In this document: positions 1 to 64,000 of the stretch, piece after piece | How positions within the stretch are numbered: the stretch's first letter is position 1 | Layout of the letters: each line of letters starts with the position of its first letter | Assembly (NCBI GenBank): GCA_014284505.1 | Contig: JAAFYY010000001.1 | Coordinates: forward strand, 6,993,845-7,057,844 | DNA length: 64,000 nt | DNA from: Streptacidiphilus sp. 4-A2 | Lineage (GTDB): Bacteria; Actinomycetota; Actinomycetes; Streptomycetales; Streptomycetaceae | Reading direction: 5' to 3' | Notes under the pieces: model-generated | The model's input: the letters and a program-made list of their open reading frames with translations, nothing else | Database searches by the model: none | What the model was told of the DNA's origin: nothing | Position numbers and translations under genes: made by a program

Positions 1-52
1 GCTCCACCGCCCGGCGGCGGGCCCCGGCCGTCAGCCGGGACCCGCCACCTCA

Positions 53-160
53 GCCCCTCCGGACCGGGGAGCCGGCCTCAGCCCCTCCGGACCGGGGAGC
101 CGGCCTCAGCCCCGGCGTCCGCCGGGACTCCAGCCTCAGCCCCGGCGTCCGCCGGGACGA
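53..160. repeat. Tandem repeats at the 3' end of vdh
   Basis: Two units of about 28 bp (starting 'cagcccctccggaccgggga') are followed by two similar units containing 'cagccccggcgtccgccggg'. They encode the repeated tail PADAGAEAG of the dehydrogenase and run past its stop codon. This looks like recent repeat growth at the gene end. Confidence 0.8.
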
Positions 161-1280
161 GGATCGAGCGCAGCCGGCCGACATCGGCCATCCGGCGCTC
201 GGCGAGCCGGTCGGCGGCGACCGCCGGCGGCACGCCGTCGGCCTCGGCCCGGGCGAAGATCTCCAGGGTGGTGTCGTAGATCTTCGCGGCCTTGGCCTTG
301 GCCCGGTCGAAGACGAAGCCGCCGATCTCGTCCGCGACCTGGATCACCCCGCCCGCGTTCACCAGGTAGTCGGGCGCATACAGGATGCCCCGGTCGGCCA
401 GGTCCTTCTCCACGCCCGCGTGGGCCAGCTGGTTGTTGGCCGCCCCGCAGACCACCGTCGCGGTCAGGGCGGCCACGGTGGCGTCGTTCAGGGCGCCACC
501 GAGCGCACAGGGGGCGTAGACGTCCAGATTGGCCCGGATCAGCGCCTCGGTGTCGGCGGCGACCTCCACCCCGGGGTGTGCGGCGCGGATCCGCTCCACC
601 GCGTCCGGGCGGACATCGGTGATCACGACCTGCGCGCCGTCCTCGACCAGGTGCCCGACCAGGTAGTGGCCGACCTTGCCGATCCCGGACACCCCCACCC
701 GGCGTCCGGCCAGGGTGGGTGCGCCCCAGCGGTGCTGGGCGCAGGCCCGCATCGCCTGGAACACGCCGAAGGCGGTCAGCACCGAGGAGTCGCCGGCCCC
801 GCCGTACTCCGGCGAGCGGCCGGTCACGTAGTCGCACTCGCGGGCGATGACGTCCATGTCGGCGACGTAGGTGCCGACGTCGCAGGCGGTGATGTAGCGG
901 CCGCCCAGGGACTGCACGAAGCGGCCGTAGGCGCGCAGCAGCGCCTCGGTCTTGATTCCGCCCTCGGTGATGTGGGCCGGGTCGCCTATGATCACCGCCT
1001 TGCCGCCGCCGAGGTCGAGCCCGGCCAGGGCGTTCTTGTAGGACATCCCGCGGGCCAGGTTCAGGGCGTCCTGGACGGCCTCCTCCTCGGAGGCGTAGGG
1101 TGAACCGGGTGCCGCCCAGAGCGGGGCCCAGTGCCGTGGAATGCAGGGCGATGACGGCCTTGAGGCCGCTGTCCCGGTCATGGCAGAGGACGACCTGCTC
1201 GTGGCTGTCGCCGGGGCGGTCGAAGAATCCGAAGCGAAGATCCGGCGCAGTACGCCGGAACCGTTCTGGACGTCGGTCAC
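78..1280 (-). CDS. vdh: Valine (branched-chain amino acid) dehydrogenase
   Basis: NAD-dependent oxidative deamination of valine, leucine and isoleucine to 2-oxo acids, a cytosolic step that feeds branched-chain acyl-CoA precursors. The Glu/Leu/Phe/Val dehydrogenase core is clear: [11 protein letters not shown] with the catalytic lysine region, [12 protein letters not shown], the Rossmann motif GIGKVGHYL and the conserved [12 protein letters not shown]. The first 60 residues are scrambled by two one-base losses (near 1230 and 1100); in the right frames the expected [20 protein letters not shown] is encoded. The C-terminus has a repeat-derived tail absent from usual family members. The neighbourhood (vdh, hypothetical gene, bldC) matches the order known in Streptomyces coelicolor (SCO4089-SCO4091). 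Confidence 0.93.
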
Positions 1281-1483
1281 TGTGGTGACTCCATGTCGTT
1301 GTCGGCTGCGCCCACGGCGTGTGGTGTGGACGCGGCCCCGGGCGGGGCTCGTGGTGGAGCTCCGCCGGAGGCTGTCAGCAGATTAGATCCCCGGGGCCGG
1401 TACCGGGGAGCGGATGTCCAAGACCTGGGGCGCACGGGCGGAGGCTGCGCTTCCGGGCCACGGGAGCACGCCGCCGTGCGACG

Positions 1484-2435
1484 ATGCGGGACGTGCCTAC
1501 ATTGCGGACCTCGGTGCGGCCCCCCTATGCCGCCTACTTGCGCGTGTACGAGCCGCTGACGGCCTTTCCGGAGCCGGAGCGCTCGTACTGGCAGGGTTAC
1601 GCCGAGGAGCGCCGTGACCCGGCCGGAGAGCGGCGGACCGCCCTGGACGAGGGCCGGCGCCGGCTGGCCGACCTGATCGCGATGCCGCCGATGGCGGTGC
1701 CCGAGCGGGAGAGCCGGGACGCCTTTGTGCCACGAGCTGGACGGGGTGGTCTACCTCTGCCCGTGGCGGACCCGGCTGCGCAGCTGGATCGCCCTGGACG
1801 AGCTCCGGGAGACGCTCCCGGCGACGCTGCTGGACGCCGTGGTGCCGCCGGTGGTCAGGGCCCAGGCGGAGGCCGACTGGGACCGCTGGCGGGCCCGGCA
1901 CCCGGACGGGCGGCCGTGGATCCTGACCAGCACCTGGAACGTCCCGGTCTCCTGGTTCCTGCTGTTCGAGGACGGCGAGCGGGAGTTCGTCCCGGGCCGG
2001 CTGCCGGAGCAGCAGACCGCGGTGGAGGCCGGGGCGGAGGTCGAGGTGGTGGAGGTACCGGAGGACGAAGAGGGCGCGAGCCTTCCGTCCGCGCCGGTGC
2101 TGCGCTACCGCACGCCCATGTCGCACGCCCGTCGCCGCTTCGCCCGGGGTTTCCGGGTGCTCCGGGAGAACCTGGACGACGGCCCGCTGGTGGACGCGGT
2201 GGAAGAGGTCGGCCGCTGGCTGGAGGAGTTCCATCCGCGCTCGCTGGTGGAGCTGGACTACGGCGGGCTGGTCCACGCGGTGTCCGAGGCATCCCTGGCG
2301 GAGGACCACACCGCGCGCGAGGTCGCGGCCGGGGTGGCCGCGCTGCGTGAGGGCGACTCGATGCGGGCGGCCCGCTCCTATCGCGCCATCACCGACCGCT
2401 GGCGGCGGATTCAGGAGCTCCAGTACGCCAACTGA
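1484..2435 (+). CDS. Conserved hypothetical protein between vdh and bldC
   Basis: About 317 residues with no recognised domain. It starts MRDVPTLRTSVRPPYAAYL and ends ITDRWRRIQELQYAN. A frame change near 1725-1730 splits it into two readable halves that clearly belong together. The protein is acidic in the middle (run of E/D/V around residue 185), has no signal peptide or membrane segment, and ends in a helical, arginine-rich stretch. Its place between vdh and bldC corresponds to SCO4090 of S. coelicolor, a protein of unknown function. ATG 1484 was chosen because the conserved-looking region begins directly after it; an earlier in-frame start cannot be excluded. Confidence 0.75.
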
Positions 2436-3036
2436 GCTGCTCTGACCTGGGGGCATCGCCCGCCGGAGGGCGCCGACGGGGTTGTGGCGGGCTTCCGCCA
2501 CGACCGATTGCGCCATGGTCGAACACGGGAGCTGTCGGACACGCGTGGCATCCTTCCCTCATGTGCCACAGGGCCCCTTATCCCCCACCCACAAGGGACC
2601 AACCTCGCGGATCGGGTCAATACCCCACGAACGTGACGTGACTCACCGTTGACGCGAAGTACTCCGAGCGTGCCAAAATAGGACAACCAGCCCCACTGTG
2701 GATTGTTCCGGCACCTTCGGAACGCTTCGCAGGGGATTGGACGTCTTCACGGGGAGCGGGGGGTCTGGCGCATGAATGGCCATGACCGATCGTCACACCG
2801 GGGTGACTGTCCGCTATGGCATGGTCCATCTCCATCCGTCGACCTTGAACCCGGAGGGGTCAATTCCGACGGTTTGGCCGATGGGGCTGGACGGATGGTG
2901 TAGTTGTAGTGCCGAGGACAAGCCGTTCGTCCTATTACCGACTTGGTCGGCGTGCGCCATTTCGGGCATCCCGGTCCAAGGTGCAGAATTTGAAGGAAAG
3001 AACCGTGTTGGTTCGGTTCTCCCGAGGAGGCCGCTC
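2436..3036. other. 600-bp gene-free region upstream of bldC
   Basis: No convincing gene. It holds a hairpin after the hypothetical gene (GTGGCGGGC/GCTTCCGCCAC type, about 2481-2504), a small hairpin near 2706-2722, and an inverted repeat AGAACCG (2999-3005) / CGGTTCT (3014-3020) just before the bldC ribosome-binding site GAGGAGG (3024-3030). A long leader is consistent with bldC being under complex control. Confidence 0.6.
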
Positions 3037-3243
3037 ATGACCGCTCGCACCCCTGATGCCGAACCGCTGCTGACGCCGGCTGAGGTTGCCACCATGTTCC
3101 GCGTTGACCCTAAGACGGTCACTCGCTGGGCCAAGGCGGGCAAGCTCACGTCGATCCGTACGCTCGGTGGGCATCGTCGTTACCGCGAGGCCGAGGTTCG
3201 CGCGCTGCTGGCGGGTATCCCCCAGCAGCGTGGCGAAGTCTGA
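3037..3243 (+). CDS. bldC: BldC, MerR-like developmental DNA-binding protein
   Basis: 68-residue single-domain regulator with a MerR-type winged helix-turn-helix (LLTPAEVATMFRVDPKTV, then TRWAKAGKLTSIRTLGG and HRRYREAEVRALL) and no effector domain. It is practically identical to BldC of S. coelicolor (SCO4091), which binds direct repeats cooperatively and holds back sporulation during vegetative growth. Start ATG is preceded by a perfect GAGGAGG site seven bases away. It is monocistronic: a strong terminator follows at 3348. Confidence 0.98.
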   Translation: MTARTPDAEPLLTPAEVATMFRVDPKTVTRWAKAGKLTSIRTLGGHRRYREAEVRALLAGIPQQRGEV

Positions 3244-3347
3244 CGCCGAGCACAGCCTGAGAAACACCCTCCTGCTATTGCGTCGGCTGCCCCGCTCAGG
3301 GGCATGACCGTTCGGCACGCGGTAAATGGAGGATCTTGAAAAAGCGT

Positions 3348-3391
3348 GAAGCCGCACCGAACTCCGCCGGGTTCGGTGCGGCTTCGTTTTT
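3348..3391 (+). terminator. Rho-independent terminator after bldC
   Basis: Perfect stem GAAGCCGCACCGAAC / GTTCGGTGCGGCTTC with an 8-base loop, followed by GTTTTT. Confidence 0.92.
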
Positions 3392-3517
3392 GCGTTCGGA
3401 GGGGCTCGTTCCGTCGTGCGGGGCACGGGCGGAATGGCTGTGCAATTGTATATATTAAATTGGCTGCCGAGATGGGGGCGTCTGGGGCAGATAGATCTTA
3501 TGCACACACAAGTGACG

Positions 3518-3535
3518 CCGGTCACATGTGACCGG
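3518..3535. promoter_or_regulatory. 18-bp perfect palindrome
   Basis: CCGGTCACATGTGACCGG is perfectly symmetrical and lies in the gap between bldC and tRNA-Asp, next to an unusually AT-rich patch (3445-3465, 'ttgtatatattaaatt'). It resembles an operator for a dimeric regulator; which one is unknown. Confidence 0.45.
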
Positions 3536-3564
3536 GGGATCCCGAAGGACAACCCGGGAGACGA

Positions 3565-3598
3565 GAAGAGCCCGGATCCGTACGGATCCGGGCTCTTC
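3565..3598 (-). terminator. Terminator of tRNA-Asp
   Basis: 34-bp perfect inverted repeat (GAAGAGCCCGGATCCGT and its complement) directly downstream of the tRNA-Asp gene on the minus strand. Confidence 0.85.
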
Positions 3599-3603
3599 GC
3601 AGG

Positions 3604-3677
3604 CGACCTCGACGGGACTTGAACCCGCGACCTCCACCTTGACAGGGTGGCGAGCTAACCAACTGCTCCACGAGGCC
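3604..3677 (-). tRNA. tRNA-Asp (GTC)
   Basis: Full 74-nt cloverleaf: acceptor GGCCTCG / CGAGGTC, anticodon loop CTGTCAA (anticodon GTC), T-arm GCGGGTTCAAGTCCCGT, discriminator G. CCA is not encoded. Confidence 0.96.
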
Positions 3678-3799
3678 ATGCGCGCCGCGCTTTTCTGTGC
3701 GACAACGGAACTGTACTCCATCCCGGGGGTCGAGGTCGAACCGTCGCCGTCGGCCCCGACGGTCGGTCCGCAGGTGGGCGCGGTAGCGCCGTTGAGCGG

Positions 3800-4534
3800 T
3801 CAGACCCCGGAGGCCCCGAGCAGTGTCCCGGCCGCGTAGGTGACCGCCATGGCCAGCGCCCCGCCCGCGACATTGCGCAGTACGGCCGGCCGTACCGGGG
3901 CCCGGCCCATCCGGGCGCTGCCCCAGCCGCAGCAGGCCAGCGCCAGCAGGACACACGCCACGGTGATCCACAGCCGCAGGTCCTTGGGCGGCAGCACGAT
4001 CGCCAGCAGCGGCAGCAGCGCGCCCGCGGTGAAGGAGAGGAAGCTCGCCCAGGCGGCGTGCCAGGGGTTGGCCAGCCCGTCCGGGTCGATGCCCAGCTCG
4101 GTCTCCGCGTGCGCGCCCAGGGCGTCGTGCCGGGTCAGCTGGACCGCGACCTCGGCGGCCAGCTCGGCCGTCAGGCCCTTCTGCCGGTACAGCCCGGCGA
4201 GTTCCTCCAGCTCCGCCTGCGGGGTCCGGCTGAGCTCGCGGCGCTCCTCGTCCAGCGCGGCCTGCTCGGAGTCGCGCTGGGTGCTGACCGAGACGTACTC
4301 CCCGGCCGCCATCGACAGCGACCCGGCCAGCAGCCCGGCCAGCCCGGCGGTGAGCAGCGCGTCCGCGGAGGCGTTCGCCCCGGCGACGCCGACCACCAGA
4401 CCGGCCGTGGAGACCACCCCGTCGTTGGCCCCCAGGACGGCCGCGCGCAGCCAGTTCAGCCGCCCGCTGAGCCCCTCCCCGTGGTGCGGCTCGTAGTGGC
4501 CCGGCTCGCCCTCGTCCGCCTCGTCATAGGTCAC
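3800..4534 (-). CDS. VIT1/CCC1-family membrane transporter
   Basis: 244-residue integral membrane protein of the VIT family, which exports or stores Fe2+/Mn2+. Signature sequences are ANDGVVSTAGLVVGVAGA near the N-terminus, GSLSMAAGEYVSVSTQRDSE (TM2 and the start of the cytosolic metal-binding helices), and TM pairs at about 150-175, 178-198 and 210-240. The central acidic helical part (DEERRELSRTPQAELEELA) fits the metal-binding domain. Start chosen: GTG 4534, giving MTYDEADEGEPGHY; no better start is in frame. Unbroken reading frame. Stands alone, minus strand. Confidence 0.9.
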   Translation of the reverse strand: MTYDEADEGEPGHYEPHHGEGLSGRLNWLRAAVLGANDGVVSTAGLVVGVAGANASADALLTAGLAGLLAGSLSMAAGEYVSVSTQRDSEQAALDEERRELSRTPQAELEELAGLYRQKGLTAELAAEVAVQLTRHDALGAHAETELGIDPDGLANPWHAAWASFLSFTAGALLPLLAIVLPPKDLRLWITVACVLLALACCGWGSARMGRAPVRPAVLRNVAGGALAMAVTYAAGTLLGASGV

Positions 4535-4646
4535 TTCGGGAGTCTCGCATCCACGGCGGCGATCGCCGCGGCGGCGGCACCGGCTTCGCGCCGGACGGGT
4601 CCGCCGCGGTGGGGGTTCGCCGCGGTGGCGAGCGCCGCCGTGGGGT

Positions 4647-5009
4647 TCAGCTGAGCAGGGCGTATCCGGCGAAGGCGGCGGCCAGGCCGAACAGCAGGCT
4701 GCCGACCACATTCAGCCCGGCCTCGGCCAGCGAGCCGTCCTCCAGCAGCCGCATGGTCTCGAAGGAGAAGGTCGAGAAGGTGGTCAGCCCGCCGCAGAAG
4801 CCGGTGCCCAGCAGCAGGCTGACGTTCCCGGACAGGTGCTGGTGCGTGGTGGCGGCGCCGACCGCGCCCAGGATGAACGCCCCGGAGACATTGATCAGCA
4901 GGGTCCCCAGCGGGAAGACGCTCCGGTGCCGGGTCTGCACCGCCCGGTCGGCCAGATAGCGGACCGGCGCGCCGATCATGCCGCCGAGAAAGACCATGAG
5001 CACGGGCAT
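4647..5009 (-). CDS. crcB2: Fluoride channel subunit FluC/CrcB (second)
   Basis: 120-residue four-TM fluoride channel subunit. It has the family motifs NVSGAF (pore asparagine in TM2) and GGLTTFSTFSFE (phenylalanine box and central Na+ site). Its ATG overlaps the stop of the upstream crcB gene as TGATG (5011-5007), so the two are translationally coupled; such pairs form antiparallel hetero- or homodimers that expel F-. Intact frame and normal length. Confidence 0.93.
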   Translation of the reverse strand: MPVLMVFLGGMIGAPVRYLADRAVQTRHRSVFPLGTLLINVSGAFILGAVGAATTHQHLSGNVSLLLGTGFCGGLTTFSTFSFETMRLLEDGSLAEAGLNVVGSLLFGLAAAFAGYALLS

Positions 5010-5731
5010 CAGCGGGATCCCGCCTTTCGGGAGTCGGTCGCGGGGACGGTCTCCGGGGCGTTGCCGCCGGTCCCGCGGTCGTTGTTCTCGGGCACCGGCA
5101 CGGTCGCGGTGCGCCCGGCCTCGTGGCGCAGCCGCGGCCCGCGCCGGACCGGCTTGTGGACGGCGAGCCGGGCCAGCACGATCCCGGTCCACACCGCGGC
5201 CAGCCCGGCCAGCAGGCTGGTCAGCGCATAGGCGTCGGCCCGGGCGAAGTGATGGGTGGCCAGCAGGCCCCGGGTCTCCGACATATAGGTGGAGAAGGTG
5301 GTGAACCCGCCGATGATGCCCACGCCGATGAACGGGCGGCGGTAGCGCTGCGGTGGCCAGACCTCGATGACCAGCACCATCAGCAGGCCCAGGGCCAGGC
5401 TGCCGAGGATGTTGGTGGTGAAGGTCGCCCAGGGGAAGCCGTCGGTGGGCGTCGGCCAGGCCCGGGCCATCCCGTACCGGGCGATGCTGCCCAGGCCGCC
5501 GCCGAGGGCGATCACGGCGATCACGTCCCACTCGCGGGGCCGCCCCGTCGGCGGCTCCTCCCGCAGGTCCGGGTCGACCGGTAGGGTTTCCGCGGGCAGC
5601 GGCGCCAGGGGCCGGGGCCCGGCGGGCAGGGTCTCGGCCGACCGCGGCTCCTTCGCGGCGGGATCCTCCGGGCCGGAAGGGTCGGCGGGGCCGGAAGGGT
5701 CGGCGGGACTGGAGGGGGTGCTGGGGGGCAT
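5009..5731 (-). CDS. crcB1: Fluoride channel subunit FluC/CrcB (first), with extended tails
   Basis: 240 residues, twice the usual length: a Pro/Ser/Ala/Glu-rich, probably disordered N-terminus (about 66 residues with repeated PADPSGP), a four-TM FluC core (ALGGGLGSIARYGMARAW, TTNILGSLALG, GGFTTFSTYMSE) and a basic, polar C-tail of about 45 residues. It is the first gene of a fluoride export operon with crcB2. A 38-aa open frame ends at its start codon, so the real N-terminus might be longer if a base was lost there. Likely fluoride-induced through the riboswitch at 5851-5947. Confidence 0.9.
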   Translation of the reverse strand: MPPSTPSSPADPSGPADPSGPEDPAAKEPRSAETLPAGPRPLAPLPAETLPVDPDLREEPPTGRPREWDVIAVIALGGGLGSIARYGMARAWPTPTDGFPWATFTTNILGSLALGLLMVLVIEVWPPQRYRRPFIGVGIIGGFTTFSTYMSETRGLLATHHFARADAYALTSLLAGLAAVWTGIVLARLAVHKPVRRGPRLRHEAGRTATVPVPENNDRGTGGNAPETVPATDSRKAGSR

Positions 5732-5847
5732 CAGCGCTCCTGGGTGCGTGCGTCGGCCGGGAACAGGCGCGGCCAGCTGCGGTGTCGGGAAGCGGGTGCG
5801 GCCGTCGCGGCGAGGGCCGACGGGACCGGTCGCGGGGATCGGGGCAT
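5731..5847 (-). CDS. 38-aa upstream ORF coupled to crcB1
   Basis: ATG 5847 follows TAGGAG at a good distance; the frame (MPRSPRPVPSALAATAAP...) ends in TGATG on the crcB1 start. It may be a leader peptide that carries riboswitch-controlled ribosomes into crcB1, or the true N-terminus of crcB1 separated by a missing base. Composition is Pro/Ala/Arg-rich like the crcB1 N-terminus, so both readings are open. Confidence 0.45.
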   Translation of the reverse strand: MPRSPRPVPSALAATAAPASRHRSWPRLFPADARTQER

Positions 5848-5850
5848 GGT

Positions 5851-5947
5851 TCTCCTACCTGAGTGCTAGGGCCGCCGATGGGCGACCGCCAGGTAGGGAC
5901 CGTTGGCGGCCGGTCGGCCGCGGTTGTCGGCGAGCCCCTCCGCCGTC
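5851..5947 (-). promoter_or_regulatory. Probable fluoride riboswitch (crcB motif), translational type
   Basis: On the minus strand GGCGGAGGGGCTCGCC (5944-5929) is followed by GACAACCGC, a GGCC-GACC-GGCC hairpin and AACGGTCCCTACC. This is the order of the crcB aptamer (GGCGAUGG..UCGCC, AACGC, hairpin, AAUGACUCCUAC). The 3' part CCTACCTG can pair with CAGGTAGG (about 5860-5853), whose continuation GGAG is the ribosome-binding site of the downstream ORF. Fluoride binding would free that site. Confidence 0.68.
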
Positions 5948-6033
5948 CCGCACAGGATAGCCAACGGCCGGCCGGTCGGGCGTCGGACGCCCGTGCCTCT
6001 TCGCCACGGGCAGCCGAACGCGGCCCGGCCGGG

Positions 6034-6130
6034 CTCAGGGCCAAGGCTCAGGACCAAGGCTCAGGGCCAAGGCGCCGGGCTCAGGGCCAAGGCGCCGGGC
6101 TCAGGGCCAAGGCGCCGGGCTCAGGCTCCG
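6034..6130. repeat. 20-bp tandem repeat, three perfect copies
   Basis: Unit 'tcagggccaaggcgccgggc' at 6061, 6081 and 6101, with two shorter degenerate units before it. The last copy abuts the stop codon of the TetR gene (6121). Confidence 0.85.
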
Positions 6131-6951
6131 GCGTCGGACGCGGCGTCGGCTCCGGCATAGGGCCCGGCGTCGGACGCGGCGTCCGGCGGGGTGGCCAGCC
6201 GGAGTGCCTCCACGGCCAGCTCCGGATCGCCCAGCAGCCCGGCCAGCCGCTGGAACAGCAGCCCGGTCGGGCCGTCGGCCCGTTCCTGGGCGAGGAAGGC
6301 GCGGAACACCGGCACCAGCTCCGGCTCGTAGGAGAGGCTCACCAGCAGCATCACCGCGAACTCCTGCACCAGCCGCAGTTGCAGCTCCTGCCGGGTCAGC
6401 CGCTCCGCCCGCGGCTGGCCGGCGTCCTGGTCCGCCAGCCAGACCAGCGCGGTGGTCTCGGCGTCGGCGATCCAGGCGCGGACCGCCAGTTGTACCCGGG
6501 CGCTGGCCGGGCAGGTCGAGATGGGAGACCACCTGCTCCATGGCCGCCTGCCGGACCCGGTCGATCACCGCGCCGGTACCGACGGTCGCGGTTGCCGAAC
6601 CACCGCGCAGCAGCGCCGCGAAGCCCGGGCCGTGGGACTCCACAAAGCCCAGGTAGCGGCCCATCACCCGGTGCAGCCGCTCGGACAGCGGGCCCTCGTG
6701 CGGCTCCTCGAAGAGCGCGGCCAGCTGCTCCCCGGCCCGGCGGATGGCCTCCTCGTAGAGGCCCTGCTTGCCCGGGAAGTAGTGGTACACCAGCGGCCGC
6801 GAGGCCCCCGCGGCTGCGGCGATCTCGTCGATCGACACTTCCTCGGGGCCTGCTTGGCAAAGAACTCCAGTGCTACGGCGATGAGTTGCTCACGCCGCTG
6901 CTCGACCCCGAGGCGGCGGCGCGGCGTCCGGGGGCTGGGTGATGCGCTCAT
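6121..6951 (-). CDS. TetR/AcrR-family transcriptional regulator
   Basis: About 276 residues. The N-terminal TetR HTH is plain: RREQLIAVALEFFAKQA, then SIDEIAAAAGASRPLVYHYF. The C-terminal ligand-binding half is divergent. Frame changes near 6845 (inside the HTH) and between about 6380 and 6520 break the gene; the final frame ends ...LATPPDAASDAGPYAGADAA. It lies last in, and directly downstream of, the minus-strand operon 11529-7014 with only about 60 bases between, so it probably controls that operon. Confidence 0.85.
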
Positions 6952-7013
6952 GCCCAACAGAGTAGGCGGCGAGGGGGGTTGGCAGCGGCTGAGCCGGTCG
7001 TCGGGCGAGGAGG

Positions 7014-8905
7014 TCAGAGGTCGAGCACCAGCTTCCCGCCCCGGCTGCGGGAGACGCAGATGAGCATGGAGTCGGCCCGCTCGCGCTCGGTGAGCGCCTC
7101 GCCGCGGTGGTCCGGGGTGCCGGCGAGCACCTTGGTCCGGCAGGTGCCGCAGAATCCCTGCTCGCAGGAGTAGGGGGTGTCCGGCAGCTGCTCGCGGACC
7201 GCCCGCAGCACGCTGCGGTCGGCGGGCACGGTCAACGTGAGCCCGCTGCGGGCGAGTTCCACCTCGACCTCGGCCGAGTCCGCCGCCGCGGCGGCGCCTT
7301 CGAGCGGGTGGAAGCGCTCCAGCCGGGCCTCGGTGCCGGGGCGCAGTCCGGCCAGCGCCGCCACCAGGGCGTCCATCAGCGGCTCCGGGCCGCAGACATG
7401 GACTGCCGCGTTCCCGGGGGCGGTGGTGAGCGCGGCGGCCAGGTCGGGCAGGCCCTCGCTGTCGGTGGTGACCACGCGGACCCGGCACTGCTCCGGATCC
7501 AGAGCACTGATCTCGTCCAGGAACGGCATGCTGGAACGAGAGCGCCCGACATAGAGCAGTTGCCAGTCGGCGCCGAGCGCGGCGACCTCGCGCAGCTTGG
7601 GCAGGATCGGCGTGATCCCGATGCCCCCGGCGACAAAGAAGTGCGGACCGCCCCGCTCCGCGCCCGCCGGGACCAGCGGGAAGCGGTTGCGCGGGTGGTG
7701 CGCGCCGATCCGGGCGCCCTCGGTGAGCGTGGCGTGGATCTGCCGTGATCCGCCCCGGCTGTCCTCGGTCAGCCGCACCGCGATCCGGTAGCTCCGCCGG
7801 TCGGCCGGGTCGCCGCAGAGCGAGTACTGCCGGATCAGGCCCGACTCCAGCAGCAGGTCCAGGTGCGCCCCGGGCTCCCAGGCGGGCAGTTCGCCGCCGT
7901 CCGCGGCGGCCAGCCGCAGCTCGGCCACGCCTTCGGCGGCCTCCCGCCGTCCGGTGACCACCAGCTCCAGGGCGGCCGGGGTCGGCCGCACCGCGCGGAC
8001 TGCCTCCTCCGCGGCCGCGACGGCCTCGGCCGCCGCCCGCGCGGCCGGTGAACCGGCCAGGTAGGCCAGCGCCTTGGCGGTGGAGCCCTCCTGGGTCGGG
8101 TGGTAGCGCCGCCGCAGATAGCGCGGCACGGCCGAGAAGATGTCCCTGGGCGCGGGCACCAGCTCGTCCTTGGCCGCCCGTACCCAGTCCCGGAGGTGCG
8201 GTTCGGCGGCCCTGCGCTCGGCCGGGCTCAGCTCCGGGTCGTTGGCGATGAAGAACTTCACCCCGCGCACCCACAGCCAGAACATGGTGGGGAACACCGT
8301 GGTCATGGTGCGCAGCCGGCGTCCGTAGCCGCCGTCCAGGTGCTGGAACACGTCGTAGGCCACCGAGCGGTGCTCGACCTCCTCCGCGCCGTGCCAGCGC
8401 AGCAGGTCGACCATGGTCGGGTCGGCGCCGAAGCGCTCGAAGCCGCGGGCGTCCAGCACCCACTTGCCGAGCACGGCGGTGTAGTGCTCGATCGCGGCGA
8501 TGATGGCGACCCGCTCCAGCAGCCACCACGTGCGGGCCAGCGGCGGCGCGGTGTCGTCGCCGAGCAGGTGCTCGAAGAACCAGTCCATCTGCGCGGTGTA
8601 GGGGGCCGGGTCGAGCCCCTGCGCCACCAGGTGGTCCAGCACGGTGGAGTGGGCCTGCGAGTGCACCGACTCCTGGCCGATGAAGCCGATCACGTCGTCG
8701 CGCAGCCGCTCGTCCCGGATCAGCGGCAGCACCTGCTTGTAGACGTCGACGAACCAGCGCTCGCGGCCGGGAGCAGCAGGTGCAGCACATTGATCATGTG
8801 GGTGGAGAAGGGGTCCCCGGGGACCCAGTGCAGCGGCGTGTCCTGCCAGTCGAAGGCGACACGGCGCGGTCGCAGGGGGGCGTGCTCGGTGGTGACGACG
8901 GTCAT
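7014..8905 (-). CDS. Fusion of PF10118-type metal-dependent hydrolase and ferredoxin-type oxidoreductase
   Basis: About 630 residues. N-terminal part (about 1-290) looks like the 'metal-dependent hydrolase' family PF10118: HWVPGDPFSTHMINVLHLLLP, GQESVHSQAHSTVLDHL, AIEHYTAVLG and HGAEEVEHRSVAYDVFQ carry His/Glu residues of a di-metal site. The C-terminal part (about 310-630) is a reductase of the phthalate dioxygenase reductase type: FAD domain with RQYSLCGDPAD, NAD domain with VAGGIGITPILPKL and CGPEPLMDALV, then a plant-type 2Fe-2S domain CEQGFCGTCRTK...CVS. The fusion would deliver NAD(P)H electrons to the di-metal site, suggesting an oxygenase rather than a hydrolase. One frame break near 8775. 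Overlapping operon context: follows the EphD-like gene by 50 bases. Confidence 0.85.
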
Positions 8906-8953
8906 CGGGTCCTCCTAGGTCCGGCTTTTCGGGGGTCAGGTCGCGGCGGGCGA

Positions 8954-10705
8954 TCAGCCGCAGGGCGCCGGGGAGATCCGGCGCAGCGCCGAGCCGATCC
9001 GGGCCTCGGCGGCTACCGGCACCACCGCGCGGTTCTCCTGGACGGCGCGCAGCACCGCCTCGGCGATCCGGTCCGGGCTGACGTCGCGCAGCCGGTAGAG
9101 CCGGTCGGCGTTGCCGCGCAGCCGCTCCTGCTCCTCGCCGGACACCCCGACATAGCGGGTGGCCCGGGCGATGCCGGTGTTGACGAAGCCGGGGCAGACC
9201 GCGCTCACGCCGATGCCCTCGCCCGCGAGTTCGGCCCGCAGGCACTCGCTCAGCATCAGCACGGCGGCCTTGGTGGTGGCGTACGCGGGCAGGGAGCGGG
9301 GGGGGTGAACGCGGCCGCGGAGGCGATGTTGACGATGTGTCCGCCCTCGCCGCGCTCCTTCATCTGCGCGCCGAAGAGCCGGCAGCCGTGCACCACGCCC
9401 ATCAGGTTGACCCAGCACGGCCTCCCAGTCGGCGGTGCTGGTGTCCAGGAAGGGCCCGCCCTGCCGATGCGGCGTTGTTGACCGATGTCCGGGGTGCCGT
9501 GGTCGTTCTGCACGGACTTGGCGAAGGCCTCCATGGCGGTGGCGTCGGAGACGTCCACGGTCCAGGGAGCGCCGGGCCGCCGTACAGCGCGGCAGTTCGG
9601 CGGTGCGGGCGGCGGCCGCGGTGTTCAGGTCGGCGGCGACCACGGTCGCGCCGCCTTCGGCGAGGGCCAGTGCGGTGGCCGGCCGATGCCGCTGCCCGCG
9701 CCGGTGACCACGGCCAGCCGCCGGCGAACGGGCGGGCCGCGTGCTGTTCCGGGGTGAGCACCTGAGCCGCTCCAGCCCGGGGGCGGCCGGGGCGCCGTCG
9801 ATGTGCGCCGCGAACTCCGAGATCCAGCGGGCCAGTACGCCGTCGTGGGTGAGCGGGCCCAGTGCCCGGAGCGCAGCGGACGCCGCCACAGCTTCTCGGC
9901 CCAGGGCTGCGGGGCCTCCCCGGCCAGCGCGGGGGAGACATAGAGGTCCTGCTGCGGCAGCACCACCTGGACCGGGATGGCGGTGGGCCGCTGCCGGGGC
10001 CGGGTGATCCGGGGCAGCATGTTGGCCCGGTACAGGGCCAGTCCGCGCACCGCGTCGGAGGGCAGGGTCGGTGCGGAACTGCCGCGCGGCACGCCCTCGA
10101 CCGCCTGTTGCAGCGCGGGCCAGGCTTTGGCCAGCCCGGTCCGCCACAGCAGTGGTGGCAGCAGCGGTAGTTGGAAGTAGCCGATGTACCAGGAGCGCAG
10201 CCCCTGGCCGGCCAGCTGGGCCAGTCCGCGCGGGCTCGGCCGGCGGGTCTTGGCCCGGAACCAGTGCGCGGCGTGGTCCAGGCAGGGCCGGAGACCGAGG
10301 TGAAGGAGGCGATCCGGTCGGCGAGCGCGCTGCCGGTGACCGCCTCCCAGGACTGGATCGACCCCCAGTCGTGCCCGACCAGGTGCACCGGACGGTCGGG
10401 CTGACCGCGTCCAGCACGGCGCCCAGGTCGGCCTCCAGCGTGGCCAGGGTGTAGGCGCCGATCCGGCGCGGGGCGTCGGACGCGCCGGCCCCGCGGACGT
10501 CGTAGGCGATCACCCGGCGGTCGGCGGCCAGCAGCCCGGCGATCGGCTTCCAGACCGCGTGGGTGTCCGGGTAGCCGTGCACCAGCACCACGGCGGGAGC
10601 GGGCGAGTCGGGGTCGCCCCACTCGTGGACGGCCAGACGGATCCCGTCCGGTGCGGTGACGAAGCTGCGGCGGCCCTCGGTGGGGGCCGGCTGGCGAGTG
10701 CTCAT
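8954..10705 (-). CDS. EphD-like alpha/beta hydrolase-SDR fusion
   Basis: About 583 residues in several broken frames. N-terminal alpha/beta hydrolase: PAVVLVHGYPDTHAVWKP (oxyanion motif HGYP), DVRGAGASDAP and the nucleophile region VHLVGHDWGSIQSWE. C-terminal short-chain dehydrogenase/reductase: VVTGAGSGIGRATALALAEGG, NNAA region, and YATTKAAVLMLSECLRAEL with the catalytic Tyr and Lys. The same architecture is known from Mycobacterium tuberculosis EphD, an epoxide-hydrolase-like enzyme that acts on mycolic acids. At least four one-base breaks (about 9300, 9420-9480, 9560-9770, 10290, 10400). Start ATG overlaps the upstream stop as ATGA. Confidence 0.85.
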   Translation of the reverse strand: MSTRQPAPTEGRRSFVTAPDGIRLAVHEWGDPDSPAPAVVLVHGYPDTHAVWKPIAGLLAADRRVIAYDVRGAGASDAPRRIGAYTLATLEADLGAVLDAVSPTVRCTWSGTTGGRSSPGRRSPAARSPTGSPPSPRSPALPGPRRALVPGQDPPAEPARTGPAGRPGAALLVHRLLPTTAAATTAVADRAGQSLARAATGGRGRAARQFRTDPALRRGARTGPVPGQHAAPDHPAPAAAHRHPGPGGAAAAGPLCLPRAGRGGPAALGREAVAASAALRALGPLTHDGVLARWISEFAAHIDGAPAAPGLERLRCSPRNSTRPARSPAAGRGHRRGQRHRPATALALAEGGATVVAADLNTAAAARTAELPRCTAARRSLDRGRLRRHRHGGLRQVRAERPRHPGHRSTTPHRQGGPFLDTSTADWEAVLGQPDGRGARLPALRRADEGARRGRTHRQHRLRGRVHPPRSLPAYATTKAAVLMLSECLRAELAGEGIGVSAVCPGFVNTGIARATRYVGVSGEEQERLRGNADRLYRLRDVSPDRIAEAVLRAVQENRAVVPVAAEARIGSALRRISPAPCG

Positions 10706-11529
10706 GCGGCCTGCTCCTTCCAGCGGTTGACGTGCGGCAGGTCTTCGTCCAGCCAGTAGGCGTCGTCCTCGGTGACCACCAGCAGTTCCTCGAACTTGGC
10801 GCCGACGCCGCGCAGTCCGAGGTGCGGCTCGACCGCCCACAGGCCGGGGGTGGGGCGTGCGCGGAGGAGCGGCCGTCGGCCCACAGCGGGGAGCGGTGCT
10901 GGATGCGCTCGGCGACCAGCTCCCGGCCGAGGGTCTGCAGGCTGCGGACGCCGAACCCGGCGACGACCTTGCGCGGGCCGCGCGGCCGGAGCCGGGTCAC
11001 CTGGTGTGCGAGCACCCGCCCCGGGTAGACCCGGTGCCGGTTGTCGTAGCCGTGGTGGGCGGCCAGGGCGTCCACCGCGCGGTAGATCTGGTTCAGCGGA
11101 CGGCGTTCGCGCACCTGGTCCAGGATCAGCTGCCGGTACTCCTGGAGGTCGTCCAGGATCTGCCGCTGCACCCGGTTGCCGCCGAGGCTCGGCGTAGCCG
11201 ATGTCGGCGGTGTAGCCGTCGGCGACCGGGGCGCAGTCCAGGATGAACGGCATCCCCGGCTCCAGCCGCCGGTCGGTGGGGAAGAACTGGAGCGGGGTGC
11301 GGAAGTGGTGGAACACCGTCCGGTCGCCGAACCAGGCGAAGGGCACATGGAACCAGTCGTCCCCGCCGTTCTCCTCCAGCCACTGCCGCATCCGCTGCGC
11401 TGCCTGCCGCTCGGTGATCCCCGGCTCCAGCCCGGCCGCGACCGTCTGCGCGCAGCGGTACGCGAGCTGCTGGACCTCGCGGAACCTGGCCAGATCCGCC
11501 GGCGTCCAGGCCGGCTGCTTATTAGACAT
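10702..11529 (-). CDS. M24-family (Xaa-Pro aminopeptidase-like) metallopeptidase
   Basis: About 276 residues with a pita-bread M24 fold: RFREVQQLAYRCAQTVAAGL at the N-terminus, DDWFHVPFAWFGDRTVFHHF, FILDCAPVADGYTADIGYAE (two metal-binding Asp), and EPHLGLRGVGAKFEELLVVTED at the C-terminus with the metal-binding Glu. First gene of a four-gene minus-strand operon with the two fusion enzymes and TetR; an M24 protein in such an operon need not be a true peptidase. Frame breaks near 11190 and 10860. Start ATG 11529 (MSNKQPAWT). Confidence 0.82.
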   Translation of the reverse strand: MSNKQPAWTPADLARFREVQQLAYRCAQTVAAGLEPGITERQAAQRMRQWLEENGGDDWFHVPFAWFGDRTVFHHFRTPLQFFPTDRRLEPGMPFILDCAPVADGYTADIGYAEPRRQPGAAADPGRPPGVPAADPGPGARTPSAEPDLPRGGRPGRPPRLRQPAPGLPGAGARTPGDPAPAARPAQGRRRVRRPQPADPRPGAGRRAHPAPLPAVGRRPLLRARPTPGLWAVEPHLGLRGVGAKFEELLVVTEDDAYWLDEDLPHVNRWKEQAA

Positions 11530-11801
11530 TGTGTCAACATAGCGCCGAAGCCCTCGGCCCACCAGAGCCCTGCACCGGGGAATCGGACGGCGGGAGGGAC
11601 CGCCGCGGGGCGGTCTGTCAGCTGTTACCGCAGTGTTAGGCGGCGCCGAAGAAGCTGAAGAAGCTGGGGCCCGCGGGTACGGCGACAGACCCACCGCATC
11701 CGCACCCGCACCCGCATCCGCGGCACGGCACCCGCACCCGCAGCAGCGCACCCGCTGCGCCGCGGCACCCACACGTATCACCGAGCAGGCGGGAGCCGCC
11801 C

Positions 11802-13231
11802 ATGAGCGCCCTGGGTACCGACCCGGCCCGCACCCCCAGCGCCTCCGGTTCCGCCCGGCACCGGGCCGGACCGCTGCCGCGGCAGACCCTCGCCGCGCTC
11901 ACCGCGCCCGACCGGCTGTGGTCCCGGGCGCTGCTGCTGACCATCTGCGCGGGCGTGCCGCCGGTGCTGTTCCTGTGGTGGCAGAACACCATCCCCGGCT
12001 CGCTGGTCACCCCGCCGCCTGCCTGACCGCCGCCGGCCGGATAGCCGGGCTGCTCGCGGCCTACCTGCTGCTGGTGCTGGTCGCGCTGATGGCCCGGGTG
12101 CCCTGGCTGGAGAACCGGGTCGGCTCGGACACCGTCGCCCGCTACCACCGGTCGCTCGGCGAGTACACCGTCGCCCTGGCCTGGCCATGCCGTGCTGATC
12201 ATCCTCGGCTACGCCTGAGCGGGCCGTGACCCGGTGGCGGAGGGCGTCACCGTGGTGTTCGACCTCACCGATGTGTGGATGTCGGCGGTCGCGCTGCTGC
12301 TGCTGGTCGTGGTCGGCCTGGCCAGCGCCCGGGCGGTCCGCCGCAGGCTCTCCTACGAGTCCTGGTACCACCTGCACCTGCTGGTCTACCCCGCCATCGG
12401 GCTCGCCTTCTCCCACGAGTTCGCGGTCGGCGTCGACTTCTCCAGCTCGCTGCGGAACCGGCTGCTCTGGTCCGCGGCCCATATCGCGGTGGGTGCGGCG
12501 GTGCTGCTGTTCCGGGTGGTGCTGCCGTGCCACCGCTCGCTGCGGCACCGGCTGCGGGTCGACCGGGTGGTCCAGGAGGGGCCGGGCGTGGTCTCGCTGT
12601 ACCTTGCCGGACGCGAGCTGGACCGGCTCCGGGCCGAGCCCGGGCAGTTCCTGCGCTGGCGCTTCCTGGCCCGGGGCCACCGGTGGCAGTCGCACCCCTA
12701 TTCGCTGTCCGCCGTGCCCACCCGGGACTGCCTGCGGATCACCGTCAAGGATCTCGGCGACGCCAGCTCCGCCCTGGCCGGGCTGCGCCCGGCACCCGGG
12801 TCTGGTTCGAGGGCCCCTATGGAACGTTCACGCGCGGCGGAGCGCCCGGGCCCGCAGGGTGCTGCTGATCGGCGGCGGCGCCGGGATCACCCCGCTGCGC
12901 GCGCTGTACGAGTCGCTGCCGGACGCGGCCCGGATGTGGTGCTGGTGCAGCGCGCCTCCACCGAGGCCGGCCTGGTGCTGCACCAGGAGCTCGAAGCCAT
13001 CTCCCGCCGCCGGGGCTTCGGCCTGTTCGCCCTGGTCGGCCCGCGCGGCGGGGCGCACGACGACCCGCTGCGCGCCGCCGAGCTCCGGCGGATGGTCCCG
13101 GACCTGGCCGAGCGCGAGGTCTACCTGTGCGGACCGGCCGGAATGACCCGCGCGTCGACGCCGAACTGCGCCGGGCCGGGGTCCCCGGGCACCGGATCCA
13201 CACCGAGGCGTTCGCCTTCCAGGAGGACTGA
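11802..13231 (+). CDS. Ferric-reductase-like transmembrane protein with FNR-type reductase domain
   Basis: About 476 residues. About five to six membrane helices in the N-terminal half with heme-type histidines (RYHRSLGEYTV, AHAVLIILGYA, SYESWYHLHLLVYPAIGLAFSHEF), as in ferric reductase/NADPH oxidase-like proteins (PF01794). The C-terminal half is a ferredoxin-NADP reductase module: HPYSLSA for FAD, LIGGGAGITPLRALYE for NAD(P), and REVYLCGPAGMT. It would move electrons from cytosolic NAD(P)H across the membrane. Four frame breaks (about 12020, 12185-12230, 12790-12850, 13150). Co-oriented with an FMN-binding secreted protein and a two-component system, suggesting one electron-transfer unit. 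Confidence 0.87.
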
Positions 13232-13235
13232 GACC

Positions 13236-13313
13236 ATGCTCCACCCCATGCGCTGCCACGCCGTGCGCAGCAGCCGCACCGTGCGCCCGCACAGCATCCA
13301 GTGGGGAGGCTGA
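13236..13313 (+). CDS. 25-aa ORF between reductase and FMN-binding protein
   Basis: MLHPMRCHAVRSSRTVRPHS... follows the reductase stop by four bases (GACCATG after GGAGGACTGA) and ends two bases before the next GTG. It is basic and lacks homology I can recognise. It could be a coupling ORF or chance. Confidence 0.25.
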   Translation: MLHPMRCHAVRSSRTVRPHSIQWGG

Positions 13314-13315
13314 CC

Positions 13316-13792
13316 GTGCGCAGGACCGTGCTCGCGCTGGCCGCGACCAGTGCCGTGGTCGCCCTGGTGGTCGGCGGCAGGGCCGAGTCGGCCGGACGCC
13401 CCAGGTCGGCCCTGGCCGACCCGGCCGTGGCGCCCGCCCGGCAGCAGGCCGCCCAGCCGTCCGCGACGCCCACGGGCAAGGTGCCGGGCCGGGCACCGGC
13501 CGGCACCGCCGCCAAGGCCGACGGCAGCTTCACCGGAAGCGCGGTGCCCACCCAGTACGGCACGGTGCAGGTGCGGGCGGTGCTGAAGGGCGGAGCGCTC
13601 ACCGGTGTGCAGATCCTCCAGCAGACCGACGGCGCGCGCAGCAGCATGATCGACTCCTATGCGCTGCCGGTCCTCACCAGCGAGGCACTGAAGGCCCAGG
13701 GCGCCGACATCGACGTGGTCTCCGGCGCCACCTACACCTCCGACGGCTACGCCCAGTCACTCCAGGCCGCGCTGGACGCCGCCGGCCGGTAG
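13316..13792 (+). CDS. Secreted FMN-binding domain protein
   Basis: 158 residues: N-terminal signal/anchor (RRTVLALAATSAVVALVVGG), a Pro/Ala-rich linker (about 30-60), and an FMN_bind domain (PF04205, about 70-158) ending in VVSGATYTSDGYAQSLQAAL. The S-G-A-T motif is the place where FMN is covalently attached by ApbE-type flavin transferases in this family. GTG 13316 was chosen because GGGGAGG sits seven bases upstream. It probably takes electrons from the neighbouring ferric-reductase-like membrane protein on the outer face. Confidence 0.88.
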   Translation: MRRTVLALAATSAVVALVVGGRAESAGRPRSALADPAVAPARQQAAQPSATPTGKVPGRAPAGTAAKADGSFTGSAVPTQYGTVQVRAVLKGGALTGVQILQQTDGARSSMIDSYALPVLTSEALKAQGADIDVVSGATYTSDGYAQSLQAALDAAGR

Positions 13793-13808
13793 CCGTGCGC
13801 GGTCGGGC

Positions 13809-13884
13809 GGCAGCGGTACGGACGCCAGGCAGCGGTACGGACGTCAGGCAGCGGTACAGGCGCCAGGCAGCGGTACAGACGCGA
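13809..13884 (+). repeat. Four 19-bp direct repeats in front of a response-regulator gene
   Basis: Units at 13809, 13828, 13847 and 13866 share 'ggcagcggtac' followed by a variable GACGNCA. They sit in the 135-bp gap between the FMN-binding gene and the response regulator. Possible regulator-binding array or simple tandem duplication. Confidence 0.85.
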
Positions 13885-13927
13885 GGCACAGCCGAGCGCG
13901 AAGAACAGCCGAGGGAGAATGGTCCGT

Positions 13928-14585
13928 ATGCGCATCCTGGTCGTCGAGGACGAAGAACGCCTGGCTGCCTGATCGCCGAGGGCTCCGGGACCAGGGCATG
14001 GCCGTGGATGTCAGCCACGACGGCATCGACGCCCTGGAGAAGATCGAGATCAGCGGCGTCTACGACGTGCTGGTGCTCGACCGCGACCTGCCCGGCTGCT
14101 CCGGCGACGAGGTCTGCCGACGGCTGGCCGGACGCGACGACGCCCCGATGATCCTGATGCTGACCGCCCTGTCCGGCACCGACGACCGGGTGGACGGGCT
14201 GACCCTGGGCGCCGACGACTACCTGGGCAAGCCCTTCTCCTTCGCCGAGCTGACCCTGCGCATCCAGTCCCTGGGGCGCCGCGGCCGGGCCCACAGTGCC
14301 GTGCTGACCTGCGGCGACCTCACCATGGACACCCTGCGCCGGACCGTCCAGCGGGGCGGTCGGCCGATCACGCTCACCGCCAAGGAGTTCGCCGTACTCC
14401 AGGTGCTGCTCAGCGCGGACGGCGCGGTGCTGAGCCACGAGCAGCTGCTGGAACGGGCCTGGGACGAGCATGCCGACCCGTTCACCAACACCGTCCGGGT
14501 CACCGTCAACCGGCTGCGGCGCAAGCTGGGGACGCCCGACCTGGTGCAGACCCTGGTCGGCGCCGGCTACCGGATCACCACGTGA
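13928..14585 (+). CDS. OmpR/PhoB-family response regulator
   Basis: About 219 residues. Receiver domain: MRILVVEDEERLA (acidic pocket), VLVLDRDLPGCSGDEV with phospho-acceptor Asp, MLTALSGTDDRVDGLTLGADDYLGKPF with the conserved Thr and Lys. C-terminal winged helix (about 130-219): TAKEFAVLQVLLSADGAVLS and TVRVTVNRLRRKLGTPDLVQT. One base lost near 13970. Stop overlaps the kinase start as GTGA. The four direct repeats upstream may be its binding sites. Confidence 0.92.
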
Positions 14586-15777
14586 GCACCCCCTGGCCCG
14601 CCCCGCGCGGTTCCGGGCCGTGCTCCGCCGTGCCGCCCGCTGGCTCAGACGCCCGCCGCTGACCATCCGCACCCGGCTGACGCTCACCTTCGCCGCCCTG
14701 TTCACCATGGGCGGCAGCGTCCTGGTGCTGGCCCTCACCACGGTCTTCTACCGGGCGATCTTCCGCCCGCTGCCCGCCAGCGCGGTCCCCAGCAATCTCG
14801 ACCCGGACCACGACCACATCATCGGCCTGAGCGACCAGATCCGCGACGCCGCCGCCTCCCACCTGCTGCGGGTCTCCCTGTTCCTGCTGCTGGTGGTGGT
14901 CGGTGTGTCCGCGCTGCTCGGCTGGTGGATCGCCGGGCGGATGCTGCGCCCGATCGCGGCGATCACCGCCGCCGCCCGCCGGGCCACCGACACCACCCTG
15001 CACGAGCGGCTCAACCTGCCCGGCCCCCGGACGAGCTCAAGCAGCTCGGCGACACCTTCGACGAGATGCTGGAACGCCTGGACGCGGCCTTCGGCGCCCA
15101 GCGGCGCTTTGTCGCCAACGCCAGCCACGAGCTGCGCACCCGCTGGCGCTGACCCGGGCCGCGGTCGAGGTCGCCCTCGCCAAGCCCGCCGCCACCGAGG
15201 AGCAGTGGCGCACCATGGCCCACGACGTCGCCGGCTCGACCCAGCACGCGCAGCGGCTGATCGAGGCCCTGCTCACGCTGGCCCGCTCCGAGCAGGGGGT
15301 CACCGACTTCGAGGAGGACGACCTGGCCGACCTGGCCTCCGAGGCGCTGGACCTGGTCGCCGCCCGCCGCCGGGTCCTCGGTCTGCGGCTGGAGGTCGAC
15401 CTGGCCCGGCCGCGCTGCGCGGCAATGTCGCGCTGCTCGGCATCGCGGTCGGCAACCTCCTGGAGAACGCGGTGAAGTACAACCACGACGGCGGCCTGCT
15501 GCTGGTGCGCACCCGCCAGGTGGACAACCACTGGGTCGAGGTCGAGGTCGGCAACGACGGCCCGGTGGTGCCCGCGGAGCAGATCGACCAGCTGTTCGAG
15601 CCGTTCCACCGCGGACAGCGCACCCGCCGCCATTCGCAGGAGCCCGCCAGGGACGGCGTGGGCCTCGGCCTGTCCATCGTCCGCGCCGTCGTCCGCGCGC
15701 ACGGCGGCCGGGTCGCCGCCCAGGGCCGGCCGGCCGGCGGACTGCTGGTCACCCTGCGGCTCCCGGTGACGCCGTAG
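14582..15777 (+). CDS. Sensor histidine kinase
   Basis: About 399 residues. Two membrane helices (about 35-60 and 105-130) flank a short extracytoplasmic loop (PASAVPSNLDPDHDHIIG). HAMP follows (RRATDTTLHERLNLPG), then the dimerisation box RRFVANASHELRTPL with the phospho-histidine, N-box VGNLLENAVKYNHDGG and G-box GVGLGLSIVRAVVRAHGG. Breaks near 14600, 15030, 15145 and 15415, each curing to the expected motif. Partner of the response regulator; the input loop is small, so the signal may be sensed in the membrane. Confidence 0.9.
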
Positions 15778-15813
15778 CCGGTGGCGCCCCGGCCGGTGGG
15801 CCGGTCCGGTGGG

Positions 15814-16407
15814 TCAGTCCTCGCGCACGGGGAGGGCGGTGCCGCAGTGGGCGCAGAACCGGGCGGCGGCCTCGGTGGCGACCCGGTCGCAGCCGGGGCA
15901 GATCCGGTTCAACAGGCAGGGCGCCTCCCCGCCGTCGACAGCGCCCGCGCTCGTACCCGCACCCGTACCCGCACCCACGCTTGCGGCGGCGCCGGTTCTG
16001 CCGGCTGTGACGCTGCCCGCGATGCTCAGGCCGGGACGACGCTGGTGCGCCGTCAGATAGACCAGCCCCTCCGGGCCCGCGTACAGCGAGCGGTGGGACA
16101 GTCGCGGCAGCCACACCAGCGTGCCCGGGGCCAGCGGCGCGCGGTCGGTGGCCTCGCCCGGCCGGCCCACCCCCAGCGGCCCGCCGCCCAGCTCACCGCT
16201 GCCCGCCACCACGACCAGCAGCACGTCCAGCGTCCCCTCGGCGTGCTCGGCGACCTGCGCGCCGGGGGCCAGCCGGATCAGGTTGGCGTCCAGCTGGCGG
16301 CCGGCCTCGGCCAGCCGCCACAGCGCCCCGCCCTGCCGCTCGGCCGCGGCGGCGACCAGTTCCGGCAGCTGCGCCAGGACCAGGGGAGTCTCGCGGGTGT
16401 CGGCCAT
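15814..16407 (-). CDS. Cupin-domain protein with C-terminal zinc ribbon
   Basis: 197 residues. A cupin-like beta barrel (about 20-125: LIRLAPGAQVAEHAEGTLDVLLVV, GTLVWLPRLSHRSLYAG) is joined by a Gly/Ala/Thr-rich linker to a zinc ribbon CPGCDRVATEAAARFCAHCG (about 172-191). The metal ligands of classic cupins are only partly visible. The linker is encoded by short imperfect repeats ('acccgcacccgtacccgcac'). Function unknown; may be a sensor or scaffold. Intact frame; start ATG 16407. Confidence 0.72.
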   Translation of the reverse strand: MADTRETPLVLAQLPELVAAAAERQGGALWRLAEAGRQLDANLIRLAPGAQVAEHAEGTLDVLLVVVAGSGELGGGPLGVGRPGEATDRAPLAPGTLVWLPRLSHRSLYAGPEGLVYLTAHQRRPGLSIAGSVTAGRTGAAASVGAGTGAGTSAGAVDGGEAPCLLNRICPGCDRVATEAAARFCAHCGTALPVRED

Positions 16408-16508
16408 GCGCGGTGCCTCCAGTCGGAGCGGCGGTTGTCCGCATCCTACTGACGCCGCCGGGAACCCACCGAGGCCGCCGGGCCTGGCGCCCGGCCCGGC
16501 GCGGGCGC

Positions 16509-17626
16509 TCAGGTGGTGAGCAGCACCCCGGCATACGCGACGCCGGCGATCATCACCCAGGAGGCCAGGCCGACCAGCAGAGCCCGGCCGCCGGTACGCG
16601 TCAGCCTGCGGATGTCGACCGCGCTGCCCAGCCCGAACAGCGCCGCCGCAAGCAGCAGGTTGTCCAGCGACTCGACGTTGTCGACCATCTGCTCCGGCAC
16701 CACCCCGGTGCTGCGCAGCGCCACCATCGCCAGGAAGCCCACCACGAACAGCGGCACGATGGCCGGCCGCTTGCCGCCGCCCCCGGCGGCGCCCGCCCGG
16801 CGGCGCCGGGCCACGGCCACCCCGGCGACGATCGGCGCGAGCAGCGCCACCCGCATCAGCTTGACCACCACGGCCTGCGCCAGCGCCACCGGACCGGCGG
16901 TCTGCCCGACCGCCACCACCTGCCCGACATCGTGCACGCTGGCCCCGGCCCAGCGTCCGAACTGGAGATTGCTCAGGCCCAGCGGGTGGTGCAGCAGCGG
17001 CAGCACCACGATCGCCAGGCTGCCGCACAGGGTGACCAGGGCCACCGCCGTCACCACGTCGTCCTCGTCGCTGTCGGTCACCCCGTTCATGGCCGCCACC
17101 GCCGACGCCCCGCAGATGGAGAAGCCGGTGGCGATCAGCAGCGCCTGGTCCCCCGGCAGACCCATCCGGACGCCCAGCCAGCGGGTGCCGAAGAAGGTGG
17201 CCGCGACCACCACCACGACCACCAGCAGTGTCTGCCAGCCCAGGGCCAGCACCTGGCCGAGCGCCAGCTTGAGGCCCAGCAGCACGATGCCCAGCCGCAT
17301 CAGCCGCTTGCCCGCCAGGTCGAGCCCGGGCCGGGCCGAGGCGGGCAGCAGCCGCAGGTTGCGGGCCGCCACCCCGAGCACCACCGCCGCCGTGAGCGTC
17401 GCCACGGTCGGCAGCAGCCGGTCGATCTCCCAGGCCACCGCGACCCCGACCGCGGTGCAGGCCAGCCCCGGCAGCACCCGCCGGACCGCCCGCGCCCGCG
17501 GACCGGGCCCGGACGGGGCAGCGCCACCGCCGGGGTCTCCACCGGCTCCACGGACGCCACCAACTCCACGGATGCGGTGGATGCCGAGGTCAGCGGGCTG
17601 GGGCGGGTGCGGAGCGAGGAGATCAT
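16509..17626 (-). CDS. YeiH/UPF0324-family membrane transporter (putative sulfate/sulfonate exporter)
   Basis: About 372 residues with about ten membrane helices. Family landmarks: LAGKRLMRLGIVLLGLKLALG, the conserved TGFSICGASAVAAMNGV, WAGASVHDVGQVVAVG and a C-terminal GRALLVGLASWVMIAGVAY. The first 45 residues are in another frame (break near 17520). It is divergently transcribed from a LysR gene 74 bases away, the same arrangement as yeiH/yeiE in enterobacteria, so LysR control is likely. Substrate not established for the family. Confidence 0.88.
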
Positions 17627-17700
17627 CACAGCCCCCACGCTGCTCCCCGCGGTCACTCCCCGGTAGCCGCCAATACCCAGGCACGTCATAGAGTTTGCCT

Positions 17701-18651
17701 ATGGCAACAGTTCCGCCCGGTGACGACCGGCCCACGCCGGCCCCGCGGCGGCTGCCCGATCTGCATGCGCTGGAGCTGCTGGTCGCGGTCGCGCAGACCG
17801 GCAGCCTGGGCCGCGCCGCCGCCCGGCTGGGCATCAGCCAGCCCACCGCCAGCAGCCGGATCCGCACCCTGGAGAAGCGCCTCGGCCTGCCGCTGCTGCA
17901 ACGCGCGACCACCGGCTCCCAGCTCACCGCCGCCGGGGTGCTGGTCACCGACTGGGCCAACCAGGTGCTGGAGCAGGCCGACGTCCTGGCCGAGGGGATC
18001 GCCGCGCTCAAGTCCCAGCTCCAGGGCGATCTGCGGATCGCCGCCAGCCTCACCCTGGCCGAGCACCTGCTGCCCGGCTGGCTGGTGGCGATGCGGGCCC
18101 ACTACCCGGAGGTCCATGTCGGCCTGCGGGTCGCCAACAGCCGGCTCGTGGTCCAGGCGCTGCGGCAGGGCGAGGCCGAACTGGGCTTTATCGAGGGCCC
18201 GTGGACGCCCGCCGACCTCCAGTCGCTGCCGGTCGCCCGGGACCGGCTGGTCGTGGTCACCGCGCCGGACCACCCCTGGGCCCGCCGCCGCCGACCGGTC
18301 ACCGGCGAGGAGCTCTCAGCCACCCAGCTGCTGCTGCGCGAGGCCGGATCCGGCACCAGGGAAACCCTGGAACGGGCGCTGCGCCCCTGGCACGGCCCGT
18401 CCGTGCCGCTGCTGGAGCTGGGCTCCACCGCGCCGCTGCGCAGTGCCGCCCTCGGCGGGGCCGCGCCGGCCGTGCTCTCCGACCTCGCGGTCCGCGACGA
18501 TCTGGCCGCCGGACGGCTGGTGGAGACGTCGCTGGCCCCGGGGCTCGACCTCAGCCGCACCCTGCGCGCGGTCTGGCCGCTGGAGGCGGAGCTGCCGGCG
18601 GCGGCCAAGCACCTGCTGTGGATCGCCCAGGGCGGCCCCGCCCAGCACTGA
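17701..18651 (+). CDS. LysR-family transcriptional regulator
   Basis: 316 residues, intact. N-terminal LysR HTH (DLHALELLVAVAQTGSLGRAA, then ISQPTASSRIRTLEKRLGLP) and a C-terminal periplasmic-binding-like effector domain (GDLRIAASLTLAEHLLPGWL, VVQALRQGEAELGFIEG, RDRLVVVTAPDHPW). It resembles CysB/YeiE-type regulators. Divergent from the YeiH-like gene and therefore its probable regulator. Start ATG 17701. Confidence 0.93.
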   Translation: MATVPPGDDRPTPAPRRLPDLHALELLVAVAQTGSLGRAAARLGISQPTASSRIRTLEKRLGLPLLQRATTGSQLTAAGVLVTDWANQVLEQADVLAEGIAALKSQLQGDLRIAASLTLAEHLLPGWLVAMRAHYPEVHVGLRVANSRLVVQALRQGEAELGFIEGPWTPADLQSLPVARDRLVVVTAPDHPWARRRRPVTGEELSATQLLLREAGSGTRETLERALRPWHGPSVPLLELGSTAPLRSAALGGAAPAVLSDLAVRDDLAAGRLVETSLAPGLDLSRTLRAVWPLEAELPAAAKHLLWIAQGGPAQH

Positions 18652-18729
18652 TCCCTGGGTGCCCGCTGGACACCGGGCCCTTTGGACACCGGGCCCGTTG
18701 GGCGACCTGGCCCGTTGGACAATGGCGGG

Positions 18730-19090
18730 ATGGAAATCTGGATCAACCCGGCCTGCTCCAAGTGCGCCTCGGCGCTGTCGCTGCTCGACGCGGAGGGCGC
18801 CGACTACACCGTGCGCCGCTATCTGGAGGACCCGCCCACCGTCGGGGCTGGAGGCGGTGCTGGCCCGGCTCGGCCTGGAGCCCTGGGATCTCGCCCGTAC
18901 CGGTGAGCCGGTGGCGGTCTCGCTCGGCCTGGCCGACTGGGAGCGGGACGCGGCCGCCCGCGACCGCTGGACCAGGGCGCTGGTGGAGCACCCGGTGCTG
19001 ATCCAGCGGCCGCTGATCACCGCCGACGACGGGACCACGGTCGTCGGCCGCACCCCGGAGGCGGTCCGCTCGGTGCTGCCCGGACGCTAG
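18730..19090 (+). CDS. ArsC/Spx-like thioredoxin-fold protein
   Basis: About 120 residues. N-terminal MEIWINPACSKCASALSLL carries a CxxC (Cys10-Cys13 region) and the ArsC fold; ends LVEHPVLIQRPLITADDG, the conserved RP loop of ArsC family, and GRTPEAVRSVL. One base gained or lost near 18845. Arsenate reductase is the family name, but the protein could be a general thiol oxidoreductase. Its stop codon overlaps the stop of the convergent S9 peptidase in the palindrome CTAG. Confidence 0.85.
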
Positions 19091-21221
19091 CGCCCGGCGT
19101 CCGCGCCCGCGCCCGTGGCGGTGGCCGTGGCGGTGCCTGTGGCCGTGGTGGCGGTTCCGGCGGCTTCCGGGGCGAGGGCGGTGCGCAGGAAGTCCAGCTC
19201 CATCCACAGCAGCTGGTCGGCCACCCCCCCCGGTGACCCGGTGGCCCGCCCCGGGCAGCGGCAGCACGGTGTGCGGACGGCCCGCCGCCAGCAGCGCCGC
19301 CGACAGCCGCAGTGTGTGCAGCGGGTAGACGTTGTCGTCCGCCAGCCCGTGCACCAGCAGCAGCGGGCGGGAGAGCCGGTCGGCGTACGGCAGCAGCGAG
19401 GAGCGCCGGTAGCCCTCGGGCTGGATGTCCGGGTGGCCGAGGAAACGTTCCTCCCAAAAGCTGTCGTACAGCCGCCGGTCGGTCGGCGCGGCCCCGGCGA
19501 CCGCCGCGTGGAACACGTCCGGGCGCAGCAGCACCGCCCCCGCCGCCAGATAGCCGCTGAAGGACCAGCCCCGGATGCCCACCCGGGTCAGGTCCAGCCC
19601 GGGTGGCGCTCGGCGGCCGCGTGCAGTGCGTCCACCTGGTCCTCCAGCACGGGCCCAGCCGGTCGCCGAGGATTTCGTGCTGCCAGGCCACCCCGCGTCC
19701 GGGCGTACCCCGCCCGTCGGTGGCCAGCACCGCGAACCCCTGCTCGGCGAAACCACTGGCAGACCGCCGTGTACCAGGCCCGGCCCTGGGTGACCACCTG
19801 CATCGCCGGACCGGCGTACGGGCTGAGCAGCACCGGCAGCGGACCGGAGTCCGGCCGGTGCCAGGAGGGGAGGTGCAGTCGGCTGCGCAGCTCCCGGGCC
19901 CCCAGTCGCAGGTGCACCGGCCTGGGCGGGACCAGGGGCTCCTCGCTGAGCACGGCGATCCGCCCGGCGGGCCGCCCGTCGCGCAGCACGGTCACCGTCT
20001 GGCCCGTGGGCGTGGTGCTGTCCAGCACCACCGTGCCGCCGCCCGCGGCGGCGGTGTGCACCCCCGGTTCGGAGGTCAGCCGCCGGAAACCGCTGCCCGG
20101 TTCATGGCACCAGACGTGCACCTCGGTCGGGTCCTCGCTGGCGGTGAACAGCACCCGTTCGCCGACCGCCGCCAGCACCGCGCGGACCTGCACACCCTCC
20201 GGCGCGAGCAGCTCGCCGATCCGGATGCTCCGGGTGTCGCCGTGCACCGCGGGCAGCACCGGCACACCCGCGCCGGTGTGCAGCGGCGTGCCGCGGGTGA
20301 CCTCCACCCATCCGCGCTCGGCGGTGTGCCGCGACAGCGGCTCGGCGGCGCCGGTCGCCGGGTCGATCCGCAGCACCCACACCGTCCGCTGGTCCCGGCT
20401 CTGGAGCGCGGCCACCGGACCGCCGCTGCCCCAGTCGGCGCTGATCAGGTACTCGAACGCCGGGGCGTGCCACGCGCCGCCGGCCTCGCCCGGCGCCCGC
20501 TCCGGCAGCCGGACGGGGGTGCGCCGGCCGTCGACGCCGACCAGCCACAGCGTGGTGACCGCGTTGCTGCTGCCTGCTTCCGGGTAGCGCATCCGGCGGG
20601 GCGGCCGCTGCGGCTCGGCCGGATCGGCGATCCACCGGCTGCTCACCATCGAGCTGTCCACCCGGGCGACCAGCAGCGACTGCCCGTCGGGCGACCACCA
20701 GTAGCCGCGGGACCGGCCGATCGACTCCCGGGCGGTGAAGTCGGCCACCCGAAGGTCACCCCGGCCTCCTCGCCCTTCTCCCCCTCTTCGCCCTCCTCGG
20801 CGAGTGGCCGGTCCTGCGTCCCGTCGGCCCGGATCACCCGCAGCGTCCCCGCGCTGGCATAGGCGATCAGCGTCCCGTCGGGGGAGGGGCGCGGATCGGT
20901 CACCGGGCCGGGCGTCGGCAGCCGGCGCGGCTCGCCGCCGTCGGTGCGTACGGCCCACAGCTCGCCGCCGACGGTGCAGGCCGCCAGCCGTGCCTCCCTG
21001 TCGGTGGCGTAACCGGCCACGCCCGCCGCCGTGCCCGGGACCGGCAGCGGTCGCTCCTCCCCGTCCTGGTACAGCCAGAGCAGGGTGCGCGGATCCGTCC
21101 CGGAGACCGAGCGGAGGAACAGCACCCGCTCGCCGTCCGGGGAGACGGTGAACTCCTTCGGGACCCCGAGCAAGAAGCGTCGGGTACGGGCGAACTGGCG
21201 GGGAAAGGCGTCGGTGTCCAT
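19087..21221 (-). CDS. S9-family prolyl oligopeptidase (DPP4-like)
   Basis: About 711 residues. N-terminal beta-propeller (residues about 30-450; repeats such as EFTVSPDGERVLFLRS and PRPSPDGTLIAYAS), C-terminal alpha/beta hydrolase with GFAVLATDGRGTPGRG, nucleophile GIRGWSFSGYLAAGA (GxSxG), LLLVHGLADDNVYPLHTLRL (acid) and GAGHRVT (His). No signal peptide, so probably a cytosolic peptidase releasing N-terminal dipeptides. Breaks near 20750, 19745, 19655-19620 and 19225. The final residues come from a GC-repeat (TATATGAGADAGR). Confidence 0.9.
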
Positions 21222-21325
21222 GGTCTCCTGACCTGGTGGGAGGGGCAGCCGTCGGGCATGTGACGCAGCGTCGGAGCCGCCGCGGCCGAGCGGCCGGGGC
21301 ATGCGGGAACTGGCTCAGGACATGC

Positions 21326-21364
21326 GAAAGCCCCTAGCGAGTAGGTGCTCTCGCGAGGGGCTTC
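21326..21364 (-). terminator. Hairpin terminator between HigA/Uma2 remnant and S9 peptidase
   Basis: GAAGCCCCTCGCGAG / CTCGCTAGGGGCTTTC with a short loop, oriented to end minus-strand transcripts from the toxin-antitoxin region; works also in the other direction. Confidence 0.7.
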
Positions 21365-21436
21365 CCTTGGGTTATACCGGGTTTCCGGCCTCCCTGTCAC
21401 CCGCTTTCCTCGATCCCCGGCCCGGCCGGGGCGCGC

Positions 21437-21562
21437 TCAGTAGGCCAGCAGGTCCGTCGTGACCAGGTCGAAGCCGAAGGACTCGGGGATCCGCAGCGTC
21501 TCGCCGAACCCGGTGTCCTCCCGACGGTGGTACTTCGTGCCGTCCGGGCGGCTGAAGAGCGC
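21437..21562 (-). pseudogene. C-terminal remnant of a Uma2-family (DUF820) nuclease-like gene
   Basis: The stretch ALFSRPDGTKYHRREDTGFG followed by ETLRIPESFGFDLVTTDLLAY and a stop is the typical end of Uma2 proteins. Nothing of the other about 150 residues is present; the HigA stop lies about 15 bases upstream. The rest was probably removed when the HigBA cassette arrived. Confidence 0.65.
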
Positions 21563-21577
21563 CCCTGCGGTGCGACG

Positions 21578-21910
21578 TCAGGCCGCGTGGGGTGTGAAGA
21601 CCACGCTGGAGGTGTCCCCGTCGAGGGCGATGTTGAGTGAGGCGTCGAGCGCCTTGGCGAGGCGTGCCAGCAAGGGGAGGGTGGGAACGGTGCCGCCGAG
21701 TTCCAGCTTGGAGATCTGAGGCTGGGTCATGGATGCTCTCCTGGCGAGTTCCGTCTGAGAGATCCCCAGTTCTGCCCGCCGGTCGTGGACTGCCTGTCCC
21801 AGGTCGAAGGCCATGCGGATCTCCGCGCGCGCGGCCTCGATCTGTGGCCCTTCTGTGTAGCCCTCGGCGGTTTTCCGCTCTCGGGCGAGCTTCCAGCGTG
21901 CGTGGTTCAT
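21578..21910 (-). CDS. HigA-like XRE-family antitoxin
   Basis: 110 residues. Central Cro/C1 helix-turn-helix: LGQAVHDRRAELGISQTELARRASMTQPQISKLELGG (about 37-75), followed by a helix LLARLAKALDASLNIAL typical for HigA/VapB-associated XRE antitoxins. Its ATG overlaps the toxin stop (ATGA at 21910-21907), so toxin comes first and antitoxin second, as in higBA. It should bind the toxin and the operon promoter. Confidence 0.88.
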   Translation of the reverse strand: MNHARWKLARERKTAEGYTEGPQIEAARAEIRMAFDLGQAVHDRRAELGISQTELARRASMTQPQISKLELGGTVPTLPLLARLAKALDASLNIALDGDTSSVVFTPHAA

Positions 21911-22296
21911 CGGTTCTCTCCCAGAGTGGGGGTGCGAGTGAACTCGTCATGTGCGGCCTCGTGCTTGGCCTGGCAGGTCTTCTGGGCCTGCTTCGCCCGT
22001 TCCACCTCGGTGCTCTCCCGCATCTTCGTCTTGCGGAAGACAGTCAGTAGAACGATTCTCCGCTCAGGTGCCAGCCAGTAGGTAACCCGGACGGCGTTGC
22101 CGTCGTGGCCGAGTGTGAACCGCAGCTCACGGAGCCCGTCGCTGAGGTGTCGCGAGTACGGCTCGCCGAGGGTGGTCGGTGCGCCCAGAAGCCGCTCGGC
22201 GGCGTGCTCCGCCTGGAGGTAGTCGCGGTCGCCGAGGGTTTCCAGCCACTGCCGGACCTCCGGTTCGATTTCGATGACCCATTGCCACTCATATAT
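21907..22296 (-). CDS. HigB/RelE-like toxin (Gp49 family)
   Basis: About 129 residues: YEWQWVIEIEPEVRQWLETL, LGEPYSRHLSDGLRELRF, VRVTYWLAPERRIVLLTVFRKT form a RelE/HigB ribosome-dependent mRNase fold with the usual basic surface; the tail ERAKQAQKTCQAKHEAAHDEF is typical for phage Gp49-like toxins. No ATG, GTG or TTG is in frame at the expected start; the codon in front of YEW is ATA (22296-22294), so either a base is wrong or the true start lies in a changed frame. Preceded by an AT-rich palindromic patch (22293-22309), the likely autoregulatory promoter. Confidence 0.82.
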   Translation of the reverse strand: MYEWQWVIEIEPEVRQWLETLGDRDYLQAEHAAERLLGAPTTLGEPYSRHLSDGLRELRFTLGHDGNAVRVTYWLAPERRIVLLTVFRKTKMRESTEVERAKQAQKTCQAKHEAAHDEFTRTPTLGENR

Positions 22297-22443
22297 CGGA
22301 GCATATATACTCGACTGTCTACCGAGCCGCCTGTTGAAGGAACTGCTTGAACGAGTGATGGGCCGAACATGGGTGCAGTGGGCCTGGCTCTGAAGCCGTA
22401 CGTGTGACCGTCCGCTGTGCCGTTGGCGTCAAACAGTACAAAA

Positions 22444-22472
22444 ATGCCCCCGAAGCGGACTGCTTCGAGGGC
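22444..22472 (-). terminator. Terminator of the tRNA-Glu/Asp/Phe transcript
   Basis: TGCCCTCGAAGCA / TGCTTCGGGGGCA-type stem followed by a T run on the minus strand, just downstream of tRNA-Phe. Confidence 0.82.
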
Positions 22473-22493
22473 ATCGTGCCTAGTCAAACAAGG

Positions 22494-22567
22494 TGGCCAG
22501 GGCCGGGGTCGAACCGGCGACCTTCCGCTTTTTCAGGGGACGCTCGTACCAACTGAGCTACCTGGCC
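22494..22567 (-). tRNA. tRNA-Phe (GAA)
   Basis: 74 nt. Acceptor GGCCAGG / CCTGGCC, discriminator A, anticodon loop CTGAAAA, T-arm GCCGG-TTCGACC-CCGGC. Third gene in the minus-strand order Glu-Asp-Phe. Confidence 0.94.
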
Positions 22568-22591
22568 AAAACTCCCCCCACAGGGGAACAG

Positions 22592-22662
22592 CGACCTCGA
22601 CGGACTTGAAACCCGCGACCTCCCCTTGACAGGGTGGCGAGCTAACCAACTGCTCCGAGGCC
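22592..22662 (-). tRNA. tRNA-Asp (GTC), second copy, with indels
   Basis: 71 nt; anticodon loop CTGTCAA intact. Compared with the copy at 3604-3677 it lacks an AC near the 5' acceptor side, one base next to the anticodon stem and one G, and has one extra A in the T-arm. Either read errors or a decayed copy; errors are more likely because neighbouring protein genes show the same pattern. Confidence 0.85.
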
Positions 22663-22695
22663 TCGTACAGGCGAACCTGCACGCGGTTTAATGCG

Positions 22696-22768
22696 TACCC
22701 CCAACGGGATTCGAACCCGTGCTACCGCCTTGAAAGGGCGGCGTCCTGGGCCACTAGACGATGAGGGC
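22696..22768 (-). tRNA. tRNA-Glu (TTC)
   Basis: 73 nt. Acceptor GCCCTCA / TGGGGGT with two G-U pairs, discriminator A, anticodon loop CTTTCAA, T-arm ACGGGTTCGAATCCCGT. First gene of the tRNA transcript. Confidence 0.92.
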
Positions 22769-22888
22769 GGGTGGCCCTCCCGGCTTCCTTGCGGTCGGGA
22801 CGTTCAGAGCATATGGGATGGAGCCGGGGAATCGCCAAAATGGATTTCACCGGCGCCGGAACACGGGCCGGACGGCCTGAGGAGCGAC

Positions 22889-23236
22889 GTGCTGGAGATG
22901 AAGGGAGAGGTTCGAACAACTGGTGGGCGAGGCCCTCGACCGGATACCGGCCGAGCTGGCCCGGCTGAATGGACAAACGTGGTGATCTTCGTCGAGACGA
23001 TCCGCCCGGGCGAGTCGGAAGCTGCTGGGTCTGTACGAGGGGACCCCGCTCACCGAGCGCGGCGGCTGGTACGCCGGGTACTGCCTGACCGGATCACCGT
23101 CTACCGCAACCCGACGCTGCGGATCTGCGACACCGCCGAGCAGGTCGTCCGGCAGGTGGGCGTGACCGTGGCGCACGAGATCGGGCACCACTTCGGGATC
23201 TCCGACGCGCGGCTGCACCAGCTCGGCTACGGCTGA
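22889..23236 (+). CDS. Metallopeptidase family protein (DUF1025-like minimal zincin)
   Basis: About 116 residues. The ending VGVTVAHEIGHHFGISDARL carries the zinc motif HExxHxxGxxD, preceded by ITVYRNPTLRICDTAEQVV; the start reads EFEQLVGEALDRIPAELARL after repair. Streptomycetes usually keep one such small zincin gene near tRNA clusters; its substrate is unknown. Several one-base breaks between 22900 and 23085. GTG 22889 chosen as the first start after GGAG. Confidence 0.82.
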   Translation: MLEMKGEVRTTGGRGPRPDTGRAGPAEWTNVVIFVETIRPGESEAAGSVRGDPAHRARRLVRRVLPDRITVYRNPTLRICDTAEQVVRQVGVTVAHEIGHHFGISDARLHQLGYG

Positions 23237-23433
23237 GGCGTGGCCGGGCCGCGGGCGGCACCGCGGGGCTGCTGCGGGGCGACTGGGCACAGCTGGGCAC
23301 GACTGGGCACGGCCGCGGGGTGGCGGTGCCGTGTCCTGGCGCCCCGCCGCCGTTGAGACAGCCGGGGGCTGTCGTCGACGGTCGCCGAGCCGAGGAAAGC
23401 GGGGCCGCGAGGGTGGGTACAGGTGATTCCCGG

Positions 23434-23942
23434 GTGAGCCGGGCGGTGGGAGCCGTGGCCGTCGTGGTGCTGGCCGCCGGGGCGCTGTCGGGCTGCATGG
23501 AGGTCGGCGGCAGCGCGCCGAACGCCCCGGGGGCGCCGCAGCCGGCCGGCCGGCCCAGCCTGGGCCATGTGCAGACCGGACTGATGCAGACCCGGGACGA
23601 TGCCGGCGGCACGGCGAGGTCCCGCCGACGGCCTCGTCCGGCCCCAGCGTCAAGGCCGACGGCAGTTCGGACGATCTGGCCGGTGGCAAGCCCTCGGCCA
23701 CCACGTCCGCCGGCCGTCCCGGCGCCGGGGCCACCGGTGCCGCCGGCGGCAGCACCGGCTCCGTCGGCGGCGGCGCCAAAGGCGGTGGTACCGGCGGGAG
23801 TTCGGGTGGCGGGACGGGCGGGTCGCCGAGCGCGACCGCCAGTGCCCGGCCACCCTTCCGGCCGCCCGCCGACCCTCCCGCCGACCGGTCCCACTACCTC
23901 GTCGTCACCCAGCGTGTCGGCCTCCGCCGCCCCACGCCCTGA
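23434..23942 (+). CDS. Putative lipoprotein with Gly/Ser/Pro-rich tail
   Basis: About 168 residues. VSRAVGAVAVVVLAAGALSGC is a lipoprotein signal with lipobox L-S-G-C; the mature part is short (MEVGGSAPNAPGAPQPAGRP, GHVQTGLMQTRDD) and continues as a long disordered Gly/Ser/Thr/Pro segment (GGSTGSVGGGAKGGGTGGSS). One break near 23610. The end is uncertain: depending on the frame it stops at 23942 or 23958. Probably surface exposed; no function visible. Confidence 0.55.
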
Positions 23943-23996
23943 GCTCCCCACGCCCTGAGCTCCCCAACGCCCTGAGCGACCCACGCCCTGAGTGCG
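23930..23996. repeat. Short tandem repeat 'ccacgccctgagctc'
   Basis: Four imperfect 16-17 bp units at the end of the lipoprotein gene; each contains a TGA in one frame, so the repeat also forms the gene end. Confidence 0.75.
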
Positions 23997-24295
23997 CTCG
24001 TGCCCGCAGCGGGCGGGCGGGAATAGCTCGGCCCGAAGCGCTGTTGTGGCTGAGTGACGCCCCCGCCGGGGGCGGCTGCGGGCTGCTTGAGCTGGAATGA
24101 CCCGACCGGGTGATTTGCGTGTGGGATCACCGGTAGGCTATCTTGGCAGATCGTTGTTGTTTCATTTGCCCGGCGCCGCCGTTACCTCAGATAAGGCGCC
24201 CTGGCGCGTTCCGTGCACTCCGTGGTCTGGCCGCATTGAGGCGGTTGTAGGTGAACCCGCGGACTTGGCGCGTGCCAACACCCGGAAGGTTCTTC
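23997..24295. other. Long leader region of the DEAD-box helicase gene
   Basis: About 300 bases without a gene. Contains 'ttgcgtgtgggatcaccggtaggctatctt', a plausible promoter, and a structured C/G-rich stretch before GGAAGG (24284-24289). Helicase genes of this type often have long cold-responsive leaders; this is inference. Confidence 0.4.
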
Positions 24296-26603
24296 ATGTC
24301 TCTCGTTGACGACGACCGCTTCGCCATGCCCGAAATCGGCTTCGAAGCTACTGCCGCCGCCACGGTCAGCACCACCGAGTCCGACGCTCCCACCACTGAC
24401 ACCCACGTCGACAGCATCGACGTCACCGCCGACGTCGACGGCACCGACACCGTCGCCCCGCCGAGTCCGAGCCCGCCGAGCCTGCCGAGCCCAAGATCAC
24501 TTTCGGTGACCTCGGCCTGCACCCGGACCTGGTGCGCACTCTCGCCAAGCGGGGCGTGACCGAGCCGTTCCCGATCCAGGCCGCGACCATCCCGGACGCG
24601 CTGGCCGGCAAGGACGTCCTGGGCCGTGGCCGCACCGGCTCCGGCAAGACGCTGAGCTTCGGCCTGCCGCTGCTCACCCGACTCGGCGGCAACCGCAGCC
24701 AGGCCAAGCGCCCGCGCGGCCTGATCCTGGTCCCGACCCGCGAGCTGGCCATGCAGGTCGCCGACGCCCTGGAGCCGTACGGCTCGGTGCTCGGCCTGCG
24801 GCTGAAGGTCGTGTGCGGCGGTACCTCGATGTCCAACCAGATCTACGCGCTGGAGCGCGGTGTCGACGTCCTGGTCGCCACCCCGGCCGCCTGCGGGACC
24901 TGATCGACCGCGGCGCCTGCTCGCTGGACGCCACCGAGGTCATCGTCCTGGACGAGGCCGACCAGATGGCCGACATGGGCTTCATGCCGAGGTCACCGAG
25001 ATCCTCGACCAGGTCCGGCCGGCGGCCAGCGGATGCTCTTCTCCGCCACGCTGGAGAACGAGATCGACACCCTGGTCAAGCGCTACCTGAAGAACCCGGT
25101 GACGCACGAGGTCGACCCGTCGGCCGGCGCGGTCACCACCATGACCCACCACGTCCTGGTCGTGAAGCCCAAGGACAAGGCCCCGGTCACCAACGCCATC
25201 TCCGCCCGCAAGGGCAAGACGATCATCTTCGTGCGCACCCAGATGGGCTGCGACCGGGTCGCCGAGCAGCTGCGCGACGCCGGCGTGCTGGCCGACGCGC
25301 TGCACGGCGGCATGACCCAGGGCGCCCGCACCCGGACGCTGGCCGACTTCAAGGAGGGCTACGTCAACGTCCTCGTCGCCACGGACGTCGCGGCCCGCGG
25401 CATCCACGTCGACGACGTCGACCTGGTCCTGAACGTCGACCCGGCCGGGGACCACAAGGACTACCTGCACCGCTCCGGCCGTACCGCCCGCGCGGGCCGC
25501 TCCGGCACCGTGGTCACCCTGATCCTGCCGCACCAGCGCCGCTCGGTCTTCCGCCTGCTGGAGGACGCCGGGGTCGAGGCCACCCGCCACATCGTGGACG
25601 GTGCCTTCGACGCCGACATGGTCAAGATCACCGGCGCCCGCTCGCTCAGCGAGGTCCAGGCCGAGTCCGTCGCCACCCAGGCCAAGCAGGCCGAGCGCGA
25701 CGTCCAGGAGCTGACCCGCGAGCTGGAGCGCGCCACCAAGCACGCCGCCGACCTGCGCCAGGACGCCGACCGCCTCGCCGCCCGGGCCGCCCGTGAGCGG
25801 GCCGCGCTGGGCATCGAGGACGACGCCCGGCGGCGGACGCCGCCGCCCCGGCCGAGGGTGCCGAGGCCGAGGCCACTGTCCCGGCCCAGGCCGGTCCGGC
25901 CGCGGACGACGAGCGCGGCCGCGAGCGCGGCGGTTTCGAGCGTCGTGACCGTGACGACCGTGGCGGCAGCCGCTCCTTCGGTGGCGACCGTGAGGGCCGC
26001 TCCTCCGGTGGCTTCCAGCGCCGCGACGACCGCTCCGGCGGTTTCGAGCGTCGTGACCGTGACGACCGTGGCGGCAGCCGCTCCTTCGGTGGCGACCGTG
26101 AGGGCCGTCCCTCCGGTGGCTTCCAGCGCCGCGACGACCGTGGCGGCGAGCGCACCGGTGGTTTCCAGCGCCGGGACGACCGTGGCGGCGAGCGCGGCGG
26201 CGAGCGCGGTGGTTTCCAGCGCCGGGACGACCGTGGCGGCAGCCGCTCCTTCGGTGGCGACCGTGAGGGCCGCTCCTCCGGCGGCTACCAGGGCCGTAGC
26301 AGCGGCAGCAGCAGCGGCGGTGGCTTCGGCGAGCGCAGTGGCCGCCCGTCGACCCCGTACCAGAGCCGTGACGACCGTGGCGGCAGCAGCCGCTCCTACG
26401 GCGACCGCCCGGCCTCGGGCAGCCGCCCCTACGGCGACCGTCCCGCGTCCGGCAGCAGCCGTCCCGGGTACGCGCGCCGTGACGACCACCGCCCGGCCTC
26501 CGGCGGCCGTCCGACCGGTGGCTTCCAGCGTCGCGACGACCGTGGCGGCAGCTCGTACGGCGGCTCGTCCTCGGCCGACCGCAAGCCCCGCTGGAAGAAC
26601 TGA
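24296..26603 (+). CDS. DEAD-box ATP-dependent RNA helicase with RGG-rich tail
   Basis: About 768 residues. After an acidic, Thr-rich N-terminus (1-75) come the Q motif (FGDLGLHPDLVRTLAKRGV), motif I GRTGSGKT, Ia PTRELAMQV, II VLDEADQMADMGF, III FSATLENE, and the second RecA domain with IIFVRTQMGCDRVAEQL, VLVATDVAARGIHV and HRSGRTARAGRSG. A coiled-coil linker (QAKQAERDVQELTRELERAT) leads to a 200-residue repetitive tail of RRDDRGGSRSFGGDREGRSS units. Frame breaks near 24470, 24890, 24990, 25020 and 25830. Likely role: ribosome assembly or mRNA decay at low temperature. Confidence 0.93.
25925..26500 (+). repeat. Coding repeats of the helicase RGG tail
   Basis: Degenerate units of about 60-75 bp encoding GGF(E/Q)RRDDRGG(S)RSFGGDREGR. 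Two almost identical blocks start near 25937 and 26039. Confidence 0.8.
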
Positions 26604-26636
26604 CCCTGACGCCCGGTAACACCCCGGATCCGTCCC

Positions 26637-26690
26637 CGAAGGGCCGTCGCAGCCCCTGCATCCGCAGGGCGCCAGCGGCGGCCCTTCGCC
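26637..26690 (+). terminator. Hairpin terminator after the helicase gene
   Basis: GAAGGGCCGTCGC / GCGGCGGCCCTTC with inner pairing CCCTGC/GCAGGG. Confidence 0.7.
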
Positions 26691-26859
26691 TTTCCCGGGC
26701 TCTTCCCCAGGCCCTGCCCGGCCTTTCCCGCCGTGCTTGTCGCCCCGCGGCGCGGCCCGGCGAGGGCAGTCGTCGCGGCTCGCGGCAATCCGGTGGCCAA
26801 GGGCCCGGTAGATCCAGGTAGGCTTCGCCTGGAAGGTTGTCGCCGCGCGCGACCGCCCT

Positions 26860-26932
26860 GGGCCGCTAGCTCAATTGGCAGAGCTGCGGACTTTTAATCC
26901 GTAGGTTGTGGGTTCGAGCCCCACGCGGCCCA
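26860..26932 (+). tRNA. tRNA-Lys (TTT)
   Basis: 73 nt. Acceptor GGGCCGC / GCGGCCC, discriminator A, anticodon loop CTTTTAA, T-arm GTGGG-TTCGAGC-CCCAC. The accessory region begins directly behind it. Confidence 0.96.
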
Positions 26933-26966
26933 CCGCCATCAGCCCATTGCCATGAGCCCACCGTCA

Positions 26967-27003
26967 TGAGCCCAGGTCAGAACCACTGACCTGGGCTTTC
27001 TGC
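26967..27003 (+). repeat. Left copy of a 37-bp direct repeat (putative attL, also terminator)
   Basis: Starts 'tgagcccaggtcagaac' and ends 'ctgacctgggctttctgc'-like sequence; the right copy at 38771-38807 differs by one base. Each copy is itself a hairpin (AGCCCAGGTCAG / CTGACCTGGGCT plus T's), so it also serves as the tRNA-Lys terminator. Confidence 0.7.
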
Positions 27004-27061
27004 GTTCTGGTGAACCGGACAAGTCGGGCACTGCTCGCCCGCTGCTCGCCCCTTTGCCAAT

Positions 27062-27580
27062 GATCTAGTGCCGCATCAGGCAACGTTCGCCCTGGGCCGG
27101 AACGGGTGCTTGCGGGGGCCCGGTCAGCGCCGCAGGGCTTTCCAGGCGTGCCAGCAGCGTGCGCCTGCCCACCACGCCGCCCGAGGGGGGCCAGGGCGAC
27201 CCGGATCCACCTTTCTTCCGGCTCGTTCCACCGCCACATGCGTGCCCCCGTCACCGCTGCTGCCAGTACCCAGGCTGCCAGGAGGACCTGCGGGATGCGG
27301 TTGTTCGGCCACACGCCGCTCAGCACGGCCAGCGCGATGATGGCGCACCAGGAAAGCAGCATCCCGACCCACGGCCCGAAGAAGATCAGTGCCAGACCCC
27401 GGGTCTGCTTTTTGTCAAAGCCCACAGGCGATGGTCCCACCGCAGCTCCCAGTTGCCCAGAGCCCCGCGAGGCAGCGGACGGATCCCCGCCCGCCGGCGA
27501 TAGGCACCTCCGTGGCTGCTGTCGAGGTCACAGGTGCAGCCTTGCATCAGGGCGAACTTTGCCTGATGCGGCACTAGATC
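27062..27580. mobile_element. 519-bp element with 33-bp terminal inverted repeats
   Basis: Left end 'gatctagtgccgcatcaggc' (27062-27094) and right end 27548-27580 are inverted copies with one mismatch in 33 bases. The tips contain CTAG, which may include a target duplication. No transposase is encoded; instead a small membrane protein lies inside. Outside, both flanks carry 'ctgctcgcccgctgct'. It looks like a non-autonomous (MITE-like) insertion possibly mobilised by an IS5-type transposase elsewhere. Confidence 0.7.
27095..27440 (-). CDS. Small membrane protein inside the inverted-repeat element
   Basis: Reads GFDKKQTRGLALIFFGPWVG, then about two membrane helices (GMLLSWCAIIALAVLSGVW and VLLAAWVLAAAVTGARMW) and a basic end RNWNEPEERWIRVALAPLGRR-like. 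Start is ATG 27440 or GTG about 27423. The open frame would continue through the left inverted repeat to 26964; the natural stop is therefore unclear and a base may be missing near 27130-27190. Function unknown; cargo of the element. Confidence 0.45.
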
Positions 27581-27682
27581 TGCTCGCCCGCTGCTGAGCC
27601 GTCAGTTCCCGGTGCTGCGGGGTCGGCCACCCTTGCCTGCTCGGCGCTCAAGCTGATCAGCTACTGCTTCGAAGGGGAGCGC

Positions 27683-28068
27683 ATGTCGGAGATCCAGGCG
27701 ACCTGAAGTTCGTCAAGACGGGCGAGTGGGTGCGAGTGGAACAGGACGGCACTGCGACGGTCGGTCTCAGTGATCGCGCGCAAGCTTCGCTGGGCGATGT
27801 CGTGTACGTGGATCTGCCCAAGGTTGGCGACTCTGTCCAGGCGGCCAGCAGCTCCGCGGTGGTGGAGTCGGCGAAGGGGGCGCAGGATGTCTACGCGCCG
27901 GTCAGCGGCGGGGTGACTGCCGTAAACGATGTGCTGGCCGACGCGCCAGAGGCGATCAACGAAGACCCCTACGGCGAGGGGTGGATCTTCAAACTCACGC
28001 TCTCCGACAAGTCCGAGCTTGACCAGCTCCTCAGCCCGGAGGACTACGCCAAGGCCGTCGAAAGCTAG
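27683..28068 (+). CDS. GcvH-like lipoyl-carrier protein
   Basis: About 128 residues resembling glycine cleavage H protein: LKFVKTGEWVRVEQDGTATV, GLSDRAQASLGDVVYVDLP, then VVESAKGAQDVYAPVSGGV, where the Lys of ESAKGA is the expected lipoylation site, and INEDPYGEGWIFKL. Start ATG 27683 after GAAGGGGA; one base lost near 27703. No gcvP, gcvT or lipoate ligase is near, so its partner is unknown. It may be a solitary lipoyl carrier with another role, or a chromosomal gcvH paralogue carried by the island. Confidence 0.85.
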
Positions 28069-28114
28069 GGCCACCGGCGGCCCCGCATGGCAGGCCAGCG
28101 GACGTCGGCAACCT

Positions 28115-28190
28115 GGTGCTGTCCACAGGGTTGTCCACAGCCTCCGGACAGCACCAGGGCGGCTCGGGCATCACGCCCGAGCCGCCCCAG
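28115..28190 (+). terminator. Two hairpins with DnaA-box-like sequences behind the gcvH-like gene
   Basis: GGTGCTGTCC / GGACAGCACC (28115-28155) enclosing CTGTCCACA and TTGTCCACA, followed by GGGCGGCTCGGGC / GCCCGAGCCGCCC (28157-28188). The second is a strong terminator. The two 9-mers match the actinobacterial DnaA-box consensus but are only two. Confidence 0.6.
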
Positions 28191-28317
28191 AGCCCCAACC
28201 ACTCACCGGATTGGAACCACCAGCATGCCCAAGCGCCCACCGGTAAGCCGGGGATGGCGATGAGAACGTGGTGGGCGCCTTAGGCGCGCAACTGTCGCAT
28301 AGCCGACTGGCCGAGCC

Positions 28318-28731
28318 TCACCGGCTCTGGAAAGTGATGGTGAACTGCGCTCCACCATCTTCGGTGAGCTTGCAATTCTGTGGGAAGCCCTCGGTCTGAC
28401 GGGTGGCGATCGTCGTCTGCGAGTCGTCGGTCCAGTGCAGGTACAGGACTCCATTGGCCAGCGTCTGCCCAGGCCACGCGGTTTCCTTCACCGAGACCTG
28501 GCAAGCCACTTCCTGGGTGCCCGGGGGCCCCGCAAGGTCGATGTCCACGTAGCCGGCGCCGGATGTGGCCTCCACCGGCGGGAACATATACGGGATGAAG
28601 GTGAGGATGTAGGTCCCGCTGACCTGGGTGAGGAGTTGGACTTGCGCTGCTATGAGGGTCTCCTTTACGGGTGACGACGACCGGAGTCGATCATGTCGCG
28701 GGAAATACCCGCGCATGACAAAGTCACTCAA
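28318..28731 (-). CDS. Hypothetical protein of the island
   Basis: About 137 residues, no family recognised. One hydrophobic, beta-rich segment (GTYILTFIPYMFPPVEA) and a C-terminal part with two Cys (VACQVSVKET, FPQNCKLTEDGGAQFTITF) suggest a small extracytoplasmic or Ig-like fold, but there is no clear signal peptide. The start is unsure: ATG 28731 or ATG 28716. Codon use is normal for the region. A hairpin at about 28233-28280 follows. Confidence 0.45.
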   Translation of the reverse strand: MSDFVMRGYFPRHDRLRSSSPVKETLIAAQVQLLTQVSGTYILTFIPYMFPPVEATSGAGYVDIDLAGPPGTQEVACQVSVKETAWPGQTLANGVLYLHWTDDSQTTIATRQTEGFPQNCKLTEDGGAQFTITFQSR

Positions 28732-28912
28732 AGGGGTGACCCCTGGCCGAAGCCGGGCAACTGGGGTTCCCGAACTGGTAGGGGTTCAGCCCTTGCTCAA
28801 CCCAACCCGCCCGGCCGGCGCCCTCCCAGACCTCGGCCGGACGGGAGTCTTCAGTGCGGGATGCCCTCGATGATCGAGCGGGCACCTTTGAGGGAGGCGG
28901 TGACCGTCGCAC

Positions 28913-29222
28913 CTAGGGCCTGCGGAACTCCTCAATGGGACGCCAGGGCTCCGGCGCAGCTGGCAGTGCACCGAACGCGGGCAGCGGTACGGCCACGGCG
29001 GACGCCACAGGATCAACAGCCCCTGCGGCCTCCGCGTAGCTGTCGGCAACGGCAGCAGGCGTCCACTGGTGGCCGTCCCACTCCAGCACCGCGCGGGACA
29101 TCGGGGTCGAGGTGCGCGCCGCGCGGCCGCCCGTCGCCGAGCGGCACGGCCTTGCGCTGGCCGACCGGGCGCCGTCGGGCGTCCCGCCGCTGCGCCCACT
29201 GCTCCAACGGCTCGTCATCCAT
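28913..29222 (-). CDS. Small hydrophilic protein, DUF6087-like, end of the graspetide operon
   Basis: About 103 residues: MDDEPLEQWAQRRDARRRPV, GQRKAVPLGDG, then in the next frame AVLEWDGHQWTPAAVADSYAEA and a Pro-rich end PEPWRPIEEFRRP. This layout (DDEPL..WA.RR, ..LEWDGHQW..) fits DUF6087, small actinomycete proteins of unknown role that I recall near RiPP and other accessory genes; the assignment is from memory. One indel near 29095. It follows the methyltransferase gene by 69 bases and is probably co-transcribed. Confidence 0.55.
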
Positions 29223-29291
29223 GGCTGCTTCCCCTCCGGTCGGCCCTCTCCAGTGTGCCGCGGGCCAGCCTCTGCGGGGAGTCTGCTCAAT

Positions 29292-30431
29292 TCAGAGGGT
29301 GGCCGTCCAGCCGCCTCGGGACAGGCGTGCGGTCCCGTCCGGGTCGATGGTGACGCGGGCCCCGTAGACGGGCAACTCGCCCTCGCGCAGCCAGCGTGCC
29401 CGGATCGCGTCCAGTTCATCCCACAGGCGGCGTGGGCCGCTCTGGTGCACGGTCGTCCCGCCGCCGTCGCCGGGGCTGTGGGCGCGCGACCAGGAGCCGT
29501 CAGGGTGCAGCATCCACGCTGTCCTGGTGCCGTCGTCCCGGTAGCCCATGCGGTGCTCGATCCCCGGGACGGTGATGGTCAGCATGGACCACACCTCCCA
29601 CGCCTGGTGGACGTCGAGGACCGGGTACGGGCTGCTGGTGACGCTGTCGCCGTCGCCGTCGCGGGCCAGGGCGAACAGGTCGCCGAGCGAGGGCGGGTAG
29701 TCCTCGCCGGTGCGCGTGGTCATGAACGACGCCCGTTCCCATTCGACCCGGCCGACCGCACCGCCGTCGGCGGTCTTGTCGGCGGTGATGACTATGCCGG
29801 TGCTCGCGATGGTGGTCACCAGGCGTCCGCCGGGCCGCAGCGCCTTGAGCCACGACGGGGATGGCGGGCATGGAGACCATGGACACGATGCGGTCGAAGT
29901 CGCCGAGCAGGCCCAGTGCGTCTCCGCTGGCGTCGCCGGTCGCGGCCTTCGGGTGCAAGCCGATGCGGTCCAGGCGCTCGACCGCCGCGCCGGTCAGGTA
30001 GGGGTCCACGTCCAGGGTGGTGACGTTGCGGTCGCCAAGGCGCCGGCAGGCCAGGGCCGCGCTGTAGCCGGAGCCGGTGGCGACGTCCAGGACCCGGGCG
30101 CCGTCGGTGATCCGGGCGTGCCGCAGCATCTGCACGACCAGGCCGGGCAGCGTGGACGACGACGTGGGCACGCCGGTCACCAGGGTGCCGTCGGTGGCGT
30201 GGTCGGCGTGCAGGGGGCCCACCCGGGTGACCAGGGTGGTGTCACGGTAGGCGGCGTCCAGCCAAGCCGCCGGGTCGGTGGGGCCGTCGTTGACGGTCCA
30301 CCCGTCCGGGGTGGAGGTGTACCAGCGCGGCACGAACAGGTGACGCGGGACGCTGCACACCGGCCCGTACCAGCCGGACGCGGGAAGGCGGCGGTGTCGG
30401 CCAGGGCGGCGGCGCGGGGCTGCCAGTCCAT
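29292..30431 (-). CDS. PIMT-like O-methyltransferase of an ATP-grasp peptide (graspetide) system
   Basis: About 380 residues. N-terminal SAM-dependent methyltransferase of protein-isoaspartyl methyltransferase (PIMT) type: CSVPRHLFVPRWYTSTPDGW, GTLVTGVPTSSSTLPGLVVQ (the PIMT 'S-SS-P' substrate loop), motif I VLDVATGSGYSAALA, motif II TLDVDPYLTGAA, DFDRIVSMVS. An extra C-terminal domain of about 170 residues (WEVWSMLTITVPGIEHRMGY, LDAIRARWLREGELPVYGA) is typical for the methyltransferases of such clusters. In fuscimiditide biosynthesis the homologue methylates an Asp of the ester-crosslinked peptide, giving an aspartimide. Breaks near 30385 and 29860. ATG overlaps the ligase stop as TGATG. Confidence 0.87.
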
Positions 30432-31398
30432 CAGGGCATCACTCCTTGAAGAAGGTCGTCGGCGATAGCTTGGGCGATCGGCTGACCGGTCGCGGCGGCA
30501 ATCCAGTCCCACTGCCCGCACGGGTTCACCTCCAGGAACAGGTGTTCGCCTGTGGGGTGACCACCAGATCGGCCGCGCCGTACCGCAGGCCGAGGCGGTC
30601 CATCAGCCGCAGCATCCCGGCAGCCACCTCGGCGGGGACGGTGGTGGGTTCGTAGGTCAAAGAGCCGTAGTCGGCACGCCAGTCCTCGTGCGCCGCGATG
30701 CTCCCGGCGTGGACAGCGGCGGCGAACAGCTGGCTGCCCACGACGGTCAGCCGGATCTCGTGGGCCTTCGGTATCCATGCCTGGAACAGGTGCGCGGTCG
30801 TTTCGATACCGTCCAGGTCGTCCAGGTCGCCGGGCCGCAGGGCGGGTGTAGACGGTCTTGAGCTGGTCGTCCTCGATCAGGACCGGAGACGCGACTGGCT
30901 TGCAGACGACCGGCCCGGGTATCTCGGCGGCGAACTCACGCACGCGTCGGGGCGGTTGGTGATCAGGGTAGGCGGGATCGCCAGGCCGCAGGCGCGGGCT
31001 GCGGCGAGCTGGACCGGTTTGTACTCGGCGCGGGCGGCGGCGGTCGGGTGGTTCATCCACCGGCACTCCAGGGCGGAGAGCACGCCCCCGAGGCCGGCGC
31101 GGGCCTGCGCGGCAGCGAACAGCTGCTCGGGCCCGGACATGCCCTCGGGCAGGCAGAACGCCCCGGGGGCGCGGTAGTACACCGCGCCGACCCGGGACAA
31201 GTCCACCGACCGCCACGCGGTCGCCAGCGTGCCCGCCCACCCGTGGTCCTGGTCGATTCGGCCGGCCATCGCGAGTTGCTGCGGGAAGCCTGCCGTGTCC
31301 AGGCGGAACACCTCCGCGCCCCGGCCGGTCAGCTCGGTCACGACGCGGTCGGTCGGCCAGTCGTCCTGTGCGGCGATGACCAGGATGGGCGCGGCCAT
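30431..31398 (-). CDS. ATP-grasp ribosomal peptide maturase (graspetide ligase)
   Basis: About 322 residues, MvdC/MvdD-type ATP-grasp. N-terminal MAAPILVIAAQDDWPTDRVV, EVFRLDTAGFPQ, then VGAVYYRAPGAFCLPEG and CRWMNHPTAAARAEYKPVQL; ATP-binding part GPVVCKPVASPVLIED, QAWIPKAHEIRLTVVGSQLF, and the Mg2+ site GEHLFLEVNPCGQWDWIAAA near the C-terminus. It should form side-chain ester (or amide) bonds between Thr/Ser and Asp/Glu of the precursor. Breaks near 30950, 30845 and 30550. TGATG overlaps at both ends couple it to precursor and methyltransferase. Confidence 0.9.
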
Positions 31399-31693
31399 CA
31401 GTCCTTCGGCCCTCGTCCAGCGGCGGCGGGTTGGTGGTCGACCCGTCCGGGATGGTCGGGCTGTGGGTGTTGGCCATGCACGTCAGCAGGCCGCCGTCGT
31501 GGGACAGGTTCACCTGCCGCTCGGGGTCGTAGAACGACGGCGGGATGCGCACGGCTCCGGTGGAGTCGGGTACGCGGGCGAACCGCAGCGCCCACGGCCG
31601 TGTCTGCGACCCCGTCGGCCTCTCGGCGCTGTGCGGCACTCGGCCACCGGGCGACGTCAGCGGGAACGCCTCCCGGTCGATGGCTGTGGTCAT
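31398..31693 (-). CDS. Graspetide precursor peptide
   Basis: About 98 residues after restoring one base near 31407. Leader contains the motif RPWALRFAR (residues 32-40), matching the PWGLR-type recognition sequence of ATP-grasp-modified RiPPs, followed by IPPSFYDPERQVNLSHDGG. The C-terminal core runs THSPTIPDGSTTN then PPPLDEGPKD: Thr76, Ser78, Thr80, Ser85, Thr86, Thr87 as ester donors, Asp93, Glu94, Asp98 as acceptors, and Asp83-Gly84 as probable aspartimide site. As sequenced, a lost G (run 'cggccc', about 31408) fuses the end to the ligase frame; with it restored the peptide ends GPKD-TGA overlapping the ligase ATG. Start ATG 31693 follows GGGAGA. Confidence 0.85.
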
Positions 31694-31723
31694 GTTCGTG
31701 TCTCCCTTGAGGTGATGGACTCG

Positions 31724-31760
31724 TTCTGCCCGCCCGGCGCAGGCGGGGCGGGCAGAACGG
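31724..31760 (-). promoter_or_regulatory. Strong hairpin just before the precursor gene
   Basis: GTTCTGCCCGCC / GGCGGGCAGAAC with a short loop, ending about 25 bases before the precursor ribosome-binding site. No T-run follows, so it is more likely an RNA-processing, stability or attenuation signal that sets precursor level apart from the upstream small genes. Confidence 0.6.
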
Positions 31761-31859
31761 ATGGGGTGTGGCGGCCTGGTCGAGCCCGGCCCCCACGTCC
31801 GCACGGATCGCCGGACGGAGTTCGAGGGTGATGCGGAACACCGGTGGCGGTGTCCGGAC

Positions 31860-31964
31860 TCACCGGGTGACGCGTCGGGCCGTGAACCAGCCGGACGTCA
31901 GGAGCGCGACGCCGTCCGGGACCAGCACGGCCGCGGTAAGGGGGATGCCCTCGGCGGCGGTCAC
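31860..31964 (-). CDS. 34-aa ORF upstream of the graspetide precursor
   Basis: GTG 31964 overlaps the previous stop (GTGA). Peptide: VTAAEGIPLTAAVLVPDGVA then LLTSGWFTARRVTR. It is hydrophobic and ends basic. Real translation is suggested only by the overlap. Confidence 0.4.
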   Translation of the reverse strand: MTAAEGIPLTAAVLVPDGVALLTSGWFTARRVTR

Positions 31965-32149
31965 GCGAGCGCCCGGCCGTAGGGCCGGACGCGGCTCTTC
32001 GGGGGCTTCAGGTCGCAGTTGGGGCACAGGATGACGGTGTAGCCGGGCCCGGAGGACTGGTCGACGTGTCCCAGGATCCGGCCGGCCACGGTGGTGCGGC
32101 CGCAGTCGCAGCAGAAGCCGGCGCCGTACTCCGGCGTGGTGCCGGTCAC
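31961..32149 (-). CDS. 62-aa protein with two cysteine pairs (zinc ribbon-like)
   Basis: GTG 32149 overlaps the upstream stop as GTGA. Sequence elements GFCCDCGRTTVAG and VILCPNCDLKPPKSR give CxxC...CxxC, a likely zinc knuckle, with ILGHVDQSSGPGYTV between. Third in a chain of four small overlapping genes that lead into the graspetide precursor. Function unknown; a regulator or accessory binding protein is possible. Confidence 0.6.
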   Translation of the reverse strand: MTGTTPEYGAGFCCDCGRTTVAGRILGHVDQSSGPGYTVILCPNCDLKPPKSRVRPYGRALA

Positions 32150-32366
32150 GGCAGGAGGTTCAGCTGCCGGGCCACGGTGGCCAGCAGTTCGTCGAGGAGC
32201 CGGCGCAGGCAGTCGTCGTGGCTGAGGCCGATCAGCGGCGAGGCCGGTCGCCCGCAGCGCCGCGCGACGGGCTGCCGGCCAGTTCCGCAGTAGTCACAGG
32301 TCGTTCTCGCGGATCGCTCACGTCCCCCTCGGTGGTGAGGTCGTCGATGATCGCCAGGGTGTTCAT
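32146..32366 (-). CDS. 73-aa protein with CxxC motif
   Basis: ATG 32366 overlaps the stop of the preceding gene (TGATG); it ends in GTGA on the next gene. MNTLAIIDDLTTEGDVSDPR is followed, after one lost C near 32303, by CDYCGTGRQPVARRCGRP and a helix LSHDDCLRRLLDELLATVAR. Four to five Cys suggest metal binding. Unknown family. Confidence 0.55.
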
Positions 32367-32557
32367 CAGGCTGGCCCCAGCGCCCCGGCCATCAGCGCCA
32401 GCCCGGTGACCTCGGTGCCGACCATGTCCAGATCGGCCACCCGCTCCAGGTCGTTCCGGGCGATCCGCAGCCGGAACTCCTGCTGGGCGGTCAGGATGCG
32501 TAACCGGTCCCCGGCTTCGGCCAGCCGCAGAGGGGAGGAATCCGCAGAATCTGCCAT
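32366..32557 (-). CDS. 63-aa helical protein, first of the small-gene chain
   Basis: MADSADSSPLRLAEAGDRLR followed by ILTAQQEFRLRIARNDLERV and a hydrophobic end; predicted all-helical. Its stop overlaps the next ATG. ATG 32557 chosen; there is no strong ribosome-binding site, and the region before it ('ctctcttctctagcg') may hold the operon promoter. Confidence 0.5.
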   Translation of the reverse strand: MADSADSSPLRLAEAGDRLRILTAQQEFRLRIARNDLERVADLDMVGTEVTGLALMAGALGPA

Positions 32558-32618
32558 GGCCAGAACGCTAGAGAAGAGAGGAATCCGGCCACAACGAGTG
32601 TGCACAAGCTTGCACGAA

Positions 32619-33469
32619 TCACCCAGCGCCTGGATCGCCGCCCCGATCATCCGCCGCATTGCCCCCGTACATAGCCAGCGCGGCCAGGTCGACGAACGAC
32701 TGGGCGTACATCGCGACCTCTTGCGGCCGGGTGACAGTCAGGTGCGCCGAGACCAGTTCTACGTTCGCCTGCTGATCGTCGTAGAGCGTGAAGGACTCCA
32801 CCGGCCAGCCGGTCCCACGCTGGACACCCATCGGGATGACGCCCAGGCTGACCGACGGCAGCAGCGCTACCTGGACCAGGTGGGCGAGCTGCGCGCCCAT
32901 GATGTTGATGTCCCGATCACGGTCCGAAGGACCCATTCCTCTACAAGGAACGCGAACCGGTGCTCCGGTGAGCGCAGGATCTGCTGCCGGGCCATCCGCA
33001 CCGCGACGGCTTCGGCGACGTCGTCCTGCACATCGCGCAGGGACACGATGGTGCTCAGCACCGCGGTGCTGTACGCCTCGGTCTGTAGCAGACCCGGGAT
33101 CACCCACGACTGGTACATGCGGAACCTGCGGGTGCGGTCGAACAGGGGCCTCACGCTCTCCTGCGCGGCCTTCAGCCCGGCCCGCTCCATGCGTCGCCAT
33201 TCGACGTACATGCCGTCGATCCCTCGGGCGGTGGCTATCAGATCGTCTGCCTGGTCCTGTGCATCACAGTGGACGGTCCAGGCGCGCAGGTCGGCGTCCG
33301 AGGGCGGCGTGCGGCCGTGCTCGATCCGGGAGCACTTGGATTCGTGCCAGCCGCACCGCGCGGCCAGCGCCCGCGCGGTCAGCCCCGAGTCGAGGCGGAT
33401 CTCGCGCAGGCGCTGGCCAAGCCCCTGCCGGGCCTGCTCAACGGTGGACGCCGCCGGCGTGGAAGCCAT
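32619..33469 (-). CDS. XRE-family regulator with DUF5753 domain
   Basis: About 283 residues. N-terminal HTH: QRLREIRLDSGLTARALAAR then CGWHESKCSRIEHGRTPPSD; C-terminal DUF5753 (RRFRMYQSWVIPGLLQTEAY, FLVEEWVLRTVIG, VSLGVIPMGVQRGTGWPVES). This architecture is very common in streptomycetes, typically beside a small partner gene. One break near 32915. End not certain (ends MYGGNAADDRGGDPGAG). Directly upstream of the graspetide small genes and a candidate regulator of them. Confidence 0.87.
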
Positions 33470-33484
33470 GGTCTCGACCGTCGA

Positions 33485-34002
33485 CTACGCGGGCCGGTAG
33501 TCGGCGTGGTCGATGCCGCGCTCCCACACCGACTCGAACGCCGAGGCGCACAGCTTCACGACCTCGGATGCGGTCGTGACCTCCTCGGTGACGAAGTCCC
33601 CGTTGCCGCTGAAGTGGTGGATCATGACGACCTTGTCGTCGATCGCCCAGAAGTCATTGGCCGGCAGCGGGATGCCGTCAGCCCGGCTGCGCGGTAGCCA
33701 GCGGACTCGCTCGCCAGCGGCGACGTTCGTGAACGTGACGTCGTACTCGAAGCGGATGTACTCGCTGACCGGCTCGGAGACGATGCGGGCCCGCCGGACG
33801 TCGATGCCCCGGGCCGTCGTGTCCGCCATGGTCTGGAGCCAAGGCCGCCACCACGATGCCCGGTCGCAGGGTCGTCACGGTGTCCCGCCCGCCAGGCGGC
33901 CAGGAGTGGATCATCGAGCATGTAGCCGTCGCGCATTTCGAGATGCACCGCTGACCGCTCGCAGTTCCGCAGCAGGTACTCAAGCGTCGGGCGTGCCGGC
34001 AC
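33485..34002 (-). CDS. DUF6879-family protein
   Basis: About 172 residues: PARPTLEYLLRNCERSAVHL, EMRDGYMLDDPLLAAWRAG, then ARIVSEPVSEYIRFEYDVTF, WLPRSRADGIPLPANDFWAI and VVMIHHFSGNGDFVTEE. These match DUF6879, a family typically encoded beside HTH regulators with DUF5753-like domains in streptomycetes; the pair may work as a signalling or toxin/antitoxin-like unit. One base lost near 33845. GTG 34002 start lies within the end of the upstream gene. Stop is 15 bases before the XRE gene. Confidence 0.75.
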
Positions 34003-34204
34003 CGCTGACCTCCGGGAAGAACTGCATCATGCGCGGGAACTCGATCACGTCTTCGTGGGCGGGGAGGTCAAGCTGATCGCGCCTCTCGGAGTCCGTGACC
34101 TTCCACCCCTGGAGCACGTAGTTGTCGGTCACGTCGTCGTAGTAGACGGTCGGGGACTTACCGTCGGGGCTCTCGGGGTCCTTGCCGAGCTTGTGGAGTG
34201 CCAT
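33980..34204 (-). CDS. Small acidic protein in the HTH/DUF6879 unit
   Basis: 74 residues, MALHKLGKDPESPDGKSPTV, YYDDVTDNYVLQGWKV, then PAHEDVIEFPRMMQFFPEV. It overlaps the DUF6879 start by about 22 bases, so it belongs to the same operon. No cysteine or membrane segment; the role may resemble that of DUF397-type small partners. Good AGGAGG-like site upstream (34209-34217). Confidence 0.65.
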   Translation of the reverse strand: MALHKLGKDPESPDGKSPTVYYDDVTDNYVLQGWKVTDSERRDQLDLPAHEDVIEFPRMMQFFPEVSGAGTPDA

Positions 34205-34362
34205 AGCCGTGCCTCCTCGGTCGGGGAAGGTGCTGTGACCGAGCTTGCACGCTCCGCTGTCGCCACCGCTATCGGTATGCGCGAACTTGCACGAAGTCCG
34301 GGGCACCGACGGACGCAGATGCCCCGCACTGGTGGAGTACGGGGCATCCGAGGGACTGTGGG

Positions 34363-34566
34363 TCAGGCGGGGCGGATGTGCTCGGCCTGCGGGCCCTTCT
34401 GGCCCTGGGTGACGTCGAACGTGACCTTCTGGCCCTCCTGGAGCTCACGGAAGCCCTGGGAGTCGATGTTGGAGTAGTGGGCGAAGACGTCAGCGCCGCC
34501 GCCGTCCTGCTCGATGAAGCCGAAACCCTTCTCAGAGTTGAACCACTTCACGGTACCGGTGGCCAT
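34363..34566 (-). CDS. Cold-shock protein (CspA family)
   Basis: 67 residues: [20 protein letters not shown] with RNP1 [15 protein letters not shown] (RNP2), and [15 protein letters not shown]. Single OB-fold RNA/DNA chaperone. Intact frame. The leader (34567-34730) is about 160 bases and gene-free, as is typical for csp genes. Confidence 0.96.
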
Positions 34567-34730
34567 GCTGCTGCTCCCAGTTCGGGGACGGGGTACGCGC
34601 TGGTGCGTACCCCTGGGGTTGAGGTGATCGCCCTGGTCCTCCGACTGCGGTGCTGCGGTACTTCGGATCCACGACTGCTGAGGCAGACGGTACCCGCGAC
34701 AGCCGTGAATATGCTGCTAATCGGTCGTCG

Positions 34731-35480
34731 TCACGCCCGCAGGTACCGGGCCTTCGCTGCGGCGAACTCCTCGGGCGACAGCAACCCCTGCTGGAACATC
34801 TGACCGAGCTTCGCCAATTCATCCACGGGTGACACGGCAGTCGCCCGCCCGGACATAGAGGCGGCTACGGCTGTCGGCGTCACGGCATTGGCCGCGAGTA
34901 GATCCCGAAGCTCCCGGTACCGCCGTCGCTGCTGCCAAGTGAACATGACGGCATGCGGGTTGCGGGCGGAAGCGGCCATGCGGTTTCCGTTGCCGGTCGA
35001 GGTCAACCCCCTGGGATCGAGGGCCGTGGCGAAGTGGATGTGACCGTTCTTGGCGACGGTGGGTTCGAGGAAGTCAACGGCGACGATCTGGGTCCAGGGC
35101 ACGCTCCCAGAACGGTTGCCGGTGATCTTGCCCATAAACGTTCGGGTGATGTCGATATGGTCAGGGTGGAGCGTCACGGTCGCCAGGTAACCCTTGAAAG
35201 CGATCGGCCTCATCGTGGCTGGCGGAATCTGCGGGATAAGGCTTGACCTGCCCGGGAGCGCCTGCGTCCTCACGGTGCGCCGCGATGTGCGCGGCTTGTT
35301 GCCCGAGCTGGTGGTGTAGCGCACGCCCGACCCGGGGACGGATAGGGTCGTTTGAACCTTGCCGTTGGCGCGTTTGGTCACGCGGGCGCCCTTCACGCCG
35401 GCCGAATAGCTGATGCCGGACTTGGAAGCGGTGACGCGGAACGGTCCAGCCTTGAACGACTTGCGGTAGCTGAGTCCCAT
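34731..35480 (-). CDS. DUF4236/DUF4429-type protein with C-terminal SHOCT domain
   Basis: 249 residues. N-terminal DUF4236 (MGLSYRKSFKAGPFRVTASK, SGISYSAGVKGARVTKRANG), a middle PH-like DUF4429 region (ATVTLHPDHIDITRTFMGKI, VAVDFLEPTVAKNGHIHFAT), and a C-terminal SHOCT motif (DELAKLGQMFQQGLLSPEEF, AAAKARYL). SHOCT proteins are common in mobile elements and are thought to mediate oligomerisation. Intact frame, so indels here are absent. Confidence 0.8.
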   Translation of the reverse strand: MGLSYRKSFKAGPFRVTASKSGISYSAGVKGARVTKRANGKVQTTLSVPGSGVRYTTSSGNKPRTSRRTVRTQALPGRSSLIPQIPPATMRPIAFKGYLATVTLHPDHIDITRTFMGKITGNRSGSVPWTQIVAVDFLEPTVAKNGHIHFATALDPRGLTSTGNGNRMAASARNPHAVMFTWQQRRRYRELRDLLAANAVTPTAVAASMSGRATAVSPVDELAKLGQMFQQGLLSPEEFAAAKARYLRA

Positions 35481-35867
35481 AGCTGCCCCCAGGTTAGTTG
35501 GAGAGCCATCGTGCCAGGGCCACCTGAGCGGCCGTCACGCTGTTGCCGGAGCGTTACCCAAGGCGAAGGAGTTAGGTCACAGCCCGATGCCGATGAGCGG
35601 GGAGTCGGCTACTCGTTCCGCGTCCTCCATGTACCCCGACGCTGCCGGGGATCTTCTGGGCCCGGTTGCGTTTCGTCTCCTCCTTGCAGCGACCCCGACC
35701 GCGGGTTGACCACTCGTCAGCAACCGATCGGGTCTGTGGGCTGAGCTTCCGCGCGAGGGTGGTGGCCTGCGGTAGGCCGACCAGGAGCTGCCTCCGGCGG
35801 ACAACGTTTTCGCTTCGGAAGGTTCAACTACTTCACCCCTCGATCTTGCAGCTGCTGCGATGGGCGC
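35481..35867. other. 387-bp region without a clear gene
   Basis: No supported gene. A minus-strand frame ending YMEDAERVADSPLIGIGL looks protein-like at its end but has no good start and may be a remnant. Contains the divergent promoters of the SHOCT gene and the membrane protein at 35868. Confidence 0.4.
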
Positions 35868-36464
35868 ATGACGGACACGGGATCGCCCTGGGAGAGATGG
35901 CTACGATGGCTCGGGGAGTCAAACCCGGATACGCCGGCTCTCATCGTGGCCACCCTCTTTGTCACTCTGTTCTCCGTTGTCGTCGCCGCCATAGTCAGCG
36001 ACGTGATCTTTGCCCTCTCCCTCCCGGGAGGCATAGAAATCGCTGATGGCATCCAGACGACTCTGACCTTCGGACCGACCGCACTTGCTGTCTTCTCGGT
36101 CTCAAAGTCCCGCAAGTACCGTGCACCGGCGGCATCGAGCGCCTTGGAGGCTCTTGCAGCAGCCACTACGCGACTCCAGGAGGCGCTGACCGAGTCCAAT
36201 CGGCTCTCGGAGCAGGTGAGCGCAGAGATCGAAGCCAAGAGCGCAGCACTGGAGCGGGCCCGGGCAGAAGCAGAGCAGTGGGAGAACTTGGCGAGCCTCA
36301 ATGCAAAGGAGGCCGCCGCCGTCAGCCGCCTCGTCGAGGCCAGAGTCGAGCATGGTGTACGACATCTTGACCGCGTGGGATGGCTAATCGGCCTGCTGGG
36401 CTGGGGGGTAGCCGTCCTACTGGCCGTGGTCGGGCCGGACGTTCCTGTTATCCGGCACTGGTAG
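35868..36464 (+). CDS. Membrane protein with central coiled coil
   Basis: 198 residues: MTDTGSPWERWLRWLGE, two N-terminal helices (ALIVATLFVTLFSVVVAAIV, TTLTFGPTALAVFSVS), a heptad-rich coiled coil of about 80 residues (LAAATTRLQEALTESNRLSE, AALERARAEAEQWENLASLN), and a C-terminal helix (WLIGLLGWGVAVLLAVVG). Intact. The only plus-strand gene in this part of the element; function unknown. Confidence 0.7.
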   Translation: MTDTGSPWERWLRWLGESNPDTPALIVATLFVTLFSVVVAAIVSDVIFALSLPGGIEIADGIQTTLTFGPTALAVFSVSKSRKYRAPAASSALEALAAATTRLQEALTESNRLSEQVSAEIEAKSAALERARAEAEQWENLASLNAKEAAAVSRLVEARVEHGVRHLDRVGWLIGLLGWGVAVLLAVVGPDVPVIRHW

Positions 36465-36529
36465 GCAAATCGCGCAAATCTCGACCAGCCCCGCCACCGG
36501 GCAGCGCCTCAAGGGCTTCAGCGACCGGC

Positions 36530-37550
36530 CTAGAGCCCGATCCCGCGGATCGGGTTGTCGCGCCACTTCTCGACCGGGCGGATGTACTCCAGCACCTGCG
36601 GGCTGGTCTTGCTCCAGCGGCCGTGCTCGGCGATGAAGCTGGTCGGGTGCCCGGCCTTCGCCGCCTCGGTCGGGGCGCCGGCGCGCAGGCCGTGCGCGGT
36701 GAAGTCTGCGGCGCCGTCCAGGCCCGCTGCGGCGGCGAGCCGCTGCACCGCCTCGTTGACGGCGGCACCGGACAGGCCGCCGTCCTGGAGCCGACCCCAG
36801 CGGTTGATCTGCCGCAGCAGCGGGCCGTCCGTGACGCCCAGCTCGGCCAGGGCGGCCAGCCACGCGCGGACTACCCGGACCGGGTCGGTGTCGGGGTGGA
36901 CGCCGAGCGGCACGTGCACCTCGGCGCCGACCGCGTCCTGATCGGTCTTGCTGGACCGCACCAGAACGGTCAGGCCGTCGTCGGTGAACCGGGACGTCGC
37001 CGATGCGCAGCGCCGCCAGCTCCGAGCGCCTGGCCATCAGCGCGAAGCCGAGCACCAGTAGGACCCGGTCCCGCTTCCCGGTCAGCGTCTCCGGGTCGGT
37101 GGTCTCGATCATGGCGCGCAGCGGGGCGAGGGTGACCGGCGGGGCCTTGCGCTTCCGCTTGCCCTGCTCGGCCCGGTCCCGGCGGTGGACCTTGAGGACC
37201 GCGAGGGCGGCGTCCGTCTCGGGCTGTCCGCGGTGCCCGGCGATCCGGTGGGCGGTGCGGATTGCGGCGATGGCCTGCTCGATCGTGGACGGGGCCCGGT
37301 CGAGGTCGGCCAGGTGGCTGACGTACTCGGCGAGGGTCTGCGGCGTGGCGGGCATCGCGGTGCGGCCGGCGCCGGAGCGCCAGGCGGTGAACTGCTCCCA
37401 CCACCGTGAGTACGCCCGCTTCGTGTTCTCCGGCACCGAGCACTCCAGGCGCCCGCGGGTGCCGTCGGACAGGACGGTGTCCGGGTTGGCGGGTACATAG
37501 TCGACACGTTCGAATGCGGGGCCAGCTCGGCTGCCATGCCTCCAGCCCAA
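36530..37550 (-). CDS. int: Tyrosine recombinase / phage-type integrase
   Basis: About 340 residues. SAM-like N-terminal core-binding domain (NTKRAYSRWWEQFTAWR, YVSHLADLDRAPSTIEQAIA) and catalytic domain: RDRVLLVLGFALMARRSELA (Arg I), the beta-strand Lys region VRSSKTDQDAVGAEVHVPLG, FTAHGLRAGAPTEA (HxLR), EHGRWSKTSPQVLEYIRPV (His/Trp and the nucleophilic Tyr). One break near 36985. It is near the right end of the proposed element, on the minus strand, and should catalyse integration/excision at the att sites. Confidence 0.92.
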
Positions 37551-37618
37551 CCGTTCTGACCCTCGGTAACTCGGCTTATCGAGGGTCAGAACATTGGCTT
37601 AGGGCACATGCTTCGAGA

Positions 37619-38062
37619 TCATCCAATGAGTCCGTCGATCACCAGCGCCAAGCCGAGTACCCCGAAGGCGGAGAGTCCACCAACCCATAGCGGGTACGCC
37701 CGGAAGCGGATGAAACGAGCTGTCGGAATCCCCAGACGTGCTGCGCGCACATCTGGGGCATCGTGCACCGTCTCCCAGCCGAGCGCCTGCTCCGTCTTCG
37801 CCAGCCACACCGAGTCAGCCAGCTCGTTCCGCCGGTGCCGCAGGCCGGTGTGCACCGTCATCAGGGTGATGATGACGGCCAGCATGCCGACTGCCACACG
37901 AGCGAGGCGTCCCACGCCCGGGCTGAGACCGATGGTCGTCAGGAATGCCTGTGCGGTGAGCGCGAGGCTCGGGACCTGCCACATCATGGACTCATAGTTG
38001 ATTCGTCGTGCCGCCACGATCTGATACATGGCCAACTGCTCTTCCCGACTGGGCTGGTCCAC
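37619..38062 (-). CDS. Small membrane protein (three helices)
   Basis: 147 residues: EEQLAMYQIVAARRINYESM, then helices SLALTAQAFLTTIGLS, VAVGMLAVIITLMTVHTGL and YPLWVGGLSAFGVLGLALVI. A short polar segment with DSVWLAKTEQALGWETVHD lies between helices 2 and 3. Similar orphan proteins are common in streptomycete islands; no function is known to me. Confidence 0.65.
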   Translation of the reverse strand: MDQPSREEQLAMYQIVAARRINYESMMWQVPSLALTAQAFLTTIGLSPGVGRLARVAVGMLAVIITLMTVHTGLRHRRNELADSVWLAKTEQALGWETVHDAPDVRAARLGIPTARFIRFRAYPLWVGGLSAFGVLGLALVIDGLIG

Positions 38063-38105
38063 GGCATCCCCCGGTTCCGACTCTCGTCTGTCAGCACCAG
38101 TTCCC

Positions 38106-38585
38106 TCAGGTGGGCATGATCCACCGCAGCGCCCGCCTGGTGTCCTCAGCGGCCATGGCGTGCCGGATGATCCGCGCCCGCATCGTCGACCGCGGCACCC
38201 TGAGCACTGCCGTCTTGTCCTCGGTCAGCTTCAGTACCTCGGCGAGCCTGCGGGCGACCGTGACCGACGGTACCCGCTGCCCCGACTCCAATCGCACCAG
38301 GTAGCCCGGGCTCAGGCCGGGAAGCCAGGCAGCCTCCCGGCCGCGCAGCCCGGACCGGAACCGGGCGGCGGCAGCCGGCGGACGCGGGCCGGGACAGTCA
38401 CCTGCGTCCCCGGGGCCGCTGCCCGGGAAACCGAGGTTCGCCGGCTTGCCCCGCTGCGCCGGGGCCGCCACCACACGCGGGTCGGGGTCCCGGACGTCCC
38501 GAGCCGTGACGTCGCTCGCGAAGACCGCAGCGAGGCACGCTCGGCAGTGAGACTTCCCCAGCAGCGGAGCGTTGACGCTGTTCAC
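38106..38585 (-). CDS. HTH (XRE-like) protein with N-terminal cysteine pair
   Basis: 159 residues in one frame from GTG 38585: VNSVNAPLLGKSHCRACLAA (CxxC), a Pro/Gly-rich middle, then RFRSGLRGREAAWLPGLSPG, YLVRLESGQRVPSVTVARRL and AEVLKLTEDKTAVL, an XRE helix-turn-helix, and a basic end. Could be the excisionase/replication control protein of the element; this is inferred from position next to the integrase and putative right border. Confidence 0.6.
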   Translation of the reverse strand: MNSVNAPLLGKSHCRACLAAVFASDVTARDVRDPDPRVVAAPAQRGKPANLGFPGSGPGDAGDCPGPRPPAAAARFRSGLRGREAAWLPGLSPGYLVRLESGQRVPSVTVARRLAEVLKLTEDKTAVLRVPRSTMRARIIRHAMAAEDTRRALRWIMPT

Positions 38586-38732
38586 CGCGAAGGGCCGGGC
38601 TCGGGCTCCCGTACGGGCTCCACAGCCGCAGGCGCTGCGCGAGCACCGGGGGCGGCAGCAGGCGGAGCGGGCGAAGTGGGAGGCCGAGGACGCCGAGGAT
38701 GCCGAGCGGGTGGCGCGCGGCCAGGAGAGTCG

Positions 38733-38763
38733 GCCTGGGCTGGGTTCGAGTCCCACCTGGCAC
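38733..38763 (+). pseudogene. tRNA 3'-end fragment (T-arm and acceptor)
   Basis: 'ctgggttcgagtcccac' plus 'ctggcaca' reads as T-stem/loop and 3' acceptor strand of a tRNA; no D-arm or anticodon arm is found upstream. It differs from tRNA-Lys. Its place eight bases before the right 37-bp repeat fits a relic of integration at a tRNA gene. Confidence 0.4.
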
Positions 38764-38770
38764 ACGCATG

Positions 38771-38807
38771 TGAGCCCAGGTCAGAAGCACTGACCTGGGC
38801 TTTCTGC
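38771..38807 (+). repeat. Right copy of the 37-bp direct repeat (putative attR)
   Basis: One mismatch (G for C at the hairpin loop) against 26967-27003. Same hairpin. Confidence 0.7.
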
Positions 38808-38841
38808 CTGCCTGCGGCGGGAGCGGCGGGCCCCGGGGCGG

Positions 38842-39318
38842 CTAGCCCATGATGACGGTCTCGATGCCGAAGTCGTCGCGGATCTCGCACCGGCTGCTGG
38901 CCGGGGCGGTGCACTTGGCACGGAGGCCGGGGGCCAGGGCCACCGTGTAGTCGCCGTGCATGCCTCGGTAGACGGCGGTCGAGGCGTCGGCGTACGGGAC
39001 GGTCGCGAACGAGGCGAACGGCAGGCCGATGGGGAACTGGGCGTCCCCGGTGTGCGAGACCAGGCTGACCTGGTCGAAGCCGGTCTGGAGGCGCACCACC
39101 TGCTGGCCCGTCGGAGGGACGGCGCCGACTCCGCCGCCGCCACCGTCACCGGAGCCGACGATGTTGGAGTGGCCGGCGCCGAAGACATCGCCGCTGGCGA
39201 TGGACGTCGTGGTGTTGTTGAGGCTGATCGGCTGCGGGTCGGCGACCGCGGCGACGGGCAGGCAGACGACGCCGGCCACGGTGAGCAGAACAGCCAGGCG
39301 GGTGAGGGTGCGGTTCAC
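38842..39318 (-). CDS. Secreted hypothetical protein
   Basis: 158 residues with a signal peptide (MNRTLTRLAVLLTVAGVVCL then PVAAVADPQ; cleavage after AVA or ADP). The mature part is acidic and Gly-rich (GSGDGGGGGVGAVPPTG), contains VVRLQTGFDQVSLVSHTGDA and a pair of cysteines (AKCTAPASSRCEIRDDF). No family recognised. Intact frame. Outside the proposed right border. Confidence 0.72.
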   Translation of the reverse strand: MNRTLTRLAVLLTVAGVVCLPVAAVADPQPISLNNTTTSIASGDVFGAGHSNIVGSGDGGGGGVGAVPPTGQQVVRLQTGFDQVSLVSHTGDAQFPIGLPFASFATVPYADASTAVYRGMHGDYTVALAPGLRAKCTAPASSRCEIRDDFGIETVIMG

Positions 39319-39433
39319 GGTGATCCTTTCCAGGGGCAGTGTCCCCGCGACCGTAGGTTCCGGCTGCCCGGCTGCCCTGAACCTTGGGCCGACCGCAGCG
39401 TGTCGGCCCGCGCACCCCCCGGCGCCTGGCGGG

Positions 39434-40240
39434 TCAGGGTTTACGGGCGACGGCGGCGTAGCAGGAGGCTTCGGCGTCGGTGATGCCGCCCAGGGTGTCC
39501 TCGGTGTCGGGGCGCCAGCGCGGGGTGGAGGCGACGCCGGGGGAGTGGAGCGTCCAGCCGGTGAAGAAGGCGGCGAACTCGTCCCGGGTGCGGGCCTGGC
39601 CCCAGGTCCCGGCGGCGCGGTAGACCTCCACCAGGCGGTTGACCGGTTCGGGGGCGAAGTCCGCGGTCAGGTGGGTGAGCGTCAGCGTGCTGCCGGGACC
39701 AGCCTGCTCTTGAAGTACTCGACGATGCCGTGGGCGTCCTGCTCGTCGGGCACGAAGTGCAGCAGCGCGTTGAGGCTCAGCGCTATCGGACGTCGAAGTC
39801 GAGCGTCTCCAGGATCTCCGGGGAGTCGAGCAGCGCCTCCGGGTCGGTGACGTCGCCCTGGGCGTACGCCGTGCGGCCCTCGGGGTGCTGCAGCAGGGCC
39901 GCGGCGTGGCCAGCACGATCGGGTCGTTGTCGGTGTAGACCACGCGGGCGGTGGGACGGATCTGCTGGGCGATCTCGTGCAGGGGGCGAGGTGGGGATGC
40001 CGGTGCCGATGTCCAGGAACTGGTGGTGTCCCTGCTCGGCGAGGAAGCGGGTCGAGCGGTGCATGAAGCGGCGGTTCGCCGGGCGGCGACCAGCGCGGCC
40101 GGGAAGGCCGCGATCGCCCGCCCGGCGGCCTCGCGGTCGGCCGGGAAGTTGGTGTAGCCGCCGAGGTAGTAGTCGTACATCCGGGCCGAGTGCGGGCGGT
40201 CCAGTTGCAGGTCTATCCCGGTCTCGTGGTCGATGCTCAT
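39434..40240 (-). CDS. SAM-dependent methyltransferase (PF04672, DUF574)
   Basis: About 269 residues. Starts MSIDHETGIDLQLDRPHSAR then MYDYYLGGYTNFPADREAA, the family hallmark (RP..AR.YD..LGG..NF..DR). Then NRRFMHRSTRFLAEQGHHQF, LDIGTGIPT (SAM motif I), VVYTDNDPIVLA, and AYAQGDVTDPEALLDSPEIL. Five or more breaks between 40085 and 39700. Streptomycetes have many paralogues, target unknown. Start ATG 40240. Confidence 0.88.
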   Translation of the reverse strand: MSIDHETGIDLQLDRPHSARMYDYYLGGYTNFPADREAAGRAIAAFPAALVAARRTAASCTARPASSPSRDTTSSWTSAPASPPRPLHEIAQQIRPTARVVYTDNDPIVLATPRPCCSTPRAARRTPRATSPTRRRCSTPRRSWRRSTSTSDSAEPQRAAALRARRAGRPRHRRVLQEQAGPGSTLTLTHLTADFAPEPVNRLVEVYRAAGTWGQARTRDEFAAFFTGWTLHSPGVASTPRWRPDTEDTLGGITDAEASCYAAVARKP

Positions 40241-40568
40241 CGTGCTCCCTGTACGGCGCGGACATGGGCTGCGGGTGGCGCGGCAGTTCGGGCGCGGCCG
40301 GCTTTCGCCAGGGTCCGCCACCCCAGACTGCCTCCCCGGCCCGGGCCCTCCGCAAGCGGCTGCTTGCGGCCCAATCCGTGGCCCCAGTGCCCGAGTTGAC
40401 GCTGTTCGACACGGTTCCCGCCGCTGCCTGCGGGTATCAGGAGTCCGTTTGGGTGACCGATCGCTCACCAGGAGCGCAAGAAATATCGGATTGATCTTCC
40501 ACAAGGAGGGCGTTGATCCGCTTTGCTGATGAGTGGGATCACACCAACTCCCCGCCGACGCCGACTCC
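40241..40568. other. Intergenic region with a hairpin
   Basis: About 330 bases without a gene. Holds a hairpin CCGCAAGCGGC-TGCTTGCGG-like (about 40350-40370) and, near 40480, an AT-richer stretch ('agaaatatcggattgatctt') that could be the promoter of the following plus-strand operon. Confidence 0.45.
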
Positions 40569-40805
40569 ATGGGTGGAGCGGCGCGGTGCCAGCCGATGGG
40601 AACGCCCGTGATAGAGAACCAGGACGCGGTGGTCCGGGGAGCCGCCGCGCGCCTGCTGGCAGCGGACCTGCGCGGCGCCGAGCGCTACGCGTTATCGGTC
40701 GGCGTGCGCCGCACGCCCGCAGAACTCCGGCAGCAGGCATCCGCGACACCCGGACACCGGACCGAACTCCGGCCCGCCGCCGACCGGGAGGCGTCAGTCA
40801 GGTGA
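40569..40805 (+). CDS. Small basic-helical protein at the head of a sigma-like operon
   Basis: About 78 residues (ATG 40569, alternative ATG 40596): MGTPVIENQDAVVRGAAARL, LAADLRGAERYALSVGVRRT, PAELRQQASATPG. Stop overlaps the next GTG (GTGA). No family recognised; perhaps a transcription-linked partner of the sigma-like protein. Confidence 0.5.
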   Translation: MGGAARCQPMGTPVIENQDAVVRGAAARLLAADLRGAERYALSVGVRRTPAELRQQASATPGHRTELRPAADREASVR

Positions 40806-41406
40806 GCAAGCCCGACGGCCTCCAGATCCACTCCCCGGCGCTCGCGGCCCCGCCGCCCGCCTCGTCCGCCCGGGTCGCACGCCGCCGGGAGAACCTCACC
40901 CTGGACGCGTTCTACACCTACCACCGCAAGCTCTGGCTGCGATACGCCATGCTCCAGGTCGGCGACCGGGCCCAGGCGGCGCAGCTGGTCCGCGCCGTCC
41001 ACGCCCAGCTGGCCCGGGACTGGGAGCATGTGCTGCGGCAGCAGTCGGTGCCCCAGTACGCCTGGGCCGCGCTCAAGGACCATGTGCACGAGTGGCTGGT
41101 GGCCCGGGCCGGGTACCGGTGATGCCGGACACCGCCGCGTTCCAGCGGGCCATGCGGAAGCTGCTGATGAACGAGTTGCAGGACGAGTTCGCGGCGCTGG
41201 AGAGCGAACTGGGCCTGTACGTCGCCATCTCCGAACTGCCGGAGCGGCAGCGCGACGCCATCGTGCTGCGCTATGTGCTCAGGGCCGACGACAAGGACAT
41301 CGCCGCCTACCTCGGGACGACCACCGACACGGTCCGTTCCCACGTCATGCGGGCGAAGGAGCGGCTCGCGGTGAAACTGCGGACGCTTTTGAAGGAGGAA
41401 TCGTGA
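40802..41406 (+). CDS. Sigma-70-like (ECF-type) factor, split by a frame change
   Basis: About 202 residues. N-terminal sigma-2-like helix bundle (LTLDAFYTYHRKLWLRYAML, AQAAQLVRAVHAQLARDWEH, WAALKDHVHEWLVARAG) and C-terminal sigma-4 HTH (YVAISELPERQRDAIVLRYV, DDKDIAAYLGTTTDTVRSHV, MRAKERLAVKL). The frames meet near 41110. As sequenced, the first part stops at 41122 in TGATG, so a real two-gene split is possible, but related actinomycete proteins are single chains. Followed by an overlapping gene at 41403. Confidence 0.75.
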
Positions 41407-42224
41407 CCGGCCGAGCGCAGCGACAGATCCAGGGCGACATCGAGGCCCTGCTGGAGGACGCCGAGGTGCTCCAGGACATCGACGACGCGGATCTCGACCC
41501 GGAGGCGGAGAACCTGGAGGCGGAGAACCTGGAGACGGGGAACCCGGAGGCGGGGACGGGGGACGCGCGCGGCGAGGGCTCGCCGGACGGTGTCCGGAAC
41601 TGCCGGCACCACCGGCCGCCGCCCACCGACGCGTCCCCTCCCAGGCGCGGGAGCCCCTCTGCGTGCCCGCCTGCGCCCAGGCCATCCGCCAGACGGCGGC
41701 GCGTGATCTGCGTCTGGCGGTGTCGCTGGTGGTGGGCGATCCCGCGCGGCGGTCGCGCTCACCCGCTTCTCGGACTGCGCGGGCGCGGAGACCGAGGGGG
41801 CGCTGGTCTTCGGCTGCCTGCTCCAGCTCGCCGGGCACATCGAGGCCGCCGAGTTCTGGTGGCAGTACGCGGCGGGCGGCGGCAACCCACGGCCGCGTTC
41901 TGCCTCTATCTGCACCACCGCAACCAGGGGCAGCACTGGACCGCCCAGCACTGGCGGTCGCAGGTGCGGCAGTTGCAGTCCAGCGACCGGCCGCCGGTCC
42001 GGCTCCGGCCGCCGGACAGCGTCCCGCTGCTGCCGCGCGAGGTGCACCAGGCGATGCTGTCCGAGTGCTACCGGGGCGCGCCGCCGCAGCTGCCACCGGC
42101 GATGGAGGCCGCCATCAACAGCCTGTACGCGCAGCAGCAGGACGGGCAGGACCCGCACACCGAGGCGTACCCGCTGCCTCGCGACGCCTTCCCGGCCAGC
42201 CTGGCCCGGGCGGCGGCCCGCTGA
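41403..42224 (+). CDS. Hypothetical protein coupled to the sigma-like gene
   Basis: About 273 residues in three frames. N-terminal acidic repeat section (DIDDADLDPEAENLEAENLE), a middle helical part QTAARDLRLAVSLVVGDPA, then GALVFGCLLQLAGHIEAAEF, WWQYAAGGGNPTAAFCLYLH and HWRSQVRQLQSSD, resembling a TPR/SEL1-like helical hairpin. Breaks near 41630 and 41745-41890. GTGA overlap with the sigma-like gene suggests a partner, possibly an anti-sigma or target protein. Confidence 0.7.
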   Translation: MTGRAQRQIQGDIEALLEDAEVLQDIDDADLDPEAENLEAENLETGNPEAGTGDARGEGSPDGVRNCRHHRPPPTDASPPRRGSPSACPPAPRPSARRRRVICVWRCRWWWAIPRGGRAHPLLGLRGRGDRGGAGLRLPAPARRAHRGRRVLVAVRGGRRQPTAAFCLYLHHRNQGQHWTAQHWRSQVRQLQSSDRPPVRLRPPDSVPLLPREVHQAMLSECYRGAPPQLPPAMEAAINSLYAQQQDGQDPHTEAYPLPRDAFPASLARAAAR

Positions 42225-42605
42225 TCCGGCCCGCGGGCAGTCCGGCTTGCAGGCAGCCCGGCTTGCAGGAAAGGGAATTGACTATGGCTCAGATCAATAG
42301 CTGGTGAGTCGTCAGATTCCCTGTACGGCATGGGAATCGCCGTTCGGCAGCGGCCGAGGTCGGTACGCGCCAAGGCCCCGCTGTTCCTGGACAGGCAGCG
42401 GGGCGCCGTTCCTGGGCGGTGGGTTGCGACTCGCACCGTGCAGGGCCCCCTCAGGATGGCATGGACGCGCCACTCCGCCGGTTCCGCCTGGCCGGGGGTC
42501 GCCAATGGCGCAGAGGAGTGATGCTCACTCTTCGCATTCGAGTGATCACGGAGAGGCTGATATGTTTCCCCGGTACGGCAGTCACCACCCTCGAAAGGCA
42601 CCCTC
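42225..42605. other. 381-bp region with a micro-ORF and a hairpin
   Basis: Contains ATG 42284 with AGGAAAGGGA upstream and a seven-codon frame MAQINSW (42284-42307), and a strong hairpin GCCCCGCTG...CAGCGGGGC (about 42377-42405). Longer frames here look like chance. Confidence 0.45.
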
Positions 42606-42872
42606 GTGCGCACCCGTATCACCAAGGCCTTCGCCCTCGTTGCAGCCTCCGCCGCCCTGGTCGGCGCCACCGCGCTGGCCACCGCCGGGACGGCCTCCGC
42701 CGCGCCCAGCCACGCGCTCCGGCCGGTCGCGACCCGGGTCGCCCCGCACCACCACAACCAGTTCCGCACCGAGCGGGTCTGGGTCAAGGGCCACTACGTG
42801 ATGGTGCGCGTCCACGGCCATGTCCGTCGGGAGTGGGTCGCGGGCCACTACGTGATGATGAACGCGCGCTGA
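42606..42872 (+). CDS. Small secreted histidine-rich protein with GHYVM repeats
   Basis: 88 residues: signal peptide MRTRITKAFALVAASAALVG..TASAAPS (cleavage ASA|APS), then a His/Arg-rich mature part of about 50 residues with two copies of (V/E)WVxGHYVM (VWVKGHYVMVRVHG and EWVAGHYVMMN). GTG 42606 start. Possibly a cell-wall or metal-binding protein. Followed by a terminator-like GGGCCC hairpin (about 42893-42923). Confidence 0.75.
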   Translation: MRTRITKAFALVAASAALVGATALATAGTASAAPSHALRPVATRVAPHHHNQFRTERVWVKGHYVMVRVHGHVRREWVAGHYVMMNAR

Positions 42873-43067
42873 GCCCGGCTCCCACGCCCGCAGGGGCCCT
42901 TTCTCCGCCCGGAGAACGGGCCCTTCGTGCTGTAGTGGCCAGTGCTGTAGTGCCCCGCGCGCCGGTGCCTTCGCACCCCTGTGCCTTCGAGTCGTACATT
43001 CGGACCAATCCGTCCGGGCAGCGGCGCCGAAGCAATCATGAGCAGTACCAGTCCTCCGGAGGTGTCC

Positions 43068-43652
43068 ATGCACGCGGCCGCGCCAGGCGACCAGACCGTC
43101 AGTCCCGGGGGTGGGGCACTGGAGGGCATGCTCGACCGTGTCTCCCGGGGCGACCAGGCGGCCTTCGAGACCGTCTACGCGACGGTGGCCGCACCCGTCC
43201 TGGGACTGGTCCGCCGACTGGTGCGGGATCCCGCGCAGTCGGAGGAGGTCGCCCAGGAGGTGCTGATCGAGGTGTGGCGCTGCGCCGCCCGCTTCGACCC
43301 GGAGAAGGGCAGTGCCATGGCCTGGATCATGACGATGGCCCACCGCGCGGTGGACCGGATCCGCTCCGCCCAGGCGTCGACCGACCGCGAGCAGCGGGTG
43401 GCCGCCCGGACGCACATGCCGGCCTTCGACGAGGTCAGCGAGCAGGTGGAGCGCCGCCTCGAACGCGAGCAGGTCCGGCGGTGCCTGGCCGCGCTCACCG
43501 AGATCCAGCGGGAGTCGGTCGTGCTCGCCTACTACCGGGGTTACACCTACCAGGAGACCGCCGATCTGCTCGGTGCGGCTCTCGGCACCGTCAAGACCCG
43601 GCTCCGTGACGGACTCATCCGGCTCCGCGACTGCTTGGGGGTGGCCTCGTGA
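43068..43652 (+). CDS. sigK: ECF sigma factor, SigK-like
   Basis: 194 residues from ATG 43068, chosen for the GGAGGTG five bases upstream. Sigma-2: LDRVSRGDQAAFETVYATVA, DPAQSEEVAQEVLIEVWRCA, KGSAMAWIMTMAHRAVDRIR; sigma-4: LTEIQRESVVLAYYRGYTYQ, ETADLLGAALGTVKTRLRDG. GTGA overlap with a zinc-binding anti-sigma gene defines the SigK/RskA class. In mycobacteria that pair answers to redox or envelope stress; the regulon here is unknown. Confidence 0.93.
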   Translation: MHAAAPGDQTVSPGGGALEGMLDRVSRGDQAAFETVYATVAAPVLGLVRRLVRDPAQSEEVAQEVLIEVWRCAARFDPEKGSAMAWIMTMAHRAVDRIRSAQASTDREQRVAARTHMPAFDEVSEQVERRLEREQVRRCLAALTEIQRESVVLAYYRGYTYQETADLLGAALGTVKTRLRDGLIRLRDCLGVAS

Positions 43653-44407
43653 CCGTCGCCGATCTGCACATGCTCACCGGCGCCTATGCCCTGGACGCGC
43701 TCGGCGACCAGGAGGCGGAGGAGTTCTCCCGCCATCTGGCGGCCTGCCCGTCCTGCGCCCAGGAGGTGCGGGAGTTGCGGGAGACCGCGGCCCGGCTGGC
43801 GCTCGCGGCCTCGGAGACCCCCTCGGCCGGATTCCGCGAGCGGGTCATGGCCGCGCTGCCCGAGGTGCGCCAACTACCGCCGCTGGTGCCCGATCCGGCG
43901 GGCCGCGGCGCTCCGGGCGGGACTGTGGCGGCGCCGGGCGCCGCGACTGGCGCTGGCCGCCTGTCTGGCGCTGGCGCTCGGCGCGGCCGGGGTGGCGGTG
44001 GACGCCGAGCAGCAGCTGGCGCAGCAGCGCTCGCGTACGGCGACGGCCGAGCAGCAGGCGCAGGGCCTGGGACGGCTGCTGGCCGCGCCCGATGCCACCT
44101 TCCACAGCGGGCGGCTGGCCGGCGGCGGCAGCAGCACGGTGGTGGCCTCGCTGGACCTGGGCCGGGCGGCCTTCCTCTACCCGGGCTGCCGGCGCTGCCG
44201 GGGGGCAAGGTGTACGAGCTCTGGTACAGCCGGGACGCGGTGATGGTGCCGGGCTGGTCGACTCGGCGCGCCCAACGGGGCGGAGCTGCTGAACGGCTCG
44301 CGGGCGGCGGCCGGGGCGTGACGGTGGAGCCGGCGGGTGGCTCGCCCCGGCCGACGACGGTGCCGATCCTGCTGACGCCGCTGGCCGGCGGGCTGCCGGC
44401 GAGCTGA
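43649..44407 (+). CDS. rskA: Anti-sigma-K factor, RskA-like
   Basis: About 252 residues. Cytosolic zinc-binding anti-sigma domain with H-x3-C-x2-C (SRHLAACPSCAQEVREL), one membrane helix (LALAACLALALGAAGVAV, about 95-112), and an extracytoplasmic RskA domain (GKVYELWYSRDAVMVP, VTVEPAGGSPRPTTVPILL). Breaks near 43905, 44190 and 44270. Should hold the SigK-like factor at the membrane until regulated proteolysis or oxidation. Confidence 0.9.
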   Translation: MTVADLHMLTGAYALDALGDQEAEEFSRHLAACPSCAQEVRELRETAARLALAASETPSAGFRERVMAALPEVRQLPPLVPDPAGRGAPGGTVAAPGAATGAGRLSGAGARRGRGGGGRRAAAGAAALAYGDGRAAGAGPGTAAGRARCHLPQRAAGRRRQQHGGGLAGPGPGGLPLPGLPALPGGKVYELWYSRDAVMVPGWSTRRAQRGGAAERLAGGGRGVTVEPAGGSPRPTTVPILLTPLAGGLPAS

Positions 44408-44444
44408 GCGGCACTCGTTCGGATGGTTCGGTGGATCATGCTTG

Positions 44445-44474
44445 TCGACTGTACATACTAGTAGGTACAGTCGA
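44445..44474. promoter_or_regulatory. 30-bp palindromic operator of the TetR gene
   Basis: 'tcgactgtacatact' and 'agtaggtacagtcga' are inverted copies with one mismatch, ending three bases before the TetR ATG. A classic autoregulatory site; it would also cover the promoter of the downstream operon. Confidence 0.8.
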
Positions 44475-44477
44475 GGT

Positions 44478-45043
44478 ATGAGCACTTCCGAGCGTCTGAT
44501 CGAAAGCACCCAGGAACTGCTCTGGGAGCGCGGATACGTCGGCACCAGCCCCAGGGCCATCCAGCAGCGGGCCGGTGCGGGCCAGGGCAGCATGTACCAC
44601 CACTTCGCGGGCAAGCCCGAGCTGGCCCTGGCTGCCATCCGCCGCAGCGCGGACCAGCGCGTCGCGCTGGCCGAGGAGCAGCTCTCCGCGCCCGGGACGG
44701 CGTTGGAGCGGGTCTCCGCCTTCCTGCGGCGGCAGCGCGAGGTGCTGCGCGGCTGCCCGATCGGCCGGCTCACCCAGGATCCGGAGGTGATCGCGGACGA
44801 CGAGCTGCGGCAGCCCGTCGCCGAAACCTTCGAGCGCCTGCGCGCGCGGCTGGCCGGGGTGCTGGCCGAGGGCCAGGCCAGGGGCGAGCTGGATCCGGCG
44901 CTGGACGTCGTGGCGACGCCGCGACGGTGGCCGCGGTGCTCCAGGGCGGCTATGTCCTGGCCCGGGCCGCCGCCTCGGCCGAGCCCTTCGACCAGGCGGT
45001 CGAGGGCGCGATCGCACTGCTCGCCGCCCGCGCCACCAGCTGA
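44478..45043 (+). CDS. TetR-family regulator
   Basis: About 188 residues. HTH: STQELLWERGYVGTSPRAIQ then QRAGAGQGSMYHHFAGKPEL; C-terminal TetR_C-like part (RQREVLRGCPIGRLTQDPEV, VEGAIALLAARATS). One break near 44925. The 30-bp palindrome directly before its start indicates autoregulation. Likely controls the next three genes. The start may be nearly leaderless. Confidence 0.9.
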
Positions 45044-45137
45044 GCGCCACCGCGTCGCGGCGCGTCCGCGAGTGATCAACGAGATCGGGCCCGCGGGCGG
45101 TCGCGCTCCGCGGGACAGTCCGGGAGGAGCAGCGACC

Positions 45138-45687
45138 ATGCAAGCCATGCAGTACACCATCACCTTGCCCGCCGACTACGACATGGCGGTCATCCGCGAA
45201 CGGGTGCGTGCGCGGGGCATCTGCTCGACGGCTTCGCCGGGCTCGGCTTCAAGGCGTATCTGATCCGGGAACGCGGCGTCGACGGCTCGCCCGTCAACGC
45301 GTACGGGTCGTTCTACCTCTGGCGTGACACCGAGGGGATGAACCGCTTCCTGTGGGCGGCGGCGGATTCGGCGGCATCGTCGCCGACTTCGGCCGCCCGG
45401 CCGTCCACAGCTGGACGGTGGTGCACGAGGCTCCGGGCCCGGAGCGGGCGGCCGCGCCGCTGGTCGCGGTCCGCCGGGTGGAGGCCGTCCCCGAGGGCGC
45501 CGATCTGGCCGAGGCCGTGACTTCGGCCAGGACGGACGCCGAGCACACCGCGCGGCAGCCGGGCGTCCACCGGACCCTGGTCGCGCTCGACCCGCACCGC
45601 TGGGAGCTGGTCCGGTTCACGCTGCGGACCGACTCCCCGGCGCCGGTGCCGGGCGCCGACCACTACCGGATCCTGCACCTCTCCTAA
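45138..45687 (+). CDS. DUF4865-family protein
   Basis: About 183 residues: MQYTITLPADYDMAVIRERV, FAGLGFKAYLIRERGVDGSP, NAYGSFYLWRDTEGMNRFLW, and VTSARTDAEHTARQPGVHRT. These match DUF4865, small proteins with a dimeric alpha/beta-barrel-like fold found next to TetR genes and oxidoreductases. GGAGGAG lies ten bases before ATG 45138. Breaks near 45220 and 45362. Confidence 0.83.
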
Positions 45688-45761
45688 GGCACCTCCGAAG
45701 GCACCTCCGCAGCCGATTCCCAGGCCGGCTCCCAGGCCGATTCCCAAGGCAGGAAAGAACG

Positions 45762-46175
45762 ATGACGCAAGCACCCACCGCGGCACCGCTGACCCAGGCA
45801 CCGCTCGACCGGGCGGCGGGCTACCGCCTGGCCGGCCGGCTCCAGGACGAGCAGGCCCTCCAGGGGCTGCTCGAATCGCTCGACGTGCTGGCCCCGGGCT
45901 TTCCCGACTGGATCGTCACCGCCCTCTTCGGCGGCACCTACCAGCGCGAGGGGCTGACTCTGCGCGACCGGCAGATCGCCAACCTGGCCGCGCTCACCGC
46001 GCTCGGCGGCGTCGAACCGCAGCTCGCCCAGCACGTGGCGGCCGGCCTGCGGGTGGGGATGACCGAGCAGGAGGTGGTGGAGGTGCTGGTGCACCTCGCG
46101 CCCTATGTGGGCGTGCCCAAGGCGCTGGCCGGGCTCCGGGTGGCCGCGCAGGTCCTGGCCGGGGGAGCGGAGTGA
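45762..46175 (+). CDS. Carboxymuconolactone decarboxylase-like (AhpD-type) protein
   Basis: 137 residues, intact. CMD fold: LTLRDRQIANLAALTALGGV, QLAQHVAAGLRVGMTEQEVV, EVLVHLAPYVGVPKALAGLR. The catalytic Cys pair of AhpD is absent, so it is a CMD-like protein perhaps acting on a lactone. Stop overlaps the next GTG. Confidence 0.88.
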   Translation: MTQAPTAAPLTQAPLDRAAGYRLAGRLQDEQALQGLLESLDVLAPGFPDWIVTALFGGTYQREGLTLRDRQIANLAALTALGGVEPQLAQHVAAGLRVGMTEQEVVEVLVHLAPYVGVPKALAGLRVAAQVLAGGAE

Positions 46176-47157
46176 ACGCGGCCCAGGAACCGGCCGTCCG
46201 GACCGTCCTCGGCGACGTCCCACCGGCCGAGCTGGGGATCTGCGACTCCCACGACCACCTGTTCTTCCACAGCGTGAGCTTCCCCGTCGGGCAGGAGCTG
46301 GACGACCCGGACGCGGCGGCCGCCGAACTGAACGCCTTCGCCGCCCTGGGCGGCGGAACCCTGGTCCAGTGGACGCCCTTCGGCCTCGGGCGCGGCTCGG
46401 ACCGGCTGGCGCAGGTCTCCCGCGCCGCCGGGGTGCACCTGGTCGCGGCCACCGGCCTGCACCAGGCGGTGCACTACCCGCCGGAGGTGGTCCGGCGCGC
46501 CCGGGCGGACGGCCTGGCCGGGCTGTTCATCCGGGAACTGACCGAGGGGCTGGCCGACCTGCCCCGCCACAGGCCGGCAGCCGGACGCCGAGGCCGGACG
46601 CTTGGAGGCCGGACGCCCGGTCCGGGCCGGGATGATCAAGGTCGCCGGGTCGTTCCACGTTCTGGACACGCACGCCCGCGAGGTGATGACCGCCGCCGCC
46701 GAGGCCACCACGCCACCGGCGCCCGATCGGCGTCCATCTGGAGCACGGCACCGCCGGGGCGGACGTGCTCGACCTGCTCTGCGACCGGCTCTCGGTCCCC
46801 GCGGAGCGGGTGCTGCTGGGGGAACCGCTTCCCCGATTCGGGCGCGCACCCTCGCCGAACGCGGGCCTATCTCTGCTTCGACGGTCCCTCGCGGGCCAAC
46901 CAGGCCACCGACTGGCGGCTGCCCGAGGCGCTGGCCGCACTGGTGGCGGCGGGCCACAGCACACAGCTGCTGCTCGGCGGGGACACCACCACCGCCCAGG
47001 CCCGGGCGGCCACCGACGGCGGGCCCGGCGTCCCGTACCTGCTGGCGCGGCTGCGCCCGCGGCTGGAGCGGGAGTTGGGCGAGGAGGCGGTGCGGCAGCT
47101 GCTGGTCGCCAACCCGGCGCGGGCGTTCGCGTCCGCTGGGGCGCCCCCGGGCGCTGA
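46172..47157 (+). CDS. Phosphotriesterase/lactonase-family metal hydrolase
   Basis: About 328 residues. Binuclear-metal TIM barrel of the amidohydrolase superfamily: LGICDSHDHLFFHSVSFP (HxH), FIRELTEGLADLP, AGMIKVAGSFHVL, GVHLEHGTAGADVLDLL, LLLGGDTTT, and VANPARAFA at the end. Breaks near 46570, 46710 and 46830, 47130. Together with DUF4865 and the CMD-like protein it probably opens and processes a lactone or ester. Confidence 0.85.
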
Positions 47158-47214
47158 GCGGCGGTCCGGCTGCCGCAGCCGGATTGTCAGTGCCGCCGGT
47201 TAGGCTGCGCGGAC

Positions 47215-47896
47215 ATGGAGACCACCACCGCTGTATGGTCGTTCGCCCTGGTCGTAGGGCTGCTCACGGTCCCCCGGCCTCGATACCGCGCTGATCCTGC
47301 GCACCGCCGCGCTCGGCAGCCGGCGCGAGGCCACCGGGGTCGTCCTTGGCATCCAGGCCGGCACCCTGGTCTGGGGACGCTGAGTTCCCTCGGCGTCAGC
47401 GCGCTGCTGACCGCCTCGCAGACGGCCTACGCCGTGCTGCGGGTGGTCGCGCGGGCTACCTGCTGTGGATGGGCGGGCGGATGCTCTGGGGCACGCTCCG
47501 CCCCAGGCCGATCCCGGCCCGCAGGACGCCCCGGCCGCCGACCCGGAGGCCGCGGTGCGACCACCGCTGTCGGTGCGGGTCGCTTCGGGCAGCGGGGCCG
47601 GGAGCTGCGCCAGGGGCTGCGGCGCGGGCTGACCACCAACCTGCTCAACCCCAAGATGGGCGTGTTCTATGTGGCGGTGCTGCCGCAGTTCATACCGGCG
47701 CACGCGTCACATCTGGGCATGGGCTGCTGCTGACCTGCGTTCATGTGACCGAGGGGCGCTCTGGTCCGGCGTGCTGGTGGCCTTTGCCGGGGTGCTCCGC
47801 GGCTGGCTGCGGCGCCCGGTCGCGCGCCGGGTACTGGACCGGGTGACCGGCACGGTCGTCATCGCCTTCGGCCTGCGGCTGGCCATGGGCGACTGA
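47215..47896 (+). CDS. LysE/RhtB-family exporter
   Basis: About 227 residues with six membrane helices. N-terminal TAVWSFALVVGLLT then PGLDTALILRTAALGSRREA (family motif PGPD..), LGVSALLTASQTAYAVLRVV, LLWMGGRMLWGTLRP, GLRRGLTTNLLNPKMGVFYV (conserved NPK) and TVVIAFGLRLAMG. Four or more breaks between 47275 and 47755. Exports amino acids or homoserine-lactone-like compounds; a link to the upstream lactonase-like operon is possible. Confidence 0.85.
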
Positions 47897-47984
47897 CCGC
47901 CGGACCGCTCGACCGCCGGACCGCTGACCGCTGACCGCTTCGGCGGGTCGATGCCGCCGCCGGACAGCGCCCCGCCGGACAGCG

Positions 47985-48024
47985 ACGCCCCCGCGCGGCC
48001 GGGAGGCGGCTGCGCGGGGGCGGC
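47985..48024. terminator. Bidirectional terminator
   Basis: CGCCCCCGCGC / GCGCGGGGGCG stem between the converging LysE and LCP genes. Confidence 0.75.
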
Positions 48025-48045
48025 GGGACGGCGGCTGTGGGCGGG

Positions 48046-49815
48046 TCAGGGCGCCGAGTTGGGCACGGACGGGCTGGCGGCGTAGGCCTGGATCGGGGTC
48101 ATCCCGACACCGTTCACCGCGACCGTGTCCTGGGTGCTGACCGGCGCGCAGCTGTTGGTCTGGTTGCCGGTCTGGAGGTGGGTGCCGGCCACGGCGACCT
48201 TGGTGTCGGCGGCGGCCGGGGTGGCCTTGCCGCCGGGGAAGGTGGTCCCGCTGGTCCAGTCCTCACCGATGGTCAGGGTCAGCTGCGAGCCGGTGCCCTG
48301 GACCACCGCGGAGCTGGGCAGGCCCAGGCTGGCGGCGACCTGCTTGGCCTGTTCGGCCTGCCCGGCCGGGTAGCTCAGGGTCGTCCTGGCGGCTGCCGAG
48401 GAGGCGTCCCCGGTGCTGCTGTTGCTGCTGTAGCCCTGGTTGACCAGCGCGGCCTCGACCACCCCGGCGCGGCCGGGGACGAGCGGCACCCCGCTGCCGT
48501 TCAGCACCTGCACGGAGATGTCGGCCGCCGGGACGGTGGGCGCGGCCGAGGGCGAGGGAGCGGCGGTCGAGGCGGCGCCGGCCGCGCTGGACTTGCCGCC
48601 GGAGGTGGTCAGCGACTGGTCGTTGATGATCGTGTTGAACAGCGTCTGCGCGCCCGGTCCGACCACCACCCGGTCCGCGTTGTTCGGGTCGGCGACGTTC
48701 TGCATGGTGGTGAAGCTGATCCGGTCCGTCGGCACCTTGTTGAGGTCGTCGGCGAGGCCGATCAGCTTGGGGATGCTGTCCAGGCCGGTGTCGACGGTGA
48801 GCGCCTTGGTCGCCGCGTTGGCCAGGTCCAGCACCGCGAGCGGGTCGGACAGCGTGCCCGCACTCTTCAGCTTGTTGATCATCTGGGTGAGGAAGATGTG
48901 CTGGGCGTAGGTGCGGCCGAGGTCGCTGCCGTCGCCGAAGCCGTGCCGGGTGCGCAGGAACTCCAGTGCCGACAGGCCCTTGAGGGTGTGCGTGCCCTTG
49001 GCGAGCTTGAGGTGCGAGTCCGGGTCGTAGACGTTGTTGCTGACGCAGACGCTGACCCCGCCGACGGCGTCGGACATGTTCACCACGCCGCTGAAGTCGA
49101 CCATGGCGAAGTGGTCGATCGGGATGCCGGTCAGCTGCTCCACGGCCGCCACGGTGCAGCCGGGGCCGTACTGGAGGGTGCTGTTGATCATCCCGACGCC
49201 GCCGCCGAAGCTGGTGCCGTCCTTGGCGTCGGTGCAGCCGGGCAGGTTGGTCTCGGTGTCCCGGGGATGCTCATGACCGTGGCGTTGCTGCGGTCGGCCG
49301 AGAGGTGGACCACCATCTCCACGTCCGCGTTCGCCCCGCCGCCGCCGTCCGCGCAGTCGCCGCCGATCGAGCAGTCCTCGGCGGTGTCGCGGGTGTCCGA
49401 GCCGAGGACCAGGATGTTCAGCGGGGTCCGGCCGAAGGCGTCGGGCTTCTCGGTCAGGGCGGGCTTCTTGCCGTTGTACAGATTGTCCGCAGTGATGTTG
49501 CCGCTGAGGTGCTCGTACTCGTAGAAGGCGCCGCCGACGGCCAGGACCAGGCAGCCGGCCACCGATATCGATATGATTTTCAGTGTCTTTTTGCGCTTGC
49601 CGTTGCGGTTCTTGCGGGCCGAGGCCCGGCCGCCGCCCAGCGCGCTCGCGCCCGGTCCGGAGTCGGGGAGCTCGTCCGCCGGGCCGCCCTTGCGGCCCCG
49701 CCTGGCCGCGGCCCGCCGGTCGCCTTGAGGCCGCTCATGCCCGTACCCCCCGGATGCCCGTCGGCGCCGCACAGGGCAGGCCATGGCCCTCACGGGCCGG
49801 GGAGAACTCGCTCAT
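48046..49815 (-). CDS. LytR-CpsA-Psr (LCP) family glycopolymer transferase
   Basis: About 590 residues. Cytosolic basic N-terminus (SARKNRNGKRKKTLKII), one TM helix (ISVAGCLVLAVGGAFYEY), LCP catalytic domain (NILVLGSDTRDTAEDC, ADVEMVVHLSADRSNATVMS, FAMVDFSGVVNMSDAVGG, ALEFLRTRHGFGDGSDLGRT) and a C-terminal LytR_C domain (ISVQVLNGSGVPLVPGRAGV). Joins wall teichoic-type polymers to peptidoglycan from lipid carriers. Break near 49265. Start uncertain: ATG 49815 (MSEFSPAREG..) needs one extra base in a run of G at 49760; alternatively ATG 49739. Confidence 0.92.
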
Positions 49816-50166
49816 GGTCACATCCTCGGTACGCCGCAGCTCCGAGTATCGGACAGCTGCTCTGGGTCCCACGGGAGCGCAATGTAGCAAGCGATTGTGA
49901 GTCATACATAAAGACAAGGATTTGGTGTACATCCACGCTGGGGTAAGGATCAACTCTGCCACACGTTCGAATGCGTGTGCATCTCGGGGTCGGGAGGGGC
50001 CGCAGAAGGGCGGCGAGAGGCCGCAGAGAGGCCGCGAGGGCGCGCGAGAAGCCGCGATCGGGCCGGGGCCGGTGGGGCCGGTGGGGCCAGAGGGGCCGGA
50101 TCGAACGGGCGAGCGTTGACGGGGCTGCCCGGGGGCACGGAAAATGGTATCGTCCGCAACTTTGCC
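49816..50166. other. Intergenic region between LCP and OpuCA genes
   Basis: No gene. Contains an AT-rich stretch ('gattgtgagtcatacataaa', 49891-49910), probably the LCP promoter, and a purine-rich repetitive tract 49990-50110 ('gaggccgcagagaggccgcg'). Confidence 0.45.
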
Positions 50167-51420
50167 ATGCCCGAAGGGTTATGTACGGCTTTGATACTGA
50201 TCGATGCGGTGACGAAGCGATACCCCGGTGGCACGACTGCGGTGGATCGGCTGACGCTGGAAATCCCGGACGGGTCCATCACCGTCCTGGTCGGCCCCTC
50301 GGGCTGCGGCAAGACCACGACCCTGCGCATGATCAACCGGATGATCGACCCGACCGAGGGCCGGATCACCCTGGACGGCCAGGACATCCGCGACCGCCCG
50401 GTCAACGCCCTGCGGCGCTCGATGGGCTATGTCATCCAGCACGCCGGGCTGTTCCCGCACCGGACCATCGTCGAGAACATCGCGACGGTGCCGAGGCTGC
50501 TCGGCTGGGACCGGCGCAAGGCGCGTGCCCGCGCGATGGAGCTGATGGAGCGGGTGGGCCTGGATCCGGCGCTGGCCAAGCGCTACCCCTACCAGCTCTC
50601 CGGCGGCCAGCAGCAGCGCGTGGGCGTCGCCCGCGCCCTCGCCGCCGACCCGCCGGTGATGCTGATGGACGAGCCCTTCTCGGCTGTCGACCCGATCGTC
50701 CGCAAGGGCCTTCAGGATGAACTGCTGCGGATCCAGGCCGAGTTGGGCAAGACCATCGTCTTTGTCACGCATGACATCGACGAGGCCACCACCATCGGCG
50801 ACATGGTCGCGGTGCTGCGCAAGGGCGGGAAGCTGGCCCAGTACGCGCCCCCCGCCGAACTGCTCTCCGCCCCCGCCGACGACTTTGTCGAGGACTTCCT
50901 CGGACTCGACCGGGGCATCCGTCGGCTGTCCTTCTTCACTGCGGCCGGGCTGGAACTGACCGCCCGTCCGATCGTGGCGGTGGACAGCACCGCCGAGCAG
51001 ATCACCTCCCGGATCCTGCCGCAGACCCCGTACGTCCTGGTCACCGACACCGACGGCCGCCCGCTGGGCTGGGCCGAGGGCCGGGGGCGCGCGGCCGGGA
51101 GCAGCGAGCTGGTGCCGTACGGCCACACCTTCCGGGCCGGCCGCGACTCGCTGCGCGCCGCCCTGGACTCCGCTGTGCTCTCGCCCAGCGGCTGGGCGGT
51201 CGCGGTGGACGAGGACGGACGAGCCGTGGGTGTGGTCGCGCAGGAGACCATCGCCGCGGCCATCCGCACCGCGCACGCCGAGCGCGCCGCCGCCCCCGGC
51301 GTCGCCAAGGCGGACGCCGGAGCCCGGGCCGACGCCGGGACGGACGCCGGGACCGGCCGGAGCGGCAACGGCGGCCAGGGCCGCGACGGCGCGGCCGACC
51401 AGGATGTGGCCGTCCGATGA
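50167..51420 (+). CDS. Osmoprotectant ABC transporter ATP-binding protein (OpuCA/ProV type)
   Basis: 417 residues. ABC ATPase: Walker [11 protein letters not shown]-loop [10 protein letters not shown], signature [15 protein letters not shown], Walker [15 protein letters not shown]-loop FVTHDIDEA. The C-terminal 150 residues form a degenerate CBS pair ([38 protein letters not shown]), typical for ionic-strength sensing in OpuCA, and an Ala/Asp/Gly tail. Imports glycine betaine, choline or related solutes. ATG 50167 is used; no good ribosome-binding site precedes it. GTGA-like overlap with the permease. Confidence 0.93.
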
Positions 51421-52054
51421 GCGGCTTCTTCACCATGCCCAGCGACCTTCAGCACAGCTATCTGGGGCTGGTGCTCTGGCATCTCCAGCTCTCGCTGCTG
51501 CCGGTGCTGCTGGGGCTGCTGATCGCGCTGCCCTTCGGTCAGCTCTGCATCCGCTTCCGCTGGCTGTACGCGCCCATGCTCGGGGTGACCACTGTCCTGT
51601 ACGCGATCCCCTCGCTGGCCTTCTTCGTGGTGCTGATCGACTGGACCGGCCAGAGCGACACCACGGTCGAGATCCCGCTGACCATCTACACCCTGGTCAT
51701 CCTGGTCCCGGCGATCATCGACGGGGTGCGCTCGGTGCCGGTGGAGACCCATGCCGCGGCCACCGCGATGGGCTTCGGCGCCACCCCCGCTACTTCCAGG
51801 TGGACCTGCCGATGGCGGTGCCCGCCATCGTCGCCGGTCTGCGGGTCGCCACCGTGTCCAGCATCAGCCTGGTCAGCGTGGGTGCGCTGATCGGCGACCA
51901 GGGCGCGCTGGGCAACCTGCTGGAGGACGCCACCCAGTACCACCGGCCGATCCTGGCCTGGAGCTCGGTGATCACCACCGCCGTCCTGGCGATCCTCATC
52001 GACGGCCTGCTGGTGCTGCTGCGCCGGCTCCTCACCCCCTGGGCGGCGCGGTGA
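51417..52054 (+). CDS. Osmoprotectant ABC transporter permease 1
   Basis: About 212 residues, five to six helices: HLQLSLLPVLLGLLIALPFG, VTTVLYAIPSLAFFVVLIDW, IYTLVILVPAIIDGVRSVPV, the EAA-like loop (AAATAMGFGATP..RYFQVDLP), MAVPAIVAGLRVATVSSISL, and LAILIDGLLVLLRRLL. One base lost near 51788. ATGA overlap with the ATPase gene and GTGA with permease 2. Confidence 0.92.
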
Positions 52055-52712
52055 ACCTGTTCCACTACCTCGACCTCTTCTACAGCAACAACGCCAACTG
52101 GAGCGGTGCCAACGGCATTCCGGAGCGGCTCTGGGAGCATGTGCTCTACACCCTGATGGCGCTCGCATCGCCACGCGATCGGGCTGCCGATCGGCCTGAT
52201 CACCGGCCACACCGGCCGCGGCGCAACGCGCTGGCGCTGGCGGCCACGGCGCGCGGGCGCTGCCGAGCTTCGGTCTGCTGGTGCTGCTGACCCTGCTGAT
52301 GGGCCTCGGTCTCACCCGGTGATGGTGCCGCTGGTGGCGCTGGCGGTGCCGCCGATCCTGGTCACCTCCTACGAGGCGGTGCGCACCGCCGACCGTTCGC
52401 TGGTGGACGCGGCCCGGGGATGGGCATGGGCCCGCTGCGGGTGCTGTTCCAGGTGGAGATCCGGTGGCGCTGCCGCTGATCCTCAGCGGGATGCGCTCGG
52501 CGGCCGTGCAGATCGTCTCCACCGCGACCATCGCGGCCTATGTCTCCTTCGGCGGCTCGGCCGCTACATCGTCGACGGCCTCTACCAGGAGGACTACAGC
52601 AAGGTGGTCGCGGCGCGACCCTGGTCGCCGGGCTGGCGCTGCTGACGCTCGGTCTGTTCTGGCTGATAGCGAGGTGTGCGTCTCGCCCGGGGTCAGGCGC
52701 GGCGGCCGCTAG
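52051..52712 (+). CDS. Osmoprotectant ABC transporter permease 2
   Basis: About 222 residues in broken frames (breaks near 52165, 52240, 52315, 52420, 52465, 52560, 52610, 52670). Recognisable: FHYLDLFYSNNANWSGANGI, LIGLITGHTGRGG, VMVPLVALAVPPILVTSYEA, VRTADRSLVDAARGMGMGPL, RVLFQVEIPVALPLILSGMR, SAAVQIVSTATIAAYVSFGG. OpuCB/OpuCD-type. The frame ends RCVSPGVRRGGR-TAG at 52712. GC-rich hairpin terminator follows. Confidence 0.9.
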
Positions 52713-52718
52713 CGGTCC

Positions 52719-52760
52719 GTGCGGCCCCGCGCCGCCGCGTACGGTGGCGCGGGGCCGGGG
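52719..52760 (+). terminator. Terminator between permease 2 and the conservon
   Basis: GGCCCCGCGCC / GGCGCGGGGCC with inner pairing; serves both converging transcripts. Confidence 0.72.
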
Positions 52761-52785
52761 CCGGGCCGGGAGGGGCCCCGTGGGG

Positions 52786-53465
52786 TCAGCGCTCCGCGCG
52801 GGCGAGGGCCAGTTCCAGGACCACCAGCAGCGCGTCCCGGACGGAGCCGCGCTCGCGGGCGTCGAACAGCACCAGCGGCACGTGCTCGCTGACGTCCAGC
52901 GCCCAGCGCACCTCGTCCAAGTCGTGGTCCAGGCTGCCGTCGAAGACATTGACCCCGATGGCGAACGGCAGATTGCGGTTCTCGAAGAAGTCCACGCGGC
53001 GAAGCAGTCGTCCAGCCGGCGGGTGTCGACGATGACCAGGCCGCCGAGCGCGCCCTCCACCAGGTCGTCCCACATGAAGCCGAAACGGTCCTGCCGGGGG
53101 TCCGAAGAGGTAGAGCTTCAGCGTCGGATCCAGCGTGATGCAGCCGAAGTCCATGGCCACCGTGGTGGTGGTCTTGTGCGGGTGTGGGTGAGGTCGTCCA
53201 CCCCGGCTGCCACCTCGGTGATGCTGGCCTCGGTGGTCAGCGGTTCGATCTCCGATATCGACGCCACGGTGGTGGTCTTGCCGACACCGAACCCGCCGGC
53301 GATGACCATCTTCACCGGCAGCGGCGGGCGGAGCTGCGGTGCGGCGTGCCGGCCCGTGCCGGTGTCGGCGGTCGCGGCGCCGGAAGCGCCGGGCGTGGCA
53401 GCGGCGGCGCTAGGCGGGCGGTTGCCACGCGGAAGCCCTCGGGTCGGGGACGGCGCGGAGACCAT
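52786..53465 (-). CDS. cvnD: Conservon GTP-binding protein (CvnD)
   Basis: About 226 residues. Ras-like G domain: MVIAGGFGVGKTTTVASISE (P loop), FGCITLDPTLKLYLFGTPGQ with switch II region, GGLVIVDTRRLDDCFAAVDF, FAIGVNVFDGSLDHDLDEV (NxxD-like). Breaks near 53180, 53105 and 52995. Start taken at ATG 53465, overlapping cvnC by about 55 bases; a downstream start is possible. Last gene of the cvnABCD operon, a eukaryote-like GPCR-style membrane complex of streptomycetes that affects development and antibiotic production. Confidence 0.92.
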
Positions 53466-54015
53466 CGATAACCCTTCGCAGTACGGATACATCCTGGGCA
53501 GTGCTGGCCTGAGGTACGTACACAGCGAGCTGTTGGGCGCTGTGCAGGTCTCCGGCGATGACGCGGACCACGTTGAGGTGCAGATGCAGCCGGGCGGCGA
53601 GCTCGGCCAGCGACTGCGGCACCCGGCAGGCGGCCACGATGGCCCGGCGCTCGAAGGTGAGGCCGTCCAGGGCGGCGAGGCCCTCCACGGTCGCGACGAC
53701 CTGGGTCTCCAGCGGCAGCGGCGGATGGCTGCTGCCGCTGCTGCCTCCGGCCACCCGCCCCGCGGTGAGCAGGAACGGGCGCAGGGCCAGGCTGCTGCGT
53801 CCGACCGGCGCTTCGGGCCGGTCGTCCTCCTCCGCTCCGGGCGGGGCAGCGGGCGCCACCGGGGCGGGTGCGGCCGGGGCAGCGGGTGCTGTTGCCGTTG
53901 CAGGGGGCGGGGGCGGCGGCTCGGGGTCGTCCGCCATGACATAGGGGCGCAAGGGGCGGACGGCTCCAGCCTGCGGGGAGCCCGGCGCGCCCTCGGCGGG
54001 TGGTGCGCTGGCCAC
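53410..54015 (-). CDS. cvnC: Conservon DUF742 protein (CvnC)
   Basis: 201 residues, intact. A Pro/Ala-rich N-terminus (about 1-90: VRPLRPYVMADDPEPPPPPP) precedes a DUF742 winged-helix-like domain (LALRPFLLTAGR, FERRAIVAACRVPQSLAELA, ARLHLHLNVVRVIAGDLHS). The usual DUF742 begins RPYxLTxGRT at its start; here that motif is displaced by the insertion. Partner of CvnB and CvnD. Confidence 0.9.
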   Translation of the reverse strand: MASAPPAEGAPGSPQAGAVRPLRPYVMADDPEPPPPPPATATAPAAPAAPAPVAPAAPPGAEEDDRPEAPVGRSSLALRPFLLTAGRVAGGSSGSSHPPLPLETQVVATVEGLAALDGLTFERRAIVAACRVPQSLAELAARLHLHLNVVRVIAGDLHSAQQLAVYVPQASTAQDVSVLRRVIDGLRAVPDPRASAWQPPA

Positions 54016-54082
54016 GATCCTTGTCCTTTCATACCGGTCCCCGTAGAGCTGTCGGACTTTGTCGGTCGGGGCGTGCCGGTCC

Positions 54083-54555
54083 TCAGCGGGTTACCGGTGC
54101 GCCGACGCCGTTCTTCAGCTCGATGATCAGCTGAGGACTGAGCGCGGCGCCGGCCCGGTTCGCGAACAGGGTCATCTCGTAGGCGATATTGCCCAGCTTG
54201 GCCTCCTTGGAGGCGACCACGCCGAGCACCGAGCCGTGGCCGATCGCGGAGACCAGCAGGTGTCCGCCCTCCAGGTCGATGATCACCTTGTTCAGCGAGC
54301 CCAGCCCGTAGTTGCCGGAGGCCCCGGCGAGGCTGGTGATTCCGGAGACGATCGCCGCCAGCCGTTCGGAGTCGGCGTGGTCGCGCAGCCGTGAGACGGC
54401 GATCAGCAGACCGTCCGAGGACACGGCGATGGCGTCGACGACCCCGGCCGTCTCGGTGGCAAAACGATTCAGCAGCCAGGTGAAGTCGGCGGCCGCGGTA
54501 CGCAGGTCGGCCGGCTCGGGGGACTCGTTGGGGTTTGGTCAGTGGGCGTGCTCAT
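54083..54555 (-). CDS. cvnB: Conservon roadblock/LC7 protein (CvnB)
   Basis: About 157 residues, with one break near 54530. Roadblock domain: FTWLLNRFATETAGVVDAIA, VSSDGLLIAVSRLRDHADSE, RLAAIVSGITSLAGASGNYG, LEGGHLLVSAIGHGSVLGVV. Likely GTPase-activating/scaffold partner for CvnD. Its start overlaps the cvnA stop as ATGA. Confidence 0.92.
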
Positions 54556-57124
54556 GAGCCCGTTCCTTCCGGACGTTCTGGTGTGCGTACATCGTTCTGG
54601 ATGCTGTCGAGTTCGGCCCGGCGGACAGCCTCCTCGAACTCCTCCATGGAGTCCCTGACGGCTTCGGCGTCCACCTCGCGCGGCGCCGCCGTCGGTGGCA
54701 CGGCACCCGGACGGCCCTCCAGCGTGGCGCCGCGGACCCGGCGGCGCAGGCCCCCGGTGCTCGTGTCGGCCGGCCGGGCGGTGTCGGCCGGCACCGGTTC
54801 GGGGCCCGCCTGGCTGTGCACCGGCTCGTCCAGCGGACGCTTGGGTGTACGGCGCGGCAGCGCGCCCCCGGCGCGGTCGGCGCGGTCGGCACCGGGGCCG
54901 GCCCGGTGGCGGCGACCGGCTCCCTCGCCGGAGCCGCAGCGGGAGCCGAGCCGGAGCCGCAGCGGGGCGGGGACTGGAGCCGGAGCCGCAGCCGGGGTCG
55001 GTGCGGGGACCGCGAGCGCGGTGGGGACCGGAGCCGCAGCCGGGGCCGCGGCCGGGAGCTCGATCGGGGTCTGCGCCGGGGGCGCGGCCAGCAAGCTCCG
55101 CCGGCACGGTCACCGTGCTGGTCACACCGCCGCCCGGGGTCCGGGCCAGGGTGACGGTGATGCCCCAGCGCCGGGCCAGGGTGCCGACCACGAACAGCCC
55201 GAGCACCTTGGTCGGCACCAGGTCCAGCCGCTCCCGGCGGACCAGCCGGGCGTTCTCCTCGGCCAGCCGTTCCGAGACCATGCCCAGGCCGTGGTCCACG
55301 ATCTCCACCACGGCCCGGCCGCCCGGGGCGGTCCGCACGGTCACCTCGACGTCGCTGTGCGCGGGGAGAAGGAGACCGCGTTCTCCAGCAGCTCCGCCAG
55401 CATCAGCACCAGGTCGCCGAGGGCGTCCGGGGAGACCGAGGCGTCCGCCTCGGCGCTGAGGGCTACCCGCTGGTAGCCCTCGATCTGCCCGAGCGCGGCC
55501 CGGACCGCGTGGGTGACCGGGGCCGGACGGCCGTCCAGCTCGGTCTCCCGGATGCCGGCGAGCAGCATCAGGCTGTCGGCGTTGCGCTGCATGCGCACCG
55601 CGATGTGGTCGATCCGGTAGAGCCGCTCCAGCAGCTCCGGATCGGTCTCACTGCGCTCGGCCGCATCGATCAAGGATAGTTGACGTGTCGTCAGGTTGCT
55701 TACCCGGCGCCCGACATTGCCGAACATCTCGGCGATGTTACGCCTGCTGGTGACCTGACGCTCCAACAGACCCGCTGCGGTGACCTGAACTTGGTTGAAT
55801 GCGGTGGCCAGGGCGCCGATCTCGTCGTCCGCCAGCACCGGCACCGCCTCCAGCCGGGGCGGGCTCTCGTCCTGGGCGTCGTCGTCGGCGACCCGGGCCA
55901 GCTCCTGCCCGGAGACCTCGGCGACCTTGCGGGCGGCGGAGGTCAGCCGCTGCACCGGGCGCACCACCGAGTGCCGGATCAGTACCGACAGCGTCACCCA
56001 GGTGGCGAAGACCAGCAGCGCGAGCACCAGCATCAGCACCGCCTGCCAGCCGGCGCTGCTGGCATCCGAGTCGGCGCTGGAGGCGATCTGCTGCGCCAGC
56101 GCCTGCACCGTCTGCTGCCGGGTCGCGGCCTCCTGGGCGATGGTCGGGTACAGCGCGAGCGCCTGTGGCACGCCGGTGGTGTCGTTGGCCGCGGCCGACA
56201 GCACGCCCGGGTCGTCCTCCAGGACCGAGTAGGCGTCGGTCAGCTGGCTCTGCGCCGGGTTGTAGTCGACCGCGCCGAGAGCGGTCCCCTCCGCCGGGTT
56301 CGCCAGCTCGTCGAAGCGCTGCTCCTGGTACTGGTACTGGTTGAGGTCGCCGACGGTGGCGATGAACTCGATCAGCGCGTCGGAGTCGTCGGTCTGCGCG
56401 GACAGCAGACCGGTCTCGTAGGCCGCGTGCGCGCTGTCGGCGCGCAGCAGCGCGTCCAGCGTCTGCGACAGGGCGATGTAGCCGCTGCGGTCGCTGGCCA
56501 GGCCGAGCCCGTCCACCAGCGCGTCGGCGGCGGAGTCGTAGGCGGAGTCGATGTTGTCGGCGGCCAGGTCGCCGACGGTGATCTGCGAGCGGATCTCGCG
56601 GAGGCTGACGACCAGCTGCACGGCCTGGGCCTCGGCGGTCGGGATCGACGCCCCGAAGGCGGCGGTCACCATCTGCATCTGGGCGTCGGTGGCCCGCTGC
56701 GCCCGGACATAGGCGCTGATGTCGACCGGGCGCCGCTGTGCATCTCGGATTTCAGGTCGTAGCGCGTCCACAGCAGGATGGCCTGCTGCTGCTCGGCCCG
56801 GACATCGTCGTTGAGCAGGGCGACCTGGGCGCTGTCGCGCATCAGCTGGGCCTGGGTGCCGGTGGATATGGCCTGCTCGATCTCGCTGTCGATGCCCAGA
56901 CCGAACAGCACCGAGATCACCACCACCGGCACGACGACCAGGGTGTTGAGCTTGCGCCGGAAGGGCGTGCGGTCCAGGCTGCGGCCGATCCGGGCCCGGA
57001 GCCCGCTCTCCGGCAGCTCCGCCCGGCGCTGCGCCGCGGGCGCTGTCGGCGGGGCGGCGTCGTCCGCCGCTCCGCTCGGAGTCGGGACGCCGGACATCTC
57101 CGGATGCGCGTCCTGGGGGGACAT
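54552..57124 (-). CDS. cvnA: Conservon sensor histidine kinase-like protein (CvnA)
   Basis: About 857 residues. N-terminal TM (KLNTLVVVPVVVISVLFGLG, about 59-78), a large extracytoplasmic NIT-type nitrate/nitrite-sensing domain (about 85-360), second TM (AVLMLVLALLVFATWVTLSV), HAMP-like linker, dimerisation helix NIAEMFGNVGRRVSNLTTRQ (without a normal phospho-His), HATPase domain (MLAELLENAVSFSP, VEIVDHGLGMVSERLAEENA) and a long Ala/Pro/Arg tail with repeats. Breaks near 56745, 55365 and in the tail (54890-55100). Heads the cvnABCD operon. Confidence 0.93.
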
Positions 57125-57439
57125 GCGGTGCTCCTCGCTCGGCTCCGTGCCTGCTCCGTACCTGCGATATGACGATGTATCAGCAAAATTCGGACTGCTG
57201 GGTGAGCGCTCCCCGAACGCGTGATCGTGCGGAGAATACCGGGTGTTACACCCTCTTGTCAGAGGTAGCCCCTGTGAACATTGTGATACGAAGTCATCAA
57301 GAGGCTTCCAGTTACGAGTAAGGCGTACCAGGATCGCTGGGGTTGCGTAAGTTGGCCGTTACTGGGGCAGGGTGCAACGGATGCTCCGCGTGATCGGTCC
57401 CCACACGCCCGACAACTCTTGAACATCCGGAATGGAACA
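57125..57439. other. Divergent promoter region cvnA / osmoprotectant-binding gene
   Basis: No gene. Plausible promoter elements on both strands ('gataatc..' type around 57165-57185; 'ttgtcagaggtagcccctgtgaacattgtgatac', 57257-57290). Confidence 0.4.
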
Positions 57440-58399
57440 GTGACTACTACCGGTACCAGCGGCCGCGCCACGCGTATAGCCGCCGCGATCCTCGCCTCAG
57501 CCGTCGCCGTCTCGCTGGCGGCCTGCTCGTCATCGTCGAAGTCGTCCAGCAGCAATCCGCTCGCGCCCGCGGGCACCGCTGCCGCCGGCTCCATCGTCAT
57601 CGGCTCCAACAACTTCAGTGAGAGCACGCTGCTCGCCGACATCTACGGCGTGACGCTGAAGGCCCAGGGCATCAAGGTGACCTACAAGTACAACATCGGC
57701 AGCCGTGAGGTGACCTACGGCCTGCTGCGGAACGGCGACGTCCAGCTGATGCCGGAGTACAACGGCGCACTGCTGGCGTACCTGGACAAGAACGCGACGC
57801 CGACCAGCACCGCGCAGACCGACTCCGACCTGACCGGGCAGCTGGCCTCCGGCCTGGAGATCCTCAACCCCTCTGCGGCCGAGGACAAGGACTCGCTGAC
57901 GGTCAACGCGCAGGCGGCCGCCAAGTACCACCTGACCTCCAGCTCCACCATCGCGGACCTGCTGCCCTACGCGGGTGACCTCACCATCGGCGCCGCGGCC
58001 GAGTTCCAGACCCGGCAGGAGGGCCTGATCGGGCTCGCCGCCGAGTACGGGCTGAAGTTCAAGGGCTTCAAGGCCCTGGACGCCGGTGGTCCGCTGACCG
58101 AGGCCGCGCTCAAGGCCGACAACATCCAGGTCGGCGACATCTTCACCACCGACACCACCATCAGCGCCGACAAGTGGGTCACGCTCCAGGACCCGAAGAA
58201 CCTCTTCGGCTTCCAGAACGTCATCCCGGTCGGCCAGAAGAGCGCGCTGACGCCGACCGTGGTCGCCGCCCTGAACGCGGTCTCCGCGAAGCTGACCACG
58301 CCCACGCTGCTCCAGCTGGACACCCAGATCGGCGCCCAGGGTGCGGACCCGCTGCCGGTCGCCACCGCCTGGCTCAAGTCCGTCGGCCTCCCGGCCTGA
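57440..58399 (+). CDS. Osmoprotectant ABC transporter substrate-binding lipoprotein (OpuCC type)
   Basis: About 319 residues from GTG 57440 (alternative TTG 57419). Lipoprotein signal IAAAILASAVAVSLAAC (lipobox L-A-A-C), then the OpuAC-like domain: IVIGSNNFSESTLLADIYGV, YNIGSREVTYGLLRNGDVQL, MPEYNGALLAYLDKNATPTS, GAAAEFQTRQEGLIGLAAEY, GDIFTTDTTISADKWVTLQD. Intact. It belongs functionally with the ATPase and permeases at 50.2-52.7 kb but is separated from them by the conservon. Confidence 0.92.
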   Translation: MTTTGTSGRATRIAAAILASAVAVSLAACSSSSKSSSSNPLAPAGTAAAGSIVIGSNNFSESTLLADIYGVTLKAQGIKVTYKYNIGSREVTYGLLRNGDVQLMPEYNGALLAYLDKNATPTSTAQTDSDLTGQLASGLEILNPSAAEDKDSLTVNAQAAAKYHLTSSSTIADLLPYAGDLTIGAAAEFQTRQEGLIGLAAEYGLKFKGFKALDAGGPLTEAALKADNIQVGDIFTTDTTISADKWVTLQDPKNLFGFQNVIPVGQKSALTPTVVAALNAVSAKLTTPTLLQLDTQIGAQGADPLPVATAWLKSVGLPA

Positions 58400-58563
58400 C
58401 CGACCGCCTGACCCGCCTGACCCGCCTGACCGCCTGACCTGCCGGTCCCACCGACCGGCCGTGCTGACCGGCCCGCCACCCGGCCCGGTCGCTGCCCGAC
58501 CACGTGCCGCCTGCCGCATACCCGCGGCGGGCGGCGCGGTCGTTCCGGCGTCGTTCCGCCCGC

Positions 58564-59135
58564 TCAGTCCAGGTCGTCGCAGCGGCCGAAAGCGTCCGGC
58601 TGGTGCTCCTCGACCCGGCGCAGCATCCGGCCCAGATGCCCGGCCAGCACCGTGCGCTCCTCGCCCGAGGCGTCCTGGAGCAGCTCCTCCTCGAACACCG
58701 CGGCCATCCGCATCGACTCCAGCCACTTCTCGCGGCCGAGCTCGGTCAGCTCGATGATCACCCGGACCCGGTTGCTCTCGTCCCGGCTGCGGGTGACCAG
58801 GTCCGCCGCCGCCATCCGGTCGATCCGGTGGGTCATCGCCGCCGGGGTCAGCCCGAGCCGCTTGGCCAGCTCGCCGGGCCCGAGCCGGTACGGGCTGCCG
58901 GCCACTATCAGCGCCTTCAGTACTTCCCAGTCGGCCGAGCCGATGCCGAGCGCGGTGAGCTGCCGCCCGTAGGCGACGTTCATCCGCCGGGCGAGCCGGG
59001 ACATGGTGCTGACGATCGTCTCGACCTGCGGGTCGACGGTCGGGAACTCCCGCTGGTACGCCGCCACCTGGTCACTGATGTCCAGCCGGTCCAGCTCGGG
59101 CAGCTGGGCTGGGGGTCCTGCGTCGGGTCGGCCAT
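58564..59135 (-). CDS. MarR-family regulator
   Basis: About 190 residues. Winged helix: NVAYGRQLTALGIGSADWEV, YRLGPGELAKRLGLTPAAMT, HRIDRMAAADLVTRSRDESN (wing), then C-terminal dimer helices. Start ATG 59135 (MADPTQDP..) with one indel near 59112. Divergent from an MFS exporter gene; inverted repeat between them. Likely represses the exporter. Confidence 0.9.
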
Positions 59136-59156
59136 GCCTCAAGTGTATATCGTTTC

Positions 59157-59190
59157 GCTCCGAAGACTTTAGTAGTGTAGTCTTTCGAAG
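59157..59190. promoter_or_regulatory. Operator between marR and MFS genes
   Basis: Imperfect inverted repeat CGAAGACT (59161-59168) / AGTCTTTCG (59179-59187) around TTAGTAGTGT. Covers the divergent promoters. Confidence 0.55.
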
Positions 59191-59222
59191 GAAAACGGAT
59201 CGAGGATGGAAGGCGGTGCAGC

Positions 59223-60599
59223 ATGATCCGCACGTTGCGGCAGCAGAACAAGCAGGCGGGACAGTCCTGGAACAGCGGACGGGACGGAGCGGTCAAGGCC
59301 ACGCTGCGCCGGGTCCAGATCGGTAACGCGCTCAGCGCCTTCGGCAGTGGCTTCACCGTCCCCTACATGTTTGTGTATGTGGACCAGGTGCGCGGCCTCG
59401 GCTCGATGACCGCCTGGCTGATGTTCACCGTCTTCGCCCTGGCCGCCCTCGCCGTCCTGCCCTTCAGCGGGCGGGGCATCGACCGCTGGGGCCCGCGCCC
59501 GGTGCTGGTCGCCGGTGCGGTCGTGGCCGCGCTCGGCGCCTTCGCCTTCGGCCACGCCACCGGCAGTCCGCACATCCTGCTCTCGGCCTTCCTCTTCGGA
59601 GCCGGGGTCACCACCGTGCAGCCGGCGCTGGCGACGATGATCGTCCGCTGCTCCACCCCGGCCACCCGCTCGCACGCCTTCGCCCTGCAGTTCACCCTGG
59701 TCAACCTGGGTATGGGCATCGGCGCGATGATCGGCGGCCAGATCGTGAACGTGGACCGGCCCTCCTCGCTGACGCTGCTGTTCACCATCGAGGCGCTGAT
59801 GTTCCTGGTGCTGGCGGTCGTGGTCGGCGGGGTGCGGATCCCGGCCATGCCGACCACGCCGCTGGCGGTCGCCGGCGCGGCTCCGGCCGCCGACCGGGCC
59901 GAGGCCCGCACCGGCTTCCGGGGACTGTTCGCGGACAAGGCGATGATCCAGGTCTGCGTGCTGGCCGGGCTGATCTTCTTCACCTGCTACGGCCAGTTCG
60001 AGTCGGGCGTCGCCGCCTACGCGACCAAGGTCGTCGGCACCTCGCCGTCGATCCTGGGCTTCGCGCTGGGCGCCAACACCCTGGTGATCGTCCTGCTCCA
60101 GATGATCGTGGTGCGGATCACCGCACGCCGTCGCCGCAGTGCGGCGATCGCCGCGACCGGGCTGGTCTGGCTCGGGGCCTGGGCCATGGCCGGTGTCGCC
60201 GGGCTGATCCGCAGCGACGCGATGGCCGCGACCGTGGCCATGGTCAGCGTCTACGCGCTGTTCGGCGTCGGTGAGGCGCTGCTCGCGCCCACCCTCGGGC
60301 CGATCGTCGCCGACCTGGCCCCGGCCCGGCTGCTGGGCACCTACAACGCGGCTTTCGCCCTGGTCAAGCAGATTGCGGTGGCCATGGGCCCGGCGGCGGG
60401 AGTGCTGCTGGTGGGCGCCGGCCTCTCGGTCGAGTACCTGCTGGTGATGGCGGGCTGCACGGTGCTGATCATGGTGCTGGCGCTGCGGCTGCGGAACCGG
60501 CTGACCCCGGTCCAGGACAACGCGGAGCACCCGGAGCGGCTGGTGGCCGCCTCCGGCCCCGCGCCCCGGCCGGTCCCGGCCTACCAGTCGGCCGCCTGA
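59223..60599 (+). CDS. MFS transporter
   Basis: 458 residues, intact, 12 predicted helices. MFS motif A variant in loop 2-3 (LPFSGRGIDRWGPRPVLVAG), YMFVYVDQVRGLGSMTAWLM at the start, IGAMIGGQIVNVDRPSSLTL, and PTLGPIVADLAPARLLGTYN in the second half. Probably a drug or metabolite exporter controlled by the divergent MarR protein. Substrate unknown. A terminator hairpin (GCCGGTCCCCCG / CGGGGGACCGGC) lies at about 60630-60668. Confidence 0.93.
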   Translation: MIRTLRQQNKQAGQSWNSGRDGAVKATLRRVQIGNALSAFGSGFTVPYMFVYVDQVRGLGSMTAWLMFTVFALAALAVLPFSGRGIDRWGPRPVLVAGAVVAALGAFAFGHATGSPHILLSAFLFGAGVTTVQPALATMIVRCSTPATRSHAFALQFTLVNLGMGIGAMIGGQIVNVDRPSSLTLLFTIEALMFLVLAVVVGGVRIPAMPTTPLAVAGAAPAADRAEARTGFRGLFADKAMIQVCVLAGLIFFTCYGQFESGVAAYATKVVGTSPSILGFALGANTLVIVLLQMIVVRITARRRRSAAIAATGLVWLGAWAMAGVAGLIRSDAMAATVAMVSVYALFGVGEALLAPTLGPIVADLAPARLLGTYNAAFALVKQIAVAMGPAAGVLLVGAGLSVEYLLVMAGCTVLIMVLALRLRNRLTPVQDNAEHPERLVAASGPAPRPVPAYQSAA

Positions 60600-60855
60600 G
60601 TCCTCCGGCCGCTGCCGGCCAGACCGCGCCGGTCCCCCGTTCCGTGAACATGCGGGCCGGGGGACCGGCGCTTCGCGCTGCCGGAGGCCGAGAAGGGGCC
60701 GACGAGTACGACGGAGGGCAACGGCTCGGCAACGGAGGGGCAGGGGAGGGGCAAGTGAAGGGCGGTTCCGGGCCGCCCGGCGGCTGAGGGTCTACAGACC
60801 TGTAGTACTTTCTGACTGCCCAGTGTTTGAATTCCCTGTCTGCTGAAGGCCGTCG

Positions 60856-61791
60856 ATGTCCGTCCTCACGTACCCAGAAGCGATCGGCGTCGGCCTGCTC
60901 CAGGGCGTCACTGAGCTCTTCCCCGTCTCCAGCCTCGGCCACAGCATCCTGGTGCCCGCCCTGATCGGCGGCTCCTGGAAGCGGGACCTCAGCGTCTCCA
61001 CGCCCGGCTCCCCCTATATGAACGTGCTGATCGGCCTGCACCTGGCGACGGCGCTGGCCCTGGTCGTCTACTTCTGGCGGGACTGGGTGCGGGTGATCGG
61101 CGGCCTGCTGAGCTCCGTCCGCGAGCGCCGGATCGAGACCGTGGACCAGCGGCTGGCCTGGCTGCTGATCGTGGCGACCGTCCCGGTCGGCATAGCCGGG
61201 CTGATCCTCGACAAGCTGTTCCAGAACGCGCTCTACACCCCCACGGTCGCGGCGGTCTTCCTCTCCCTCAACGGCGTGGTGCTCTATGTCGCCGAGCGGC
61301 TGAAGCGCGGCGGCAGCGGACGCCGCAGGGCCGGGGAGGCGGCGGTCGAACAGGTCGGCCCCGACGGCCGGCCGCTGCACCCGGACCGGATATCCGACCA
61401 GCGGGTCGTCGGAAAGCTCGGCTGGAAGGAGGCCGTGCTGGTCGGCGGCGCGCAGATCCTGGCCCTGCTGCCCGGCATCAGCCGCTCCGGCGTGACCATG
61501 AGCACCGGCATCTTCAAGGGCCTGCGGCACGAGGACTCGGCCCGCTTCGCCTTCCTGCTCGCCACCCCGGTCATCGGCGCCGCCGCGCTGCTCAAGGTCC
61601 CGAGCCTGCTCGGGCACGAGGGCGACGGCATCCGCGGGCAGGTGCTGGCGGGTTCGGTCGCCGCCTTCGTGGCCGGCTATCTCGCGACCCGCTTCCTCAC
61701 CAACTACTTCGAGAAGCGCACGATGACCCCGTTCGCGATCTACTGCACCGTCGCCGGTCTGGCCAGCCTCGCCTACCTGAACCTCGGCTGA
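60856..61791 (+). CDS. uppP: Undecaprenyl-diphosphatase
   Basis: 311 residues, intact. BacA/UppP family with the two signature motifs GLLQGVTELFPVSSLGHS (QGxTExxPxSSxGH) and ALLPGISRSGVTM (PGxSRSG), and about eight helices. Dephosphorylates undecaprenyl diphosphate to recycle the lipid carrier for peptidoglycan; confers bacitracin resistance when abundant. The family residue Glu in QGVTE is present. A palindrome CTACAGACCTGTAG (about 60792-60805) lies in its promoter region. Confidence 0.95.
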   Translation: MSVLTYPEAIGVGLLQGVTELFPVSSLGHSILVPALIGGSWKRDLSVSTPGSPYMNVLIGLHLATALALVVYFWRDWVRVIGGLLSSVRERRIETVDQRLAWLLIVATVPVGIAGLILDKLFQNALYTPTVAAVFLSLNGVVLYVAERLKRGGSGRRRAGEAAVEQVGPDGRPLHPDRISDQRVVGKLGWKEAVLVGGAQILALLPGISRSGVTMSTGIFKGLRHEDSARFAFLLATPVIGAAALLKVPSLLGHEGDGIRGQVLAGSVAAFVAGYLATRFLTNYFEKRTMTPFAIYCTVAGLASLAYLNLG

Positions 61792-61969
61792 CCGTCCCGC
61801 CCCGCACCACACCCCACACCCCGCCCGCCGCCCCGCCCCGCCGCGTTCTCATCCGACCGGGTGATTGCCGCGCGGCGGTCCGACGATGCGCGGCCCGCCC
61901 CGCCGCGAGCCTGTTCAACTGATTCCCGGGGCGGTCGGCGCCCCGGAGTCGGATGCGGAGGGTCCCGCC

Positions 61970-62630
61970 ATGACTGCTCTCGGGGCCGTTCGGCGGCTGC
62001 TGGCCTGCTCCCTGGCCGTGCTCGCGCTCGGCGGCGGTGTGACCGGCTGTATGACGGTGACCGGACGCCACACCGGCGCGCACCGGCCCGGGTACTCCGC
62101 CGGGCACGTCCCCTCCGACGAGAGCCTGGGGGTGCGCACGCCGTTCCGTCGCTGCCGCCGGTCTCCCGGCCCGGTCCCGGTCGGCTCGACCTCGGCCGAC
62201 GCCGCGGCCGACATCGCCCGGGCGCTGGCCGGGCCCGCAAGACGGCGCCCGTGCTGCTCGACTTCGGCTCTCCTGGTGCGAGGACTGCAGGCCATGTCCC
62301 AGCTGGTGCAGACCCCCGGGGTGCACCAGGTGCTGACCCGGAACTATCACACCGTCCGTGGACGTGGGCCGCTTCGACCACAACATGGCGCTGGCCGAGC
62401 GCTATGTCCAGGTGGACACCAGCGGCATCCCGGCGCTGGTCGAGCTCTCCCCGACGGCGCGTGCTCCAGGGCGACAACGAGGGCCGCTTCGCCGACGCCC
62501 GCAACCTCAGCGCGGACCAGCTCGCCGACACCCTGATCGTCTGGCTGTTCCGGACGCCGGAGCCGCAGCAGCCGCAGCAGGCCCAGCCGACGGGCAGCCG
62601 GCCCGGCCTCCGGAGCCGTACTGGTTCTGA
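61970..62630 (+). CDS. Thioredoxin-fold lipoprotein
   Basis: About 220 residues. Lipoprotein signal RRLLACSLAVLALGGGVTGC (lipobox V-T-G-C). In the repaired frame the mature domain reads KTAPVLLDFG, SWCEDCRAMSQLVQTPGVHQ (redox CxxC, Cys-Glu-Asp-Cys), VDVGRFDHNMALAERYVQVD, TSGIPALVEL (cis-Pro). Breaks near 62150, 62265, 62355 and 62460. Membrane-anchored thiol-disulfide exchange outside the cytoplasm. Ends PEPYWF. Confidence 0.8.
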
Positions 62631-62786
62631 CCCGGTCGCACGACCCCCTCGCAGCGGCGGCCGCGCCGCACCCGTCGGATGGTTCACCCGGGCGCTGGGT
62701 GCACGCACCTCCCGAATCGGCGCCCCCTGGCGTTAGCGTGACCGGGTGGCGACGAGTGAGAGCGCGGTTGCGGGTACGGCCCGGGT

Positions 62787-63131
62787 ATGGGGCGGCTGGA
62801 CGAGGTGGTCGTGGACTGCGCGGATCCGGCCCGGCTGGCCCGGTTCTGGGCGGTGCTGCTGGGCGGCTGCCCGGTGGACCGGCAGCCGGACTGGTCCTAT
62901 GTGGATCCGCCCGGCGGGCAGCCCCGGGTGGCGTTCCAGCGGGTCCCGGAGGGGAAGCAGGGCCGGAAGAACCGGCTGCACCTGGACATCGACGTCGCCG
63001 ACATCGCGGTGGTCCGCGCCGCGCTGCTGCGGCACGGCGCGCAGGCGGTGGGCGAGGTGCAGCAGGACGCCCAGGGGGCGTACCAGGTGATGCTCGATCC
63101 CGAGGGAAACGAGTTCTGCCTGGTGCGCTGA
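62787..63131 (+). CDS. VOC-family (glyoxalase/bleomycin-resistance-like) protein
   Basis: 114 residues, intact. Two beta-alpha-beta units: LDEVVVDCADPARLARFWAV, AFQRVPEGKQGRKNRLHLDI, DVADIAVVRAALLRHGAQAV, and YQVMLDPEGNEFCLV with the typical terminal Glu. Probably a dioxygenase- or binding-type VOC protein of unknown ligand. ATG 62787 chosen; an upstream GTG (62746) would add 14 residues out of pattern. Confidence 0.87.
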   Translation: MGRLDEVVVDCADPARLARFWAVLLGGCPVDRQPDWSYVDPPGGQPRVAFQRVPEGKQGRKNRLHLDIDVADIAVVRAALLRHGAQAVGEVQQDAQGAYQVMLDPEGNEFCLVR

Positions 63132-63274
63132 GGATGTCGAACCGGACAAACCGCCCGTATGTAGCGCCAGTTATCAGCTGGCTTCCCGAACCACTTGGAA
63201 TCAATCGCCTCTAGGATTAACGTTTGATAACGCAGCACGAAGTTCTGCCGTCCGACGGACGGCGTCGTGCTCTG

Positions 63275-63405
63275 TCGCCTAATCGTGCTGGGTGTCGTCG
63301 CCTGCGACGTCCAGGAGCCGGGGAACCACGTACCTGGGGTGAATCAGCCGTGAGGCTGTAGGGGACCTTCCTCCCAACCCGTCAGCTAACCCGGTCGGCG
63401 CTAGG
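63275..63405 (+). promoter_or_regulatory. c-di-AMP riboswitch (ydaO/yuaA class)
   Basis: Conserved blocks in order: CGCCTAATC, GGAGCCGGGGAACCACG, TGGGGTGAATC, GTAGGGGACCTTCC, AACCCGTCAGCTAACCCGGT, GGCGCTAGG. They match the ydaO consensus (GGGGAACCA, GGGTGAATC, GTAGGG, CGNCAGCTAACC). The RNA lies directly upstream of a secreted wall-protein gene, as with rpfA of Streptomyces, where c-di-AMP turns expression off. Confidence 0.88.
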
Positions 63406-63427
63406 GAAGGAAAGGAGCACGCCGAAC

Positions 63428-64000
63428 GTGGCGTCGTACCAGTCCACTTGGGCACCCGTGCAGTCCGAGGCATCGCAGCGCCCCGCGGGGATCGCGCTGG
63501 GCCTCGCGGCCATGGCAGCGGTCGGCGCCTCGGGCGCGATCGGCCTGGCCACCCCGGCCCGCGCGGCGACCATCAGCGACACCCTCACCACCGGCACCCG
63601 GCCGTCGCTGAGCGTGCAGGACCACTTCTCCGGCGAGGGGCCCGCCGGTGCCACCGCACTGAGCGGGCGGTCCACCGACCCCGGCACCGCCCTGCTCGAC
63701 CGGATCCGCGGTCAGGCCGCCCAGCAGCGCACCGACTCCGGGGACGCCGCCCGTCGTCAGGCCGCCCAGCTGGCGGCCGCCAGACTGGCCGCCAAGGCCG
63801 AGGCCGAAGCCGCCGCCCAGGCCCACGCCGAGGCTCAGGCCCGGGCGGAGGCGGAGGTGCAGGCGCGCGCCGAGGCGGAGGCCCGGGCGCAGGCCGAGGC
63901 GGAGGAGGCCGCGGCTCAGGCAGCGGCCCAGGCGGCGGCCCAGGCCCACGCCGAAGCCGAGGCGCACGCCCAGGCGCAGGCCCAGGCTGAAGCCCATGCC
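63428..64000 (+). CDS. Secreted Ala/Glu-rich coiled-coil protein (probable cell-wall hydrolase), 3' truncated
   Basis: First 191 residues; runs out of the window. GTG 63428 follows GAAGGAAAGGAG. Long signal peptide (GIALGLAAMAAVGASGAIGL, ATPARAA; cleavage ARA|AT), a linker with DTLTTGTRPSLSVQDHFSGE, then more than 75 residues of AEAEARAQAEAEEAAAQAAA-type helix. Streptomycete wall hydrolases (NlpC/P60, M23 or Rpf) often have such a stalk before the catalytic domain, and the upstream c-di-AMP riboswitch supports that; the catalytic domain itself is outside the window. Confidence 0.7.
   Translation, partial: MASYQSTWAPVQSEASQRPAGIALGLAAMAAVGASGAIGLATPARAATISDTLTTGTRPSLSVQDHFSGEGPAGATALSGRSTDPGTALLDRIRGQAAQQRTDSGDAARRQAAQLAAARLAAKAEAEAAAQAHAEAQARAEAEVQARAEAEARAQAEAEEAAAQAAAQAAAQAHAEAEAHAQAQAQAEAHA

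Follow-up and report, generated by a model that had tools for sequence, protein, structure and literature searches.

A probable graspimiditide gene cluster in a presumed mobile island beside tRNA-Lys of Streptacidiphilus sp. 4-A2

Described graspimiditides and the core genes of the locus

The fuscimiditide system of Thermobifida fusca (ThfA, ThfB, ThfM) consists of a precursor, a single ATP-grasp ligase and a PIMT-like methyltransferase (PMC12291112, PMC13001092), and its two esters, Thr3–Asp22 and Thr7–Asp18, are described as a stem with threonines at i/i+4 and aspartates at j/j+4 (PMC12291112). In the accessible parts of these papers, which underlie all our comparisons with published peptides, the graspimiditides also include amycolimiditide, albusimiditide and SsfA(BM), in which the ester ladder forms a stem-loop and a Gly comes after the modified Asp, and the known members carry two to five esters (PMC13001092). 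Imiditides are RiPPs with an aspartimide as their sole modification (PMC13001092); they and the type I pamtides share with the present locus a PIMT-like methyltransferase acting on Asp but, unlike it, have no ATP-grasp ligase.

The window, that is, the whole stretch of 64,000 nucleotides analysed here, holds counterparts of the three genes of the fuscimiditide system on the minus strand within 29.29-31.69 kb, and a fourth gene follows them:

31398..31693, minus strand: precursor peptide (tgmA type, TIGR04186), with a family match and a core common to 23 distinct relatives
30431..31398, minus strand: ATP-grasp ligase (tgmB type, TIGR04187), frame-broken, with YYRAP, CKPVASP and EVNPCGQW stretches in different frames
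29292..30431, minus strand: PIMT-like Asp O-methyltransferase (TIGR04188), frame-broken, with the SAM stretch LDVATGSGYS and a C-terminal WLREGELPVYG
28913..29222, minus strand: DUF6087 protein (PF19565), frame-broken, of a kind frequent after the methyltransferase in this subgroup

Precursor and ligase overlap by TGATG at 31400-31396, and ligase and methyltransferase do so at 30433-30429, just as the initial annotation had it. In a family-model search of the window, the precursor scored 48.5 bits against TIGR04186, above the cut-off of 25. Beside it, the ligase of the RiPP maturase type was matched by TIGR04187 in two pieces of 185.8 and 61.4 bits (292 and 40.1 bits in another search; cut-off 350), and the methyltransferase by TIGR04188 in two pieces of 167.4 and 70.1 bits (cut-off 380), spanning positions 22-189 and 214-361 of the 363 in the profile, which makes it a PIMT homologue with an extra C-terminal domain. 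No single ligase or methyltransferase piece in the window attains its family cut-off, the frames of both genes being broken. The ligase of the G005 cluster reaches 394.2 bits against TIGR04187, and the solved structures closest to the intact ligase orthologue of locus L010, from Streptomyces sp. H27-H5, are 5ig9 and 5ig8, each an "ATP grasp ligase".

The matches to the three TIGR families agree with the earlier assignment to the same kind of cluster as fuscimiditide and amycolimiditide. The class label "imiditide" that came with it fails, however, because an ATP-grasp ligase is present; the aspartimide-only definition does not fit, and we rejected both imiditide and type I pamtide in favour of graspimiditide (group 13 graspetide). 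The homology of the three core genes, their order and overlaps, and the fact that relatives conserve both leader and core are directly supported. We consider it likely that the locus is a graspimiditide cluster on an element integrated at tRNA-Lys, with the maturation proposed below and with frames broken by assembly indels. Although many long spurious ORFs overlap in the region, we give a vanishingly small probability to the idea that unrelated ORFs of a GC-rich genome have come together here by chance: the matches of three independent family models follow the expected order, and both relatives and public annotation show this gene order too. The family-model matches, together with the ligase-picked loci and tgmA plasmid records described below, already refute the idea.

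Precursor core, relatives and candidate product

From its start at 31693 on the minus strand, one open frame of the precursor reads MTTAIDREAFP...RPWALRFAR...CMANTHSPTIPDGSTTNPPPLDEG, with the core THSPTIPDGSTTNPPPLDEG..., and a frame break lies just ahead of the conserved C-terminus. The PWALRFAR leader and the core start reported earlier thus share one frame, but the final conserved residues and the stop codon, ending at 31398, are in another. RPWALRF is the Phh-type leader motif of the family of precursors targeted by ATP-grasp ligases, and the core has Thr/Ser and Asp/Glu residues on the two sides of a loop Asp-Gly (T76, S78, T80 – D83 G84 – D93, E94, D98); the numbering of the initial annotation was right for T76, S78, T80, D83, D93 and E94, and D98 follows by analogy with relatives. 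Searches with the precursor gave no match in phage records and, in the PDB, a best E of 0.0017 to a sperm-tail protein, which we took as chance. The string "PPPLDEG" was absent from the text of the graspetide literature searched, although sequences inside figures escape such a search.

A pattern search found T-x3-T-x2-DG-x3-NPPxLDEGxKD to be common to 23 distinct precursors. T1, T5, D8, G9, D18, E19 and D23 of the core are invariant in all 23, but the search pattern itself required T1, T5 (with S allowed at 5), D8, D18, E19 and D23, leaving only G9 free. The core occurs in 10 of 394 Streptomycetaceae genomes, the present one included, and on 12 Streptomyces plasmid records, where it is already annotated tgmA. 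All five of the plasmid relatives inspected have annotated tgmA and tgmB genes and then a methyltransferase, in three directly after tgmB and in two after one small hypothetical gene. On the Streptomyces zaomyceticus plasmid NZ_CP107934.1 (TIGR04186, TIGR04187, TIGR04188), the precursor is of the same kind and 75.5% identical to that of L010, the gene order is the same, and the methyltransferase is of the same type, with WXXXGXLP, and is followed by DUF6087 as in the window; it differs in being plasmid-borne, in its neighbours (an integrase and a DUF397/HTH pair on the upstream side, a phage portal gene on the downstream side), and in being annotated as whole genes. Among 22 loci picked by the ligase alone, independently of the core, 16 have the present core, five have other precursors and ligases only 38-54% identical, and one (L021) has no readable precursor. 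The cluster is thus one of many, with relatives already annotated automatically in public records: "uncharacterised", as it had been called, may be right for the peptide, but clusters of this type are very common, with TIGR04187 matches in 119 of 150 Streptomycetaceae genomes (above the cut-off in 84), and the precursor is publicly known as tgmA.

Conservation was 88.5% in the core versus 64.4% in the preceding 60 residues of 13 precursors, a 14th (L015) having dropped out since its core has PPQLDEG. Two other graspimiditide subgroups gave 85.2% versus 66.0% (n = 7) and 89.4% versus 67.8% (n = 5); core conservation is therefore general, and we rejected it as a special sign of the present subgroup.

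As far as fuscimiditide is described, its threonine spacing of four, its acid spacing of four and its loop Asp-Gly are all available in the window core (PMC12291112, PMC13001092). We counted the fit of T76/T80 and E94/D98 to this 4/4 stem in favour of the graspimiditide explanation. The acceptors of fuscimiditide are both Asp, whereas the matching inner position of the window is Glu94, beside Asp93, so that by analogy E94 would stand at the spacing of fuscimiditide's inner Asp, a point that appears to be new; the loop from T80 to the acid would be 12-13 residues compared with the 10 described for fuscimiditide. The most likely product, judged by this likeness, would carry two nested side-chain esters, one joining T76 to D98 and the other joining T80 to either E94 or D93, together with an aspartimide at D83-G84. 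The ligase would bind the leader through RPWALRF and use ATP to join core Thr side chains to acidic side chains, closing an outer ring from T76 to D98 that mirrors Thr3–Asp22 and an inner ring from T80 to E94 or D93 that mirrors Thr7–Asp18. The methyltransferase would then methylate D83 of the cyclised loop, the methylated residue would collapse to an aspartimide with G84, which can open to isoAsp, and some protease would remove the leader.

The ester sites named in the initial annotation stand in part. All 23 precursors keep D93, E94 and D98, as the search pattern required, but the position of S78 is variable (T in 13, S in nine, N in one), and two esters are therefore the safest minimum. Three nested esters, T76–D98, S78–E94 and T80–D93, would employ every conserved acid in a tricyclic product, and with Ser or Thr at the S78 position in 22 of 23 precursors and two to five esters in the described graspimiditides (PMC13001092), we regard this as a credible but less probable outcome. 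The L024 precursor carries Asn there and retains all three acids, and the S78–E94/T80–D93 ladder would have spacings of 2 and 1, against the 4/4 described for fuscimiditide. Compared by description, amycolimiditide has four esters and SsfA five postulated ones, whereas only two Thr are invariant in the relatives seen here. We did not confirm that the core is unlike the described examples: Glu is among the candidate acceptors, the four characterised peptides being described as Thr–Asp, but the core itself is common in relatives.

Mobile island and broken frames

The cluster lies within a presumed island, whose edges and other genes are as follows:

26860..26934, plus strand: tRNA-Lys, the left edge of the presumed island
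38743..38808, plus strand: diverged copy of a tRNA 3' half, then the hairpin that also follows tRNA-Lys (34 bp, 97%), the probable right edge
36417..37550, minus strand: tyrosine recombinase (integrase), split between frames; PF00589 at 20.6 bits, under the cut-off of 27.1
32619..33469, minus strand: HTH_31-DUF5753 regulator, frame-broken

The local alignment of the edges scored 86, whereas none of the random stretches, at most 400 in number, scored above 59. A tRNA gene marks one edge, its 3' part is repeated at the other, and a weakly matched integrase, which is not among the 15 genome-wide PF00589 matches, lies inside; the integrative element proposed earlier is thus supported. A right-flank match is about 20 kb away from tRNA-Lys in G003 and about 37 kb away in G009; no empty integration site was seen among the matches listed for 13 genus relatives. 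In the accessible part of PMC13097080, regulators of the DUF397/DUF5753 kind are reported in the neighbourhood of group 13 graspetides. When five upstream proteins were compared with 28 loci at E 1e-4, the HTH-DUF5753 piece was matched in four and the DUF6879 piece in one, and the ORFs 31961-32149, 32366-32557 and 33980-34306 in none; of the "four accompanying small genes" noted at first, the downstream DUF6087 gene recurs in relatives, but the small upstream ORFs do not among these loci.

All four cluster genes change frame in the present sequence and so lack open frames. Indel errors of the assembly are the most likely explanation, because marker completeness is 76.5% and other genes are also split: a second TIGR04187 gene elsewhere in the genome, DUF6879 and the integrase. 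An ORF of the helicase region showed a frame change against one of three relatives, a thin comparison. Relative to L010, dN/dS was about 0.40, 0.23 and 0.30 over three stretches, the misaligned row of the methyltransferase N-terminal half being left out, and the L010–L014 pair gave 0.29 twice; by these values, the cluster genes were under selection. That the former graspimiditide genes have decayed on the element to pseudogenes making nothing is unlikely, given the purifying substitution pattern of the readable stretches, the conserved motifs, each still readable in some frame, and the low completeness and split genes outside the cluster. It has some weight nonetheless: the integrase and DUF6879 of the island are broken along with the cluster genes, the related genome G021 has a true-looking remnant, with methyltransferase and DUF6087 kept but without the precursor and the N-terminal part of the ligase, and L021 lacks a readable precursor. 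Over the 2.8 kb of the cluster, eight of nine gaps in the window and two of six in L010 are not a multiple of three, and the indel density appears to be above that of the single housekeeping (helicase) stretch compared, where low-complexity sequence muddied the comparison; this apparent excess is why we leave decay a modest probability beside assembly error.

Methyltransferase motif and the DUF6087 gene

A WXXXGXP motif near the PIMT C-terminus is said to be common to graspimiditide PIMTs and is described as conserved, not class-defining; the window methyltransferase has WLREGELPVYG instead of the exact motif. We checked the motif in frame at 33 loci. WXXXGXLP is present in 17 of the 19 methyltransferases that share 63-71% identity with the one from L010 (a count that includes L010); the other two have neither form (L011, and L023, whose frame runs on). 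Five of six same-core methyltransferases at 32-36% identity to L010's carry WXXXGXP, the sixth (L116) having neither, and so do all four other relatives (L068, L074, L077, L084), while the four paralogues of the genome itself are mixed (L005 WXXXGXP, L003 WXXXGXXP, L001 and L002 neither). Most methyltransferases of the subgroup thus carry WXXXGXLP, versus WXXXGXP elsewhere, which is a new point. If these details hold, they offer a natural test of the role of the C-terminal motif in RiPP-associated PIMTs, because one core type occurs with methyltransferases of two very different kinds, WXXXGXP being usual in one and WXXXGXLP in the other.

The second new point is the subgroup-specific DUF6087 gene, often next after the methyltransferase; the window copy scored 63.6 bits against PF19565 (cut-off 27.1). 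We rejected it as a strict partner: it is absent in four of the 10 core-bearing genomes (G005, G052, G280, G367) and, as annotated in an incomplete gene table, from four of the five inspected plasmid clusters, and at L020 it lies about 2.5 kb off on the opposite strand. DUF6087 in general is present in 132 of the 394 genomes, and of its 10 best-scoring loci only L066 has a graspetide ligase or methyltransferase within the roughly 1.5 kb on either side. In G295, a DUF6087 gene of the cluster type stands alone; relatives of the regulator and of DUF6879 in the window lie about 3 kb upstream of it, and no ligase, methyltransferase or precursor motif occurs between them. The predicted model of the protein (mean pLDDT 77, pTM 0.54) had no PDB match with E <= 0.001, and the graspetide literature searched made no mention of DUF6087. 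In some of the subgroup the protein may act as an accessory or partner and, if the details hold, it raises a second partner-protein question in graspetides.

A subgroup with rules of its own, in which T80–E94 would be the inner ester with D93 free, WXXXGXLPVYG would serve ring recognition and DUF6087 would be a dedicated partner, seems to us improbable as a whole. Such an ester would, if true, be Thr-to-Glu, whereas the four characterised graspimiditides are described with Thr and Asp (PMC13001092).

The tail of this putative DUF6087 partner, APEPWRPTxxFRRP, stands where other DUF6087 proteins have one of the GRHRKP type, and it bears a loose resemblance to RPWxLRFAR of the leader.

Gene set and reading frames

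The initial annotation had the precursor, ligase and methyltransferase joined by TGATG on the minus strand, and this is borne out: the overlaps lie at 31400-31396 (precursor/ligase) and 30433-30429 (ligase/methyltransferase). A DUF6087 gene is the fourth of the set.

31693 to 31398, minus strand: precursor (TIGR04186)
31398 to 30431, minus strand: ATP-grasp ligase (TIGR04187 in pieces)
30431 to 29292, minus strand: PIMT-like methyltransferase (TIGR04188 in pieces)
29222 to 28913, minus strand: DUF6087 gene (Pfam PF19565)

The precursor scores 48.5 bits against NCBIfam TIGR04186 (cut-off 25); the two pieces of the ligase reach 185.8 and 61.4 bits against TIGR04187 (cut-off 350) and those of the methyltransferase 167.4 and 70.1 bits against TIGR04188 (cut-off 380). 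Pfam places an MvdD pre-ATP-grasp domain in the ligase and PCMT in the methyltransferase. The intact ligase orthologue of L010, a locus of Streptomyces sp. H27-H5, has structure matches at E ~1e-43 to 5ig9 and 5ig8, which we take to be microviridin ligases, and lower down to AMdnB, CdnC and others. The cluster belongs to an already known kind, the graspimiditides or group 13 graspetides, since four of these have been characterised and surveys cover 1326, 962 and 1432 clusters (PMC13001092); its core letters may already be listed in published surveys. The motif PPPLDEG had no match in the literature text searched, which says little, as sequences usually sit in figures; a broader study notes that, of the 958 precursors in its largest cluster, 504 fit none of the 12 core motifs published (PMC8939145).

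In the window sequence, frame changes affect all genes of the set, and the conserved end and stop of the precursor lie in another frame than the remainder. Compared over 2.8 kb, the window has gaps of 1, 1, 2, 1, 1, 2, 3, 2 and 2 bases against L010, and L010 has gaps of 1, 3, 6, 3, 3 and 2 bases against the window. We suspect that these breaks are indel errors and consider true decay of the genes rather improbable, given the marker completeness of only 76.5% in a genome of 4 contigs, the split genes beyond the cluster (a second TIGR04187 gene elsewhere in the genome, and the island's DUF6879 gene and integrase), a frame change in the helicase-region ORF at 24.5-26.6 kb relative to one of three relatives, and the dN/dS values. 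The latter are, between the window and L010, ~0.40 for the precursor, ~0.23 for the ligase (149 codons) and ~0.30 for the C-half of the methyltransferase; the pair L010-L014 gives 0.29 for both precursor and ligase.

The same genome has four more TIGR04187 ligase places, G000:C4:6586278, C1:64927, C4:6098175 and C4:1583085 (loci L001, L002, L003 and L005); two of them, on C1 and C4, have the same score of 381.2 bits and look like duplicates, and one of the four is split between frames.

One core with two methyltransferase kinds

Scanning GTDB genomes with the ligase piece gave 22 loci. The same core is present in 16 of them, whose ligases are 68 to 84% identical; another five, at a ligase identity of 38 to 54%, encode other precursors, and in L021 no precursor could be read. 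The leader is altered or split in two of the 16 core-bearing loci (L020 and L023). The shared core, taken from 26 loci with 23 distinct precursors and numbered with T76 as position 1, reads T-H-[TSN]-P-T-[VI]-P-D-G-x3-N-P-P-[PQ]-L-D-E-G-[PA]-K-D over positions 1 to 23, with H in 22 precursors and D in one at position 2, and T in 13, S in nine and N in one at position 3. As the search pattern required T1, P4, T/S5, P7, D8, P15, L17, D18, E19 and D23, the invariance of these positions is partly built in; a fairer sample is given by the 16 loci picked through the ligase.

Of 394 Streptomycetaceae genomes, 10 have the core at E below 1e-30, our own genome counted, and 16 pass at E 0.001; TIGR04187 overall is found in 119 of 150 Streptomycetaceae genomes, over its cut-off in 84. 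Precursors sharing 55 to 79% identity with the L010 one turn up on Streptomyces plasmids, in 12 records that each carry the annotation tgmA 'putative ATP-grasp-modified RiPP'; 50,697 phage records gave no match. At L119 (NZ_CP107934.1 42956-52249), on a 125-kb Streptomyces plasmid that is possibly a phage-plasmid, the same four-gene cluster is flanked by an integrase gene on one side and a phage portal gene on the other. In L112 (G021:C1:9049000-9057000) a remnant cluster survives: its methyltransferase and DUF6087 genes are still open, but the precursor is gone, as is the ligase's N-terminal part.

The methyltransferases accompanying this core are of two kinds. The first (window, L010 and others) shares 63 to 71% identity with the L010 enzyme and has WXXXGXLP near the gene end in 17 of 19 loci, the exceptions being L011, with neither motif form, and L023, where the frame is lost. 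The second (L024, L025, L115, L116, L117 and L121) shares 32 to 36% identity with the L010 enzyme and has WXXXGXP in all loci except L116, which has neither (5/6). WXXXGXP is also found in four other graspimiditide loci (L068, L074, L077 and L084); the four own-genome paralogues have WXXXGXP (one), WXXXGXXP (one) or neither (two). According to a 2026 review, WXXXGXP is common to the PIMTs of graspimiditides, lassimiditides and imiditides (PMC13001092).

In fuscimiditide, the esters join Thr3 to Asp22 and Thr7 to Asp18 (PMC12291112), and its 4/4 spacing is matched here by T76/T80 with E94/D98. Because of this same spacing, our first guess by analogy would be esters T76-D98 and T80-E94; T80-D93 would be the second guess for the inner ester, and a third ester might form from S78. 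The mass change in a related cluster was +14, -32 and +18 Da (PMC10787088), and as of 2025 the native protease had been determined for no graspimiditide (PMC12291112).

DUF6087 and the presumed island

Of the 22 loci picked by the ligase, 12 have a DUF6087 match, directly after the methyltransferase in all except L020, where the gene is ~2.5 kb off on the opposite strand (11/12). Among core-bearing genomes it follows in six of 10, own counted, and among plasmid clusters inspected in one of five as annotated. A profile of the cluster-type DUF6087, built from 11 sequences, finds the split own copy and seven full-length places; the latter score 118.8 to 177.4 bits, and the next best 94.1 and below. 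Of the eight, seven follow a graspimiditide methyltransferase and one (in G295) stands alone. Outside this subgroup, four graspimiditide clusters (L066, L072, L074 and L077) carry a DUF6087 too, with an ordinary tail in the two whose C-terminal end is covered (L066 and L074). DUF6087 is not mentioned in the literature searched. According to a 2026 survey, DUF397 and DUF5753 proteins adjoin group 13 clusters (PMC13097080); its section 7 does not name DUF6087.

The C-termini aligned in A2 differ between the two sorts of DUF6087: PEPWRPTxxFRRP or a close variant closes the cluster-type proteins, and GTGRHRKP or a close variant most of the others. The cluster-type tail bears a loose resemblance to RPWALRFARxP of the precursor leader. 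The lone copy in G295 (L113, G295:C1:5646000-5654000) lies ~3 kb downstream of DUF6879 and HTH-DUF5753 relatives in the window's order, with other small genes replacing the graspimiditide genes.

26860-26934: tRNA-Lys
36417-37550: integrase, split between frames (PF00589, E 0.0004, below its cut-off)

A 34-base stretch directly after tRNA-Lys has a 97% identical copy at 38771-38804, directly preceded by a diverged tRNA 3' half; the two regions align with a score of 86, and random stretches of the window (at most 400) reach at most 59. The integrase is not among the 15 PF00589 matches of a genome-wide search. No empty integration site was seen among the matches listed for genus relatives. Two of these have a match to part of the gene adjoining the copy on its right; among the matches listed, it shares the strand of the tRNA-Lys match but lies ~20 kb (G003) or ~37 kb (G009) away, as expected if inserts of differing size sit at tRNA-Lys. 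Between tRNA-Lys and the cluster, inside the presumed island, is a gene for a glycine-cleavage H protein (27730-28068, plus strand; PF01597, 131 bits). A Membrane_bind family protein (28318-28731, minus strand; PF14564, 71 bits) is encoded directly downstream of the DUF6087 gene.
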